Origin: Akkermansia muciniphila
GTDB taxonomy: Bacteria > Verrucomicrobiota > Verrucomicrobiia > Verrucomicrobiales > Akkermansiaceae
Assembly (NCBI GenBank): GCA_945890645.1
Contig: CAMDCV010000030.1
Location: 1 to 52,548, forward strand
DNA: 52,548 bases
Direction of reading: 5' to 3'
In this document: positions 1 to 52,548 of the stretch, one piece after another
How positions within the stretch are numbered: the first letter of the stretch is position 1
Layout of the letters: every line of letters begins with the position of its first letter
The notes under the pieces: generated by a model
The model's input: only the letters and a program-made list of their open reading frames with translations
Databases searched by the model: none
What the model was told of the DNA's origin: nothing
Program-made: the position numbers and the translations under genes

Positions 1-1
1 G

Positions 2-82
2 GAAATCTATTTGCATGTCTCGATGGGTGCGCACGGTATGGGAGTAGAAAGTCCGCTAGATCGCATGACAATGGTCGTTTGA
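2..82 (+). CDS. C-terminal fragment of a possible alpha/beta hydrolase (partial)
   Basis: The frame starting at base 2 is open from the window edge to a TGA at 80-82 and encodes 26 residues. It contains GAHGMGV, which resembles the region around the catalytic histidine near the end of dienelactone-hydrolase or acetyl-esterase-like proteins (usually a G-x-HG-x-G pattern). Frame 1 is also open, to about 135, so the choice of frame rests only on this resemblance. If right, it is the last strand and helix of a serine hydrolase whose body lies outside the window. Otherwise the stretch is simply non-coding. Confidence 0.33.
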   Translation, partial: EIYLHVSMGAHGMGVESPLDRMTMVV

Positions 83-690
83 CAGATGAAAAAACAGAAA
101 TCAGAAAACAGAAATCCTGTCTTTCATCCGAGTAATCTTGCCTTTTATCTGTGGTAAATGATGGCGCCACCATCACCAGTGCTCCATCCCATCGCAGTCG
201 CACGGAAACACTTTACGCCTTTGTGGTTAAGAATTCTCCGTGCCTATCTTCCAAGCTCGCTGCTCGCGTCTCTTACCTCCACGCTAAAATCTTATGTCTT
301 ATGTCTGCGAGCGAAGCGGTCTGAGCTATGTTTGCAGACTGCCGTCCTTGGTCGATTGTCGGAGTGGTCGACAAAACCTACTTGGTGATTTGGGGAGATG
401 GCGGTGCGAAATCCACTGAAGAGCAATGGCTTTTTTCGTTGCTAGCATTCTAGCAAATGTGCCGATATAGGGAAGAGGATTTTCGGAATTTGTGTGAACG
501 TTTTTTTACACAAAAGTCGAAGGTTCGCAGTCCTAGCCTAGGCTCCCCTTCCCCATTCAGTCATTCTGTGATGTGGCGTATGGGTGTTCCGTGGCGGAAA
601 TTGTTGTTGCATCGCGTTCGATCGCCCTAAAAAATGCCACTGCATGAAGTCTTGTCAGGGGCTTTTTTCTCCGCTACCTTGCCCGCGCTC
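83..690. other. Gene-poor intergenic region with degenerate repeats
   Basis: About 600 bp without a convincing gene. It holds 'acagaaatcagaaaacagaaat' type direct repeats near 92-115. The stretch 213-245 is related to the ctttgtggttaa...ctccgtgcc intergenic repeats seen near the window end. A doubled cttatgtcttatgtct lies near 291-306. An inverted repeat tttgtgt (489-495) / acacaaa (508-514) brackets a T-run, and a 10-bp palindrome agcctaggct lies at 535-544. A 76-codon ORF at 158-388 runs through the repeats and looks non-coding. Confidence 0.5.
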
Positions 691-1443
691 ATGCGTGTTT
701 TTCTGATTTTGTATCGCAAGGAATTGCGGAGTTTTTTGCTCAATCCCCTCGGTTGGATGGTGATCGCTTTTGTGGTCGTGATGCATGGCGTCGCGCTTTC
801 CACGGCGATGAAAGCTTTTAGCGATACGCCTATGACCAGCAGCTTGGTCTATATTTCCATGCACACGCCAGTGTTTTGGTTCTATTTCCTGTTCATTTTC
901 CCCTTGTTGACGATGAAGCTGTTTGCGGATGAACAGCGCTCGGGCACGCTGGAAACTCTACTTACGGCGCCGGTGAAGACTGGGCAGGTGGTGCTTTCGA
1001 AGTATTTTGCGGCCCTTACGTTTTACTGTCTGTTATGGCTTCCGAGTTATCTGCAATTCCAGCTTTACCCCTGGATCACCGATCTGCCACCGGCTTGGAA
1101 TAGTGGCGCGATGGTCGGCACTTACTCGATTTTGTTTCTGATGGGCACGTTTTTCATCGCCATCGGCTGTTTGGCCTCGTCACTGACGTCAAACTCGATT
1201 GTGGCGGCGATCTTCACGCTCGGTATTTTGGTGCTGCATTATTTCCTCGGTTTCGTCACCACCATCTGGGGCGAAAATTTCGCTGGTGCATCGGTGTTCC
1301 AGTTCATCTCGACGAAGCAGCACATGCACTACTTCTGCAGCGGACTTCTCGACTCGCGGGTCGCGGTATTTTACATCACCCTTGCGGTATTCACCATTGC
1401 CCTGACGTTTCACGTGCTCGATTTCCGTCGCTGGCGCCGCTAA
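691..1443 (+). CDS. ABC-2 type permease (Gld/NosY-like membrane subunit)
   Basis: A hydrophobic protein of 250 residues with about six membrane segments. The N-terminus reads RVFLILYRKELRSFLLNPL, the cytoplasmic amphipathic start typical of ABC-2 permeases. The conserved DEQRSGTLETLLTAPV motif after the second segment is the classic ABC-2 coupling region. It would form the transmembrane part of an exporter or gliding-type ABC complex. The ORF can begin at 634, but ATG 691 matches the usual family start; neither has a clear ribosome site. It is followed after 21 bp by the GldG-like gene, so it is probably the first cistron of an operon with 1465-3006 and 3025-4947. The partner ATPase, usually encoded just upstream, is absent here. 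Confidence 0.85.
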   Translation: MRVFLILYRKELRSFLLNPLGWMVIAFVVVMHGVALSTAMKAFSDTPMTSSLVYISMHTPVFWFYFLFIFPLLTMKLFADEQRSGTLETLLTAPVKTGQVVLSKYFAALTFYCLLWLPSYLQFQLYPWITDLPPAWNSGAMVGTYSILFLMGTFFIAIGCLASSLTSNSIVAAIFTLGILVLHYFLGFVTTIWGENFAGASVFQFISTKQHMHYFCSGLLDSRVAVFYITLAVFTIALTFHVLDFRRWRR

Positions 1444-1464
1444 CTTTATTCCCCTTCTGTTTTC

Positions 1465-3006
1465 ATGTCGGAACCTACTGCTGCTCCTACCAAACCTCGC
1501 TCCATGAACCGTTGGGGCATCGGCACTTTGTCGATTTTACAAATCGCCTCATTGCTGGTCATTGTCATCGCCGCCAATTTCCTCGCGAGCAATTATTTTG
1601 TGCGCAAAGACCTGAGCCGTGGTGAAGACTATAGCCTTTCGCAATGGACCAAGGGACTGCTCCGATCAGAATCTCTCCAAGCGCGCACGAAGCCGGTGAA
1701 GTTCATCGTGGCTTTTCGTCGATCCACGCCCATCACTGATCGCGTGCGCGCCCTCGCGGAAGAATACGCCCGCCTGTCCGGGGAAAAAATCGTCATCGAG
1801 CGCTTCGATCCCGTGCGTGACGTAGATCGGGCGCTGCAAGTGGCGGAGACGTATAATCTCGCGGCTAACTCGGGCGTCATCAATCGCGATGACTTGGTAA
1901 TCATCGATGCCCGCCAAGACACGGAGTCACCCGTCGGCAAGGATGACTCGGCAAACATCCGCTTTGTCACGCAGGAGCACATGGTCTTGTATGAGAACAA
2001 CGATGGCAAATCCGCTCGCCGCATGAGTTCCTTTCAGGGCGAGGACATGCTGACCACCAGTCTGCTGAGCGCCCTCGAAGGCAAGCCGCGCAAAGTCTAT
2101 TTCCTCGCAGACAAAAGTGATTTCCAAACCGAGATTGAGAGCGGCCCGTGGAGTGTGATGCGTGACTCGTTGTTATCGCAGAATATTTTACCCGTTCCTG
2201 TGAAGATGAGCGACATGGAAAAAATCCCCGACGATGCTGCGGGCTTGATCATCGCCGCGCCGCGCTATGATTTCACCACCGAGGAGATCGCGATGCTCAC
2301 GGAATACTGGAACCGCCCCGCGAGCAATATGATGGTGATCTTGCGCCCGCTGCAAACACCGGTCCAACTGCAAGTTTTCCTCCGCGATCACGGCGTCAAT
2401 CCGCGCCGCGATCAGATTGTCACGACCAAAGGGAAAAACATCGTGTATCGGGTGGATGCCTCCTTCACCCCGGGCTTCGAATTCACTCGCGACTTTTGGA
2501 ATAAAAGCACCAGCTTCGATGGGGTCAGTTCCTCGCTTGATGTGCGTGAGGGATCAGAAGATTTGATCAATCGCCGTATCTCTCCCTTTAAGTTGTTAGA
2601 GTCGGCACCGCAGTACTGGGGAGAGACGAATGCGACGATGAAAGAGCCGAGCTTCAGTGATGTCGAGGACCGTAGTGGCCCGCTGACACTCGCTGCGGCG
2701 GTCATTCGTGGAGCGGCATCGGACGATCGCTTTGCCGCAAAAGCCTCGCGTATGATTGTCATCGCCAATGCGAACTTTCTCGATCCGAGCTCGCTACGCA
2801 ATGAGAATGTCGATTTCTTTAACTCCTGCGCAAACTGGTTGGTCGGGCGCGAGGAAATGTCCGGCACTGGCCCGCGCACTCTCGTCACCTACAAGTTGCC
2901 GCTGCTCACCAGCCAAGCCGCATTGATCAATCGCATCAATTTGTTTTTTCTGCCTGCCATCATCTTGCTCATGAGCCTCGCCATCTGGAACGCTCGTCGC
3001 GCTTGA
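1465..3006 (+). CDS. GldG-like ABC-type auxiliary protein (IFT52/GldG domain)
   Basis: 513 residues with one membrane segment near the N-terminus (about 20-45, after NRWGIGTLSILQIASL) and another at the very end (about 487-508, FFLPAIILLMSLAIWNARRA). Between them is a large extracytoplasmic part resembling the GldG/IFT52-like region: the RVRALAEEYARLSGEKIVIERFDP stretch, a central KVYFLADK strand, and RILRPLQTP-like loops. Proteins of this layout sit with an ABC-2 permease and a DUF4340 protein in Bacteroidota, Verrucomicrobiota and Planctomycetota. They are thought to be accessory subunits of an ABC complex of unknown substrate. ATG 1465 lies 21 bp after the permease stop, and the next gene begins 18 bp downstream. 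Confidence 0.8.
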   Translation: MSEPTAAPTKPRSMNRWGIGTLSILQIASLLVIVIAANFLASNYFVRKDLSRGEDYSLSQWTKGLLRSESLQARTKPVKFIVAFRRSTPITDRVRALAEEYARLSGEKIVIERFDPVRDVDRALQVAETYNLAANSGVINRDDLVIIDARQDTESPVGKDDSANIRFVTQEHMVLYENNDGKSARRMSSFQGEDMLTTSLLSALEGKPRKVYFLADKSDFQTEIESGPWSVMRDSLLSQNILPVPVKMSDMEKIPDDAAGLIIAAPRYDFTTEEIAMLTEYWNRPASNMMVILRPLQTPVQLQVFLRDHGVNPRRDQIVTTKGKNIVYRVDASFTPGFEFTRDFWNKSTSFDGVSSSLDVREGSEDLINRRISPFKLLESAPQYWGETNATMKEPSFSDVEDRSGPLTLAAAVIRGAASDDRFAAKASRMIVIANANFLDPSSLRNENVDFFNSCANWLVGREEMSGTGPRTLVTYKLPLLTSQAALINRINLFFLPAIILLMSLAIWNARRA

Positions 3007-3024
3007 GTTTTACATTTCTTCACT

Positions 3025-4947
3025 GTGAGATCGATCACTTCCACCATATTGCAAAGCATCGTCGCCGTGGTCCTCTTGGTGATGGTCGCGATGCTATTGG
3101 CGCGTGGCAACCTGTATGAAATTTTTGGTGTGCCGCCCACGCCGATCGGTGAGCGGCTCTACACCGGATTCACTGCCGCAGACATTTCCGAGATCAGCCT
3201 GAGCTCAAACGACGCGAAAGCGACATTCTCGCGTGCTTCCGGTATGTGGATGATGACCTCACCGGTGCAAGATCGCATGGACCCGCGCTGGGCGAAAACT
3301 CTCATCGATTTCACACTCGCCACACGTGCGGCCGATGTGATCCCTAACGAAAAAATCAACGATACCCAGGCTGGTTTGACCGATGGCATGATCAGCATTC
3401 GCCTCGGCGATCAAGCGGGCAATACACGAGCGAAGTATGTGATTGGTCGTCGCACCGCTTGGATGAGCATGGACCCAGACACCAAGGAGCCGGTGCCGAC
3501 AGTCTTTTTGCAACCGCGTGATAAAAGCCGCAAGACGCACATCTATGCCTGTACGGGTGATATTCGTCCGATATTTAAAGACGGATTTCGTTTCTTCCGC
3601 GACCATCAACCGTTTTTGTTTGCGCCCTCGCAATTGGAAAAAATCCACATCAAGTCTGCCGCGTCAGAGTTTGTGCTCGAAGGACAAGGCCAGAGTATTC
3701 CTTGGCGCATTACCAAGCCACAGAAGCTATCGACGGAAACCAGCGAAGTGAAAAAGCTGATCGAGACTGGGCTTTTATCCCTGCGTGCTTTGCGGGTGCT
3801 TGATCGCAGTAAAGTCACCCTACCGATCACGAGCGATGGCACCTATTTGGAAATTGCGATCCAGTCGATCGGTCAAGCGGAACCCACCACGTTGAAAGTA
3901 TATCCGCCACTGGATGACAAGGCGACCACCGTGTTTGCGACGGTATCTGACCGTCCCGCCGCCGTATTCGAGTTACCACTGCGCCCCTACCCTGACCTGA
4001 TTTCCCTTTCTGAATTACCGCTCAAAAATTACAACGAATTGCGTTCGCAAAATCTAACGAATTTTGATCATCGTAAGTTGCAAGCGGTTCATTTCATTCC
4101 TGCGCAATCGCAAGAGATTCTGATCTCCCGACCACCGCGCGGCAGATGGCTGCTGCATCCGAATGAAAAAGACACCACCACACTCAACGAAATCACGCTC
4201 TTTCAGTTTTTAAAAACCATGACCGAAGCAAAGGTCGCCGGCTTCCTTTCGGACAGTGCATTCATGACCGAAGAAGAAAAAGACCTTGAAGTCTATGGGC
4301 TCAAGGTTCCCCTGCTCACCCTGCAATTTTTGTTTCAAGACGATTCGGTGATGACCTTGAAGATTGGCAAGACCAAGGAGGGCATCACCACGGCGCATTG
4401 GAATCATCCGGATACATTGCATACTGTTGTGAAACTTCCTGATGATTTTCTCGCCCGTCTGCCGCTGCGGATGAAGCAATGGAAGGACCCGCGCTTGATG
4501 GCCATCGCACCGATCGACTTTGTCAATTTGGAGCGCACCTTCCGTCAACAACCAGTGCTCACCCTCAACTATGATCGCTTTAACGAAAGCTGGAAAGCAA
4601 CCAGCGGCGGCATTGATGCCAGTGGGCAGCTCAATATTGCTAGGGCGACGAAAATGCTTGAGACCTTGGGCAATTTGAATGTCACCAGTTGGCTTAATCC
4701 CGACGATGCCGATGCCCTCAAAGCACTGAATGAACCGGCACTTAAGCTCAATATCGTATCGCGCTTGCTCAACGAATTCGGCGAGCCAGGCGGATTGAAT
4801 ACGCAGACGCTGGAAATCACTCCCGTCACCATCGATGGCACGAGTGCGTATTTCTACGGGCGCCTCAGTGGCGAAAGCGATCTCTTTTTGTTAGATCGAA
4901 ATACCGCCCTTTTGCTTGCGCTTGATTTGTTCGACGAGAGCGATTGA
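3025..4947 (+). CDS. DUF4340 domain-containing protein
   Basis: 640 residues starting at GTG 3025. It has one N-terminal membrane anchor (residues about 5-27, ILQSIVAVVLLVMVAMLLA) and a long beta-rich periplasmic part with repeated DUF4340-like modules. Typical elements are ISLSSNDAKATFSRASGMWMMTSP (side chain of a substrate-free W/M motif), later KIHIKSAASEFVLEGQ, and the LKIGKTKEGITTAHW segment. DUF4340 proteins are the usual last member of the permease/GldG operon, and the 18-bp spacing supports co-transcription. The function of the family is unknown. No catalytic motif is visible, so a structural or binding role in the ABC complex is the best guess. Confidence 0.75.
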   Translation: MRSITSTILQSIVAVVLLVMVAMLLARGNLYEIFGVPPTPIGERLYTGFTAADISEISLSSNDAKATFSRASGMWMMTSPVQDRMDPRWAKTLIDFTLATRAADVIPNEKINDTQAGLTDGMISIRLGDQAGNTRAKYVIGRRTAWMSMDPDTKEPVPTVFLQPRDKSRKTHIYACTGDIRPIFKDGFRFFRDHQPFLFAPSQLEKIHIKSAASEFVLEGQGQSIPWRITKPQKLSTETSEVKKLIETGLLSLRALRVLDRSKVTLPITSDGTYLEIAIQSIGQAEPTTLKVYPPLDDKATTVFATVSDRPAAVFELPLRPYPDLISLSELPLKNYNELRSQNLTNFDHRKLQAVHFIPAQSQEILISRPPRGRWLLHPNEKDTTTLNEITLFQFLKTMTEAKVAGFLSDSAFMTEEEKDLEVYGLKVPLLTLQFLFQDDSVMTLKIGKTKEGITTAHWNHPDTLHTVVKLPDDFLARLPLRMKQWKDPRLMAIAPIDFVNLERTFRQQPVLTLNYDRFNESWKATSGGIDASGQLNIARATKMLETLGNLNVTSWLNPDDADALKALNEPALKLNIVSRLLNEFGEPGGLNTQTLEITPVTIDGTSAYFYGRLSGESDLFLLDRNTALLLALDLFDESD

Positions 4948-5031
4948 GTGGATCCGTCGTCCGGGTAAAATAATCCCTAAAAATAATTTCGAATAGGCAT
5001 TCGATATCGCCGTCATACGGGAGTCATGAAT

Positions 5032-5577
5032 ATGAAATCGATCATCGCCACTGGAGCCATTGCGCTATCCTCTCTCTCCCAAGCTAACGCTGAAGTCCTA
5101 ACCTACCAAGGTTCCACCCGTTGGGCAGCGACACTTTTCACCCCCAATGTGCGCACGGGTTCTTCCGTCACGAGTTACACCACTTATTACGTCGTCGAAA
5201 CCATCGGCGGCAACGTTGTGAGTTCTCTTAAGATCGATGCTTGGACTACCAAAACCGGCCGCTTTTACTACATCGACGATAGCTTCTATTTTGATTACAA
5301 TTACTACGGACCTGGTGGATCAGACATCGCAGGTGGTATCGAATCCGATGACATCAGCTCGGTTCTTCCTTTCCGCGGCAAACTCAAGTATGGAAAACTG
5401 GATTCATTTACTCTCTATCCAGCCGTTGATTATTATCAAAGAAGTGGCAATCTCGACATCACCACTATCACCGGTTCAGCGCGTGTGAACACCTACTTTA
5501 GTGGTTATTTCTCCGTGAATTCCGCCGCCGATGCTGTCTTGGATTACTTGGAATCACGTGGTTATTACGAATACTAA
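5032..5577 (+). CDS. Secreted tyrosine-rich protein of unknown function
   Basis: An unrecognised protein of 181 residues. It has a clear Sec signal peptide (MKSIIATGAIALSSLSQANA, cleavage after ANA), so the mature protein is periplasmic or exported. The mature part is rich in Tyr, Ser, Thr and Gly with alternating beta-type sequence and no cysteines. GGGAG at 5019-5023 is 8 nt before ATG 5032 but only 2 nt before ATG 5026, which favours 5032 as the start. This is one of the few good Shine-Dalgarno sites in the window. The next gene begins 2 bp after the stop, so the two are probably one transcript. Confidence 0.7.
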   Translation: MKSIIATGAIALSSLSQANAEVLTYQGSTRWAATLFTPNVRTGSSVTSYTTYYVVETIGGNVVSSLKIDAWTTKTGRFYYIDDSFYFDYNYYGPGGSDIAGGIESDDISSVLPFRGKLKYGKLDSFTLYPAVDYYQRSGNLDITTITGSARVNTYFSGYFSVNSAADAVLDYLESRGYYEY

Positions 5578-5579
5578 TC

Positions 5580-6293
5580 ATGAGCAACGGGAGTAAACGG
5601 ATCGCACTTGCGGCAAGTGCGATCATCATCTTCACCGCAGGAATCATGGGGGGCATGCGCATGGCGCGAGCAAAGCAAGAATCGCATGCCTCCGATTCTT
5701 CCGCCTCAGGAAGTGCCGCTTCGCTACCACTCGGCTCAGCGAATGTAGCTCGTGGTGCAGACAATCGGAGCTTAAACGAAAACAAGAAAGCGATGGCCGC
5801 CTCTACAGCAGAAGTCGAGGTCCTGCGCAACATTCGCGATGCCATGATCTTGCCCCAAGAATCGCGCACCACGCCCTTGCTCATCGCATTAGAGCAGACG
5901 ACAAAACTCCCACTATCGAAAGCTTTGTTGGATGAGTTGCGAAGCATTGTGGATGAGGGAGAAATTGAGAGCAGTCATTTCGTGTTATCGCTCATGGAAC
6001 AGCGTGAGGAAAAGACATCAGTCGATTTACTATTGCATGCGGCCACTCACCAGAATCCTGATGTGGCAGATCGTGCCTTGTTCGCGCTTGAAGCCGTTGC
6101 CGGCACAGTATTCAAAAACCCCGAAGAAGCCACGATTTGGGCCGCTCAATGGAAGCCTGATGCCGAGCGCATCAAACTATTTGATCCGGGCCAAGTGAAT
6201 GCTGAGGACAATCCTATCGCCAGTGACTTGCGTTTGCCCGGGCCCAGAGGTCACGCTCCGAAAGACACCGCGCAACAGAAGGAAGAGAAGTGA
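5580..6293 (+). CDS. Membrane-anchored protein of unknown function
   Basis: 237 residues, unrecognised. An N-terminal hydrophobic segment (residues about 7-28, IALAASAIIIFTAGIMGGMRMA) acts as anchor or uncleaved signal. A low-complexity Ser/Ala/Gly linker follows, then a helical region (about 75-200, with LLIALEQTTKLPLSKALLDEL and ADRALFALEAVAG) that looks like short alpha-alpha repeats of HEAT or adaptor type. The charged tail ends PKDTAQQKEEK. It starts 2 bp after the preceding secreted-protein gene. It converges on the beta-lactamase-fold gene with an 11-bp gap, so there is no room for a long terminator. Confidence 0.65.
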   Translation: MSNGSKRIALAASAIIIFTAGIMGGMRMARAKQESHASDSSASGSAASLPLGSANVARGADNRSLNENKKAMAASTAEVEVLRNIRDAMILPQESRTTPLLIALEQTTKLPLSKALLDELRSIVDEGEIESSHFVLSLMEQREEKTSVDLLLHAATHQNPDVADRALFALEAVAGTVFKNPEEATIWAAQWKPDAERIKLFDPGQVNAEDNPIASDLRLPGPRGHAPKDTAQQKEEK

Positions 6294-6304
6294 ATCAATT
6301 TCGA

Positions 6305-7438
6305 CTATAACCCATAAAGCGCATCCACCATCGCGGTGCTGCGCGGGCCTGGCATCACACTGAGTGCCATTTGATTCATCACATAGGCAAAGCTCAAACC
6401 CGTCGCCGGATCGCCGAATGCATGACTGCCGCCCGCGCCCGGATGCCCGAAGGCATCTTGGTTTGGACCATAGAGATGCCTCATTTTTTCGCCCTCGGCA
6501 GTCAAGGGGTCTTGTTGGCAGCCACAAGTGAATGCCATCTCTTGCAGCAAAACAGCATCAAAGCCCTGTGTTTGTTTGCGTTGCAATGCTTGTTGAATTG
6601 CAGAACTCAGCGGGCTTTCAATCGCCCCAATCGCCGCCTGATAAAATTGCGCCAGCGAGCGTGCATTTCCCACACCACCCATCGCCGGAAATCCTGCCGA
6701 CCAAGCACGCGAATCATTCATTTCCTGCACCGCATGCAATCCGCTCGGCGATAAAAAGGCCCGCCGTGTCATGGTGCCTGCCGTCATGAACTCTTTGTAG
6801 AAACCCTGATCGACATCACCCTTTTCCGCGCGACCCGGAACCAAGGTTGCCACGCGCGACCACTCGCGTTCAGGCAGTCCGATCCAAAATTCCCAGCCCA
6901 TCGGTTGAGCGATTTCGCGTTGCCAATAGTTTCCTAACGACTCAGATGTTAGGCGTCGCACGCATTCGTCTAACAAGGCGCCAAACGTGCGTGGATGGTA
7001 ACCGAGGCCGGTTCCCGGGCGCCATGCGGGGATTTGTGCTTCGATGGCTTTTACGACATTACCATGCTCCCAGATGCTCGATGGCTGATCGAGTGCCGCT
7101 AGCCCGCATTGGTGCGATAGCAGATGTGCGAATGTCGCCTCCGCCACGGGAAAATGCGACCACACTTCGCGTACAGGAGTCGTTTCATTGAGCCCGCGTC
7201 GCTCCAGCGCTACGAGCAAAGTCGCTGCGGATGGCGCCTTCGTCGCAGAATACACGGGCACTAGCGTATTTTCACCCCAAGCACGTGATTTTTCGCGATC
7301 CGCAAAGCCGTGCGCTAAGTGAAGCACCTCCTCACCGCGCCAGTAAACGCAGACCGAAGCACCTAAATCATGGTGCTCGGCAAAATTGCGCTCGAAGGCG
7401 TGTTCGACAGCCGCCAAGGCCACAGGAGAAATGCTCAC
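6305..7438 (-). CDS. Serine beta-lactamase-fold hydrolase (EstB-like esterase family)
   Basis: 377 residues from a GTG start at 7438. The serine/lysine pair of the class C beta-lactamase / penicillin-binding fold is visible as SATK (S64, K67). A YHP motif (GLGYHPRTFG) stands at the usual Y-x-N tyrosine site. Near the end, HPGAGGSHAFGDP replaces the KTG box, as in the EstB-type carboxylesterases of family VIII. No signal peptide is seen, so it is probably cytoplasmic and more likely an esterase than a drug-inactivating enzyme. It is divergent from aroB, with about 60-70 bp for both promoters. Confidence 0.85.
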   Translation of the reverse strand: MSISPVALAAVEHAFERNFAEHHDLGASVCVYWRGEEVLHLAHGFADREKSRAWGENTLVPVYSATKAPSAATLLVALERRGLNETTPVREVWSHFPVAEATFAHLLSHQCGLAALDQPSSIWEHGNVVKAIEAQIPAWRPGTGLGYHPRTFGALLDECVRRLTSESLGNYWQREIAQPMGWEFWIGLPEREWSRVATLVPGRAEKGDVDQGFYKEFMTAGTMTRRAFLSPSGLHAVQEMNDSRAWSAGFPAMGGVGNARSLAQFYQAAIGAIESPLSSAIQQALQRKQTQGFDAVLLQEMAFTCGCQQDPLTAEGEKMRHLYGPNQDAFGHPGAGGSHAFGDPATGLSFAYVMNQMALSVMPGPRSTAMVDALYGL

Positions 7439-7511
7439 GCGAGTATCATTCGACCCTCTGTAGAAAAAAACAATTCTTTTCAGTTAGCACGATTTCTTGC
7501 ATGCTCCGCGC

Positions 7512-8597
7512 GTGCACCAAGTTTCCGTTGATCTCGCCGACCGCTCCTATGCCGTTCTCGTCGCAGAAGGAATTCTTGAGCAAGCAGGCGCGCAAATTCT
7601 CGCAGCGGGGCTGAGCGGACAAGCGGCGATCATCTCCGATGCCACGGTTTCTTCCTTTCATGCGGCGACTTTACTATCAGCCCTCGAAAGCGCTGGCATT
7701 CGCGCGACGCTGCACATTTTTCCCGCAGGAGAAGCATCGAAATCACTAGCCGTGGCCCAGGAAATGTGCAGCGCACTCGCTGCTGCAGGCCATGACAGAA
7801 AATCGTTTGTGATTGCTCTGGGCGGTGGTGTGGTGGGCGATCTTGCGGGCTTTGTTGCCTCAATTTTTTACCGTGGCATTCCCTTCGTGCAGATCCCGAC
7901 CACGATTGTTTCACTGGTCGATTCCTCAGTAGGCGGTAAAACGGGCGTCAATATTCCCGAAGGAAAAAACCTCGTGGGTTGTTTTCATCAACCACGCCTC
8001 GTGTTGGTCGATCCCCTCACCCTCCGCACTTTGCCGGCCCGCGAATATCACGAGGGCTTTGCGGAAGCGATCAAACACGCTGCCATCCGTGATGCCGCGA
8101 TGCTCGACGACCTCGTCAAAATCGATCCAGATACACGCGAAGTGCCCGCTGCGCTCATCGCGCGCAATATCGCCATCAAGGCCCGCATCGTTGAGGCTGA
8201 TGAACACGAAACTCTTGGCATCCGTGCGTTGCTGAATTTCGGTCACACCATCGGTCACGGCATCGAAGCCAGTCGCCCCTACGGTGAAATTTTCCACGGC
8301 GAAGCGATCTCTCTGGGCATGCGCGCGGCACTTTATCTTTCCGAAAAGCACGCAGGTCTCACGCACGAAGAGTCACAAAAGATTCTCGCATTATTGCAGA
8401 AATTTCATCTTCCCCTGGTGCTCGATACCGATATCCCGACTGACCTCGTGATGGAAAAACTCTCGCGCGATAAAAAATTCTCTTCCGGCGCGATCCGATT
8501 TGTGCTCCTGCGCCACGCGGGCGATGCCTACGTCGATGCTGCACTGACGCAAAACGACTTGCGCGCTGCCATCGAACACCTGCGTCAACCTATCTAA
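7512..8597 (+). CDS. aroB: 3-dehydroquinate synthase
   Basis: The second enzyme of the shikimate pathway, converting DAHP to 3-dehydroquinate with NAD and a metal ion. Seen: GGGVVGDLAGFVAS (NAD-binding glycine-rich loop), the TTIVSLVDSSVGGKTGVN signature, and the metal-binding histidines in NFGHTIGHGIE and FHGEA. Length is normal for the family (about 360). There is no in-frame ATG at the 5' end. GTG 7512 gives an N-terminus MHQVSVDLADRSY that fits homologues; TTG 7497 would add five residues. The cytoplasmic enzyme serves aromatic amino-acid synthesis. Confidence 0.95.
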   Translation: MHQVSVDLADRSYAVLVAEGILEQAGAQILAAGLSGQAAIISDATVSSFHAATLLSALESAGIRATLHIFPAGEASKSLAVAQEMCSALAAAGHDRKSFVIALGGGVVGDLAGFVASIFYRGIPFVQIPTTIVSLVDSSVGGKTGVNIPEGKNLVGCFHQPRLVLVDPLTLRTLPAREYHEGFAEAIKHAAIRDAAMLDDLVKIDPDTREVPAALIARNIAIKARIVEADEHETLGIRALLNFGHTIGHGIEASRPYGEIFHGEAISLGMRAALYLSEKHAGLTHEESQKILALLQKFHLPLVLDTDIPTDLVMEKLSRDKKFSSGAIRFVLLRHAGDAYVDAALTQNDLRAAIEHLRQPI

Positions 8598-8678
8598 CAA
8601 TACCTTGCACGATTTCCCAAACAAAATCGACCTTCGCTGTCGCTATTGCATCGCTGCTGCATTACCTTCGTATCACAC

Positions 8679-10685
8679 ATGAAATCATTTTATTTTTTTC
8701 TCCTAGGCTGTCTTTCCAGCGTCAGCCTTGCTTCAGCAGCTACGCCATCAGAAATCCAGCCTGCACTTGATGCCGTTTATCCCGCTTTGGTGCGGATTCA
8801 TGTCGTCTCGGAAAACGGTAGCGCGGGGCGCATGCAAAAAAATCGCGGCTCGGGCTCAGGCACGATCATCCATCCCGATGGCTACATTCTCACGAACCAC
8901 CACGTGGCCGGGCGCGCCACTCGCATGACCATTCGTCTGGCCGACCGTCAAGAATGCCGTGCGACCCTCATCGGCACGGATCCTCTCTCGGACCTTGCGA
9001 TTTTAAAGCTCGACCGCTCCGACCTACGCGACCCCAAAGCCGTGCTGCCCGTGGCCCGCTTTGGTGATTCTGATAAGCTCAAGGTCGGCGATGCCGTACT
9101 TGCAATGGGAAGCCCGGCTGGCCTCTCTCAATCCGTTACCAAAGGTGTTGTTGCAAACACGGAAATGATTGCACCGGGCAGTGGCGGCCTTTCCTTAGAT
9201 GGCGAAGTCGTCGGTGAACTTGTGCGCTGGATTGGACACGATGCCGTCATTTTTCCCGGGAATTCCGGTGGACCGCTGGTGAATTTGAGTGGCGAAATCA
9301 TTGGCGTGAACGAGGTCGGCATCGGTTCGATCGGTGGTGCCATTCCGGCAAACCTTGCGAAGAGCATCGCGGAAACACTCATCAAAGAAGGCCGCATCAA
9401 GCGCAGCACGATTGGTTTATCGGTACAACCTCTACTCAAAACCAGCCATGCCAGTGCCGGCATTCTCGTTGCGGGAACCATCGCCGATTCCCCGGCAGCC
9501 AAGGCGGGTATTCTTGCAGGCGACATCATTACCGCGATCAACGACAAGGAAATCCCCGCAGCCCGCGCTCCCGAAGACATGCCTCTTTTCAATCGCATCA
9601 TTCTCGAAACTCCCATCGGCACTACGCTGACCATTCGCGGCACCCGCGAAGACAAAGCGCAGACCTGGACGATTGTAACGGAAGAGCGCGAGCCCATGCA
9701 GCCGCGCGAAAAAGAATTTCTCGCATGGGGCATTACCGCGCGCAATCTCACTCGCCTTCAAGCGAAGGAAATGAGCCGTGCCGATGCCGATGCCGCAGTC
9801 ATCCAAAGCGTGCGCGCCGGTGGTCCGACCGCTGCCGCCAAACCATCGCCGCAGCCCGGTAGTCTCATTCTTAAGGTCAACGACAGTCCCATTCGCACTA
9901 TTGCCGACCTCGAAGCGATTACCGCCACCCTCACCAAGGATGCCACCGAGCCCGTCAGCGCGCTTGTCACCTACGAGCACGATGGCAAAAGCTACCTTAC
10001 CGTCATCGATGTCGGCATGGAGCAGGACGAAGATCAAGCCGCTCTGGCTCGCAAAGCTTGGTTAGGCGTATCCACTCAAGTGATTTCGAAAGATCTTGCG
10101 GAAGCCCTTGGCATCCCCGGACAGAAAGGCATGCGCGTGACCGGAATCTACCCCGGCAGCCAAGCGGAAAAAGCGGGACTCAAGGAAGGTGACTTATTGC
10201 TGAAACTCGATGGCGAAATCATCAATGCCTCACGTCCCGAAGATACGGATGTGCTCGCCGAAGCCATCCGTCAAATGAGCATCAGTGGCGAAATTTCGTT
10301 AGAGTTGCGCCGCGACAAAGAAATACTTTCCCTCAAAGTTCCGCTCGAACGCTCTCCTGCTTCGACATCCGAATTGCAAGAATACAAGTGCGAAACTCTC
10401 GAGTTCAGCGCGCGCGATATCGGCAAGGAAGACCGCTTGCGCGATAAGTCCGATGAATCAGAAAAAGGAGTGCTCATTTCCAGCGTCACGAATGCGGGAT
10501 GGGCCGCCCTCGGTGGCTTGCAAAATCGCGACATTCTGCGTTCCATCAATGGCAAACCAGTCGATTCGATAGAAACTGTCAAAACGTTGATCGAGCAAAT
10601 CAATAAAGACAAACCCACTCACATCACTTTCTTCGTGCGTCGCGGCATCATCACCCGTCTCATCGAATTAGAACCCACTTGGTAA
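8679..10685 (+). CDS. HtrA/DegP-family serine protease with four PDZ modules
   Basis: 668 residues from ATG 8679; an upstream in-frame TTG at 8646 is less likely because MKSFYFFLLGCLSSVSLASA is a complete signal peptide. The trypsin-fold protease domain covers about 25-240 with an intact triad: H75 in TNHHVAG, D105 in DPLSDLAIL and S196 in GNSGGP. Four PDZ-like modules follow at about 255-340, 370-450, 460-560 and 580-668; the second and fourth are degenerate. DegP and DegQ have two PDZ domains, so this is an enlarged version. Role: periplasmic quality-control proteolysis. The catalytically degraded paralogue at 10708 starts 22 bp downstream, probably in the same operon. Confidence 0.9.
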   Translation: MKSFYFFLLGCLSSVSLASAATPSEIQPALDAVYPALVRIHVVSENGSAGRMQKNRGSGSGTIIHPDGYILTNHHVAGRATRMTIRLADRQECRATLIGTDPLSDLAILKLDRSDLRDPKAVLPVARFGDSDKLKVGDAVLAMGSPAGLSQSVTKGVVANTEMIAPGSGGLSLDGEVVGELVRWIGHDAVIFPGNSGGPLVNLSGEIIGVNEVGIGSIGGAIPANLAKSIAETLIKEGRIKRSTIGLSVQPLLKTSHASAGILVAGTIADSPAAKAGILAGDIITAINDKEIPAARAPEDMPLFNRIILETPIGTTLTIRGTREDKAQTWTIVTEEREPMQPREKEFLAWGITARNLTRLQAKEMSRADADAAVIQSVRAGGPTAAAKPSPQPGSLILKVNDSPIRTIADLEAITATLTKDATEPVSALVTYEHDGKSYLTVIDVGMEQDEDQAALARKAWLGVSTQVISKDLAEALGIPGQKGMRVTGIYPGSQAEKAGLKEGDLLLKLDGEIINASRPEDTDVLAEAIRQMSISGEISLELRRDKEILSLKVPLERSPASTSELQEYKCETLEFSARDIGKEDRLRDKSDESEKGVLISSVTNAGWAALGGLQNRDILRSINGKPVDSIETVKTLIEQINKDKPTHITFFVRRGIITRLIELEPTW

Positions 10686-10707
10686 TCTCCCACACAAAAC
10701 ACACATC

Positions 10708-11460
10708 ATGAAAACGATCAGCATCCTCGCCGCCCTCGCACTGCCTCTCGCCGCCGCTACGGGTCCACTAAAAGATAAAGCCACCGCTCTTAGCGCCGCT
10801 CATAAAGACTCCACTCTCTTCATCAGTGCCGTGGTGAATATTGAACTTACCGCTGGCACCAACCCTGCGAAGAAAGAAGAGAAAAAAGTGGAAATTATCG
10901 GCACCGTCTTAAATAAAGAAGGTCTGATGGTAGCACCGCTGAGCACGCTCGACCTCGCTGCCACCATGGATGGTCGCACCGTCAATACTCCGAATGGACC
11001 AATCACGATTGCGGCTAAATGCGATATCAAAGAGATCAAAATTCTCATGCCTGATGGCTCGGAAATCGATGCGAAAATCGCGCTGAAAGATGCCGACCTT
11101 GATCTGGTCTTCCTGAAGCCTGATAAAAAGGCCGATAACTTTACGCCCATTGACACGAAAAACGCTGCGCCGATGGCACTGCTCGATGACATCATCGTAC
11201 TCGGTCGTATGGGCAAAGAACTCAACCGTGAGCCAATGGTGGTCACCGGTGAAATAGTGGCCGTCATCAAAAAGCCACGACTGTTTGGAAAAATCACATC
11301 TCCTGCAACAGGCATGCCCGTTTTCAATGGCGAAGGTAAATTTCTCGGCATCGGCATCAATCGCCTGAGTTCGAAAAACTCCACCGAATCTGGTCTCACT
11401 GGTACAACCGTGTTACTCCCCGCCGCCGATATCGCCGAGAGTGCATCGCAGGTGAAGTAA
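10708..11460 (+). CDS. Trypsin-fold pseudoprotease, secreted
   Basis: 250 residues with a signal peptide (MKTISILAALALPLAAA). The body follows the HtrA protease fold without PDZ domains: GTVLNKEGLMVAPLSTL matches GTIIHPDGYILTNHHVAG of the neighbour, DADLDLVFLKP matches DPLSDLAILKLD, and SPATGMPVFN matches GNSGGPLVN. Thus only the aspartate (D132) of the triad is kept. The histidine position reads PLST, and T201 stands where the nucleophilic serine should be, inside a lost oxyanion-hole GNSGG motif. It therefore cannot be an ordinary serine protease. Being 22 bp behind the active enzyme, it may be a regulatory or substrate-binding partner (inference). It ends 1 bp before the convergent gene at 11462. 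Confidence 0.75.
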   Translation: MKTISILAALALPLAAATGPLKDKATALSAAHKDSTLFISAVVNIELTAGTNPAKKEEKKVEIIGTVLNKEGLMVAPLSTLDLAATMDGRTVNTPNGPITIAAKCDIKEIKILMPDGSEIDAKIALKDADLDLVFLKPDKKADNFTPIDTKNAAPMALLDDIIVLGRMGKELNREPMVVTGEIVAVIKKPRLFGKITSPATGMPVFNGEGKFLGIGINRLSSKNSTESGLTGTTVLLPAADIAESASQVK

Positions 11461-11461
11461 T

Positions 11462-12214
11462 TCATCGTTCTGGCAGAAATACCACGGGGGACAATGTGTC
11501 CCAGACCGTGTCGGGGCCTGTTTCCAACAACATCTTTCCACCTCCGATCTTAATTTTTTGATCGGAGGCATTAAGGCGATCATTTCGAGCGGATCCATCG
11601 ATGCGAAGATAGACGCCGCGCTTGCCGTAGCTTGTCTCCTCACAGGATCCCCACTGATTCAGCAGCGGTGCGATGAGAATCGGAATGCCGCCATTGTCGG
11701 ATGTTGACAAAGCGCGGCGCTTACCCTTTTCCTCCACCATCACGTAAGAGAATCCGCATTCATTTTTTTCCAAGATGCGCGACGATGGTGAGATGACTCC
11801 ATCGGGACGCTGCTTGTAGCGTTTATCATGCGCGAAAAACACTGTTTCATCTTTGAGGTATCCTGCCTCGATGAGCTGACCGAGGTAGTCATTGGAATAA
11901 CTGCCGCGAAAACTGCTCAGTGCTGGTTTACTCGCGGCACTGGCATCGTCAGGGAAATGCCCGAAGTCCGCTTCGAAGTCCAGGAGACCGAGATAAATCT
12001 GTTTGGAATTAGAGATAGCTTTTTGCATCTCTGATCTTCCTGGGCGTTGTCTGGGCGCTGCCATTGTTGAAGCAATATATGAAAGCAAAAGGATCACCAC
12101 AATCCAAGCGATGCACTTGAAGATAAACTTACGATCCGTGGCGCGACGCGTCTCTTCCTGCTCTTCGACAAGACGCGACACCTCCTCTTCACTAATCGAC
12201 TCGCTGTTTTCCAT
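11462..12214 (-). CDS. Pseudopilin-like membrane protein
   Basis: 250 residues, not assigned to a named gene. An acidic N-terminal tail (residues 1-25) precedes one membrane segment (about 31-52, CIAWIVVILLLSYIASTMA). A globular part follows that starts with SEMQKAISNSKQIYLGLLDFEADFG, the type of helix-plus-loop found in Verrucomicrobiota proteins related to type II secretion pseudopilins. It continues with FPDD and NDYLGQLIEAGYL elements. It lacks a prepilin peptidase site (no G-F-T-L-x-E), so it is not a normally processed pilin. ATG at 12214. It is transcribed toward the HtrA pair and separated from the HAD gene by 45 bp on the same strand. Confidence 0.6.
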   Translation of the reverse strand: MENSESISEEEVSRLVEEQEETRRATDRKFIFKCIAWIVVILLLSYIASTMAAPRQRPGRSEMQKAISNSKQIYLGLLDFEADFGHFPDDASAASKPALSSFRGSYSNDYLGQLIEAGYLKDETVFFAHDKRYKQRPDGVISPSSRILEKNECGFSYVMVEEKGKRRALSTSDNGGIPILIAPLLNQWGSCEETSYGKRGVYLRIDGSARNDRLNASDQKIKIGGGKMLLETGPDTVWDTLSPVVFLPER

Positions 12215-12259
12215 GACAGGAAAGTAGCGTTGCTATGATTTTATGTCGATCCAGTAAAC

Positions 12260-13078
12260 TTACGCGGCAACAACACTAGTAGGCTTGCTAACGACGCCCG
12301 CTTTTTCCCAGATTGCCTCCGGCATATGAGCGAGTGACTCGATGATGTGATCCGGTTGGTATGCGTAACGTTTTACTTCTTCAATCTTTGTGTGGCCGCT
12401 GAGCACCAGTGCGGTGATGAATCCCATTTCCACCCCACCTAAAATATCCGTGTACATCGTATCGCCCACCATCACAGTATTCTCCGAGCGCACGCCCAAC
12501 TGACGCTGTGCCATGCGCATCATCACACCGCTGGGCTTGCCCACGGAAAAGGCCTGCACACCCGTGGCTTTCTCGATCATCGCTACAACAGCACCACAGC
12601 CCGGTCGCGTGCCTTGGTCAGTCGGACAAGTTGCGTCGAGGTTCGTCGCCACCAGACGAGCGCCTTTTTCCACCAAACGCACGGCTTTTTCCACCATTTC
12701 AAAACTCATCGTCCGACCTTCGCCAATGACAACATAATCGGCATCATCATCCACCACCGCGATGCCATTGTGGTGCAAGGCCGAAGTAAGACCATTCTCG
12801 CCGATCACAAATGCCGTCACGCGCTTGCGCTGCTGGGCGAGAAAGCGAGCGGTCGCCATCGCACAGGTGAAAACGTCATCGCTCTCGGCGGCGATGCCCA
12901 TGCGCTGCAATTTCATCGCAATGTCGCGACGGGCTCGCTGCGAATTGTTCGTGAGAAACAAAAACGGAATTTTGTGCTCTTTTAATTTCTCAATAAAACG
13001 GTCTGCGCCGGGAATCATCTGATTGCCGCGATAGACCACGCCATCCATATCTAATAAAAAGCCAAGTTGATTTTTCAT
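12260..13078 (-). CDS. HAD-superfamily class IIA phosphatase (NagD-like)
   Basis: 272 residues. HAD motifs: DMDGV (nucleophile D10, acid D12) at the N-terminus, LTNNS as motif II, KPSG as the motif III lysine, and VGDTMYTDILGG as motif IV. The cap between motifs II and III with ADYVVIGEG is type C2A, as in NagD, PNPase/AraL and phosphoglycolate phosphatases. It probably removes phosphate from a nucleotide or sugar phosphate in the cytoplasm; the exact substrate cannot be read from the sequence. ATG at 13078. It is divergent from the DUF1800 gene with about 200 bp between, and may be co-transcribed with 11462-12214 downstream. Confidence 0.88.
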   Translation of the reverse strand: MKNQLGFLLDMDGVVYRGNQMIPGADRFIEKLKEHKIPFLFLTNNSQRARRDIAMKLQRMGIAAESDDVFTCAMATARFLAQQRKRVTAFVIGENGLTSALHHNGIAVVDDDADYVVIGEGRTMSFEMVEKAVRLVEKGARLVATNLDATCPTDQGTRPGCGAVVAMIEKATGVQAFSVGKPSGVMMRMAQRQLGVRSENTVMVGDTMYTDILGGVEMGFITALVLSGHTKIEEVKRYAYQPDHIIESLAHMPEAIWEKAGVVSKPTSVVAA

Positions 13079-13280
13079 AAGTGCTTACAAGCGTCAAGCA
13101 TGCCAAATCAGATGAATTTCATTTGTATTAAATGATTTCATTTTTTCTGTGACGAACCATTCACCGAGCGATCGAGGAAAATTCGACCACAATGGGATGC
13201 GATACTGTTTTGCGGTTTGACATTTTTCAGGCAATCCATGAGTGTATGAAAAGCTCAAATCAGCTTTAACTCATCCCCGT

Positions 13281-16200
13281 ATGGTGTCGCCTCTAAAACA
13301 TTCAGCGATCACGGCCTTTGCGGCTTTGCCACTTCTTGTGATGCCATTGCAGGGGCAACGCATTGATCGGAATGCGAACGGCCTCAGCGACGTTTGGGAA
13401 ACTGCTTACAATAGCGGCCTCAGTTTGGCCGGAGATAACGATGGCGATGGTTATACTAACACGATGGAAGAACTCGCAGGCACCGACCCGAAAAGTTCTT
13501 CGGACTTTCCGCGTGCTGGTCGAGTGGATTATGCTGAAGATACGATCAGACACCGATGGCTGAGCGTCGCTGGCATTCGTTACCAGACAGAAGTCTCGAG
13601 CGATCTAACGAATTGGCAACCGATAGGGCCACTTCGAGTCGGCACTGGAGAGGAAATCGATACGATTTTTCGCGCGAGCGATTACAGCACGGGTGGCGTG
13701 CGTCGTTCTGTCTGGACCGGACTCTTGAATGGTAATTTGACAAACATAAAAGTTGCAGCGCGTGATGGATTTCCTACACCGAATGTTGAGGATAGGCTGC
13801 ATGTGTTAGAAATTCCGCAAAGCAATCCGAATAACGAACAATTTGGTCAATGGATACGCGGTTGGATTATCGCACCAGAGTCGGGCAATTATCGATTTTG
13901 GATCGCCAGCGATGACAGCAGCGAGCTGTGGCTTTCGCCGAACTCGCTCGTATCAGGAAAGACCTTGATCGCATCGATTTCAGAATGGACCGATTTCCGA
14001 CAATGGACGAAGTATCCGTCGCAGCAATCGGCGCAAATAGCTCTCGTCGCGGGCAAAAGTTATTATTTTGAATTTTTCCAACGCGAGTTCGCTGGGGGTG
14101 ATCACCTTTCGATCGCATGGACTCGCCCGAGCATGGCGGCAGGGACACGCGAACTCATCGCTGATCCTCACCTATCCTCGACGGGTGAATCTCTCGGTCA
14201 ACTCATGGCATCGGGTAAGCGATTGTTTTTTCGGAATCAGTCTTCACTCATCGATAGCGATGGCGATGGGGTCAATGATCATGAAGAACATTTATTAGGT
14301 CTCAATTCGGAACTCATTGCCAGCGTTCCCCGTCAACCAGACTTAGAGGCAGCGATCCGCATGCTCGATAGCCCCAGCACTGTGACTGTGGGAGTGGCGA
14401 TGCCTCGTGCTTATGAGTTGGGGGGCGCTAGACCAGCACGTTTCCAGATTTTCCGTGCGGGTGGTATTGCCCCCTTGGATGTTGCGTTCACTTTGACGGG
14501 CGACGCCATCGCGGGTACGGATTTTGTCGCCCCACCCACTACGGTGCATATCCCGGGTGGCAAGCGCTCGGCTCTTTTAGAATTCAACGCGCTACCCGAC
14601 GGCTTGCTAGAAGCAGCGGAGAATATCACTTTGTCATTGTCCGGTGGCAGCGGATACACGGTTGGCAGTCCTGCATCGGCATCGATCACGATCGATGATG
14701 CGCCTGATACAATTTACGTCGCAGTATTGCGAGCGGCATCGGGCGTAGACTCTAGCGGATCGGGCAGCGCGGTGCTACGACGTGCGGGAAATTCAATCAG
14801 TGGAAAAGTCGTGCTGGCCTTTGGTGGGTTGACTCATGATCAGACAGCTGCCGAGTTGTTCGTCAGTAGCGATGGTCTAACAGGTCCGGTGGTGGTATCG
14901 CTTCCGATGAATCAAGTGCCGAATTTCGCATGGAACTTTCAAGCTGCCGGCGGTCTTGAGCGAAACGACATTCTACAAGCAATCGATCAAGGTAGACTGT
15001 GGGTGCGCATTCGCAGTGCGGGTTTTCCAAGTGGCGAGTTAGTCGCCCGATTCAATGCGGCACCGGCATGGGATGTGATGCCGGAACCGACGCCCCCCGC
15101 TCCGGTTCCCTCGTCACCGGCGAATGTAGCAGAAGCGTCGCGATTCCTCACCCAAGCGACATTTGGGCCAAGAGAGCCTGAAATTTCGACTTTGCTGTCG
15201 CAATCATTCGCACAATGGATCACCGACCAAACGGCACTGCCGCCGACTCATCACTTACCCTATGTGCAAGCGCGTCGCGCAGAGTTGATTGCCCGTGACG
15301 GAGGCGACGGTTGGCAAGGGCCGCGCAATGAAGCTTGGTGGCAGCATTCGCTTACAGCACCTGATCAACTGCGCCAACGTGTAGCTTTTGCTTTAAGTCA
15401 AATATTCGTCGTCTCGCAGTTTGGTGCTCTCGATGGTTATCACGAAGGAGTCACTCAGTATTATGATATTCTCGTCAATCACGCTTTGGGTAATTACCGT
15501 GATTTACTCGAAGCTGTCACGCTCAGCCCGATGATGGGCACCTACTTGAGTATGATGCGCAATCAGAAGCCGGATCCCCTCACTGGTCATGAACCTGATG
15601 AAAACTACGCCCGTGAGGTGATGCAATTATTTTCGGTAGGATTGTTGCGCATGCATACCGACGGGAGTTTGATGTTGGATTCCGAAGGCATGCCGATGCC
15701 AACATACACACAGAATGACACGGTGGGACTTGCTCATGTATTCACAGGTTGGGGACCTCACTACGATCCTGTTGTTCCGCCGACATGGAGTAATGGCAGT
15801 GTTGCTTCGACCAGCGATTGGTTCCGTTGGGGCTATGATGACATGCGTCCGATGAGCTTCTATCCCCAATTCCACGATACCCAGGATAGGCAAATTTTAG
15901 GTGGTGTCATTGTTCCGGGCAGTATTTCGGGGCAACAGCGCATGGAGATGGCACTGGACGCGATTTTTGAGCATCCCAATACCGGACCGTTCATCGCGAA
16001 ACAATTGATCCAGAAAATGGTCACCAGCAATCCAGCACCGAGTTACATTCATCGGGTGGCATCCGTATTTAACAACAATGGATCTGGCGTACGAGGGGAT
16101 CTGGCGGCCACAGTGCGCGCTGTTTTACTCGATCCGGAGGCAAGAGCGATGCCTCCTCGCCAACGTCAATCGTTCGGCAAACCAGCTGAGCCATTACTTC

Positions 16201-16760
16201 GCTATGCACGCCTTCTTCGTTTATGCCGCCCGGCTGCACCCCGAGCGGGAGACCCGAGATTTTTCATCAACACACAATACGGCATACCGGAACAAGCACC
16301 CTTGTTATCACCATCGGTGTTTAACTTCTTCCAACCAGTCTACTCGAGTCCAGGTCGCATCGCTACCAGTGGTTTACTATCACCAGAGTTCCAGATTTTT
16401 TCCGAGACCACAGCAATCGCACAAGCAAATACGTTCCATGGCACGATTCAGTGGGGCATTTGGACCTCGGAACGCGATCCTTCTAACAACTCCTACGTCC
16501 TTCGTTTGACGATCGATCCACTCGTCGATGTCCTGAATCAGCCGGGCATTACACCGTCAGAAGCACAGGAAAATTTGATCCACTGGCTCGACGACCGTCT
16601 CCTTTTTGGAGCGATGAGTTCCAGCCTGAGGCAAGACCTTCGCGATGCGTTTGCATCACTCCCAGAATGGTTCGATTACTCTCTCGAAAGACAGCAGGCC
16701 CGCGCTCGCATGGCATTGTATCTCGTTTGCAACTCACCCGAATGCTTCGTCCAAAAATGA
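13281..16760 (+). CDS. Secreted multidomain DUF1800 protein (PA14, Calx-beta, CHRD)
   Basis: 1159 residues from ATG 13281, giving the signal peptide MVSPLKHSAITAFAALPLLV...LQG; GTG 13242 would add 13 residues and is less likely. Order of domains: calcium-loop DxDxDG-type repeats (about 28-75, DRNANGLSDVWE, DNDGDGYTN); a PA14-like beta sandwich (about 146-293); another calcium loop (DSDGDGVNDHEEHLLG, about 325-340); a Calx-beta-like domain (about 367-472); a CHRD domain (about 475-591, IYVAVLRAASG to GELVARF); and the C-terminal DUF1800 region (about 614-1159). DUF1800 has unknown function and is usually paired with DUF1501, as here. The stop overlaps the next start (ATGA). Confidence 0.85.
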   Translation: MVSPLKHSAITAFAALPLLVMPLQGQRIDRNANGLSDVWETAYNSGLSLAGDNDGDGYTNTMEELAGTDPKSSSDFPRAGRVDYAEDTIRHRWLSVAGIRYQTEVSSDLTNWQPIGPLRVGTGEEIDTIFRASDYSTGGVRRSVWTGLLNGNLTNIKVAARDGFPTPNVEDRLHVLEIPQSNPNNEQFGQWIRGWIIAPESGNYRFWIASDDSSELWLSPNSLVSGKTLIASISEWTDFRQWTKYPSQQSAQIALVAGKSYYFEFFQREFAGGDHLSIAWTRPSMAAGTRELIADPHLSSTGESLGQLMASGKRLFFRNQSSLIDSDGDGVNDHEEHLLGLNSELIASVPRQPDLEAAIRMLDSPSTVTVGVAMPRAYELGGARPARFQIFRAGGIAPLDVAFTLTGDAIAGTDFVAPPTTVHIPGGKRSALLEFNALPDGLLEAAENITLSLSGGSGYTVGSPASASITIDDAPDTIYVAVLRAASGVDSSGSGSAVLRRAGNSISGKVVLAFGGLTHDQTAAELFVSSDGLTGPVVVSLPMNQVPNFAWNFQAAGGLERNDILQAIDQGRLWVRIRSAGFPSGELVARFNAAPAWDVMPEPTPPAPVPSSPANVAEASRFLTQATFGPREPEISTLLSQSFAQWITDQTALPPTHHLPYVQARRAELIARDGGDGWQGPRNEAWWQHSLTAPDQLRQRVAFALSQIFVVSQFGALDGYHEGVTQYYDILVNHALGNYRDLLEAVTLSPMMGTYLSMMRNQKPDPLTGHEPDENYAREVMQLFSVGLLRMHTDGSLMLDSEGMPMPTYTQNDTVGLAHVFTGWGPHYDPVVPPTWSNGSVASTSDWFRWGYDDMRPMSFYPQFHDTQDRQILGGVIVPGSISGQQRMEMALDAIFEHPNTGPFIAKQLIQKMVTSNPAPSYIHRVASVFNNNGSGVRGDLAATVRAVLLDPEARAMPPRQRQSFGKPAEPLLRYARLLRLCRPAAPRAGDPRFFINTQYGIPEQAPLLSPSVFNFFQPVYSSPGRIATSGLLSPEFQIFSETTAIAQANTFHGTIQWGIWTSERDPSNNSYVLRLTIDPLVDVLNQPGITPSEAQENLIHWLDDRLLFGAMSSSLRQDLRDAFASLPEWFDYSLERQQARARMALYLVCNSPECFVQK

Positions 16761-18181
16761 AATCTTCTTCAACCAACTTCAACCGTCGCCAATTCATCGG
16801 CCAGACTGCGTGCGCGGGGCTAGGACTCGCCGGAGCTCTCTCCACGATTGGAACATTGCGACTTTTTAATGCAACGTTGAGCGCGCAAGGCTTACCTCCG
16901 GGTGGGCCGGGTGATGATAAGTCGTTAATCTGTTTGTTTCTTTACGGTGGCAACGATGCGAACAACATTCTCGTTCCGCGCGACACGGCAGGCTATGCAG
17001 CGTATCAACGCGATCGCGGCATTTTGGCGTTGGAGCGCGATACATTATTGCCTCTGAGCCTACCTGATGGCGATGGTCGAGACTTTGGCTTGCACCCTGC
17101 GATGTCTGCATTGCATCCCCTATTTCAAACGGACAAACTCGCACTCATCTGCAATGTAGGCACCTTAGTCGCTCCCATCACTAAGGCTGAATATTTATCG
17201 GGAGGTGCAGCAGTGCCACCGCACTTATTTTCTCACAATGACCAACAAGTCCAATGGCAAACGTCTGTGCCGGATTCCCCTCTCAAGGTCGGTTGGGGTG
17301 GCAGGTTGGCCGACTTGTTGCAATCGCTGAACGCGGGATCGCAAGTATCGATGAATATTTCGATCGCTGGTTCAAATTTTTTTCAGGTGGGAAATCAAGT
17401 GCTTCAATACCACGTCACCCCGCAAGGCAGTATTGGTCTATCGCAATACAATGAAACTTGGTCGCCGGTTAAAGAGCAATACCAAGCCCTCGATCAGATT
17501 CTTGGCAAATCATACGGACACGCATTTGAAGCCGAGTATGCAGCGATCATGAATCGTGCTGTAGCGAATGACACACTACTCAAATCGGTCCTATCCACCA
17601 TCCCAGCCTACACCAATAAGTTTCCTAACTCCACGGTAGCTGGTGGCGGGCTGAATCGTGTGGCCTCTCAATTGCGGATGATTCTCCGGATGATCGAAGC
17701 ACGCACTGCCCTCGGCATGAAACGGCAGATCTTCTTTGCTGCACTGGGTGGATTTGATACCCATGACGCACAGCTCGAAGATCACGATGCCCTGCTGCGA
17801 GAGTTTTCTTCCGCTTGTGCCGATTTCCACCAAGCTACTGTCGACCTCGGCATTGCGGAGAAAGTCACATTATTTACCGCATCGGATTTCAATCGAACCT
17901 ACAACAGCAATGGCAAAGGCTCCGATCACGCGTGGGGCGGTCATCATTTGGTGCTCGGTGGTGCGGTGCGTGGTGGCAGGCTTTATGGCGATGTTCCCAC
18001 GCTCGAAATCCAAGGTCCTGACGATACGGGCTCAAGGGGTTCCTGGATTCCGAAAATTTCCACCGATGAAATGGCGGCCACTCTCGCCCGATGGTTTGGA
18101 GTGGCAGAGTCAGATCTTCCATTGGTGCTGCCGAACATCGGTCGATTCTCCACCACCGACCTAGGATTCATGAATGGATAG
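16757..18181 (+). CDS. DUF1501 domain protein with Tat signal
   Basis: 474 residues starting at ATG 16757, inside the stop codon of the DUF1800 gene, which implies translational coupling. The N-terminus has a twin-arginine signal (NRRQFIGQ, R10-R11, then a hydrophobic stretch ending SAQG), so it is exported folded. The body is the sulfatase-like DUF1501 fold: FLYGGNDANNILVPRD near the start, HPAMSALHPLF, FFAALGGFDTHDAQ, and SDFNRTYNSNGKGSDHAWGGHH. The family resembles alkaline phosphatase/sulfatase metalloenzymes, but its substrate is unknown. The pairing with DUF1800 suggests that the two secreted products act together. Confidence 0.92.
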   Translation: MKSSSTNFNRRQFIGQTACAGLGLAGALSTIGTLRLFNATLSAQGLPPGGPGDDKSLICLFLYGGNDANNILVPRDTAGYAAYQRDRGILALERDTLLPLSLPDGDGRDFGLHPAMSALHPLFQTDKLALICNVGTLVAPITKAEYLSGGAAVPPHLFSHNDQQVQWQTSVPDSPLKVGWGGRLADLLQSLNAGSQVSMNISIAGSNFFQVGNQVLQYHVTPQGSIGLSQYNETWSPVKEQYQALDQILGKSYGHAFEAEYAAIMNRAVANDTLLKSVLSTIPAYTNKFPNSTVAGGGLNRVASQLRMILRMIEARTALGMKRQIFFAALGGFDTHDAQLEDHDALLREFSSACADFHQATVDLGIAEKVTLFTASDFNRTYNSNGKGSDHAWGGHHLVLGGAVRGGRLYGDVPTLEIQGPDDTGSRGSWIPKISTDEMAATLARWFGVAESDLPLVLPNIGRFSTTDLGFMNG

Positions 18182-18743
18182 TCATCCTGTCACTTCTCGC
18201 AAACGCAAAGCGATGATCGCAGCGCTCGTGTTGATCGCAGCGGGGGTGGGGTTACTGTTGTATGTCAATGACCACAAGGCTGCCCTTCCCGTCGTTGCGC
18301 CCACGACTGCCGCTACTCCGGCGCGTCTAATCGAAGTGCCCCAGCGAGCCGTAATAGCAACTTCTGGCACGACTCCCGAAAATGCGATCGTTCATCCCGA
18401 GGGAAGGGCTTTCGGCAATGGTCCGTCGCCCAAGCAGGAAATCGAAATCCTGCATCAATTGTTTCGAGCTTACCGCGATGAATACCGCAGTTTTCCCACA
18501 GGTGAGGATAACGCGCAGTTCATCAGTGCTATGACTGGGGGCAACCCGAAGAAAATTTGGTATCTCACACGACCACACCACCGCATCAATCCTCAAGGCA
18601 GACTCGTTGATCAGTGGGGCACGCCTTACGTATTTCATGCCATCTCACGCGATTATCTAGAAATCCGTTCAGCCGGACCTGATAAAGAAGTTTATAGCGA
18701 CGATGACCTGGTCCATCCTCCACTACGACTCCCACCAAAATAG
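18174..18743 (+). CDS. GspG-like pseudopilin-related protein
   Basis: 189 residues. It starts at ATG 18174, overlapping the DUF1501 stop by 8 bp, so it is the third gene of a tightly coupled operon. A cytoplasmic KRK stretch is followed by one membrane segment (about 14-31, MIAALVLIAAGVGLLLYV), a proline/alanine linker, and a C-terminal domain (about 85-189) with LHQLFRAYRDEYRSFPTGEDN and LVDQWGTPYVF. The WGTPY and SAGPDKEVYSDDD elements are those of type II secretion major pseudopilin (GspG) C-terminal domains. The prepilin peptidase site is missing. It may anchor or present the DUF1800/DUF1501 pair (inference). Confidence 0.72.
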   Translation: MDSHPVTSRKRKAMIAALVLIAAGVGLLLYVNDHKAALPVVAPTTAATPARLIEVPQRAVIATSGTTPENAIVHPEGRAFGNGPSPKQEIEILHQLFRAYRDEYRSFPTGEDNAQFISAMTGGNPKKIWYLTRPHHRINPQGRLVDQWGTPYVFHAISRDYLEIRSAGPDKEVYSDDDLVHPPLRLPPK

Positions 18744-18868
18744 AGAATTAGTGGCGAAAAATGCCGTTCCCTCCGCGTCAACACGCAGCTCAGCTAGGAA
18801 TTTTCGTGCATTTGAGCGGGTTCTGTGGTTTTTTCCGCCGTCGCTGATTTTCACTTTCCCAATTTCTC

Positions 18869-20890
18869 ATGCTTTCCATTCAAGGCCTCCGCGTCGAATA
18901 CGGCGCTCGCGTATTATTCAATGATTTGTATTTCACCGTGCAACCGCGCGAACGCATTGCTTTCGCCGGCCATAACGGTGCCGGCAAATCGACGCTGATG
19001 AAGTGCGTCGCTGGCATTATCCAGCCGACTTCCGGAAAAGTCACAGCGCCAAAAGGCTATCGCATCGGCTACCTGCCGCAGGAAGGCATTCACGTGAAAG
19101 GCATCACGCTGTGGGATGAAACGGAATCCGCCTTTGCCGAGGCGATGGAGATCAAGAAGAAGATCGATGAACTCAGTGATTCTCTCGAACATCTCGATCC
19201 CCGTTCTTCACCCTTCAGCGAATGCTTGGAGGAAATTGGTAATCTTGAATTGCAATTTGAAGCATTTGACCCCGGTCGAATGAAACCGAAAATCCAATCG
19301 GTATTGCTAGGTCTTGGATTTTCTGAAGCTGATTTCGAACGCGATTGTGGTCACTTCTCGGGTGGTTGGCAAATGCGCATTGCCATGGCGAAGTTGTTTT
19401 TGCAATCACCCGAAGTGCTGTTGCTCGACGAACCAACGAACCACCTCGACATCGATTCACAGGCATGGGTGGAAAATTATCTCATCAACTATCCTGGCGC
19501 GATTCTTCTCATTTCCCACGATCGCTCACTGCTCGACACCTTATGCACGCGCACGATCGCTTTCCACAAAGGCCGCGCCGAAGAATACGCGGGCAACTAT
19601 TCTTATTACGAAAAAGAAAGCGTCGCGCGGAAGGAAAACCTTCTTCGCCAGTACGAATCACAGCGCAAGGAAATCGCGAAAACTCAAGAATTCATCGATC
19701 GCTTTCGCGCCTCGGCGAACAAAGCCACGTTGGTGCAATCGCGCATCAAACAACTCGCCAAGGTCGAACGCATCGTCATCGAAGCCGAAGACCCGATCAT
19801 GAATTTCCGTTTCCCCAAGCCGCCTTCTTCCGGGCACTCGGTGGCGCTGTTAGAAAAAGCTACCAAGCGCTATGGCAATCACACGGTGTTTGAGAACTTT
19901 GACTTCGAAGTCATCAAGGGCGAGAAGTTTGCCATCGTCGGACCGAACGGAGCGGGTAAATCAACTTTCTGTCGCATGATCACCGGCCAAGAGGAACCAA
20001 CGTCCGGCACCTTCACCTTGGGCATGCGTGTGAGTGTGTCGTATTTCTCGCAGAACCACGCAGATGAGCTTGATCCGAATCGCACCGTATTGGAAACGGT
20101 CGAAGAAACCGCCACACGCGATGCCGCGCCACATTGTCGAAATCTGTTAGGCTGTTTCCTTTTCCGCGGCGATGATGTGTTCAAAAAAATCGGTGTGCTT
20201 TCGGGCGGTGAACGTTCGCGTGTCGCACTGGTGCGCATGCTTGTGCAACCAGCGAATTTCCTGATTCTCGACGAACCGACAAACCACCTCGACATGCAAT
20301 CGCAGGATGTGTTGCAACGCGCGCTCATCGATTATCCTGGCACAGTGTTGATCGTTTCCCACAACCGCAATTTCCTCGATCCCTTAGTGGAGAAAACGTT
20401 AGAATTTCGTCCCAACGCAAAACCCACACTCTATCCAGGAAACATCAGCTATTATCTCGAAAAATCCGCTGCGGATCGCGCTCGGGAAGACAAGGCCAAG
20501 GCAGTGCAAAAGAGTTCCACGCAGAGTGCGCCGCAGCTCGCCAAGCGCCAAGTAGAACCTGTCGCCGCATCAACCAACACAGGCAACCGCAAGGACCAGC
20601 GCAAGCTCGAAGCCGATATCCGCAATCAACGCAATAAGGTGCTCAAGCCCTTGCAAGAGGAACTCGAAAGTGTCGAAGGCAAAATAGCGGAAATGGAAAA
20701 AGCCCAAGGCGCTTTAACGCAGCATCTATCGAGCGAAGAAGTCGCGAGTGATCCGCAAAAATTTCGTGAGACCACCAATGCGATTGAAAAAATCACCAAG
20801 TCGCTCGAAATTTCGTTTAGTCGCTGGGGAGAACTGACCGCTGCTATCGAAGCTGCCGAAGCGAAATTGCCGCAACTTTCGCAAGACTGA
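18869..20890 (+). CDS. ABC-F family ATPase (Uup/EttA type)
   Basis: 673 residues, no membrane segments, two ABC domains in tandem. Walker A motifs are GHNGAGKST (about 34-42) and GPNGAGKST (second domain, about residue 350). Signature motifs are SGGWQMR and SGGERSR, and Walker B regions LLLDEPTNHLD and LILDEPTNHLD. The inter-domain linker has the P-site tRNA-interaction-like coiled helix (KENLLRQYESQRKEI). The C-terminus (about 570-673) is a coiled coil, as in Uup. ABC-F proteins act on ribosomes to relieve stalling or give antibiotic resistance. This domain plan is nearest Uup. It ends 9 bp from the convergent hisD stop. Confidence 0.93.
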   Translation: MLSIQGLRVEYGARVLFNDLYFTVQPRERIAFAGHNGAGKSTLMKCVAGIIQPTSGKVTAPKGYRIGYLPQEGIHVKGITLWDETESAFAEAMEIKKKIDELSDSLEHLDPRSSPFSECLEEIGNLELQFEAFDPGRMKPKIQSVLLGLGFSEADFERDCGHFSGGWQMRIAMAKLFLQSPEVLLLDEPTNHLDIDSQAWVENYLINYPGAILLISHDRSLLDTLCTRTIAFHKGRAEEYAGNYSYYEKESVARKENLLRQYESQRKEIAKTQEFIDRFRASANKATLVQSRIKQLAKVERIVIEAEDPIMNFRFPKPPSSGHSVALLEKATKRYGNHTVFENFDFEVIKGEKFAIVGPNGAGKSTFCRMITGQEEPTSGTFTLGMRVSVSYFSQNHADELDPNRTVLETVEETATRDAAPHCRNLLGCFLFRGDDVFKKIGVLSGGERSRVALVRMLVQPANFLILDEPTNHLDMQSQDVLQRALIDYPGTVLIVSHNRNFLDPLVEKTLEFRPNAKPTLYPGNISYYLEKSAADRAREDKAKAVQKSSTQSAPQLAKRQVEPVAASTNTGNRKDQRKLEADIRNQRNKVLKPLQEELESVEGKIAEMEKAQGALTQHLSSEEVASDPQKFRETTNAIEKITKSLEISFSRWGELTAAIEAAEAKLPQLSQD

Positions 20891-20899
20891 TCGGAAACA

Positions 20900-22195
20900 C
20901 TACAAACCACTTTCGAGTCGAATGGAAACGGAACGTCCGTGGGCGTCTAGCCCCTCAATACGGGCGAACTCATCGGTGTAAGGGAGGGATTTTTTGACCG
21001 CAGCAAGGTTCATTTTCACGATGCTCGTGCGACGTTGAAATTGATCGGCGCGCAATCCGGAGAATGACCGACCAGCACCGCCGGTTGGCAGCGTGTGACT
21101 GGGCCCCGCGAGGAAATCACCCACAGCGACCGGCGAAGCATTGCCCAGATAGATCGCTCCTGCGGTGCGCACTTGGGCTAACCAGTGATCTTCTTTTTCC
21201 GCGATCAAGGACAAATGCTCTGGAGCAAAGTCATTTACGAGCTGCATGCCTTGCTCGAACGATTTCACGTGAAGTAGGAAGGTTCCTTTTTGCAATACTT
21301 CACCGATGATTTTGGAACGTTTGAGTTGAGCGCTTTGGCGTTCGACTGCCTTAACAACTTTGTTCAGAAGCGACTTCGAATCGGTAAGAAAACCTACCAC
21401 GCTATCGCCACCGTGCTCGGCTTGCGCGAGGATGTCAGCCGCGATGCACTCGGCATTGCCACTTTGATCGGCGAGAATGAGGATTTCGCTGGGTCCGGGC
21501 AGGAGGTCGATGGATACAGCACCAACGAGTTGACGTTTCGCCTCGACCACAAATCGATTGCCGGGACCGAAAATGCGATCCACAGGAGTAACGGATTTTG
21601 TTCCCAATGCCATCGCCGCAATCGCCTGGGCACCGCCGATTTTAAGAACTTCGGTTGCTCCGGCAGCCTTCAAAGCATAAAGCAACGAAGCGTTCACCTT
21701 GCCATCGGGACCGACTGGGGTCGCGGCGAGAATTTGCGGCACGCCGACCGCTTGGGCGAAGCCCGCAGTCATCAGTGCCGTTGAGACTAACGGAGCTTTC
21801 CCACCAGGCACATAGACGCCAACGCGATCATAGGGAGTGAAGCGTTCGCCTACTACCGCGCCTTGGGCATTTTTACGACTCCAGTCCTTTCGCATGCTGC
21901 GCTTTGTGAACTCGTGGATGTTCTGCAAAGTCGCGGCAACCGCTTGGCGCGTGCTTTCTGAAACCGCGGCCTTCGCTTCGGCGAATTCTTTTTCCGAGAC
22001 GAAGAGTTGTTGATTGGTGAGAGTGACGCCGTCGAATTTCTGCGTAAATGCCAACAAAGCAGTGTCACCTTTGGCAGCTACCTCCGCAATGATGGCAGCG
22101 ACCGTATCGCGCAGAGCATCGGTCGGCACGGCACGGCGCTTCATACTCGCGGCCATCGCGGCGAAATCCGCGTCTTTGTAACTGAGAACTTTCAT
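20900..22195 (-). CDS. hisD: Histidinol dehydrogenase
   Basis: 431 residues, the usual length. It catalyses the last two steps of histidine synthesis, L-histidinol to L-histidine, with NAD and zinc. Seen: RFTPYDRVGVYVPGGKAPLVST (the substrate-binding stretch), GGAQAIAAMALGT, the signature LPGPSEILILADQSGNAECIAADILAQAEHGG, and the C-terminal HTLPTGGAGRSFSGL with zinc-binding residues. ATG at 22195. It lies 10 bp downstream of the DUF420 gene on the same strand, so it may be the last cistron of the Sco/DUF420 operon. That is an unusual place for a his gene; hisK-type phosphatase lies 28 kb away. Confidence 0.95.
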   Translation of the reverse strand: MKVLSYKDADFAAMAASMKRRAVPTDALRDTVAAIIAEVAAKGDTALLAFTQKFDGVTLTNQQLFVSEKEFAEAKAAVSESTRQAVAATLQNIHEFTKRSMRKDWSRKNAQGAVVGERFTPYDRVGVYVPGGKAPLVSTALMTAGFAQAVGVPQILAATPVGPDGKVNASLLYALKAAGATEVLKIGGAQAIAAMALGTKSVTPVDRIFGPGNRFVVEAKRQLVGAVSIDLLPGPSEILILADQSGNAECIAADILAQAEHGGDSVVGFLTDSKSLLNKVVKAVERQSAQLKRSKIIGEVLQKGTFLLHVKSFEQGMQLVNDFAPEHLSLIAEKEDHWLAQVRTAGAIYLGNASPVAVGDFLAGPSHTLPTGGAGRSFSGLRADQFQRRTSIVKMNLAAVKKSLPYTDEFARIEGLDAHGRSVSIRLESGL

Positions 22196-22204
22196 GTGAG
22201 GAAA

Positions 22205-22756
22205 TTAATAGTAGGGACGGAGCATCAAATAACACACTGGCCCGGTGATGGCGACATACAACCACAGCGGATATGTAATTTTTGCCAATCGCCTATGCGC
22301 CTGACGCCGGTCCGCCCACCCTGCGAGGTAGGTAAACAATATCAACGGAAAGCTCACAGCAGCACTGAAAATGTGGGTAATGAGAAGAGAGAAATACACT
22401 GTACGGATGGAGCCTTCGCCACCAAATTTCGTTTCGACATTAGTGAAATGATAAGCCACATAGCAGAGCAGGAAAATCCCGGAGAGCAGCATCGCCACAC
22501 TCATGAATCGACGATGCAAGCCAATGTTTTGCTTTTTCACCGCCACCAAGGCCGCAATTAAACAGAATGCCACGGTGGAGTTTATTACCGCATGTACGGC
22601 GGGAAGAAAGGCCAAACTGATGCCGTCAGGCAGTTCGATACGCAACTCGGGGCGACGCATAAGTCCAACGAGCACTAATACCAAGACGGTTACAATCCAT
22701 ACGCCAGTGCGCAATTTTTTTTCCGTTGTTGGTGAAAGAGGAGAATGTTGTTCCAT
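22205..22756 (-). CDS. DUF420 membrane protein
   Basis: 183 residues with five predicted membrane segments (for example VWIVTVLVLVLVGLM, FLPAVHAVINSTVAFCLIAALVAV, MSVAMLLSGIFLLCYVAYHF, LLITHIFSAAVSFPLILFTYLAGW, and a last one near LWLYVAITGPVCYLML). Conserved histidines fall in membrane segments (HAVINS, AYHF, ITHI), the DUF420 pattern. DUF420 genes are common beside cytochrome c oxidase and Sco genes and are thought to help heme-copper oxidase assembly. Its start is 2 bp after the stop of the upstream Sco-like gene. Confidence 0.82.
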   Translation of the reverse strand: MEQHSPLSPTTEKKLRTGVWIVTVLVLVLVGLMRRPELRIELPDGISLAFLPAVHAVINSTVAFCLIAALVAVKKQNIGLHRRFMSVAMLLSGIFLLCYVAYHFTNVETKFGGEGSIRTVYFSLLITHIFSAAVSFPLILFTYLAGWADRRQAHRRLAKITYPLWLYVAITGPVCYLMLRPYY

Positions 22757-22758
22757 GA

Positions 22759-23451
22759 TTACTTAGCCAGTTCTTTGCGAATTTTTTGATACATGTCCTG
22801 CTTGAGTGTTTCATGCAATGCAGGGTCGGTCTTGCGTGCATCGGCGAGCGGCCATTTGCCAACGACCTCGAATTTTTCATTCACTAGCGCCAATCCAAGA
22901 TCATGGGCATACTTGCCGTTGCTCTCAATGTCGGCAGGATCGGTGCGTTCTTTTACTTTGAAAAATTTCAGCGTTCCCTCCATGTAAGCATGAGCTTTGG
23001 CGTTGTCCCCTGTGGTGAGAAACCACCATTGTTTCGGATCTGCGTTGAGTGCTGCTGCGTATTCTTTGAGTCGTTCGACATTGTCAGTTTCGGGATCGAT
23101 CGACACGCAGACGAGATGAAAATTGGGATCGCTGGAAAATTCATTCAGTAACTCCCGCAGCTCTTGACCATTCCGTAGCGCGCAATGCGGGCAGATCGCA
23201 AAAAATTCTGCCACCACCCATACCTTGCCTTTAAGATCCGAAAGTTTTACTGCATCACCGGCTTGATTCGTTGCTTCGAGATCATTAGCGATAGGAAACA
23301 ATGTCTCTTGCTGATCGGCGCCTGTATTGACCACGAAAGGTTTTTCGCGTTCGATGATGCCATCCCTTACCCAGAAAGCCGCGTATAAGATCGCAGCCGA
23401 TGCCGCAATGGTCGCTGCATAAATGCCCACTATTTTACTTTTTTGATTCAT
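22759..23451 (-). CDS. Sco1/SenC-like thioredoxin-fold protein with CPHC motif
   Basis: 230 residues with an N-terminal anchor (about 8-28) and an exported thioredoxin-like domain. The strand KVWVVAEFFAI leads into C87-P-H-C90. Downstream, VCVSIDPETDNVERLKEYAAALNA and QWWFLTGD are typical Sco elements, and a histidine sits near the end in KYAHDLGLALV. Sco proteins normally have C-x3-C; here the pair is C-x2-C as in thioredoxin oxidoreductases. It could therefore act as a thiol reductase for the CuA site rather than as a copper chaperone (inference). ATG at 23451 overlaps the preceding gene by 4 bp. Confidence 0.8.
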   Translation of the reverse strand: MNQKSKIVGIYAATIAASAAILYAAFWVRDGIIEREKPFVVNTGADQQETLFPIANDLEATNQAGDAVKLSDLKGKVWVVAEFFAICPHCALRNGQELRELLNEFSSDPNFHLVCVSIDPETDNVERLKEYAAALNADPKQWWFLTTGDNAKAHAYMEGTLKFFKVKERTDPADIESNGKYAHDLGLALVNEKFEVVGKWPLADARKTDPALHETLKQDMYQKIRKELAK

Positions 23452-24227
23452 GATTTTTCCGCGTTGACGGTTTCGTGAAGTAGTATCTCGATGGTGTTCT
23501 CTAACAAAAATTGCAACTCCTCCACATTGTTGCGCTCGGTGCCGGTCTTCACACCGCGCTTATCCCATCCCGATGCTTGATTAAAATCGAAGCCAGTCAC
23601 GAACGGCGGCCCACCCCGTTGCTGCGGTACCACGGCCTTGCGCAGTTTGAGATTCCGATCTACTAAAACCAACGACGTATCAAAATCCCACTTGCCCTCG
23701 ACTTGATGCGGCAGGCTGCCGAGCTTGCATTTGTCCTTAAGATACTTGTGCAAAATGACCGGCTCTGTCGTGGCAAACCACCATCGTGGCAACGCAGCTC
23801 CTTGTCGCTCGGCTTCTGCTTTGAGCATCGCCGCCGCTTGCTCCGGTGGACCGGGATCGATCACCATGCTGATAAATACCACGTCGGGTTGGTCAGCGTA
23901 TTTTTTTGCGAGATCCTGCATGACGCGCACGGCGATCGCACAGGTTTCTGGTTGCGTGACGCTGATTGAATTCAGCACCCAGACTTTTCCTTGCAGCTCA
24001 TCCAAGCCGACACGTTTTCCATCTTGGCGAACGACGGGTAAGTTGTGACGCAATTCTCCCGCATACGATGGTCGACCATCTTTGTTTGCATTGCTAGCAT
24101 AGCGTTCATAAGCCCAGTAGATCATGATACCGCCAAAGATGGCAAAGGCGATCAATATCCACGCCGTGCGGCGCAATTTTTTTTCATCGCGCACTGCTGG
24201 CTCTAGTTTCCCTGCGTAATTTCCCAT
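23448..24227 (-). CDS. Sco1/SenC-like protein lacking the first copper-ligand cysteine
   Basis: 259 residues from ATG 24227 (an upstream ATG at 24290 adds an unlikely 21-residue tail). There is one N-terminal membrane anchor (about 22-40) and a Sco/thioredoxin-like domain: KVWVLNSISV, then Q92-P-E-T-C96, VVFISMVIDPG, and RWWFATTEPVILHKYLK. The Sco copper motif is C-P-x-x-C; the first cysteine is glutamine here, leaving a single thiol. It is first in a four-gene run (this gene, 22759, 22205, hisD) with overlaps or gaps of 10 bp or less. An accessory or non-copper role in oxidase assembly is likely. Confidence 0.7.
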   Translation of the reverse strand: MGNYAGKLEPAVRDEKKLRRTAWILIAFAIFGGIMIYWAYERYASNANKDGRPSYAGELRHNLPVVRQDGKRVGLDELQGKVWVLNSISVTQPETCAIAVRVMQDLAKKYADQPDVVFISMVIDPGPPEQAAAMLKAEAERQGAALPRWWFATTEPVILHKYLKDKCKLGSLPHQVEGKWDFDTSLVLVDRNLKLRKAVVPQQRGGPPFVTGFDFNQASGWDKRGVKTGTERNNVEELQFLLENTIEILLHETVNAEKS

Positions 24228-24410
24228 GGGCACGCAGAAAATACTCAGATCGAACGACAACGCAAGCTCCCAGCCGAAAAAACTTCGCAATCATGACCCT
24301 CGGAAGACAGAACGTCTCGCCTGTTTCTTACTGACTCATCATTTCCAATCACCCCTTCAATGATCCCGTTTGCATCCAAAAAACTCACTTCATCGATGAC
24401 TATTTCACGT

Positions 24411-24443
24411 TATTATACCGATTCAGGCGTCACCTGAATTTTC
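24411..24443 (+). promoter_or_regulatory. Promoter-like box followed by leader hairpin
   Basis: A -10-like TATTAT lies at 24411-24416. Directly after it is a hairpin: attcagg (24421-24427), loop cgtca, cctgaat (24433-24439), then TTTTCTTG. The order promoter, stem, U-run lies 40 bp before the CorA-like start, which would suit an attenuator in the leader. It could also be an ordinary terminator of a transcript I cannot see. No known Mg riboswitch fold is recognised. Confidence 0.35.
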
Positions 24444-24478
24444 TTGCTCTTTCAGCGGGATCATGCACTGCTAGGGCC

Positions 24479-25219
24479 ATGGATCGAACCTCATTTGTCC
24501 CCAAAACTTGGCAACTTCCCGAAGCGATTCGTAAACGCTTGGGCAATTCTGTGGGAAGGCAGCGCTTGATGAATGAGGACGGCAACCTGCTTCTCATTCT
24601 CCACCAAGTTCCCAAATCGGAGGATGACGAAATTCGAAATGCAGTGCTCTTTTGGCGAAATACCGCAGGTGAATGGAAAAGCCATCCCACGAGCGGCGGA
24701 CTCGCCGGCCTGGACGCTCACCTCGCCTCTTATCGCACCGCAATCCATCAACTGGACGAAGACGTGGAAGCGGCGAAAACCCCGCGTCAATATTTCGAAG
24801 TGATGCGACGGATGCACCCAGTGCAACGATCGACTCGGAATATGGCGGAAGTCCTGCAAGCAGCACGCCAAGCGCTACCGGATGAGTCGCGCATGATCAA
24901 CATGCGCGATCAAGCCGTGGACTTGGAACGGGGAATTGAACTCATTGCGGCCGATGCCAAAGCGGGCATGGAATTCACTATGGCGGAATCTGCCAACCAG
25001 CAGGCGCTTTCAGCCATGGCCGCTACTCAAGAAGCAAGGAGACTCAATCGACTTGCTGCGTTTTTCTTTCCTCTTGCGACGTTGGTAGCGGTTTTTGGCA
25101 TGAATTCTCCGAATGATGTCCTACGCTTTCCCAGTTTCTCGACAGTAGTCCTCTCCGGAATCGGATTGGGCTTGATCGTCTATTTCATCGTCTCTGTACG
25201 TGCTCGAAAAGGGGAATAG
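24479..25219 (+). CDS. Short CorA-like membrane protein with GMN motif
   Basis: 246 residues. The C-terminal third has the layout of CorA metal transporters: a long amphipathic helix (ANQQALSAMAATQEARRLNRL) leads into a first membrane segment (about 191-207) that ends in G207-M208-N209. A short loop and a second membrane segment (about 220-240, VVLSGIGLGLIVYFIVSV) follow, then a basic tail. GMN is the hallmark of the CorA selectivity filter. CorA proteins are usually 310-350 residues, so the cytoplasmic part is reduced, and the loop after GMN lacks the acidic MPE(L) motif. It may be a divergent cation channel or a helper of one. ATG 24479 is divergent from the Sco genes. Confidence 0.62.
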   Translation: MDRTSFVPKTWQLPEAIRKRLGNSVGRQRLMNEDGNLLLILHQVPKSEDDEIRNAVLFWRNTAGEWKSHPTSGGLAGLDAHLASYRTAIHQLDEDVEAAKTPRQYFEVMRRMHPVQRSTRNMAEVLQAARQALPDESRMINMRDQAVDLERGIELIAADAKAGMEFTMAESANQQALSAMAATQEARRLNRLAAFFFPLATLVAVFGMNSPNDVLRFPSFSTVVLSGIGLGLIVYFIVSVRARKGE

Positions 25220-25315
25220 ATACACTGTGAGGAAATCCTTCGTGGCTCCTCTCTCCTGACGCTAAACGGCAACTTCGCCAATGTTTCAGCGTTATCCATA
25301 GCCTTTGTTATATGC

Positions 25316-25657
25316 ATGAATCCGTATGAAACAAACCATCTCCCATCTGAAAAGGCTCAGGCTAAATTACCTGTATCAATACGGAGTCAATCTCTGCGTA
25401 GTGGCCGTCCTTGCCCCTATTGTAAAAGTTTAAAAACACATAAAGATGGATTTCTCCATGCTCGCCCAAGTTTGCTCTATGTGATCTTTTTCGGTTGGCT
25501 GTTTCTTCTGATTCGCGCCGCATTTACCCGCCGAATCGATCGCTGTGAAGATTGTGGAGAAACCAATTCTTACTACTCGATGGGTTCTCGATTGGCTCTA
25601 GTCTGTCTGGTCATCATAGTTCTGATGATCATCTTAGATCTATCGGTTCACGAGTGA
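25316..25657 (+). CDS. Membrane protein with zinc-ribbon cysteines
   Basis: 113 residues, unrecognised. Two CxxC pairs (CPYC at about 33-36, CEDC at about 77-80) would make a zinc ribbon. They are separated by a membrane segment (about 53-68, LLYVIFFGWLFLLIRAAF), and a second segment lies near the end (about 93-109, LALVCLVIIVLMIILDL). If both pairs bind one zinc, they must be on the same side, with the first segment as a re-entrant or monotopic element. ATG 25316. The gene stands alone between the CorA-like and homocysteine-domain genes, and a hairpin overlaps its stop. Confidence 0.65.
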   Translation: MNPYETNHLPSEKAQAKLPVSIRSQSLRSGRPCPYCKSLKTHKDGFLHARPSLLYVIFFGWLFLLIRAAFTRRIDRCEDCGETNSYYSMGSRLALVCLVIIVLMIILDLSVHE

Positions 25658-25675
25658 ACCCTGAGATTTTGCTTT
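25645..25675 (+). terminator. Hairpin with T-rich tail at the end of the zinc-ribbon gene
   Basis: ggttca (25645-25650), tetraloop cgag, tgaacc (25655-25660), followed by ctgagattttgctttt. The 6-bp stem overlaps the stop codon at 25655-25657. It is a plausible weak intrinsic terminator between this gene and the methionine-synthase gene that follows on the same strand. Confidence 0.42.
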
Positions 25676-25694
25676 TCGCCCCCGCACATGAGTG

Positions 25695-25732
25695 TATATT
25701 TTCGCATCATCAAATCGCGATGCGTTGATATA
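25695..25732 (+). promoter_or_regulatory. Leader stem-loop with alternative pairing upstream of the homocysteine gene
   Basis: tatat (25695-25699) and cgcatc (25703-25708) can pair with gatgcg (25719-25724) and atata (25728-25732), leaving a symmetric internal loop of three and a 10-base hairpin loop. An overlapping alternative stem pairs atcaa with ttgat. It ends 37 bp before the start codon. Mutually exclusive stems suggest control of translation, but it matches no SAM, SAH or cobalamin riboswitch that I recognise. Confidence 0.28.
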
Positions 25733-25769
25733 TTCTTGCCAAGTGGGCACCGATCCCCTATCCTCGCGC

Positions 25770-26864
25770 ATGCCACCAACTGATCTCACTGCCGAACTCA
25801 CAGCTGCCTTGAAGGAACGCATTCTCGTTCTCGATGGCGCCATGGGCACGACGATCCGCACCTACGGACTGAGCGAGGAGCAAGCACGAGGCAAACGTTT
25901 TGCCGACAGCAAAAAGGACATCCTCAACAATGGCGACATCCTCACGCTCACTAACCCGCAGGTCATTGGCGATATTCACAAGCGCTTTTATGAAGCAGGC
26001 TCGGACATCGTCGAAACGAACAACTTTTCCGCGACTTCAATTTCGCAATCGGAATTCTTTGTCGATGACCCCCGCGAACACGGTGGCCGCAAAGACCCTG
26101 AGTTTTTCCAAGGGATCATCGAAAACCCCTTCCTACGCGATCTCGCTTGGGAGATCAATGTCGAGTCCGCCCGCCTCGCTCGTCATTGGGCGGATCAAAT
26201 CGGCAGCGATACGGGTGTGAAACGCTACGTCGCGGGTGCGATCGGGCCGCTCACAGTCTCTCTCACCAATTCGCCCGATGCCAACGACCCCGGCTTTCGC
26301 GTGATCACTTTTGATCAAGTGCTGATCGCCTATAAAGAACAAATCCGCGCTCTCATCGAAGGTGGCTCCGACTTGCTGATGGTGGAAACAATTTTCGATT
26401 CACTGAATGCCAAAGCCGCGCTTGTCGCGATTCAGGATGTCTTTGCGGAGGACAATGTCCGCTTGCCCATTATTGTCTCCGCAGCGGTCGGTCGCGGTGG
26501 CGAAACGATGATCTCGGCGCAAACTTCGGAGGCTTTGTGGAATGCTGTTGCACACGCCGAGCCATTGGCGATCGGATTGAATTGCTCGCTCGGTCCGGAC
26601 TTGATGAAGCCGTTTTTGGAAGAGCTTTCCCAATCGGCCACAACGCATATTTCCTGCTATCCGAATGCTGGTTTGCCGAATCCCCTATCGCCCACAGGCT
26701 TCGACATGACGCCCGACGACATGAACCGCTGGCTCGCCGAATTCGCCAACTCCGGTCTTCTCAACCTTGCCGGAGGTTGCTGCGGCAACACTCCTGAACA
26801 CGTCGCCGCCATCGCAAAAGCCGTCCGCAACGTCGTCCCACGCGAAGTGCCAACCCTTGTTTAA
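25770..26864 (+). CDS. Homocysteine S-methyltransferase domain protein (N-terminal module of split MetH)
   Basis: 364 residues from ATG 25770 (MPPTDLTAEL); an in-frame upstream start at 25692 is unlikely. It is the homocysteine-binding barrel of cobalamin-dependent methionine synthase: ILVLDGAMGTTIRTYGL at the start, DIVETNNFSATSIS, and the three zinc cysteines in GLNCSLGP and GGCCGNTPEH. E. coli MetH carries this as its first about 350 residues; here it is a separate polypeptide, and the remaining modules are encoded at 27675. The two presumably work together in homocysteine methylation. Between them lie the duplicated GxxExxY segments. In other genomes a free Hcy module can also work with other methyl donors. 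Confidence 0.9.
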   Translation: MPPTDLTAELTAALKERILVLDGAMGTTIRTYGLSEEQARGKRFADSKKDILNNGDILTLTNPQVIGDIHKRFYEAGSDIVETNNFSATSISQSEFFVDDPREHGGRKDPEFFQGIIENPFLRDLAWEINVESARLARHWADQIGSDTGVKRYVAGAIGPLTVSLTNSPDANDPGFRVITFDQVLIAYKEQIRALIEGGSDLLMVETIFDSLNAKAALVAIQDVFAEDNVRLPIIVSAAVGRGGETMISAQTSEALWNAVAHAEPLAIGLNCSLGPDLMKPFLEELSQSATTHISCYPNAGLPNPLSPTGFDMTPDDMNRWLAEFANSGLLNLAGGCCGNTPEHVAAIAKAVRNVVPREVPTLV

Positions 26865-27304
26865 AATCATGATCCAACAAAACGCGGAGTCGCAAAGGTC
26901 GCAGAGGAAATCGCAGAGGAAATCGCGGAGGTTTTCATTTACATTACCCAAATATCCCTGCGCTCCTCTCCGCGACCTCAGCACCTCTGCGCTTCGATAA
27001 ATTTCCACCTAACAACTGATGACAACCGCATCCGAATTAAACGAGCTTTCTAGCAAAATTATTGCTGCTTCGATTAGCCATCACATCTTTGCATCACATC
27101 TTTGAAATCATGATCCAACAAAACGCGGAGTCGCAAAGGTCGCAGAGGAAATCGCGGAGGTTTTCATTTACATTACCCAAATATCCCTGCGCTCCTCTCC
27201 GCGACCTCAGCACCTCTGCGTTTCGATAAATTTCCACCTAACAACTAATGACAACCGCATCCGAATTAAACGAGCTTTCTAGCAAAATTATTGCTGCTTC
27301 GATT
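26864..27304 (+). repeat. Direct segmental duplication, hairpin-rich, with start of GxxExxY gene
   Basis: Two copies of one segment: copy 1 is 26864-27075 (212 bp) and copy 2 is 27105-27304 (200 bp), joined by 29 bp of unrelated sequence (27076-27104). They differ by a 12-bp internal duplication in copy 1 (gcagaggaaatc repeated) and by two substitutions that I noticed (gcgcttcg/gcgtttcg and ctgatg/ctaatg). Each copy runs from aaatcatgatccaac through the first 19 codons of the GxxExxY gene. Inside each, a cgcggagtcgcaaaggtcgcagagg arm and a cctctccgcgacctcagcacctctgcg arm form a long imperfect inverted repeat. This 'cgcggag...cgcagag' sequence type is familiar around GxxExxY genes. Confidence 0.92.
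27019..27105 (+). pseudogene. Truncated first copy of the GxxExxY gene
   Basis: The first 19 codons (MTTASELNELSSKIIAASI) are identical in protein to the intact gene at 27248. After the duplication endpoint at 27075 the frame continues with nine unrelated codons (SHHIFASHL) to a TGA at 27103-27105. It lacks the GxxExxY motif and the nuclease-like core, so it is a remnant. Confidence 0.85.
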
Positions 27305-27649
27305 GAAGTGCACAAAGAGTTAGGCTGCGGTTTGTTAGAGCGAGTGTATGAAGCAGCTTTGCACTATGAATTAACAACCATGGGAATACAATGCATTCGC
27401 CAACAACCCGTTCCTGTTCGCTATAAAGGTGTTTTACTTGACGAAGAAGGTTACAAAATGGATCTGCTGGTGGAAAATTGCATTATCGTCGAATTAAAAA
27501 CTGTGCCACAACTACTCCCGATTCACTCCTCGCAATTACTAACCTATCTTCGGTTAAATCAGAAGAATCTCGGCTTACTCATCAATTTCAATGTGAAATT
27601 GTTGCGAGAGGGAATTAGTCGTGTCGTCAACAATTTCCCCAAAGAATAA
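27248..27649 (+). CDS. GxxExxY protein (PD-(D/E)xK nuclease-like)
   Basis: 133 residues. The defining motif is G28-L-L-E31-R-V-Y34, followed by a basic strand (QQPVPVRYKG) and a D72...E82-x-K84 arrangement (KMDLLVENCIIVELK) that matches the PD-(D/E)xK nuclease core. The family is widespread in environmental bacteria, often as a single-gene insertion near repeats, and its biological role is not established. Here it lies between the two methionine-synthase genes, and its 5' end is duplicated. Start codon ATG 27248 is the second-copy equivalent of 27019. It ends 25 bp before metH. Confidence 0.9.
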   Translation: MTTASELNELSSKIIAASIEVHKELGCGLLERVYEAALHYELTTMGIQCIRQQPVPVRYKGVLLDEEGYKMDLLVENCIIVELKTVPQLLPIHSSQLLTYLRLNQKNLGLLINFNVKLLREGISRVVNNFPKE

Positions 27650-27674
27650 TCAAAGCTTCTTGTTTCACTAATCC

Positions 27675-30600
27675 ATGAAGACCATTCCACGCCTCCTGCG
27701 CCTGTCGGGCTCTCAGCCATACAATCATACGCCCGACAAAAATTTCTTGATGATCGGCGAACGCACGAACGTCGCTGGCTCGCCGCAATTTGCGAAGTTG
27801 ATCCGTGCCGGAAAACTGGAAGATGCGTTAGAAATCGCACGACAACAAGTCGAGAACGGCGCGAACGTAATCGACATCTGCTTCGACGATGGCCTCATCG
27901 ATGGCAAAGCGATGATGGCGCGTTACCTGCAACTTTTGCAAAGCGAACCAGACATCGCCAAGGTGCCGATCATGGTCGATTCGTCGAAATGGGAAATCCT
28001 CGAAGAAGGCCTCAAATATCTGCAAGGCAAGGGCATCGTGAATTCGATCTCGCTCAAAGAAGGCGAAGAAACCTTCAAAAAATGCGCGCGCCACATCAAG
28101 AAATTCGGTGCCGCCGTGGTGGTGATGGCATTCGATGAAAAAGGCCAAGCCGCGACCTACGAAGAAAAAATCCGCATCTGCGAACGCGCCTATCGGATTC
28201 TCGTGGATGAGGTGCATTTCCCGCCGCAGGACATTATTTTCGATCCGAACATCCTGACGGTTGCCACAGGCATCGAGGAACACAACAACTACGCGCTCGA
28301 TTTCATCAATGCCACGCGATGGATCAAGGAAAACCTTCCCTACGCCAAGGTCAGCGGCGGAGTCTCGAACATTTCCTTTTCCTTTCGCGGCAACAACGTC
28401 GTGCGTGAAGCGATGCATTCGGTGTTTCTCTACCACGCCTGCAAAGCGGGCATGGACATGGGCATCGTCAATGCGGGCATGCTCGAAGTTTACGATCAGA
28501 TCGCGCCGGAGTTGCTAGAAAAAGTCGAGGACGTGATTCTCAATCGCCGTCCCGATGCCACTGAGCGCCTTCTCGATCTCGCCGAATCATTTAAGAACGT
28601 CACTGGCAAGAAAATCGAGGAAGACCTTACGTGGCGCAATGAGCCAGTCGAAAAACGTTTGGAATATGCGCTGCTCAAGGGCATAGACCGTTTCATCGAG
28701 GAAGACACTGAGGTCGCCCGCGTGAAGTACGGCATTCCTTTGAAAGTCATCGAAGGTCCGCTGATGGACGGCATGGGCGTGGTCGGCGATCTCTTCGGTG
28801 CCGGAAAAATGTTTCTACCCCAAGTGGTGAAATCCGCGCGAGTAATGAAAAAATCCGTCGCATGGTTAGAGCCGTTCATGGAGTTGGAAAAAATCGCCAA
28901 AGCCGAAACCCTTCGCTTTCTCAGCGAGCGCGATGCCGGACTCACGCCGGAACCCGTCAAGTTATGCGATGGATTTTCCTACACCCCCTATCCCGATCTC
29001 AGCGATGAAGAGCGTCGTGTCGAGTATGAATTCGCCGCCATGCTCGCGGGCAATCTCACGACCACTGCCACGCAATACCAAGCCCGCTTCGGGATCATCC
29101 TCGATCGCAATAGCGTCCAGGAACTTTCCCCGCTTTACAACCAATCCCGCGAGTCCCGACAAAAGTGGAGCGTCGCCACCCTCGAACCTGCGGGTGCATT
29201 CATCGAGTGGCTCTTTTACCAAAAAATCAAATCCCTCCCTCCCGAGAGTCTGATCGTCTTCAACGCCGGCGGCCAAGGCAGTGGCAAGACTACGGCCACT
29301 GTCGGGTTGTCGGAGGAAGATGGTGCCGCGCTCATCATGGATGGAACGCTGCAAAATTGCGAACGATCTATTGCTCACGTGGAATCCGCTTTGCAACACG
29401 GTCACGCGGTCAATATTCGTTACGTATTTTGTCCTTGGAAAAAAGCGTTAGAAAACGTCATCCGGCGTGCCTGCGCTGAGGGTGGCAGGATCGTTCCTCT
29501 TCGACGCTCGGCAAAAGGTCACTATCAGGCACCGCGCACATTCATTGAAGTTTACGAGCGTTTCAGCTCCCATGAAAGGTTCATTTCCTGCGTCATTGAC
29601 AATAGCATTTTCCATCTACCACAGATGCGCGATACCACATGGCTGAGCGAACAGCTCTATCCCAGCACCGATTTTCTCCTTGAAAATTCCCTCAATTATG
29701 TCAAAATCCAACTACAAAGTTATGAGCACATCATCGACCAAAAAGTCAGAGCCATCTTCTTCGACGAGCCATCTTCTTCGGGAGAAAGCACGCTTGATCA
29801 ACGAGAAGTCTCTGAAGCTTCTGCGTCAGGCGGGCGAGACCAAGGAAGCGCAAAAAGCGCCCACCAAGCCAGTCAACTAGCCCCCACCTCTGCCGGAAAA
29901 TTTCTCATCGCTACTGTGAAGGGCGATGTGCACGACATCGGCAAAAACATCGTCGGGGTTGTCTTGTCTTGCAATGGCTTTGAAGTCACCGATATGGGCG
30001 TTATGGTTTCTTGCGATAAAATCCTCGCGAAAGCGAAGGAACTCGGCGCAGACATCATAGGACTTTCAGGCCTCATTACACCTTCGCTCGATGAAATGGT
30101 GCACGTTGCTAAGGAGATGGAAAAGCTCGGCATGACGACTCCGTTGCTCATCGGTGGCGCCACAACCTCTGCCGCACACACCGCCATCAAAATTGCACCG
30201 CACTACTCTGGTCCGGTGGTGCATGTGCTCGATGCCTCGCGCTCGGTGCCTGTTACCACCTCGCTGCTCTCCGCCGATCAGCGAGAGAATTTCGCCAAGG
30301 CCAATCGGGAAAAACAGAACAGCATCCGCATCGACTTCGAAAAAGGAACGAACAAAAAGCCGACCATTTCGTTAGAAAAGGCTCGTGCGAACAAATTCAC
30401 TTGCGACTGGGAAACCTACCAACCCGCCGTGCCAGAATTCCTCAGCACCCGCGTCATTGAAAATCAATCCCTGCGCGAACTCGCGAACTACATCGACTGG
30501 ACACCCTTTTTCCATGCTTGGGAAATCCGCGGCGTGTGGCAATCCGATACCCAAACGCTCAAAACTCAGAATGCCGAGGGAGCCATCGAAGCGCAAAAAA

Positions 30601-31346
30601 TTTACGCCGATGCGCTAGCGCTGATCGAACGGATTATCGCCGAAAAACGCTTCACCGCACGCGGCATCTACGGCTTCTTCCCCGCCAATTCCGACGGCGA
30701 TGACATCATCGTCTGGACCGATGAACAGCATACCGCCGAACGCTGCCGTCTCCACACCCTGCGCCAACAAATCGATAAAACCTGCGGCAAGCCAAACGTC
30801 GCTCTGGCGGATTTTGTCGTTCCTAAAAAAAATGTATGCACAGACTACATCGGCGGGTTCGTGCTTGGCATCCACGGTGCCGATGAATTCGCACAAGAAC
30901 TCGAACAACAAAACGACCCTTACACCGCCATCATGGTCAAGGCGATCGCCGACCGCTTTGCGGAGGCCTTCGCGGAATTGCTTCACCACCGTGCCCGTGT
31001 CGCCTGGGGCTACGAGCGCCCTAACGAGTTTAACCACAATGAGCTCATCAAGGAACTGTATCGTGGCATCCGTCCTGCTCCCGGTTACCCAGCCCAGCCT
31101 GACCACACGGAAAAGCCTATCCTTTTCGATCTACTCGATGCGACCGCGAAAACAGGCGTCAGCCTCACCGAATCGAACGCCATGCATCCAGCGTCCGCGG
31201 TCAGCGGCATTTATTTCTCACATCCGGAGAGCCATTATTTTGCCCTCAGCGATCTGCAACGCGATCAAATCGAAGACTACGCCCGCCGCAAGAAAATGAC
31301 TCTCGAAGAAGCTGAACGTTGGCTCGGACCATGGCTTGGATATTGA
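27675..31346 (+). CDS. metH: Cobalamin-dependent methionine synthase without Hcy module, with inserted P-loop domain
   Basis: 1223 residues. Order: pterin-binding barrel (about 14-290, [31 protein letters not shown]); cobalamin cap (about 310-406, ending [16 protein letters not shown]); an insert of about 330 residues (407-737); cobalamin-binding Rossmann domain with the cobalt-ligand motif D751-V-H753-D-I-G; and the AdoMet reactivation domain (about 905-1223, ending [20 protein letters not shown]). Without the insert the length (about 890) equals MetH minus its homocysteine module, which is encoded at 25770. The insert carries a P-loop (K538) and resembles a zeta-toxin-type kinase. It lies exactly in the cap-to-cobalamin linker, a part that must move during catalysis. 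The ORF is open throughout. Activity of the fusion is unproven; the C-terminal modules look intact. Confidence 0.9.
28893..29885 (+). other. In-frame insert in metH: zeta-toxin-like P-loop kinase domain
   Basis: Residues about 407-737 of the MetH ORF have no counterpart in known MetH. After a short linker comes a helical region ([17 protein letters not shown]-like, then [29 protein letters not shown]), then a P-loop GGQGSGKTT (residues 532-540). Next are a strand with AALIMDGTL, helix [14 protein letters not shown], an [11 protein letters not shown] segment and VIDNS. This order matches free-standing zeta-toxin family P-loop kinases, which phosphorylate small molecules such as UDP-GlcNAc, but I cannot assign a substrate. 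The family and the border positions are inferred by eye. Confidence 0.72.
29749..29780 (+). repeat. 15-bp direct repeat with 17-bp period inside metH insert
   Basis: gagccatcttcttcg occurs at 29749-29763 and again at 29766-29780. The 17-bp period shifts the frame. If one period is removed, the kinase frame would read IFFGRKHA and stop at TGA 29795-29797. With the duplication present, the ORF stays open into the metH cobalamin domain. Confidence 0.9.
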
Positions 31347-31407
31347 GGCGAAAAAATTCTCCCCATCCGCGGCTCTTTGTTTTACTCTCCGCGCCCAAGC
31401 ATTTCCC

Positions 31408-32484
31408 ATGGACTACTCCGCACTGATCGAACAACGCAAACACCGCTACGCCGAATTGGAACATGCCATCGGTGACTCGGATCTTTTTGCTGATCCGAAG
31501 CGTGCGACGGAAACCCTGCGCGAACATCGTCGACTCAAAGTAACTCTGCAGATCGCCGAGAGACTGGAGCAAAGCAAACGGCAGTTGTTAGAAAATCTCG
31601 AACTCGTTAAAGGCGATGATCCGGAATTTGCAGAAATGGCTGCGGCTGAAATCCCCCATCTTGAGGCAGAAATTCCACGCCTGAGTTCCGACCTTCAATA
31701 CGCACTCCTGCCCGCTGATCCGAATGAAGATCGCGATGCACTGGTCGAAATCCGCGCTGGTGCTGGTGGCGATGAAGCTTCGCTTTTTGCCGCAGAATTG
31801 CTGCGTCTTTATCAGCGCTATGCGGAGCGAAGAGGTTGGAAAACCGAGCACCTCGAATCCTCGCCCTCGGAAGTCGGTGGGTTTAAAGAAGTGATTCTGC
31901 GCGTCACGGGTGATGAGGTATTTCGGTTCCTGAAATACGAGTCCGGTGTTCATCGCGTGCAGCGCGTGCCGGAAACCGAAGCACAAGGTCGTGTGCACAC
32001 CTCCACTGTAACGGTGGCCGTTCTCCCCGAAGCGGAAGAAGTCGATGTGCAGCTCAACCCTAACGATTTACGCATTGAAGTCTGCCGCTCCGGCGGTGCG
32101 GGTGGCCAGCATGTCAACCGCACCGAATCTGCCGTGCAAGTATTTCACCTGCCCACCGGCCTGTATGTGCGTTGTGAGGAAGGACGTTCGCAAGGTAAGA
32201 ACAAGGAAAAAGCGCTGCAAATCATGCGCACCAAGCTCTACGAAATGAAGCAACGCGAAGTGACCGAACAATACTCGGAACACCGACGCTCGCTCATTGG
32301 TTCGGGCGACCGATCAGAAAAAATTCGCACCTATAATTTCCCGCAATCGCGCGTGACCGATCATCGCATCGGCTACACGGCGCACAATCTTGCCGCGGTG
32401 ATGGATGGAGATTTGTTTGATCTCACCGGTTCATTGCAAAAAGAAGAAATCGCTGAACGCCTTGCCGAGGCCACATCGCTATAA
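31408..32484 (+). CDS. prfA: Peptide chain release factor 1
   Basis: 358 residues from ATG 31408 (MDYSALIEQRKHRYAEL); an upstream in-frame start at 31336 overlaps metH and is unlikely. It is the class I release factor that reads UAA and UAG. Seen: the GGQ peptidyl-hydrolysis loop in CRSGGAGGQHVNRTESAV, the RF1-type P-x-T recognition tripeptide (PET in RVPETEAQGR, against SPF in RF2), and the conserved RTYNFPQSRVTDHR. No RF2-type programmed frameshift site is present. The stop is followed immediately by the GTG start of the next small gene. Confidence 0.95.
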   Translation: MDYSALIEQRKHRYAELEHAIGDSDLFADPKRATETLREHRRLKVTLQIAERLEQSKRQLLENLELVKGDDPEFAEMAAAEIPHLEAEIPRLSSDLQYALLPADPNEDRDALVEIRAGAGGDEASLFAAELLRLYQRYAERRGWKTEHLESSPSEVGGFKEVILRVTGDEVFRFLKYESGVHRVQRVPETEAQGRVHTSTVTVAVLPEAEEVDVQLNPNDLRIEVCRSGGAGGQHVNRTESAVQVFHLPTGLYVRCEEGRSQGKNKEKALQIMRTKLYEMKQREVTEQYSEHRRSLIGSGDRSEKIRTYNFPQSRVTDHRIGYTAHNLAAVMDGDLFDLTGSLQKEEIAERLAEATSL

Positions 32485-32718
32485 GTGAACTGGATCAATA
32501 GAATACGCTCTGCCAACACTATCACCGTGCGCCGGGGCACTGCCCGAGACAGCAAAGGCAAATACCTGCAGTGGAAACTCAACGCCATCGTGGAATCCTT
32601 AGCGGCAGAAGAGGTGAAAAACGCAGAAATTTGGATCTCTGCGAAAGGCACTATCAACTTTTCGAGATCGATCCCGTCCCACCTTCACCAACGTCTGCGT
32701 AATATCATTGCAGGTTGA
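32485..32718 (+). CDS. DUF3634-like small protein
   Basis: 77 residues, starting at GTG 32485 directly after the prfA stop, which suggests translational coupling. The sequence ITVRRGTARDSKGKYLQWKL, then an internal EIWISAKGTINFSRSIPSHLHQRLRNIIAG, resembles the small DUF3634 family (conserved RxGxA...G, an I-W/R strand, and a final LHQRLRN helix). The function is unknown and no membrane segment is seen. It ends 7 bp before the convergent argB stop. Confidence 0.6.
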   Translation: MNWINRIRSANTITVRRGTARDSKGKYLQWKLNAIVESLAAEEVKNAEIWISAKGTINFSRSIPSHLHQRLRNIIAG

Positions 32719-32725
32719 GGCTGAC

Positions 32726-33604
32726 TCATCGCGAAACTTCGGTGCCGATGCCTTTTTCGGTGAAAATCTCTAACAACAAAGCATGAGGGAGACGTCCATC
32801 GATAAAGTGGACCTTGCGTACACCGGCGTTCAAGGCATCGAGAGCACTCTTGATTTTGGGAATCATGCCGCCGGAGATCGTGCCATCGGCGATCATCGCA
32901 TCGGCCTCCGCACGATTCACGGATTTGATCAAGGTTGATGGATCACTCGGATCGCGCATCAGGCCTGGCACATCGGATAGATAGACGAGCTTAGCCACAC
33001 GCAATTCCTTTGCCAGTGCTGCAGCGGCTAAATCTGCATTGATGTTGAGGGGTTTGCCGGTGGAGAGTTCTGCCGCCAGTGGCGAAATCACTGGCACGAT
33101 CCCCGCGTTGTGCGCGGATTCCATACGCCCTAGTTGACAGCCGACAACTTCTCCCACGCGACCAATGTCCACGCGATTGCCTTCCTTGTCGGTGACTTTC
33201 ATTTTTTCACCGAGAAACACATCCGTGCCGGGAATGCCCACTGCCTTACCACCGAAGTCCCGTATCATCCGCACCAAGTTGGGATTGATTTCTTCGGATA
33301 ACACGTTCTCAACAATTGAAATGGCTTCTTCAGTCGTGACGCGAAATCCGCCGACAAATTTCGCCTCTAGACCGGCCGCTTCCATCGCAGAGGAAATGGC
33401 TTTCCCGCCACCATGAACGACGATTGGATTGATGCCCGCGACTTCCAAAAAGACGATATCGCGCATGACTTTCGCCACCAACTCCGGGTCTTCCATTGCC
33501 GAACCGCCCATTTTCACAAGTACCGTTTTCCCGCGAAATGCCTGCAAATAGGGCAATGCCTCAATCAACGCTTCTGCTTTGGCCGTAGGGTGGGACAAAC
33601 TCAT
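32726..33604 (-). CDS. argB: Acetylglutamate kinase
   Basis: 292 residues from ATG 33604; the longer TTG 33616 start is less likely. It phosphorylates N-acetylglutamate in arginine synthesis. Seen: TVLVKMGGSAMED (phosphate-binding lysine and glycines), PIVVHGGGKAIS, the FVGGFRVTTEEAISIV region, LNINADLAAAALAKEL and the C-terminal GGMIPKIKSALDAL. The N-terminal extension before TVLVK is the kind found in arginine-sensitive hexameric enzymes, so feedback inhibition is possible (inference). Cytoplasmic. It is downstream of dnaA on the same strand, separated by a strong hairpin. Confidence 0.95.
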   Translation of the reverse strand: MSLSHPTAKAEALIEALPYLQAFRGKTVLVKMGGSAMEDPELVAKVMRDIVFLEVAGINPIVVHGGGKAISSAMEAAGLEAKFVGGFRVTTEEAISIVENVLSEEINPNLVRMIRDFGGKAVGIPGTDVFLGEKMKVTDKEGNRVDIGRVGEVVGCQLGRMESAHNAGIVPVISPLAAELSTGKPLNINADLAAAALAKELRVAKLVYLSDVPGLMRDPSDPSTLIKSVNRAEADAMIADGTISGGMIPKIKSALDALNAGVRKVHFIDGRLPHALLLEIFTEKGIGTEVSR

Positions 33605-33661
33605 GCCGCGAAGCAAAGCACAAGCACGATAAAAAAACCACTGCTTTCTTCATCTGTAATC

Positions 33662-33692
33662 TCGTGGTGGCGCTTGGAAAGCGTCGCCACGA
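33662..33692 (-). terminator. Strong stem-loop just after dnaA
   Basis: tcgtggtggcgctt (33662-33675), loop gga, aagcgtcgccacga (33679-33692): a 14-bp stem in which two positions are G-U wobbles. It begins 2 bp beyond the dnaA stop. No T-run follows on the minus strand, so it may be a Rho-type or processing hairpin between dnaA and argB rather than a textbook terminator. Confidence 0.55.
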
Positions 33693-33694
33693 AT

Positions 33695-35137
33695 CTAACG
33701 ACGAAGGCTCGATTCGAACATGCTGACCAGTTCCTTCATGGAATTGTCTTTCTTCATTTGCTCGGTTACTTTTTTGCAGGCGTGAATCACGGTGCCGTGA
33801 TCGCGACCACCAAATGCTTCGCCAATGTCCATCAGCGAGGACTTGGTGAGCTGACGACTGAGATACATCGCCACCTGGCGTGGATAAGCAACACTGGTCG
33901 GACGGCGTCGACTGGTCATGTCCGCTAGGCGTAAATCGAAATGCTCCGCCACAGCTTTTTGAATCGCATCAATCGTGACTTGCTTGGTCGCTTCTTCGCG
34001 AAGAATGTCGCGCAGTAGATACTCGACTTTCTCCAAGGGAACACTTTCCCCTGCCAACGAAGCATAAGTAGCCACACGCATGAGAGCGCCCTCAAGGCGA
34101 CGCACATTACTGCGAATGTGTTCGGCGAGGTAGCGCACGATCGAGTCATCGAGCTTGACCTTCCACTCTTCCATTTTACGTTGAAGAATGGCGGTGCGGG
34201 TTTCTTCGAGCGGCACTTGCAACTCCACTGTCAAGCCACATTCAAAGCGTGAGATGAGACGTGGTTCAAACTGCTTGATTTCGCAAGCCGGACGGTCGCA
34301 AGTAAGGACCACCTGACGCTGGCCATCGATGAGTGTGTTGAAGGTGTGGAAAAACTCTTCTTGGGAGCGCTCTTTGCCGGCAATGAATTGCACATCGTCG
34401 ATAAGCATCAACTCGGCTGTGCGATACCGTTTGCGGAATTTTTCGAGGTCGCCTTTGCGGACGGCATCGATGAACTCATTGGTGAACTTTTCGCATGTCA
34501 GATAGACCACGCGAGAGTTCGGACGTGTGCGCAGCCACTCTTGACCGATGGCTTGCATCAGGTGCGTCTTGCCGAGACCGGGACCGCCGTGAATGAATAA
34601 CGGATTGTAACCGACCGCCTTGTGCTTAGCGACGGCGTGGCAGGCGGCATGGGCGAATTGACTATTGCTGCCGACCACAAAACGACCGAAGTGAAATTGT
34701 GGATTCAGGCCTGCGATCTTGAGACGTTTTTCTAACGGATCTTCGGATGACAGATAGCTTTCATCGCGATCATCCAAGCTCAATTCAGCAGCAACTCTTG
34801 CGGGAGTGGGCAGCACTTCTTCTTCGCATACGGTCAGCTTTATCTCGCGCAAGCCATAAACATGGGTGCAAGCATCGACGAGTTCAGGCCAGTAATTTGT
34901 CTCGATCCAAACCAAGTGAATTTCGTTAGGAAGGCCGATGGTGATTTGTTGGTCATCGACACTCAGCAAACGGCTCATGCGGAACCATCGATGATACGCA
35001 TCCGTGCTGACGCGCTTCGTAAGAAATTCTTGAACTTGCTGCCAGTGGTCAGTGCTGAGTGTTATTGCGGGGGTAATTGTGTCTTGGTTGACCTCACTAG
35101 ATTCCATAGTCTGATTTTTTTTGAAATTTAACTCCAT
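33695..35137 (-). CDS. dnaA: Chromosomal replication initiator DnaA
   Basis: 480 residues from ATG 35137; ATG 35107 (MESSEVNQ) is an equally plausible start and neither has a good ribosome site. Domain I (about 30-110) with WQQVQEFLTKRVSTDAYHRWF, a short linker (domain II), the AAA+ domain with Walker A GGPGLGKTH (K190) and Walker B LMLIDDVQFIAG, and the C-terminal DNA-binding domain with the DnaA signature FGGRDHGTVIHACKKV. It opens oriC and loads helicase. dnaN, recF and gyrB are not adjacent, and no convincing DnaA-box cluster is seen nearby. Confidence 0.96.
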   Translation of the reverse strand: MELNFKKNQTMESSEVNQDTITPAITLSTDHWQQVQEFLTKRVSTDAYHRWFRMSRLLSVDDQQITIGLPNEIHLVWIETNYWPELVDACTHVYGLREIKLTVCEEEVLPTPARVAAELSLDDRDESYLSSEDPLEKRLKIAGLNPQFHFGRFVVGSNSQFAHAACHAVAKHKAVGYNPLFIHGGPGLGKTHLMQAIGQEWLRTRPNSRVVYLTCEKFTNEFIDAVRKGDLEKFRKRYRTAELMLIDDVQFIAGKERSQEEFFHTFNTLIDGQRQVVLTCDRPACEIKQFEPRLISRFECGLTVELQVPLEETRTAILQRKMEEWKVKLDDSIVRYLAEHIRSNVRRLEGALMRVATYASLAGESVPLEKVEYLLRDILREEATKQVTIDAIQKAVAEHFDLRLADMTSRRRPTSVAYPRQVAMYLSRQLTKSSLMDIGEAFGGRDHGTVIHACKKVTEQMKKDNSMKELVSMFESSLRR

Positions 35138-35434
35138 CCCCGTCTAGCGAAACAAATTTGCTGCAACGTGAGGCGGGGTTGAACTTAATGAAAATTCTGA
35201 TCAACAAAATCAAAAAAAATCTCTCGCAAAAGATTCCTCAAACAATTCCCTCAACCATGGGCGTTCCACGCGCAAAAAATTTCAAAAAGTTCTGCGCAAC
35301 ACTTTTAAGACATCTTAAAATTTTAGCTCGTTCGATTTCACGAAAATCTGCGCAAGCCATATTGAATAAAGGAATATTCGATTACTCATGGCTTTGTCTT
35401 GAGTGTTCGCGCAGATGTGATGAGAATCAGGCCC
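35138..35434. promoter_or_regulatory. Divergent dnaA/symporter intergenic region with perfect palindrome
   Basis: About 300 bp, very A-rich in places. A perfect inverted repeat ttttaaga (35303-35310) / tcttaaaa (35313-35320) with a 2-bp spacer is a good operator candidate between the divergent dnaA and symporter genes. tctgcgcaa occurs twice (35291-35299, 35347-35355). No sequence close to the DnaA box TTATCCACA was found, so I do not call this an origin. Confidence 0.5.
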
Positions 35435-37177
35435 ATGCAAGAGTATGTTTGGGATTTGATCATCGTCGGAATGTACTTTGCCGTGATCATCAGCATCGGT
35501 CTCTATGCATCGCGTGGGCAAAAAACGATGGAAACATACGCGCTGGGCGATCGCTCCATGCCATGGTGGGCCGTGCTCGCATCGATCCTCGCGTCAGAGA
35601 TCTCCGCAGGCACATTCCTAGGCACCCCGGGCGAAGGATTTGCGAAACAGAATTTCATCTATGCGCAGTTAGTCATCGGCACGATCATTGCGCGCTTGTT
35701 AGTGGCGGCCATCTTTATCAAGCCATTTTATAAATTCAATGTGGTCAGTATTTATGAGTTTTTGGAGATTCGTTTCGGCAAGCTAACACGGCGCATGGCA
35801 TCGTTTGTTTTCCTTCTGACTCGTTCGCTGGCCAGTGGCTCGCGCATTTATGTGGCGGCGATTTTGTTAGTCTTAGCGTGGCAGATTGTGAACCCTGCAT
35901 TTTTACAACTCAGCCCGGAAGAGCGCTTTACGCAAGAGTTGGGAATTTATGCGCTATCGGTGATTATTATCACGGCATTGACCGCTCTTTATACGACATT
36001 TGGCGGCATCAAGGCTGTCGTGTGGACGGATATGATCCAAGTCTCCCTGATGTTCGGGGCGGCGATTTACGTGTTCTTTTGGCTACTGAATGAAACGGGC
36101 GGCTGGACTCCATTTGTCGAGACGATCAAGACGCCGATGTTTTTAGAAACTGGCATACGCAAGGAGCATAGTTTGGGTGAATCCATCAAATACATCCTCG
36201 AACAGGAATACACCATATGGGCCGCGCTGATCGGCTCGATCTTCACCACTCTCGCCACCCATGGCACCGACCAAGACATGGTGCAGCGCATGCTCACATC
36301 GAAGGATGCGAAGCGAGGTCAACGCGCGGTGATCATGTCGGGCTTAGTGGACCTCCCCGTCGTGCTCGGGTTCCTCGCCATCGGAATCTTGATTTATCGC
36401 TTTTATCAACAGAATCCCGTTGGCGCACCCACCAATGACGTTTTCGCGTGGTTCATGTTGCACGACCTCTCTCCCGGTCTGCGTGGGCTGATTGCCGCGG
36501 GTCTTTTCGCGACTGCCATGGGATCTCTCTCGACTGCGCTCAATGCCTTGGCGACCACCTTCACCAAAGACTGGTATGTTGGCGTGTTCCGCCCCCAAGC
36601 GACATCAGAGCAGCAAATGAAAGCGGCCAAGATTTCGACGATCGCGTTTGCTGTTTTGCTGGCATTAATCGGCATCGGCACAGCGTTGCTCAAACTCAAA
36701 AACCCCGAACTGCGCATCATCCCGATTGTATTAGGCTCGTTTGGCTACACATATGGATCGTTGCTGGGAATTTTCCTTGTCGGCATGCTCACCAAAAATC
36801 GTGGTACCTGCCGTGGCAACCGCATCGCAATGATCGCTGGCCTCTGTGCGACTTTGTTCCTCAGTGGTGCGCACAACGACGTGTATGACATTTTCCATGA
36901 CAAGGAAGCGCGCTACCGCAATGCGATTAAAACACTCACTCTCGCCAATCCGAATGTGGTGCCTACCGATGAGGAAATCGCGAAAAAAGCTCGCCTGAAA
37001 ATCGAAGAATTACCAACCATCGCCTCGCATCCGAATGCCCAGTCACCCCTGTTTTCACCGAGCTGGCTGCCGACGATTTCCTTCACGTGGCGCATCATGG
37101 TGGGCACTCTTACCACAGTATTTGTGGCTCTCTTTTTCTACCGCAAACGCGAAACTCTCGTCGCGCTGAAGCAATAA
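35435..37177 (+). CDS. Sodium:solute symporter (SSS family)
   Basis: 580 residues with about 13-14 membrane segments. From ATG 35435 the protein begins MQEYVWDLIIVGMYFAVIISIGLYAS, the usual family start; ATG 35420 and TTG 35399 are in-frame alternatives. Family features: ALGDRSMPWWAVLASILASEISAGTFLG (the conserved first signature after the first segment), YEFLEIRFG, TTFGGIKAVVWTD, and the HGTDQDMVQRMLTSKD loop. It takes up a substrate with Na+; sugar, amino acid, sialic acid and other carboxylates are all possible. A loop of about 90 charged residues precedes the last membrane segment. kdsB starts close behind. Confidence 0.9.
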   Translation: MQEYVWDLIIVGMYFAVIISIGLYASRGQKTMETYALGDRSMPWWAVLASILASEISAGTFLGTPGEGFAKQNFIYAQLVIGTIIARLLVAAIFIKPFYKFNVVSIYEFLEIRFGKLTRRMASFVFLLTRSLASGSRIYVAAILLVLAWQIVNPAFLQLSPEERFTQELGIYALSVIIITALTALYTTFGGIKAVVWTDMIQVSLMFGAAIYVFFWLLNETGGWTPFVETIKTPMFLETGIRKEHSLGESIKYILEQEYTIWAALIGSIFTTLATHGTDQDMVQRMLTSKDAKRGQRAVIMSGLVDLPVVLGFLAIGILIYRFYQQNPVGAPTNDVFAWFMLHDLSPGLRGLIAAGLFATAMGSLSTALNALATTFTKDWYVGVFRPQATSEQQMKAAKISTIAFAVLLALIGIGTALLKLKNPELRIIPIVLGSFGYTYGSLLGIFLVGMLTKNRGTCRGNRIAMIAGLCATLFLSGAHNDVYDIFHDKEARYRNAIKTLTLANPNVVPTDEEIAKKARLKIEELPTIASHPNAQSPLFSPSWLPTISFTWRIMVGTLTTVFVALFFYRKRETLVALKQ

Positions 37178-37234
37178 TTTTTGCTAAACTCTTGCTATTC
37201 TCGCGTGCCCTCTGTTATCAACCATCTCACACCC

Positions 37235-38002
37235 GTGTCTCCATCATCCAAGCATATAGTCGGCATTTTACCCGCTCGCTGGGGGTCCACCCGCTTCCCT
37301 GGTAAGCCGCTTCATCGACTCGCTGGAAAAACTCTCATCCAGCATGTGTGGGAGCGCTGCCAAGAGTGCACGCTGCTTGATCGTGTGGTGATTGCCACCG
37401 ACGATGACCGCATCCGCGATGAAGCCATTTCTTTTGGGGCAGAAGTCGTGATGACCGCCGCGCATCATCCCACGGGCACGGATCGGATTGCCGAGGCCGC
37501 TGCTGCCATTCCTCAAGCCTCGCACATCATTAATATTCAAGGGGATGAGCCATTGATCGAACCTACACTCATCGATGAACTTGCGCAGGCGATGATAAAC
37601 GATGACGCTCTACCCATGGTCACCGCCGCGAATCCCATCGAAGATGAGGCCGCTTACCATGATCCCAACGTGGTAAAAGTCGTGCTCGATCTTAATGGCC
37701 ACGCTCTCTATTTTTCGCGCTCGCCCCTGCCCTACCGCCGCACTCAACCCGCAGGCCTCACACTCTATCGTCATAAGGGTATCTACGGCTATCGACGCGA
37801 TTTTTTAGAAACCTTCATCACCTGGCCGCCCTCGCCCCTGGAACAAGCGGAATCGCTCGAACAACTACGTGCCTTAGAAAATGGTGCCCGCATCAAGGTC
37901 ATCATTACGACCGATGATTCTATTGGCCTCGATACGCCGGAGCAAGCGCCGCTTATCGAATCTCTCCTCACACGACTTTCCTCAACACACATACCACACT
38001 GA
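37235..38002 (+). CDS. kdsB: 3-deoxy-manno-octulosonate cytidylyltransferase
   Basis: 255 residues from GTG 37235; GTG 37205 or TTG 37181 would add an N-terminal tail of 10-18 residues, and there is no ATG. It activates Kdo with CTP for lipopolysaccharide synthesis. Seen: [26 protein letters not shown] (nucleotide-binding start), [10 protein letters not shown], the [14 protein letters not shown] motif, and [12 protein letters not shown] lipid A-type outer membrane is implied. It lies 58 bp after the symporter and 13 bp before pyrG. pyrG makes the CTP that KdsB uses, so the pairing is sensible. Confidence 0.93.
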
Positions 38003-38015
38003 TACTACTCCTATT

Positions 38016-39638
38016 ATGAAATACATTTTTGTCACCGGCGGCGTCGTCTCATCTCTTGGCAAAGGACTCGCCGCAGCTTCGATCGGCACCCTTCTCGAAC
38101 AACGCGGCCTCAAGGTCCTGATGCAGAAGTTCGATCCGTATCTCAATGTCGATCCCGGCACCATGTCGCCTTACCAACACGGCGAAGTGTATGTGCTCGA
38201 TGACGGTGCCGAAACCGACCTCGACCTCGGCCACTACGAGCGTTTCACTTCCGGTGTGCTCTCGCGCATGAACAATCTCACCTCCGGCCAAGTATTCGAT
38301 GCTGTCATCAAAAAAGAACGCCGCGGCGACTATCTTGGCAAGACGGTGCAGTTCATCCCGCATGTGACCGATGAAATTAAATCGCGCATCTACGAAGTCA
38401 CGAAAAACAACCAAGACGTCGATGTCTTGATCACGGAAATCGGCGGCACGGTGGGTGACATGGAAGGCTTGTTATTCCTTGAAGCCCTGCGTCAGTTCGC
38501 CTTGGAAGTCGGGAAGGAACACGTCTGCTTCATTCACGTTACCCTACTCCCCTACATCAAGGCAGCCGGCGAAGTGAAAACAAAACCGACCCAGCAATCG
38601 GTCGCGAAGTTACGTGAAATCGGTATTCAACCCGACATCATTATTTGCCGCACTGAGGCAGATCTCGATGAGGATAACCGTCGTAAAATCGCGATGTTTT
38701 GCAACGTCGATAAAAAGCACGTCGTCGCCTTTCGTGATTGCGATCACAGCATTTACGAATGCCCCCTCGATCTGCGCCGCGATAAGATCGACCGCCTTGT
38801 CGTGGATAAGATTGGCCTCGGTCATACGCCCCCACCCGCCCTCGAGGAATGGGAAAATTTTGTGCAACGCGTCATCCATCCGAAGCACAGCGTCACGATC
38901 GCAGTTGCTGGCAAATACACGGAACTGCAAGATGCCTACAAGTCGATTTACGAATCGCTCATTCATGCCGGTGCCGCACACGACACAAAAATCAAGATCG
39001 TCCGTATCGATACGGAAGCATTAGAGAACCAAAGTGCCGAAGAGGTCATCGGCCATGTCGATGGAATCCTTGTACCTGGTGGTTTCGGCGATCGCGGCAT
39101 CGAAGGAAAAATTCTCGCCGCCAAGTATGCTCGCGAACATAACATTCCTTATTTCGGCATCTGTCTGGGCATGCAAATCGCCACCATCGAATTCGCTCGC
39201 AACGTTTGCGGCATGACTGGCGCCAACTCCACCGAGTTTGATGTGAACACGCCCTACCCCGTTGTCAGTTTGCAGGAAGAGCAGAAAAAACTTACTACCA
39301 TGGGCAACAACATGCGCCTCGGTGCCTGCGAGTCCATCCTTTTTGCTGGCACTCAAACCGCTCAACTCTATCACAATGCCGATCGCATCACCGAGCGTCA
39401 TCGTCATCGCTACGAATTCAATTCCGACTACCAGGAAAGACTGCAAGAGAACGGGCTCGTCGTCAGTTCCGTCAGTGCGAAGGAAGGCTTGGTGGAAATC
39501 ATTGAGCTACCGAGCAATCGCTTCCACGTTGCATGCCAGTTCCATCCCGAGTTTCAATCGAAGCCAAACAAACCGCATCCTTTGTTCTCCGGCTTCATCA
39601 ATGCCGCCTTGGAAAAGAAAATGCGCGAGGAGCTATGA
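38016..39638 (+). CDS. pyrG: CTP synthase
   Basis: 540 residues from ATG 38016. It makes CTP from UTP with ATP and glutamine. The synthetase domain begins [24 protein letters not shown] (P-loop), with [33 protein letters not shown] and [11 protein letters not shown]. The glutamine amidotransferase domain (from about residue 290) has [10 protein letters not shown], the nucleophile in FGICLGMQ, and the histidine/glutamate in QFHPEF. Normal length for the family. Its regulation is usually allosteric through GTP. Confidence 0.96.
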
Positions 39639-39668
39639 GTGATCGGAGTTGCTATCCAAGAAAAAACC

Positions 39669-40163
39669 ATGAGTGACCACGATCCATTCAACTACCCGCA
39701 ACAAGCACATCCTAAAGCTCGTGATCTAATGTCCGAAGATTTCTTCTGGGACTGTGCCGACGAGGACGCTCCATTTGGCAGTGACGAAGGATGGGATGCT
39801 TACTATGAGTGGCGGAGCTGGCGTTCTGAGAACCCAACAAGTGAGATCAAGGAGTGCATTGCATGGATCGTTTCTTACAGACTCGACGAATATAATGACT
39901 CGCTCTATTCTGATACACAGGTGAAGAAGGATATTGAATCGCCTGATGATGCTTTCCTAGCTGAGGGATTTGACATCTACACTCTGGATACAACAATTAT
40001 AGCGACAGGACTTGGACAGTTGATTGATGAGGGCAAGATAGACGAGACTGCAAAGCCATACATTCGAGTCGCGGTTATGAGGCAGCTACACCCTCTTTTA
40101 TGTGAGCGTGATCAGCGTAGTGTAATACTTAAGGCAGTCCTTCGAGTAATCGACGCGGCATAA
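39669..40163 (+). CDS. Orphan acidic protein of unknown function
   Basis: 164 residues from ATG 39669 (an in-frame GTG 39639 directly after pyrG is possible). The protein is acidic and Trp/Tyr-rich in its first half (LMSEDFFWDCADEDAPFG, WDAYYEWRSWRSENP) and helical in the second (AVMRQLHPLLCERDQRSVILKAVLRVIDAA). I do not recognise a family and see no signal or membrane segment. By eye its codons are richer in A and T than those of pyrG or nadA, which hints at recent arrival. It converges on nadA with 5 bp between stop codons. Confidence 0.65.
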   Translation: MSDHDPFNYPQQAHPKARDLMSEDFFWDCADEDAPFGSDEGWDAYYEWRSWRSENPTSEIKECIAWIVSYRLDEYNDSLYSDTQVKKDIESPDDAFLAEGFDIYTLDTTIIATGLGQLIDEGKIDETAKPYIRVAVMRQLHPLLCERDQRSVILKAVLRVIDAA

Positions 40164-40168
40164 TGCTC

Positions 40169-41107
40169 CTAACGCGATTGCTCGAGCATCAAAAGCAACG
40201 GCGCCTCGGCACGGACACGAATGTCTTCGGGCAGTTCGACGCGTGGGCTGAGATCGCGCAAGCAATCGTGCAACTTCTGCAAGGTGTTCATTTTCATGTA
40301 GCGACAATCCGCACAAGCGCAGCGGTCGGTTGGTCCAGGAATGAGATTTTTGTCGGGGCACTCGCGGCGTAGGCGGTGCAGCATGCCGCTTTCTGTCACG
40401 ACGATGATATCATTCACCGGCGCGTTCTTGCAATACGTTACCATTTTTTCAGTGGAACATACTTCATCGGCCAGCAAACGCACGGCTTGGGTGCATTCAG
40501 GGTGAGCGACCACTAGAGCCTGCGGGTATTGCTCCTTGATCTTGCGGATCGACTCACGTGTGAATTCGACGTGCACGTAGCAGGAGCCCTGCCAGAGGTC
40601 CATCTTGCGACCGGTCTGCTCCATCACCCAAGCACCGAGGTTTTGATCGGGCACGAAAAGAATCGGTCGATCCTGCGGTGCTTTATTGACGATCTTCACG
40701 GCATTGCCCGAGGTGCAAATGACATGGCACAGGGCTTTGACATGCGCGGAGCAGTTGATGTAGGCGATCACGTAATAATTTTTTTCCGCGTGATCTAACA
40801 GAAATTTTTCCAATGCCGGGCCAGGACAAGATTGCTCTAACGAACAGCCCGCGTCCTTGTCGGGCAACACGACAATCTTACTCGGGTTGACGATTTTCGC
40901 CGTCTCCGCCATGAAATGCACACCGCAGAATACAATCACATCCGCCTGCGTTTCCTTGGCATGATACGCGAGACCGAGTGAGTCGCCGACGTAGTCCGCT
41001 ACATCTTGGATGTCACCGGTTTGATAGTTGTGCGCGAGAATGACCGCGTTGCGTTCGCGTTTGAGACGTTTGATTTCGGAAGTGAGATCGATGGCAGTGG
41101 CAGACAT
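40169..41107 (-). CDS. nadA: Quinolinate synthase
   Basis: 312 residues. With NadB it makes quinolinate from iminoaspartate and dihydroxyacetone phosphate for NAD synthesis. The 4Fe-4S cysteines appear in IVFCGVHFMAETAKI, in HVICTSGNAVKI and in the last cluster region PTDRCACADCRYMKM. AVILAHNYQTGDIQDVADYVGDS and the DKDAGCSLEQSCPG motif are also typical. ATG at 41107. It lies 13 bp downstream of fabF on the same strand, so the two may be co-transcribed. nadB and nadC are not in the window. Confidence 0.95.
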   Translation of the reverse strand: MSATAIDLTSEIKRLKRERNAVILAHNYQTGDIQDVADYVGDSLGLAYHAKETQADVIVFCGVHFMAETAKIVNPSKIVVLPDKDAGCSLEQSCPGPALEKFLLDHAEKNYYVIAYINCSAHVKALCHVICTSGNAVKIVNKAPQDRPILFVPDQNLGAWVMEQTGRKMDLWQGSCYVHVEFTRESIRKIKEQYPQALVVAHPECTQAVRLLADEVCSTEKMVTYCKNAPVNDIIVVTESGMLHRLRRECPDKNLIPGPTDRCACADCRYMKMNTLQKLHDCLRDLSPRVELPEDIRVRAEAPLLLMLEQSR

Positions 41108-41120
41108 GGTTAAATTTGTG

Positions 41121-42368
41121 TTAGGCGAAACGCTTGATCAGCAACGAGGCATTGTGACCGCCGAAGCCGAAGCTATTGCTGAGGGCGATATCGACTTTCG
41201 CTTCGCGGGCGACGTGTGGCACGTAATCGAGATCGCACTCGGGATCAGCTTCGTCGAGGTTGATGGTAGGTGGCACGATGTTTTCTTTCATCGCCATCAA
41301 GCAGGCGGCAATCTCCACACCACCCGCTGCGCCGAGAAGGTGACCGGTCATGGATTTTGTGGAGCTCACGAGCAGTCCGTTTTTTGCATGGTCGCCGAAG
41401 GTTCGTTTGATCGCTTTGGTTTCACATACATCGCCGAGACCCGTGGATGTGCCATGGGCGTTGACGTAGCTGACTTGGTCCGCGTTGATCTTGCCGTGGC
41501 GTAGAGCCATGTCCATGCAGCGTGCTGCGCCTTCACCTTCGGGATGGGGCGAGGTCATGTGGTAAGCATCGGCGCTGAGACCGTAACCAATCAACTCTGC
41601 GTAAATCGTAGCACCACGTTTTTTCGCGTGTTCGAGTTCCTCGATCATTAGCACACCGGCACCTTCGCCCATGACAAAGCCATCACGCCCGACATCAAAC
41701 GGACGCGAGGCGCGTTGTGGTTCGTCGTTACGAGTGCTGAGGGCTTTCATGTTGCCGAAACCCGCGAGTCCGCAGGGAAGGATACTCGCTTCACCGCCAC
41801 CGCAGAGGAAGGCATCGGCATCGCCGAATTTGATAATACGCCAGGCCTCACCGATCGAATGATTCGAGGTTGCGCAAGCCGTGACGATGGCCATGTTGGG
41901 ACCACCGAAACCGTATTCCATGGAAACGATGCCACTGGCGATGTTTGCGATCATCATCGGAATGAGGAAGGGCGAAACACGTCCCGGGCCGCGCTGAATC
42001 AGCTTGGAATGCTCTTCTTCCAATGTGCCCAGCCCACCGATGCCACTGCTGACCATTACGCCAATTTGATTTTTATCGACCTTATCCACGTCGATCCCGG
42101 AATCGACCAAAGCCATGCGTGCGGCGGCCACTGCCAACTGCACATAACGATCCGCACGGCGGCAGTCTTTGGGATTATTGAAAAAGGGTGTGGCGTCGAA
42201 ATTCTTCACTTCTCCTGCGATGTGGGTCGAGTAGGCACTGGTATCCATCGAGGCGATGCGATCAATGCCACTGCGTCCGGCTTTCATGGCTTCCCAAGTC
42301 GAAGCCAAATCATTTCCTATCGGGCTGATGCAGCCGATGCCAGTTATCACAACGCGTCTTTCGTTCAT
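41121..42368 (-). CDS. fabF: Beta-ketoacyl-ACP synthase II
   Basis: 415 residues. It extends fatty acids by condensing malonyl-ACP with acyl-ACP. The nucleophile is C165 in VTACATSNH, and the two active-site histidines are in NAHGTSTGLGD and SMTGHLLGAAGG. The start MNERRVVITGIGCISPIGND and the end LSNSFGFGGHNASLLIKRF are typical of FabF, as is the FDVGRDGFVMGEGAGVL motif. Full-length and apparently intact. ATG 42368 is 89 bp from the zinc-ribbon gene upstream. It is followed by nadA after 13 bp. Confidence 0.95.
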   Translation of the reverse strand: MNERRVVITGIGCISPIGNDLASTWEAMKAGRSGIDRIASMDTSAYSTHIAGEVKNFDATPFFNNPKDCRRADRYVQLAVAAARMALVDSGIDVDKVDKNQIGVMVSSGIGGLGTLEEEHSKLIQRGPGRVSPFLIPMMIANIASGIVSMEYGFGGPNMAIVTACATSNHSIGEAWRIIKFGDADAFLCGGGEASILPCGLAGFGNMKALSTRNDEPQRASRPFDVGRDGFVMGEGAGVLMIEELEHAKKRGATIYAELIGYGLSADAYHMTSPHPEGEGAARCMDMALRHGKINADQVSYVNAHGTSTGLGDVCETKAIKRTFGDHAKNGLLVSSTKSMTGHLLGAAGGVEIAACLMAMKENIVPPTINLDEADPECDLDYVPHVAREAKVDIALSNSFGFGGHNASLLIKRFA

Positions 42369-42457
42369 ACAGGAGTGGGATTTTTATTCCCGACCTTTCC
42401 TACACACTCTCACAAAGCCACGCAAGCCCAACTGTCAGGAAACATGAGGGTTTTTTC

Positions 42458-42685
42458 TTAACGCGGGCGCTGGCATTTGCGTCCACAATTCGGGCAATCG
42501 ATGATCTTTTCCCGTCCGCGATCCTCCCATGTGGTGAGGCAGAGATCGCAGAGAAGTCGCGAGCGTCGACCGCGTCGTTCGGCATTGTGATGCGCGAATT
42601 GCGAGATCCATCCAAAGATCGCGACTAGCACAAAAGCGGCGATGATGATCGCCAGGCAAAATTCTGACAAACTCAGTTCAATCAT
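42458..42685 (-). CDS. Small membrane-anchored zinc-ribbon protein
   Basis: 75 residues from ATG 42685 (MIELSLSEFC). One N-terminal membrane segment (about 8-27, FCLAIIIAAFVLVAIFGWI) is followed by a basic linker and a zinc ribbon of CDLC and CPNC pairs (with one further cysteine near the end). The start overlaps the last 8 bp of the TonB-like gene, so it is the fourth gene of the exbB cluster. The ribbon probably faces the cytoplasm. The function is unknown; an assembly or regulatory role for the ExbB-ExbD complex is a guess. Confidence 0.68.
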   Translation of the reverse strand: MIELSLSEFCLAIIIAAFVLVAIFGWISQFAHHNAERRGRRSRLLCDLCLTTWEDRGREKIIDCPNCGRKCQRPR

Positions 42686-43430
42686 GATCGTATTGCCAAA
42701 TGATTTCACAGGCCAACCAACCGAGGGCCTGCTTGGATTCCGGAAAACGCACGCGTTTCAGCCAGTTTTCCAGCGCCACCACCCGTTTATCGGATTCTTT
42801 TCCCGCTGGCACGCACGACAACACAAGCCCATCGCGATTGACTTCGAGCATGTACTTCAATCCGGCAGCATCATTGATGGGCCCGGCGTAATCAGGCCAT
42901 TGTTGTGGCAACTGATCCGCTTTGAGTGGCGAGAGCCAGCGTAGGCGCGGTTGCAAGAGTTTCGTGGTTTCCACGGGAGAAACATTGGGTATTGGTTCTG
43001 CTAGAGGCAATGGCGGTAGCAACGCGTTGCTCTCAAAAATTGGCTTAGTATCGGGCAAATTCACCGAGCGCAATATTTGACCCGGTTGGAATGCTGGGCT
43101 CAATTCATCGTGAAGCCAGGCATCGCTCAGGGACTCGATTGCCCGCTCCCGCCCCGCATCGGGAAAGGGTGTCCTCTGCACAATTTTTTCTAACCATTCG
43201 CGATTGTCATACGTCGTCGGGACCATTACCAACTCGGCTGTTCGATTCAAGGAAAGCGGCGGTGGAAAAACGCGTACGCGCACGGTGGTCAGTAACAACG
43301 CCATGATCGGCAATACAATCAAGGCCGCTAAGAGCAGGCTCCACCTACGGCGAAAACTACGCCGCCAAGGAAAGATCCATGGGTGCGCATGGGGCACGGT
43401 AGGATTCGACTGACCTTCCGGTTCACTCAT
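42678..43430 (-). CDS. Membrane-anchored protein, possible divergent TonB-like partner
   Basis: 250 residues. A proline-rich cytoplasmic tail (PHAHPWIFPWRR) is followed by a membrane segment (about 32-51, LLLAALIVLPIMALLLTTVRV). A periplasmic region with proline-rich stretch (LPPLPLAEPIPNVSP) follows, and then a C-terminal domain (about 160-245) with QLPQQWPDYAGPINDAAGLKYMLEVNRDG. The layout, with an N-terminal anchor, Pro-rich spacer and short C-terminal domain, is that of TonB. I cannot see the TonB YP motif or a clear strand pattern, so the call rests mainly on context. Start overlaps the exbD stop by 4 bp. Confidence 0.55.
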   Translation of the reverse strand: MSEPEGQSNPTVPHAHPWIFPWRRSFRRRWSLLLAALIVLPIMALLLTTVRVRVFPPPLSLNRTAELVMVPTTYDNREWLEKIVQRTPFPDAGRERAIESLSDAWLHDELSPAFQPGQILRSVNLPDTKPIFESNALLPPLPLAEPIPNVSPVETTKLLQPRLRWLSPLKADQLPQQWPDYAGPINDAAGLKYMLEVNRDGLVLSCVPAGKESDKRVVALENWLKRVRFPESKQALGWLACEIIWQYDHD

Positions 43431-43864
43431 GGCTGTTCTTTTTCCCCAGGTTTCCCGCGTCCAGACCCTGCCATTACAACTCGAACGCCTTTACGCAGGC
43501 AAATTTCCGCCACTTGTCGCAGGGATTCGGAAGGCACCAATCGATCTGCCATGATGACAATCGCACGGTTTGCACCAGCGGATTTTTCCAATTGCTCGTC
43601 GAGCCGTGCATCCAATTCGATGAGATTGATGCGCTGGGTTCCGAGATACAAATCCTGCAAGCCATCGGCCGTCATCGTGATCACCGCCGCTTCATCGTAG
43701 CGTTCCAATTGAAATAACGAGGACGGCATATTGATCGTCACGCCGGTCTTTTCCTCTAACTTAGGCCCTAAAGTATAACACATCAGCAGCACCGCAAAAA
43801 TATTAAACAAGGGCACGGCATGGAGGAAGCCGACGTTGTCAGGCAGCGTGCTCTGCAATTTCAT
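43427..43864 (-). CDS. Biopolymer transport protein ExbD/TolR family
   Basis: 145 residues. One N-terminal membrane segment (about 15-31, AVPLFNIFAVLLMCY) precedes a periplasmic domain. In ExbD and TolR the segment carries an aspartate that carries the proton. Here I read PLFNIF, with N at the usual D position, so the proton carrier may be replaced. The periplasmic part has the typical INMPSSL strand and LDEQLEKSAGANRAIVIMADRLVPSESLRQVAEI. It would work with the ExbB homologue next door to use proton-motive force. Start overlaps the ExbB stop by 4 bp. Confidence 0.78.
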   Translation of the reverse strand: MKLQSTLPDNVGFLHAVPLFNIFAVLLMCYTLGPKLEEKTGVTINMPSSLFQLERYDEAAVITMTADGLQDLYLGTQRINLIELDARLDEQLEKSAGANRAIVIMADRLVPSESLRQVAEICLRKGVRVVMAGSGRGKPGEKEQP

Positions 43865-44544
43865 GCCTTGCCCTCCTTCGCGCTTTCCTGCTGTGAGGCC
43901 CGTTGCTCTTCCATGCGGGCATCACAAATCATGTTCACTGTCTCAATGCCGGCGCGCTCCAGACGATGCATCAAGCGACGAGCCCGACCGAGGAAATACA
44001 AGTAGAACAAATACATCACGATCGCGATCACTAGACCGAGAGCTGTAGTGATGAGTGATTGGAAAACGCCGCCCGATAGCTCTGCTGGTCCTGCGAAACC
44101 GCCGCGCTCGTTCATTTTTTGAAACACATCCACCAGTCCGAGAATGGTGCCTAGCATACCCATCAGTGGAGCGAGCAGTGCAACGCCTAAGATAGCACGG
44201 ACATTGCGTTCCAGCCGCGGCACTTCCAGTTGTCCTGCTTCTTGTGCGACATCGCGCAAATCAGCTCGGGGCAGGTCCACTCGCAGCAACACCGCATGAG
44301 CCACACGGGCCACGGGTCCCGGCGCGCGGGCCGCCTCATGACGCGCTTCCGCAAAGGCTTTTTTCTTCACGTGATTGCCGAGCCCGATCAAAAGGTCCGA
44401 TACATTCACGCGGGCCCGATGGAAAAAAAACATCCGCTCAACGACAAAAATTGCACCGAACACCGCAAGCGTGAGCTGAATCCAAACGATGGGTCCCCCT
44501 TGTTCCACGATACCACTTGCTTCCATCACGACGGCCAACTGCAT
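43861..44544 (-). CDS. MotA/TolQ/ExbB proton-channel family protein
   Basis: 227 residues with three membrane segments: about 17-36 (GPIVWIQLTLAVFGAIFVVE), 135-155 (AILGVALLAPLMGMLGTILGLVDVF) and 170-190 (FQSLITTALGLVIAIVMYLFYLYFLG). The second bears the PLMGMLGTILGL signature that defines the family, and the third the conserved TTALGL threonines of the proton path. It is the first gene of the cluster ExbB-ExbD-TonB-like-zinc ribbon. It powers an outer-membrane transport, Tol or motility-type apparatus. ATG at 44544, with 81 bp to the ThuA gene. Confidence 0.9.
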   Translation of the reverse strand: MQLAVVMEASGIVEQGGPIVWIQLTLAVFGAIFVVERMFFFHRARVNVSDLLIGLGNHVKKKAFAEARHEAARAPGPVARVAHAVLLRVDLPRADLRDVAQEAGQLEVPRLERNVRAILGVALLAPLMGMLGTILGLVDVFQKMNERGGFAGPAELSGGVFQSLITTALGLVIAIVMYLFYLYFLGRARRLMHRLERAGIETVNMICDARMEEQRASQQESAKEGKA

Positions 44545-44625
44545 GCCGCTTTCTAGCGCAGGAACGCCATGGTCGTCAACAATTCACTCTCCAGCATAGA
44601 ATGCCGACAAGCGTAAGAAGCGATG

Positions 44626-45642
44626 CTATTTTTTCTCTTCTTCCCCCTTCGGCAGAATCGGGCTGTCATAGCTCTGCAAATCACTGGGCTTGACCTGCTG
44701 CGCTGCGCCTTTGAAGGAAAATGTACGCGGCTGGTAGGGCCCGACAAATCCAATCGCAAGATCCGCTTTGATCTGCTCTTCCATGCCCATCGTCCACAGT
44801 GCACCATTGAAAATCATACGACGATAGTTATCGTCGATGATGTCCTCGGAGGCACCCTGCGTGCTATGAAAAACCCGACCCTTTTTGCCGGAAGCCGAGG
44901 TGTATTCGCGGGTCCACGTGCAAGGCACAGGCGGCTTATTCGCATCGAGCTCGGCATTTGGTTCCATCGAAACCATAGGCTGGCTATTGGCGAGCACCGT
45001 GAAATCGGCAGCGGCAATGCCCACATAGCCCCCCGCAAGAGTGAACGCACCGTCCTGCACCCCGCGCAAAATCGGATGATCCTTTTGGGCAGGAATCAGC
45101 TGAATGCGTGTGCCTTGTTTGTGATTTTGTCCATAGTGACCCACCCACGTATTGCCGAGCACTTGATGCCCGAAGCCCTTTTCGTAACCTTCCACTTTTG
45201 AATCAAAACTGTATTTCGTAAGTGGACTGTCCTTGGCGATTTTGAATGCATGCGATGACGTGCGCAAGCCCAGCACCGGACCACCGCGATCGATGTAGTC
45301 GATGATTGGCTGCATATGCTCCTGGGAAGGACTCAGAAAGCGCGCGAAGATCACAAACAAATCCGCATCCTTCAGCGCATCGATCCCCGGGATTGTCGAG
45401 GAACCGGCTTCGATGAAACCCTTGTCATCCAGACCAAAGACCACTGTGCAATGGAATCCATGATGCTTGGATAAAATACGTGCCAACGCCGGACAGGTTT
45501 CTTCACTCCGATATTCGTGATCCGAGGCCAGAAAAACGATCCGCTTCCCTTTGCCTATCCCCTCACCACCTTCGTACACAAGCTGAGCAGAAGCGATAAC
45601 CGAGGAAAACAACAACAATCCGAGTGTGATGAATTTTTTCAT
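44626..45642 (-). CDS. ThuA-domain secreted protein
   Basis: 338 residues with a Sec signal peptide (MKKFITLGLLLFSSVIASAQ). The ThuA-like (glutamine-amidotransferase-like) fold is seen in KRIVFLASDHEYRSEE, the HCTVVFGLDDKG strand, LKDADLFVIFARFL, IIDYIDRGGPVLGLRTSSHAF, and the later GTRIQLIPAQKDHPIL and KKGRVFHSTQGASEDI. The family occurs beside sugar and sugar-alcohol degradation genes in planctomycete-verrucomicrobial genomes; the enzymatic role is not established. It ends near the exbB start (81 bp) and follows the PatB-type gene by 24 bp. Confidence 0.88.
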   Translation of the reverse strand: MKKFITLGLLLFSSVIASAQLVYEGGEGIGKGKRIVFLASDHEYRSEETCPALARILSKHHGFHCTVVFGLDDKGFIEAGSSTIPGIDALKDADLFVIFARFLSPSQEHMQPIIDYIDRGGPVLGLRTSSHAFKIAKDSPLTKYSFDSKVEGYEKGFGHQVLGNTWVGHYGQNHKQGTRIQLIPAQKDHPILRGVQDGAFTLAGGYVGIAAADFTVLANSQPMVSMEPNAELDANKPPVPCTWTREYTSASGKKGRVFHSTQGASEDIIDDNYRRMIFNGALWTMGMEEQIKADLAIGFVGPYQPRTFSFKGAAQQVKPSDLQSYDSPILPKGEEEKK

Positions 45643-45666
45643 AAATGCATTCTAGCAGTAACGTTG

Positions 45667-46815
45667 TTAAGATAAAGACAATACATTGACCATTTTTTCC
45701 AAGCCTTGCAACAGGTGCGCGCGGGGACAACCGAAGTTGAACCGCACATGCCCGGGCACACCAAAAAACGTGCCATCGGACAAAAACAATCCGGCTTCTT
45801 TTTCGAAATGCAGCGCAGGGTTTTCCAAACCGAGTCCTCGGCAATCGATCCACGTGAGATAAGTCGCCTCATTGTGGTTGACGATTAACTGCGGTGCTTT
45901 TTCTGTTAGATAGGCATGCATCGTCTCTTGATTCTTCGAGAGATAGGCCAGTAACTGCTGACGCCACGGTTCGCCATGACGATACGCGGCTTCAGCGGCG
46001 TAATAGCCAAAAGTATTGATTTCCGATTGCGTGTGGCCACGCGCAGCGATGAATCGTCGCTTCAATGCATCATCGGTGATCAGCGCATAGGCGATACCAA
46101 TCCCGGCAATGTTATAGGTTTTCGAAGGCGACAACAAGGTAATGATGCGATCGAGAAACTCGGAAGGCAGGGAATGTCCGCACACATGCGGCGTTAGTGT
46201 TTCGTTAAAAATCAAATCGCAATGAATTTCATCGGACACTAGAATCAGATTGTGACGCTGACAAAACTCCGCCAATAGTATCAACTCTGATCGTGTGAAC
46301 ACTCGGCCTAACGGATTTTGCGGGTTGCTCAATAAGAACAAGCGCGTTTTTGCCGTGATTGATGCCTCCATCGCCGCGAAATCCAAAGTCCACTGCCCAT
46401 CCACGTTCACATGCGGAATGCTGATGAGATCGATCTTAGCACCATCGTGATGCACATTCAAAAATGGCGGGTACGAAGGCGTGCAGGTCATCACCGCATC
46501 ACCGGGTTGGCAAAATGCTTTTACTGCGAGCGAGAGAGCCGGCACCAATCCCCCGAGCCAGACGAGTTGGGAAGCTTGGATCGTCAGACCGTGTCGACTC
46601 GTGAGATACTGCAAGGTTGCTTCGATAACACCCTCATGCGCCTGGGCATAACCATAGATCGGATGCTTCGCACGTTCGATGAGCGCCGCTGTGATTTCTG
46701 GTGCTGAGGCAAAATCCATATCGGCGACCCAGAACGGATCCAGTTCGGGACGACGGTCATACTTGATGTTCCCCGTGCCACGCCGTGGAATGATGGTATC
46801 GAAATCGTATGTCAT
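45667..46815 (-). CDS. PatB/MalY-type PLP-dependent aminotransferase or C-S lyase
   Basis: 383 residues from ATG 46815 (MTYDFDTIIPRRGTGN, the typical family start). This is fold-type I PLP enzyme, with the PLP lysine K232 in SPSKTYNIAG, NPQNPLGRV, and DEIHCDLIF containing the PLP-contacting Asp. The family includes cystathionine beta-lyase PatB, the E. coli MalY, and some aminotransferases, so the exact reaction is uncertain. Beta-lyase of cystathionine would feed homocysteine to methionine synthase (inference). It lies between two ThuA genes on one strand, spaced 24 and 67 bp. Confidence 0.9.
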   Translation of the reverse strand: MTYDFDTIIPRRGTGNIKYDRRPELDPFWVADMDFASAPEITAALIERAKHPIYGYAQAHEGVIEATLQYLTSRHGLTIQASQLVWLGGLVPALSLAVKAFCQPGDAVMTCTPSYPPFLNVHHDGAKIDLISIPHVNVDGQWTLDFAAMEASITAKTRLFLLSNPQNPLGRVFTRSELILLAEFCQRHNLILVSDEIHCDLIFNETLTPHVCGHSLPSEFLDRIITLLSPSKTYNIAGIGIAYALITDDALKRRFIAARGHTQSEINTFGYYAAEAAYRHGEPWRQQLLAYLSKNQETMHAYLTEKAPQLIVNHNEATYLTWIDCRGLGLENPALHFEKEAGLFLSDGTFFGVPGHVRFNFGCPRAHLLQGLEKMVNVLSLS

Positions 46816-46882
46816 AAAATTGCGCCGCGATGCTGCGATGGAGGGATGCAAAAGTCCAGAGTATGAACTGCCTCCGCCACAT

Positions 46883-47800
46883 TTACTCGTGCTTCAGGTC
46901 GGCTTTGAGGTCACCCATGGACCACTGGATACCTGCCAAATAATGGCTAAGAATTTTATCGTTCCAGTACATTTCGTGATTGTGACCGAGCGAGCAATAG
47001 AACACCCGACCCTTGCCGTGATGGCGCGCCCAGGCCACGCCTATGTCACCATCTGCGCGGTGTTTCAACTGTGCCGATTTTTCCACATTCAAGCGCAAGA
47101 GCATGTGTTGTTTTTTCGAACTGTAGGGATCTTTGTGCTGATAGATTTCTTCTTTGAAATTCATGCTTTCGCCCTTAAACATGACTGCTAGCGGATGCTT
47201 CTCTTGACCTTTCTCGACATCGATTTGCACATCGGCATTGGCGTTCCATGGGTGGCCATCAAAGTAACCACCGATCATGCGACCATACTCAGGCATGGTG
47301 TAGAGTGTATCGGTCGCCGCGTGAATGCCGACAAAACCTTTACCGGAATCGATGTAGTCCAAGAGGTTTTTGCCAAGGCGAGCAGCATTGTCGAGTGCTG
47401 CTTTTTTCTCTTCCTCGCTCATGTTTTTCATCGCATTCGGATGTGGTGCGAAGACGTTCTGCGTGGTGCTGAGAAAACAGATGGCATCGAATTGCTTCAT
47501 TGCCTCCGGTTCGAAGTTGGCAAGGTCATCGGAGACCACTGTCTCGTAAGAGCCGGTTTTTTTTCCCAGTTCCGTGAGGGCTACTTTGCCGGTGGCGATG
47601 GAGGCATGACGGAAGCCAGCGGTGGCCGAAAACACCAACAGCTTGCGCGGTTTTTGCGGAGCGGCCCAGGCTTTTGCGGGTAAGGCGGCGGTGATTTTTT
47701 CCCACGCACCCGCGGGCGGGGCTTCGGGGTTGGGCTTGTTCGACTGTAGGGTGACCAGTGCCGCAAGCAAGGCCAGAGGGAGCAGGATTTTTGGTTTCAT
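46883..47800 (-). CDS. ThuA-domain secreted protein
   Basis: 305 residues from ATG 47800, with a hydrophobic N-terminus (KILLPLALLAALVTLQS). The ThuA fold is clear: RKLLVFSATAGFRHASIATGK at the start of the domain, DAICFLSTTQNVF, IDSGKGFVGIHAATDTLYTMPEYGRMIGGYFDGHPW, and the late GRVFYCSLGHNHEMYWND. GIHAATDT and FYCSLGH are the family hallmarks. This is a different subgroup from 44626, so the two are not recent copies. Role unknown, possibly carbohydrate-linked. It is 67 bp upstream of the PatB-type gene. Confidence 0.9.
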   Translation of the reverse strand: MKPKILLPLALLAALVTLQSNKPNPEAPPAGAWEKITAALPAKAWAAPQKPRKLLVFSATAGFRHASIATGKVALTELGKKTGSYETVVSDDLANFEPEAMKQFDAICFLSTTQNVFAPHPNAMKNMSEEEKKAALDNAARLGKNLLDYIDSGKGFVGIHAATDTLYTMPEYGRMIGGYFDGHPWNANADVQIDVEKGQEKHPLAVMFKGESMNFKEEIYQHKDPYSSKKQHMLLRLNVEKSAQLKHRADGDIGVAWARHHGKGRVFYCSLGHNHEMYWNDKILSHYLAGIQWSMGDLKADLKHE

Positions 47801-47854
47801 GGAATGTGTGAGTATCGTTACGCGAGGTGGCATATGAATGTTTCAAATGCAGAC

Positions 47855-48916
47855 TCAAACTTCCCCCTCTGGATAGAGTACGTGGAACTTGATCGCCTCG
47901 TAGCCTATCGTAAGTGCGGTGCCATACAGCGTTTCTTCAGTAGCCGTGCGCGGCACCAGAGCGGTAGGACGGGCCAAGCCCATGATCAATTGCCCGTAAT
48001 TTTGCGCTCCTGCGCAGTGCTGCAAGAGGTTCAAGGAAATGTGCGCGGCATCAAGATTGGGAAATACCAGCACGTCCGCGCTATGACGCACTTTTCGGTC
48101 AGGTAACTTCACTTCCGACGACCGTGGATCAAGTGCTACGTCGGCCTGCAATTCTCCATCGATCTCAAGCTCCAGGTATTGCTCTTTCACCGCAACCTGT
48201 GCGAGAGCTGTGGCCGCTGCTACTTTGCGCGCCGCAGGTGTCATGGCCGAGCCTTTGGTCGAGTGACTGAGCATCGCCACCATCGGCTTGCCGCCGAGAT
48301 AATGTCGTGCCAATTTCCCGGTCTCGACTGCCATCGATGCCAGTTCTTTGATGTCGGGGTCGGGAATCAATCCACAATCCGCTAGAAACAACACCCCATC
48401 GCGACCGAAATTCTGCAAATGCTCGCCGACCAAAATCACCGCACTGAAGACACGCGGCACGTCAGGCAAGGGCTTGATCGTTTGCAACAGTGCGCGAAGA
48501 AGGCTCACGGGAAGCGATTGATTGCCGCCGATCAGTCCATCGACCAAGCCATACTGCGCCATCATCGCACCGAAGTAGGCGGGTCGTGACACGATTTCAG
48601 TGCCGTCCGCAATTTCCACCCCACGGGCCCGGCTGCTGCGTTCGAACATCTCCCCAAAGCGCGCCAGTTCGCGCGACTTGGACGGATCCAGCACGTTGAT
48701 GAATTTCAGCGAAATATCATTGTCCGCCGCAATCGCACGGATGCGATCGCGATCACCGAGTAAGATGGGCAGAATCACTTCTTGTTCTACGAGATGCTCG
48801 GCTACCCGCAGCACGCGTAAATCCTCACCTTCGGTAAATACGATCCGTTTGGGATGGTTGCGCAGTTTTTCCGCCAGAGATGTAGTAAAGGTATTCGTTT
48901 TATGGGAAAATTTCAT
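47855..48916 (-). CDS. pta: Phosphate acetyltransferase
   Basis: 353 residues. It interconverts acetyl-CoA and acetyl phosphate. It is the single-domain (short) form, without the N-terminal DRTGG and P-loop domains of E. coli Pta (about 710 residues). Seen: KRIVFTEGEDLRVLRVAEHL, LVDGLIGGNQSLPVSLLRALLQTI, AMLSHSTKGSA, LDPRSSEVKLPDR, and the near-terminal NLLQHCAGAQNYGQLIMGLARP region. No acetate kinase gene is visible in the window. ATG 48916, divergent from the PHP phosphatase gene with 75 bp between. Confidence 0.93.
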   Translation of the reverse strand: MKFSHKTNTFTTSLAEKLRNHPKRIVFTEGEDLRVLRVAEHLVEQEVILPILLGDRDRIRAIAADNDISLKFINVLDPSKSRELARFGEMFERSSRARGVEIADGTEIVSRPAYFGAMMAQYGLVDGLIGGNQSLPVSLLRALLQTIKPLPDVPRVFSAVILVGEHLQNFGRDGVLFLADCGLIPDPDIKELASMAVETGKLARHYLGGKPMVAMLSHSTKGSAMTPAARKVAAATALAQVAVKEQYLELEIDGELQADVALDPRSSEVKLPDRKVRHSADVLVFPNLDAAHISLNLLQHCAGAQNYGQLIMGLARPTALVPRTATEETLYGTALTIGYEAIKFHVLYPEGEV

Positions 48917-48991
48917 CGTGTGGCTTCTTGGCGCTGGTCGCTTTTACGTTTTGATGTTAGCAAATCTTGCAGCCAGCGACAACTACAATCC

Positions 48992-49789
48992 ATGCCCGCC
49001 GATTATCATACGCATACCCCGCTTTGCCATCATGCCGTCGGCACACCGGAGGAATACGTGGATTCGGCACTAAGCGCAGGTCTAACGGAATACGGCATTT
49101 CCGACCACGCTCCCGTCGGCGAGGCATTTTTCGATGACTGGCGCATGCTGTATCAAGACCTCCCTGCATACGTGGAGTGGATGGACCGCGCTCAAACGCA
49201 TGCGGCCGGTCGACTCGCGATCCGTCGTGGCCTCGAATGCGATTGGTTGCCGGGCTGCGCGTCGTGGATCGATCGACTGCGCAACGAACACTCGTGGGAT
49301 TATCTGATCGGCTCGGTGCACTACCTGGGACAGTGGGATTTCGATAACCCGAAATGGCTTGGTCGCTGGGCGGAAAGCGATGTCGACGAAGTTTGGTACC
49401 TGTATTGGAAAGAATACGCAGCCATGGCGGAGTCGCAATTGTTCGACATCCTCGGTCACCCGGATTTGGTGAAAAAGTTCTGCCACCGCCCCGAAGGTGA
49501 TTTGCGACGTTTTTATGAACCCGCGATCGAAGCCATCGCCGTCAGCGGATGTGCGATCGAGCTCAATACCGCCGGTTGGCACAAGCCCTGCGCCGAAGCC
49601 TACCCCGCGCCCGACTTCCTCGAACTCGCCCGCGCCGCCGGAATTCCTTTAGTCATCTCCTCCGATGCCCACGCTCCTGACGAGATCGGACGCAATTTCG
49701 ATCAAGCGATCCACCTCGCAAAAGCCGCAGGCTACACCGAGACGCTACTCTTCGAAAAAGGCAAACGCCGCATGGAGTTGCTGCCCTGA
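48992..49789 (+). CDS. PHP-family histidinol-phosphatase
   Basis: 265 residues from ATG 48992 (MPADYHTHTPLCHHAVG); the open frame extends upstream to 48854 but overlaps pta. The PHP metal site is seen in DYHTHT (H6, H8), ISDHAP, and the late ISSDAHAPDEIG. The AGLTEYGISDHAP and WDYLIGSVHYL segments match HisJ/HisK histidinol-phosphate phosphatases. Histidine synthesis is also represented by hisD at 20900. A closely related phosphoesterase on another substrate cannot be excluded. Confidence 0.88.
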   Translation: MPADYHTHTPLCHHAVGTPEEYVDSALSAGLTEYGISDHAPVGEAFFDDWRMLYQDLPAYVEWMDRAQTHAAGRLAIRRGLECDWLPGCASWIDRLRNEHSWDYLIGSVHYLGQWDFDNPKWLGRWAESDVDEVWYLYWKEYAAMAESQLFDILGHPDLVKKFCHRPEGDLRRFYEPAIEAIAVSGCAIELNTAGWHKPCAEAYPAPDFLELARAAGIPLVISSDAHAPDEIGRNFDQAIHLAKAAGYTETLLFEKGKRRMELLP

Positions 49790-50047
49790 GAATCAAGGAG
49801 ATGCAAGCATGGAGCGCGGAATTTCCTTGGCATTCGAAGCCTCCTAGGCCATCGTAGCTTTAGCGAAGTTGGCGGCGAAGTAGGCATTCCGCTTATCAAC
49901 CCAAGCAAAGAGTCAGGAATCAGGAATCAAGAATCAGGAAATCAAAAATCAACATTCATCAATCGTAAATCCTGCCTCTCCGTCGTGAAAGAAGCCGCTT
50001 ACACATCACCATGCTCGCACCTCCCTGCCCCCTTCTCCCTGCTCCCC
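49790..50047. repeat. Intergenic segment with short direct repeats
   Basis: About 260 bp with no credible gene. A block of gtcaggaatcaggaatc / aagaatcaggaaatc direct repeats lies at 49911-49942. Upstream, ccatcgtagctttagcgaagttggcgg near 49852-49878 resembles repeat-like sequence common in verrucomicrobial intergenic DNA (recalled, not searched). No terminator was identified. Confidence 0.5.
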
Positions 50048-50731
50048 TCACTTCTCGCTAAACGTAAGCGTTCCGGTGGTGTTTGTCCCATCGGTTTGGA
50101 TCACTACAGTGACTTCTTTATCGTCGGCCTTTTTCTCGATGGTGTGTTGTGCCACACCATTCATCGTGAAGCTGCCGCTGCTACCCGCACCTGATGGCCA
50201 AGCATCAAGTTGCTTTTGGAAGAAATCTTTCAATTCTTCCGGCGTGAGTGAGGTCGTGAATACTATCATGCCCGATGCTTTACCGGCTGTTTCGGTTTGC
50301 ATGCCGCTCGCTGCTTTTGCATCCGCTGGCAGCACTAACCATGCCGGCAATTTAGTGAGGTCCACGGTGCCAAATGACATCTTCTCGCCCGTGGACGTTG
50401 TCATTTCAAATTTTCCATCGGCAATGTCTTTGTAGGAAAATGTCGTCTCTTTGCCGGTCTTGTCTTCCTTGATGGTCATCTGCTTGGTGTCATCGTTCGA
50501 GCTCACCACGGAATACTCGGGATGAATGCCGATGATCATTTCCGCTGCTTTGCGCTCGGGATTGGACTGCATGTCGTTACTGAATTCAGTGACCTTGCGA
50601 TTGCACCAAGTCACCATCAAAACGAAAGCGATGACCCCGATCAATAACACAGAGCCACAGCCAATGCCTGCCCATGCCCAGCCTGAGAGTCCCTTTTTCG
50701 GCGCACCACTATTCGGAAGATTGTTGTCCAT
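50048..50731 (-). CDS. Membrane-anchored protein of unknown function
   Basis: 227 residues from ATG 50731 (MDNNLPNSG). A Pro/Gly-rich N-terminus is followed by one membrane segment (about 20-41, WAGIGCGSVLLIGVIAFVLMV), a short helix and a beta-rich extracytoplasmic region. The latter contains KQMTIKEDKTGKETTFSYKDIADGKFEMTTSTGEK, a DLTKLPAWLVLPADAKAASG linker, and a second domain GMIVFTTSLTPEELKDFFQKQLDAWP. Similar anchored proteins are found in Gram-negative genomes, but I do not recognise the family. It is divergent from gmk, with 78 bp between start codons. Confidence 0.65.
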   Translation of the reverse strand: MDNNLPNSGAPKKGLSGWAWAGIGCGSVLLIGVIAFVLMVTWCNRKVTEFSNDMQSNPERKAAEMIIGIHPEYSVVSSNDDTKQMTIKEDKTGKETTFSYKDIADGKFEMTTSTGEKMSFGTVDLTKLPAWLVLPADAKAASGMQTETAGKASGMIVFTTSLTPEELKDFFQKQLDAWPSGAGSSGSFTMNGVAQHTIEKKADDKEVTVVIQTDGTNTTGTLTFSEK

Positions 50732-50809
50732 GCGCAAGGAGTAACACAATCTATCCGCTTTGCCCATTTTTTTCTGCCATCATGTGACGCTTTCGTACAC
50801 ACTCCCCTC

Positions 50810-51418
50810 ATGCCCTCACGCACTGGCATCCTACTTCTCGTCTCTGGCCCCTCAGGCTCGGGGAAAACTACGCTCTGCCGTCGCCTCGCCGATGAGCAGG
50901 AAGCCTTCTATTCGACTTCTTGCACCACCCGACCCGCCCGCGCCGGTGAAGTCCATGGCCATGATTATTTCTTCCTCACCCGTGATGAGTTCGATGCCAA
51001 AGTCGCCGCCGGAGATTTCCTCGAACACGCCACCGTCCATGGAAATTCCTACGGCACTCTGAAATCGGAAGTCCTCCAGCACATCGCACGCGGTGAAGAT
51101 GTCGTGATGGACATCGATGTGCAAGGGGCCGCTCAAGTCCGTGCCTGCACCGACCCACAGATCCGCATTGCACTCGTCGATCTGTTTGTCATGCCGCCCA
51201 CCAATGAAGAACTCGCCGCGCGACTCACCGGGCGAAAAACCGATAGCCCAGAGGTCATCGCCCTGCGACTCAAAAATGCCATCGAGGAAATGGCGCACTG
51301 GCACGAATACCAATACCGCTTGCTTTCCGCCACTCGTGAGGAAGATTATACCCGCTTTAAAGCACTGCTTCTCGCCGAGCGTCTCCGCGTCGCCCGTCTC
51401 GTCGGCTCCAACCACTAA
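50810..51418 (+). CDS. gmk: Guanylate kinase
   Basis: 202 residues. It phosphorylates GMP to GDP, feeding GTP pools. P-loop GPSGSGKTT (about 14-22), the GMP-binding STSCTTRPARAGEVHGHDYFF region, FLEHATVHGNSYGT, the DVVMDIDVQGAAQVR strand and the lid RLTGRKTDS are all in place, at normal length. ATG 50810 gives MPSRTGILLLVSG. It is followed after 6 bp by the CoaC-type gene, a common bacterial pairing (gmk with dfp/coaBC; rpoZ, usually between, is absent). Confidence 0.94.
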   Translation: MPSRTGILLLVSGPSGSGKTTLCRRLADEQEAFYSTSCTTRPARAGEVHGHDYFFLTRDEFDAKVAAGDFLEHATVHGNSYGTLKSEVLQHIARGEDVVMDIDVQGAAQVRACTDPQIRIALVDLFVMPPTNEELAARLTGRKTDSPEVIALRLKNAIEEMAHWHEYQYRLLSATREEDYTRFKALLLAERLRVARLVGSNH

Positions 51419-51424
51419 CATCCT

Positions 51425-51967
51425 ATGAACATCGTATTGGGAATCTCGGGATCAATCGCCGCCTACAAAGCCGCAGACCTCGCCTCGCAACTCGTCAAAG
51501 CTGGCCACGAAGTCCATTGCCTCATGACCAGTAGCGCCTGCGAATTCATCACGCCACTGACTTTGCAAACGCTCACCCGCCACCCGGTGCTCGTGACGCT
51601 CGAAGATGAAAAACAATCGTGGAAACCCGGCCACATCGAACTCGCCGATCAAGCCGACCTCTTTCTCGTCGCCCCCGCCACCGCTTCCCTGCTCGCCCAG
51701 TTTGCCAACGGCCTCGCGCCCGATCCTCTCACCTCCACCTACCTCGCTTTGCCACGCAGCACCCCCGTTCTCATCGCCCCCGCCATGAATGGCAAAATGT
51801 GGCAACACCCCGCCACCCAACGCAATGTCGCCACCCTCATCTCCGATGGTGTCCATTTCATAGCCCCCGCCACCGGCGACCTCGCCTGCGGCTACCAAGG
51901 CATCGGCCGCCTCGCCACCATCGAAGACATCCTAGCCGCCGTCAGCACTTTTCATCAAAAGTCATGA
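51425..51967 (+). CDS. Phosphopantothenoylcysteine decarboxylase flavoprotein (CoaC module only)
   Basis: 180 residues from ATG 51425. It is the FMN-dependent decarboxylase half of CoaBC, which converts 4'-phosphopantothenoylcysteine to phosphopantetheine. Seen: NIVLGISGSIAAYKAADLASQLVK (FMN-binding start), GHIELADQAD with the active-site histidine, APAMNGKMW (substrate clamp), and the catalytic cysteine in LACGYQGIGRLA. Most bacteria fuse CoaC to the CoaB synthetase (about 400 residues). Here the ORF ends after the CoaC module, and no CoaB is seen in the following 580 bp. The two-letter family is well known; only the stand-alone form is notable. Confidence 0.85.
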   Translation: MNIVLGISGSIAAYKAADLASQLVKAGHEVHCLMTSSACEFITPLTLQTLTRHPVLVTLEDEKQSWKPGHIELADQADLFLVAPATASLLAQFANGLAPDPLTSTYLALPRSTPVLIAPAMNGKMWQHPATQRNVATLISDGVHFIAPATGDLACGYQGIGRLATIEDILAAVSTFHQKS

Positions 51968-52370
51968 CAGTCGGGAAGGTCCGACGGTCTAAAAGTCGGA
52001 AAGTCTACAATCAGACACCCCAATCCATATTCCCCCAAATCCAGCCTTTCATCCGTTCAATCCGTCCTCAAATTTTCCCACCACAAAGCGCACAAAGAGC
52101 ACATCGCTTGACTATGCCAGAGTTACATTAGCCTCTTTTTTGTGTCCTTTGTGATCTCTGTGGTTAAAATGACTTCCTCAAAACCAATTCTGCCAATTCT
52201 GAAATTCTGTCTCATCCAGCTACCACTATCGTAAATTTATTTCCACCACAGATGAACTCGGATCAACGGCATCAAGTCAAAATCCTTAAGTTCTGTGTTC
52301 TCTGTGCTCTTTGTGGTTGAAATTTCCAAAGATTTTATCACAACCACTGCTCACTTTCCACTTTTAGAAA
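51968..52370. repeat. Repeat-rich intergenic region
   Basis: About 400 bp with no gene seen. agtcggaaagtc-type direct repeats fill 51967-52012. An imperfect inverted repeat joins ccacaaagcgcacaaagagc (52081-52100) with tgtgtcctttgtgatctctg (52141-52160), so a long hairpin can form. A second element of the ccacagatgaac ... ctctgtgctctttgtggtt kind lies at about 52245-52318. These belong to the same repeat style as 213-245 and the GxxExxY-flanking cgcggag repeats. Confidence 0.6.
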
Positions 52371-52548
52371 ATGAATTTCCGTTTCAACGATTCCGAAGTC
52401 CAGACCTTGGTCGAACTGCTCTCCCTCGCCACTCTCGTGGCCGAGTGGAATCAAGACCCTGCGTTCCAGCACAAGATGGCCGCGATCAACAGCCTCGAAG
52501 ACAAAATTTTCGAGCACATCCTCCATGCCGGTCACAGCGACATGATCG
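52371..52548 (+). CDS. Start of an unrecognised protein (partial)
   Basis: From ATG 52371 the frame is open to the window edge (59 codons and one base). The sequence MNFRFNDSEVQTLVELLSLA, with VAEWNQDPAFQHKMAAI and a following LEDKIFEHILHAGH, is helical and mildly acidic, without a signal peptide. No family is recognised. Coding statistics (C/G-rich third positions) look normal, and it follows a repeat-rich spacer. Confidence 0.65.
   Translation, partial: MNFRFNDSEVQTLVELLSLATLVAEWNQDPAFQHKMAAINSLEDKIFEHILHAGHSDMI

What the first reader, a model, noticed from the sequence alone, without database searches (positions are those of the whole stretch)
28893..29885. Zeta-toxin-like P-loop kinase inserted in-frame inside methionine synthase
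The MetH ORF is collinear with known MetH except for about 330 extra residues between the cobalamin cap (ending MELEK, residue 406) and the cobalamin-binding domain (from T738). The insert carries a [10 protein letters not shown]-loop and other segments resembling a stand-alone zeta-toxin-family kinase. The insertion point is the linker that must move for catalysis, so the kinase could regulate or be regulated by B12 chemistry, or the enzyme may be disabled. I know of no described MetH with such a domain. Domain family and borders are read by eye.
Basis: partly seen in the sequence, partly recalled or inferred. Interest (0 to 1): 0.85.

Follow-up and report, generated by a model that had tools for sequence, protein, structure and literature searches.

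The report
Toxin-like kinase nested in methionine synthase
In many Verrucomicrobia the vitamin-B12 methionine synthase gene carries, in one of its flexible joints, a kinase related to a bacterial self-poisoning toxin, and in the same stretch of DNA a second, overlapping small gene that probably makes the kinase's partner or antidote.

Summary
Window 28893-29885 is an in-frame insert in MetH's cap-B12 linker. Its model (AF2 pLDDT 88) matches the gonococcal zeta_1 toxin kinase (Z 26.7, 2.3 A, 256 residues; classical zeta 10.7). Of 288 genomes of the order, 31 carry the full insert in MetH, 4 an N-terminal part, 13 a scar; one carrier is a single-contig genome, so assembly error is very unlikely. 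New here: the insert's 3' end holds an overlapping +1-frame gene (29722-29880). In 64 pairs, substitutions there fall at metH codon positions 1/2/3 as 1376/839/923, against 1912/1377/4766 in the kinase body; 43 of 44 intact inserts have the ORF (16.3 expected), 1 of 18 loci without intact P-loop. The zeta_1 antitoxin gene is similar in size and adjacent to its toxin. Divergent kinases sit in near-identical MetH genes. No MetE was found in the ten genomes of the window's genus, so this MetH probably works. Against a plain toxin: the catalytic Asp is Asn in 38 of 38 inserts. Best reading: a zeta_1-type kinase/partner module, once toxin-antitoxin-like, lodged in a housekeeping enzyme, as addiction cassette or domesticated switch. 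Expression, binding and toxicity are untested.

The parts
25692..26864 (+). Homocysteine-binding (S-methyl_trans) part of MetH as a separate ORF
   Evidence: Pfam PF02574 E 1e-75, NCBIfam metH match
27675..31346 (+). metH main ORF: pterin, cap, insert, B12-binding and activation domains (1223 aa)
   Evidence: Pfam and NCBIfam matches
28893..29885 (+). In-frame insert between cap and B12-binding domain: N-terminal helical part, zeta_1-type kinase, linker
29103..29111 (+). Asp-Arg-Asn; the Asn is at the place of the catalytic-base Asp of zeta kinases (Asp56 of ng_zeta1)
   Evidence: alignments and counts
29268..29294 (+). Walker A / P-loop GGQGSGKTT
29722..29880 (+). Overlapping small gene in the +1 frame of metH, stop included (52 codons from this ATG; an upstream ATG at 29698 gives 60); candidate antitoxin-like partner
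   Evidence: ATG at a shared alignment position, +1-frame substitution pattern, loss together with the kinase
29769..29885 (+). metH-frame reading of the overlap: predicted disordered linker
   Evidence: AF2 model of cap+insert+B12, residues 407-445 under pLDDT 50; mean pairwise identity 0.22 for model residues 405-445
29898..30179 (+). B12-binding domain (Pfam match)

Best explanation
The insert is a two-gene module related to an epsilon/zeta toxin-antitoxin pair of the gonococcal zeta_1 kind, lodged in-frame in the cap-B12 linker of a working MetH. Gene 1 is the kinase; no ATG is conserved inside it before the P-loop (GTG and TTG were not tested), so it is probably made only as part of MetH. 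Gene 2 is a protein of mostly 52-70 residues translated from its own ATG in the +1 frame across the kinase's 3' end; the same nucleotides read in the metH frame give a disordered linker that joins kinase to B12 domain. Proposed action (inferred): the small protein binds the embedded kinase and covers its ATP site, as epsilon_1 does for zeta_1; when it is short, the kinase binds ATP and phosphorylates a small-molecule acceptor, or alters MetH's domain movement. A nonsense or frameshift mutation in the kinase would also break the methionine synthase, which favours retention: an addiction cassette fused to a housekeeping gene. Shown: homology and predicted fold, in-frame presence, selection on the +1 frame, loss together, divergent kinases in near-identical MetH genes. 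Inferred: translation, binding, inhibition, acceptor, addiction.
For: Fold: AF2 pLDDT 88; Z 26.7, 2.3 A over 256 residues to 6EPG/6EPH, next other family Z 10.7; Foldseek E 1.6e-11; profile E 4.1e-8. Overlapping gene: in 64 pairs among 36 of 44 loci, substitutions at metH codon positions 1/2/3 are 1912/1377/4766 in the kinase body and 1376/839/923 in the overlap; position 1 beats 3 in the overlap in 52 of 64 pairs, 3 beats 1 in the body in 63 of 64; +1-frame identity exceeds metH-frame identity in 57, ties in 2, is lower in 5. 43 of 44 intact inserts have a +1 ORF of 50 or more codons near the B12 domain, 16.3 expected from synonymous shuffles; by the same rule 1 of 18 loci without an intact P-loop. 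42 of 44 have an ATG in alignment columns 163-171 (the other 2 were not scored there). A profile of the small protein matches 28 of the 30 genomes with an intact MetH insert and 1 of the 18 others (many of these rows built the profile). epsilon_1 gene 186 bp, zeta_1 1206 bp, side by side in a putative operon (PMC2848598 passages); epsilon_1 covers the ATP site (PMC5923241 section 8). Flanks 96-99% identical with kinases 43-48%. Residues aligned with Arg175 and Arg181 kept in 37 of 38 each.
Against: The catalytic Asp (Asp56 in ng_zeta1) is Asn and Lys59 is Gln in 38 of 38 inserts, while three relatives outside MetH keep the Asp: the insert may be no UDP-sugar kinase, or no longer toxic. The small protein has no Pfam match above a cut-off, its profile found no epsilon_1 chain in the PDB at E 1, and hhalign did not match it to the overlapping ORF of the relative L125. 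Composition alone gives a +1 ORF in 16.3 of 44, so ORF presence is weaker evidence than the substitution pattern; its absence in the +2 frame (0 of 44, 0.1 expected) says nothing. L028 fails the strict ORF test; L028 and L057 genomes (G036, G129) are not matched by the small-protein profile. In 5 of 64 pairs the metH frame is better conserved. G001 keeps the metH frame with a broken P-loop. No expression data.
Confidence: 0.55

Rival explanations
1. Domesticated regulator: the former toxin kinase is now an ATP-sensing (pseudo)kinase arm on the MetH linker, and the small protein is its regulatory subunit; together they tune MetH to energy or precursor supply. No toxicity remains.
For: Catalytic Asp replaced by Asn in 38 of 38 while Asp-Arg-Asn and two active-site arginines are conserved (the P-loop was a selection criterion); the cap helix runs on into the insert in the model; no MetE in the ten genomes of the window's genus.
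Against: Patchy presence (12 changes on a tree of 70 MetH flanks, 6 forced by well-supported branches), loss leaving scars and divergent kinases in near-identical MetH genes fit a selfish or arms-race element better than a constant regulator.
Confidence: 0.3
2. The small +1 ORF is not translated; the substitution pattern reflects an RNA element or a past gene, and the insert is a tolerated passenger domain.
For: No expression data; no shared Shine-Dalgarno seen by eye upstream of the ATGs (listed); P-loop lost in G001 and G041 with the metH frame intact.
Against: Substitutions follow the third position of the +1 codons, ATG position is shared, and the ORF is gone in 17 of 18 loci without an intact P-loop.
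Confidence: 0.1
3. Programmed +1 frameshift: ribosomes shift into the +1 frame near the kinase end and stop before the B12 domain, giving a short pterin-cap-kinase product with a helical tail.
For: The +1 frame is open across the kinase end and stops before the B12 domain.
Against: An ATG lies in alignment columns 163-171 in 42 of 44 inserts, upstream of the conserved part of the +1 peptide, which a frameshift would not need.
Confidence: 0.05

Closest known systems
ng_epsilon1/ng_zeta1 toxin-antitoxin system of Neisseria gonorrhoeae plasmids (PDB 6EPG, 6EPH, 6EPI; PMC5923241, sections 8 and 9 and passages read)
   Same: Kinase fold over 256 residues (Z 26.7), P-loop, active-site arginines, small partner gene of about 60 codons next to the kinase
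   Different: Kinase is inside MetH; catalytic Asp56 and Lys59 replaced (38 of 38); partner gene overlaps the kinase in the +1 frame; the match ends before the C-terminal OB domain of zeta_1 (chain residues 3-266); no detected sequence similarity of the small proteins
Classical epsilon/zeta and PezAT (1GVN, 3Q8X, 2P5T) and AvrRxo1-ORF1/ORF2 (4Z8Q, 4Z8U, 4Z8V)
   Same: Distant zeta fold (Z 9.9-10.7)
   Different: Far weaker match than ng_zeta1; streptococcal epsilon antitoxins are three-helix bundles (PMC5923241 section 8)
Cobalamin-dependent methionine synthase (MetH, TIGR02082)
   Same: All five domain types present, on two ORFs
   Different: Extra 331-residue stretch in the cap-B12 linker; homocysteine part encoded apart
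Engineered gene overlaps that protect costly genes from loss (PMC8528312; search listing and start of abstract only)
   Same: Overlap couples the fate of two reading frames
   Different: Synthetic; here natural and in a housekeeping gene

Membership tests
epsilon/zeta toxin-antitoxin, ng_zeta1 type | Zeta kinase fold with P-loop | tested here: met
   Pfam PF06414 above cut-off; Z 26.7 to 6EPG/6EPH
epsilon/zeta toxin-antitoxin, ng_zeta1 type | Catalytic base Asp (Asp56 in ng_zeta1, Asp67 in S. pyogenes zeta; PMC5923241 section 9) | tested here: not met
   Asn77 in 38 of 38 rows of A2; Asp kept in P0005, P0006, P0007
epsilon/zeta toxin-antitoxin, ng_zeta1 type | UNAM contact Lys59 | tested here: not met
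   Gln80 in 38 of 38
epsilon/zeta toxin-antitoxin, ng_zeta1 type | Active-site arginines Arg175 and Arg181 | tested here: met
   Aligned residues R196 37 of 38 and R203 37 of 38; correspondence (Arg175) and 76 with 79 (Arg181)
epsilon/zeta toxin-antitoxin, ng_zeta1 type | Cognate small antitoxin gene next to the kinase | tested here: inconclusive
   Overlapping small gene of fitting size under +1-frame selection, but no sequence match to epsilon_1
epsilon/zeta toxin-antitoxin, ng_zeta1 type | Toxicity neutralised by the partner | not testable with these tools
   Needs expression experiments
Cobalamin-dependent methionine synthase | Homocysteine, pterin, cap, B12-binding and activation domains | tested here: met
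   (on two ORFs)
Cobalamin-dependent methionine synthase | Catalysis in vivo | not testable with these tools
   Indirect: no MetE match in the window's genome or its 9 genus mates, one MetH match
Intein | Hint splicing domain | tested here: not met
   No Hint or homing-endonuclease family among Pfam matches of P0001 or P0002 up to E 1

The most novel reading that the evidence does not exclude
A toxin-antitoxin cassette that lives inside an essential enzyme: the toxin-like kinase exists only as a domain of MetH, the antidote is written in another frame of the same metH nucleotides, and divergent kinase/antidote pairs replace one another by recombination within an otherwise conserved metH. The housekeeping gene thereby becomes a stable, swappable home for a selfish or defensive module, an arrangement that none of my literature searches showed for a toxin-antitoxin system.
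Probability: 0.4. Interest if true: 0.93.

Novelty: new variant of a known kind. Interest (0 to 1): 0.82.

Why it matters
If true, a toxin-antitoxin-derived pair can colonise the linker of a housekeeping enzyme and keep its partner gene in an alternative frame, where annotation easily misses it. It would be a natural case of gene overlap protecting a module from loss, and a reason to look for other small genes nested in 'fused' toxin domains. It also shows that the MetH interdomain linker tolerates a domain of about 330 residues, which bears on how MetH moves, and it makes a link between one-carbon metabolism and zeta-type kinases directly testable.

Tried and rejected
Assembly or frameshift artefact: very unlikely (same insert in a single-contig genome, many assemblies, one named isolate). 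Intein: no Hint match. Defence system: no PADLOC match for the insert. Phage protein family: no PHROG match for the insert. Programmed frameshift: considered first, put last when an ATG was found in alignment columns 163-171 in 42 of 44 inserts. Stand-alone relatives: L117 and L125 also carry a +1 ORF over the kinase end and these two small proteins match weakly (E 2e-4 for a single comparison), but the one tested does not match the MetH-nested family: an older overlapping arrangement is suggested, not shown. Plasmids: no match of P0005 at E 1e-6. Viral contigs: no relative of A2. Phylum search: 11 of 387 genomes matched; the 3 outside the window's order (G338, G537, G627) are weak, partial matches in ORFs of 3942, 2895 and 214 aa that I did not inspect. 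G035's hit of the small protein has a stop inside and lies over another gene: dropped as chance. VIA-align rows under Z 8 were not interpreted. Literature: searches; I saw the listings (15 of 61 papers, 15 of 25, 15 of 17, 10 of 31), and no title or abstract start there tells of a kinase or toxin domain in MetH. Only PMC5923241 and PMC2848598 were opened, in sections or passages.

Limits: the string GGQGSGKT was a selection criterion for the 44 intact inserts, so its invariance says nothing; small ORFs were sought as ATG-to-stop, so that they have an ATG is by construction, its shared position is not; ORF starts were chosen as the Met giving a length nearest 63, which for L025, L052 and L057 is not the shared ATG; the 64 pairs share sequences and were limited to body identity 0.62-0.985; one search picked wrong ORFs for L062 and L093, mended; six of 44 loci (L056, L062, L068, L070, L075, L115) are not in A2 because the script did not find the cap motif; A4 holds 34 rows, leaving out also L025, L028, L052 and L057. 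In one search at most 21 candidates a genome were scored, so misses are possible.

Full report
What is there. The MetH main ORF 27675-31346 codes for pterin, cap, B12-binding and activation domains. Between cap and B12 domain lie 331 extra residues (28893-29885) that match Pfam Zeta_toxin with E 3.5e-10. The homocysteine part is a separate ORF (25692-26864), and a GxxExxY gene (27248-27649) lies between the two.

It is not an artefact. With the window insert as query, 15 of 57 related genomes matched at E 0.001; 12 of them, the window's own included, matched strongly, and in these the match lies in the MetH ORF. With a profile (A1), 55 of 288 genomes of the order matched. By the rows of that call and the loci read: 31 carry a full-length or nearly full-length insert in MetH (30 with an intact P-loop, and G001 with a degenerate one), 4 only its N-terminal part (G041, G175, G065, G185), 13 only about the first 57-64 profile positions, and 7 have only matches outside MetH. 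G082 is a single-contig genome. In the collection of named genomes 41 loci came up, all bearing names of Verrucomicrobiota; in 39 of 41 insert and B12 motif share one ORF, in 2 my script found no B12 motif. One is an isolate, Verrucomicrobium sp. BvORR034 (L084). In 387 genomes of the phylum 11 matched; the 3 outside the order are weak and partial and were not inspected.

What the domain is. An AF2 model of the insert without its 3' linker (292 residues, 38 sequences) has pLDDT 88 and pTM 0.86. Its best match by far is the gonococcal zeta_1 toxin: Z 26.7, 2.3 A over 256 residues, against 10.7 for the classical zeta toxin (Foldseek E 1.6e-11; sequence profile E 4.1e-8). Zeta_1 phosphorylates UDP-sugars at C4' and is held by a small antitoxin that binds as an extended chain and covers the ATP site (PMC5923241, sections 8 and 9). 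The zeta_1 gene is 1206 bp and epsilon_1 186 bp; they are named side by side in a putative operon (PMC2848598, passages); I did not see their orientation.

The active site is altered. In a phmmer alignment the stand-alone relative P0005 places its Asp on Asp56 of zeta_1, the catalytic base. In the MetH inserts the same column is Asn in 38 of 38 rows, within an invariant Asp-Arg-Asn, and the place of Lys59 is Gln in 38 of 38; three relatives outside MetH keep the Asp. The residues that align with Arg175 and Arg181 are kept in 37 of 38 each. So nucleotide handling looks kept and the acceptor side changed. This is the main result against a plain toxin reading.

The overlapping gene. At the 3' end of the insert the metH frame is poorly conserved (mean pairwise identity 0.22 for model residues 405-445, against 0.82 in the B12 domain and 0.49 in the kinase), and the model gives residues 407-445 a pLDDT under 50. 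The +1 frame of the same nucleotides has a recurring helical-looking core and a stop before the B12 domain; 42 of 44 inserts have an ATG in alignment columns 163-171, the other 2 were not scored there. In the window it runs 29722-29880. In 64 pairs among 36 of 44 loci, changes at metH codon positions 1/2/3 were 1912/1377/4766 over 9218 codons in the kinase body, and 1376/839/923 over 3356 codons in the overlap: the fast position moves from the third position of the metH codon to that of the +1 codon. Position 1 exceeds position 3 in the overlap in 52 of 64 pairs, and position 3 exceeds position 1 in the body in 63 of 64. Amino-acid identity in the overlap averages 0.59 in the +1 frame, 0.475 in the metH frame and 0.44 in +2, although the alignments were made on the metH frame; the +1 frame is ahead in 57 pairs, level in 2, behind in 5. 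43 of 44 intact inserts have a +1 ORF of at least 50 codons near the B12 domain; synonymous shuffles expect 16.3, so part of this is composition; none has one in +2, where 0.1 is expected.

Partnership. By the same rule, 1 of 18 MetH loci with a lost or broken P-loop has the ORF (G041; G001 has a shortened one of 39 codons). Fisher's test on 43 of 44 against 1 of 18 gives 4e-13, inflated by kinship. A profile of the small protein matched 31 of 288 genomes: 29 at the MetH insert, one stand-alone copy in G115 and one chance match. That is 28 of the 30 genomes with an intact insert (G036 and G129 missed) and 1 of the 18 others; many of the 28 also built the profile. In G009 the kinase differs from its genus mates (0.43 identity) while cap, B12 domain and N-part are 91-99% identical to theirs; its kinase half is nearest to L024 (0.47, level with L028) and its small protein to L056 and L024 (0.37, 0.35). 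Over all pairs, similarity of kinase part and small protein go together (Spearman 0.62), as for any linked pair.

Mobility. Kinase identity follows MetH flank identity only weakly (Spearman 0.32 over 630 pairs), and among the eight most discordant pairs listed are five with flanks 96-99% identical and kinases 43-48%. On a tree of 70 MetH flanks the intact-insert label needs 12 changes, 6 of them forced by well-supported branches. This looks like a cassette that is exchanged and lost, leaving scars in frame.

The host enzyme works, by inference. In the window's genome and its nine genus mates no MetE (PF01717) was found at E 1e-20, while the control rang in 10 of 14 genomes; the window's genome has one MetH match. 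Other carriers, such as G037 and G048, do have full MetE matches, so the argument holds for the window's genus only.

Reading. Best supported is a module derived from a zeta_1-type kinase and small partner, embedded in MetH so that the kinase is probably made only as a MetH domain (no ATG conserved before the P-loop: the commonest is in 12 of 38 rows; GTG and TTG not tested) and the partner from the overlapping frame. Whether it still poisons, or now tunes MetH, cannot be told from sequence. Presence, fold, selection on the +1 frame and loss together are shown; translation of the small gene, binding, inhibition and purpose are inferred.

Noticed in passing
L177-L184 (G005, G007, G008, G028, G031, G034, G042, G002); not in the window: A second in-frame insert in MetH, in the activation domain: a Y1 (IS200-like, RAYT-type) transposase (PF01797 E 8e-9 for the G005 copy, the only one scanned), with flanks such as VAEASRLPA and AGRRDASAT in several copies that look like an inverted repeat by eye. 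The eight genomes were picked because one search showed a gap there; all eight have it. G005 carries both inserts.
   Followed up: partly
window 26851-27649: A GxxExxY gene (TIGR04256) between the homocysteine ORF and the rest of MetH, preceded by 165-nt direct repeats 99% identical (26911-27075 and 27140-27304); it may have split metH.
   Followed up: partly
L185:3537-3656 (G115:C25:8536-8655): A stand-alone homologue of the metH-nested small protein (E 1.5e-7), with no kinase seen within about 1.5 kb, near an AAA_25 protein: perhaps an orphan antidote on a mobile element.
   Followed up: partly
L117, L125: zeta_1-like kinases outside MetH in G089 (368-aa ORF) and G082 (end of a long ORF), each with a +1 ORF over the kinase 3' end.
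   Followed up: partly
L136-L143: A shared in-frame scar in eight MetH genes (AELGAVFEVEGEAALQQKLESLR...) where the kinase and small gene are gone; G101 (L071), which has the full insert, falls among them on the flank tree with modest support.
   Followed up: no
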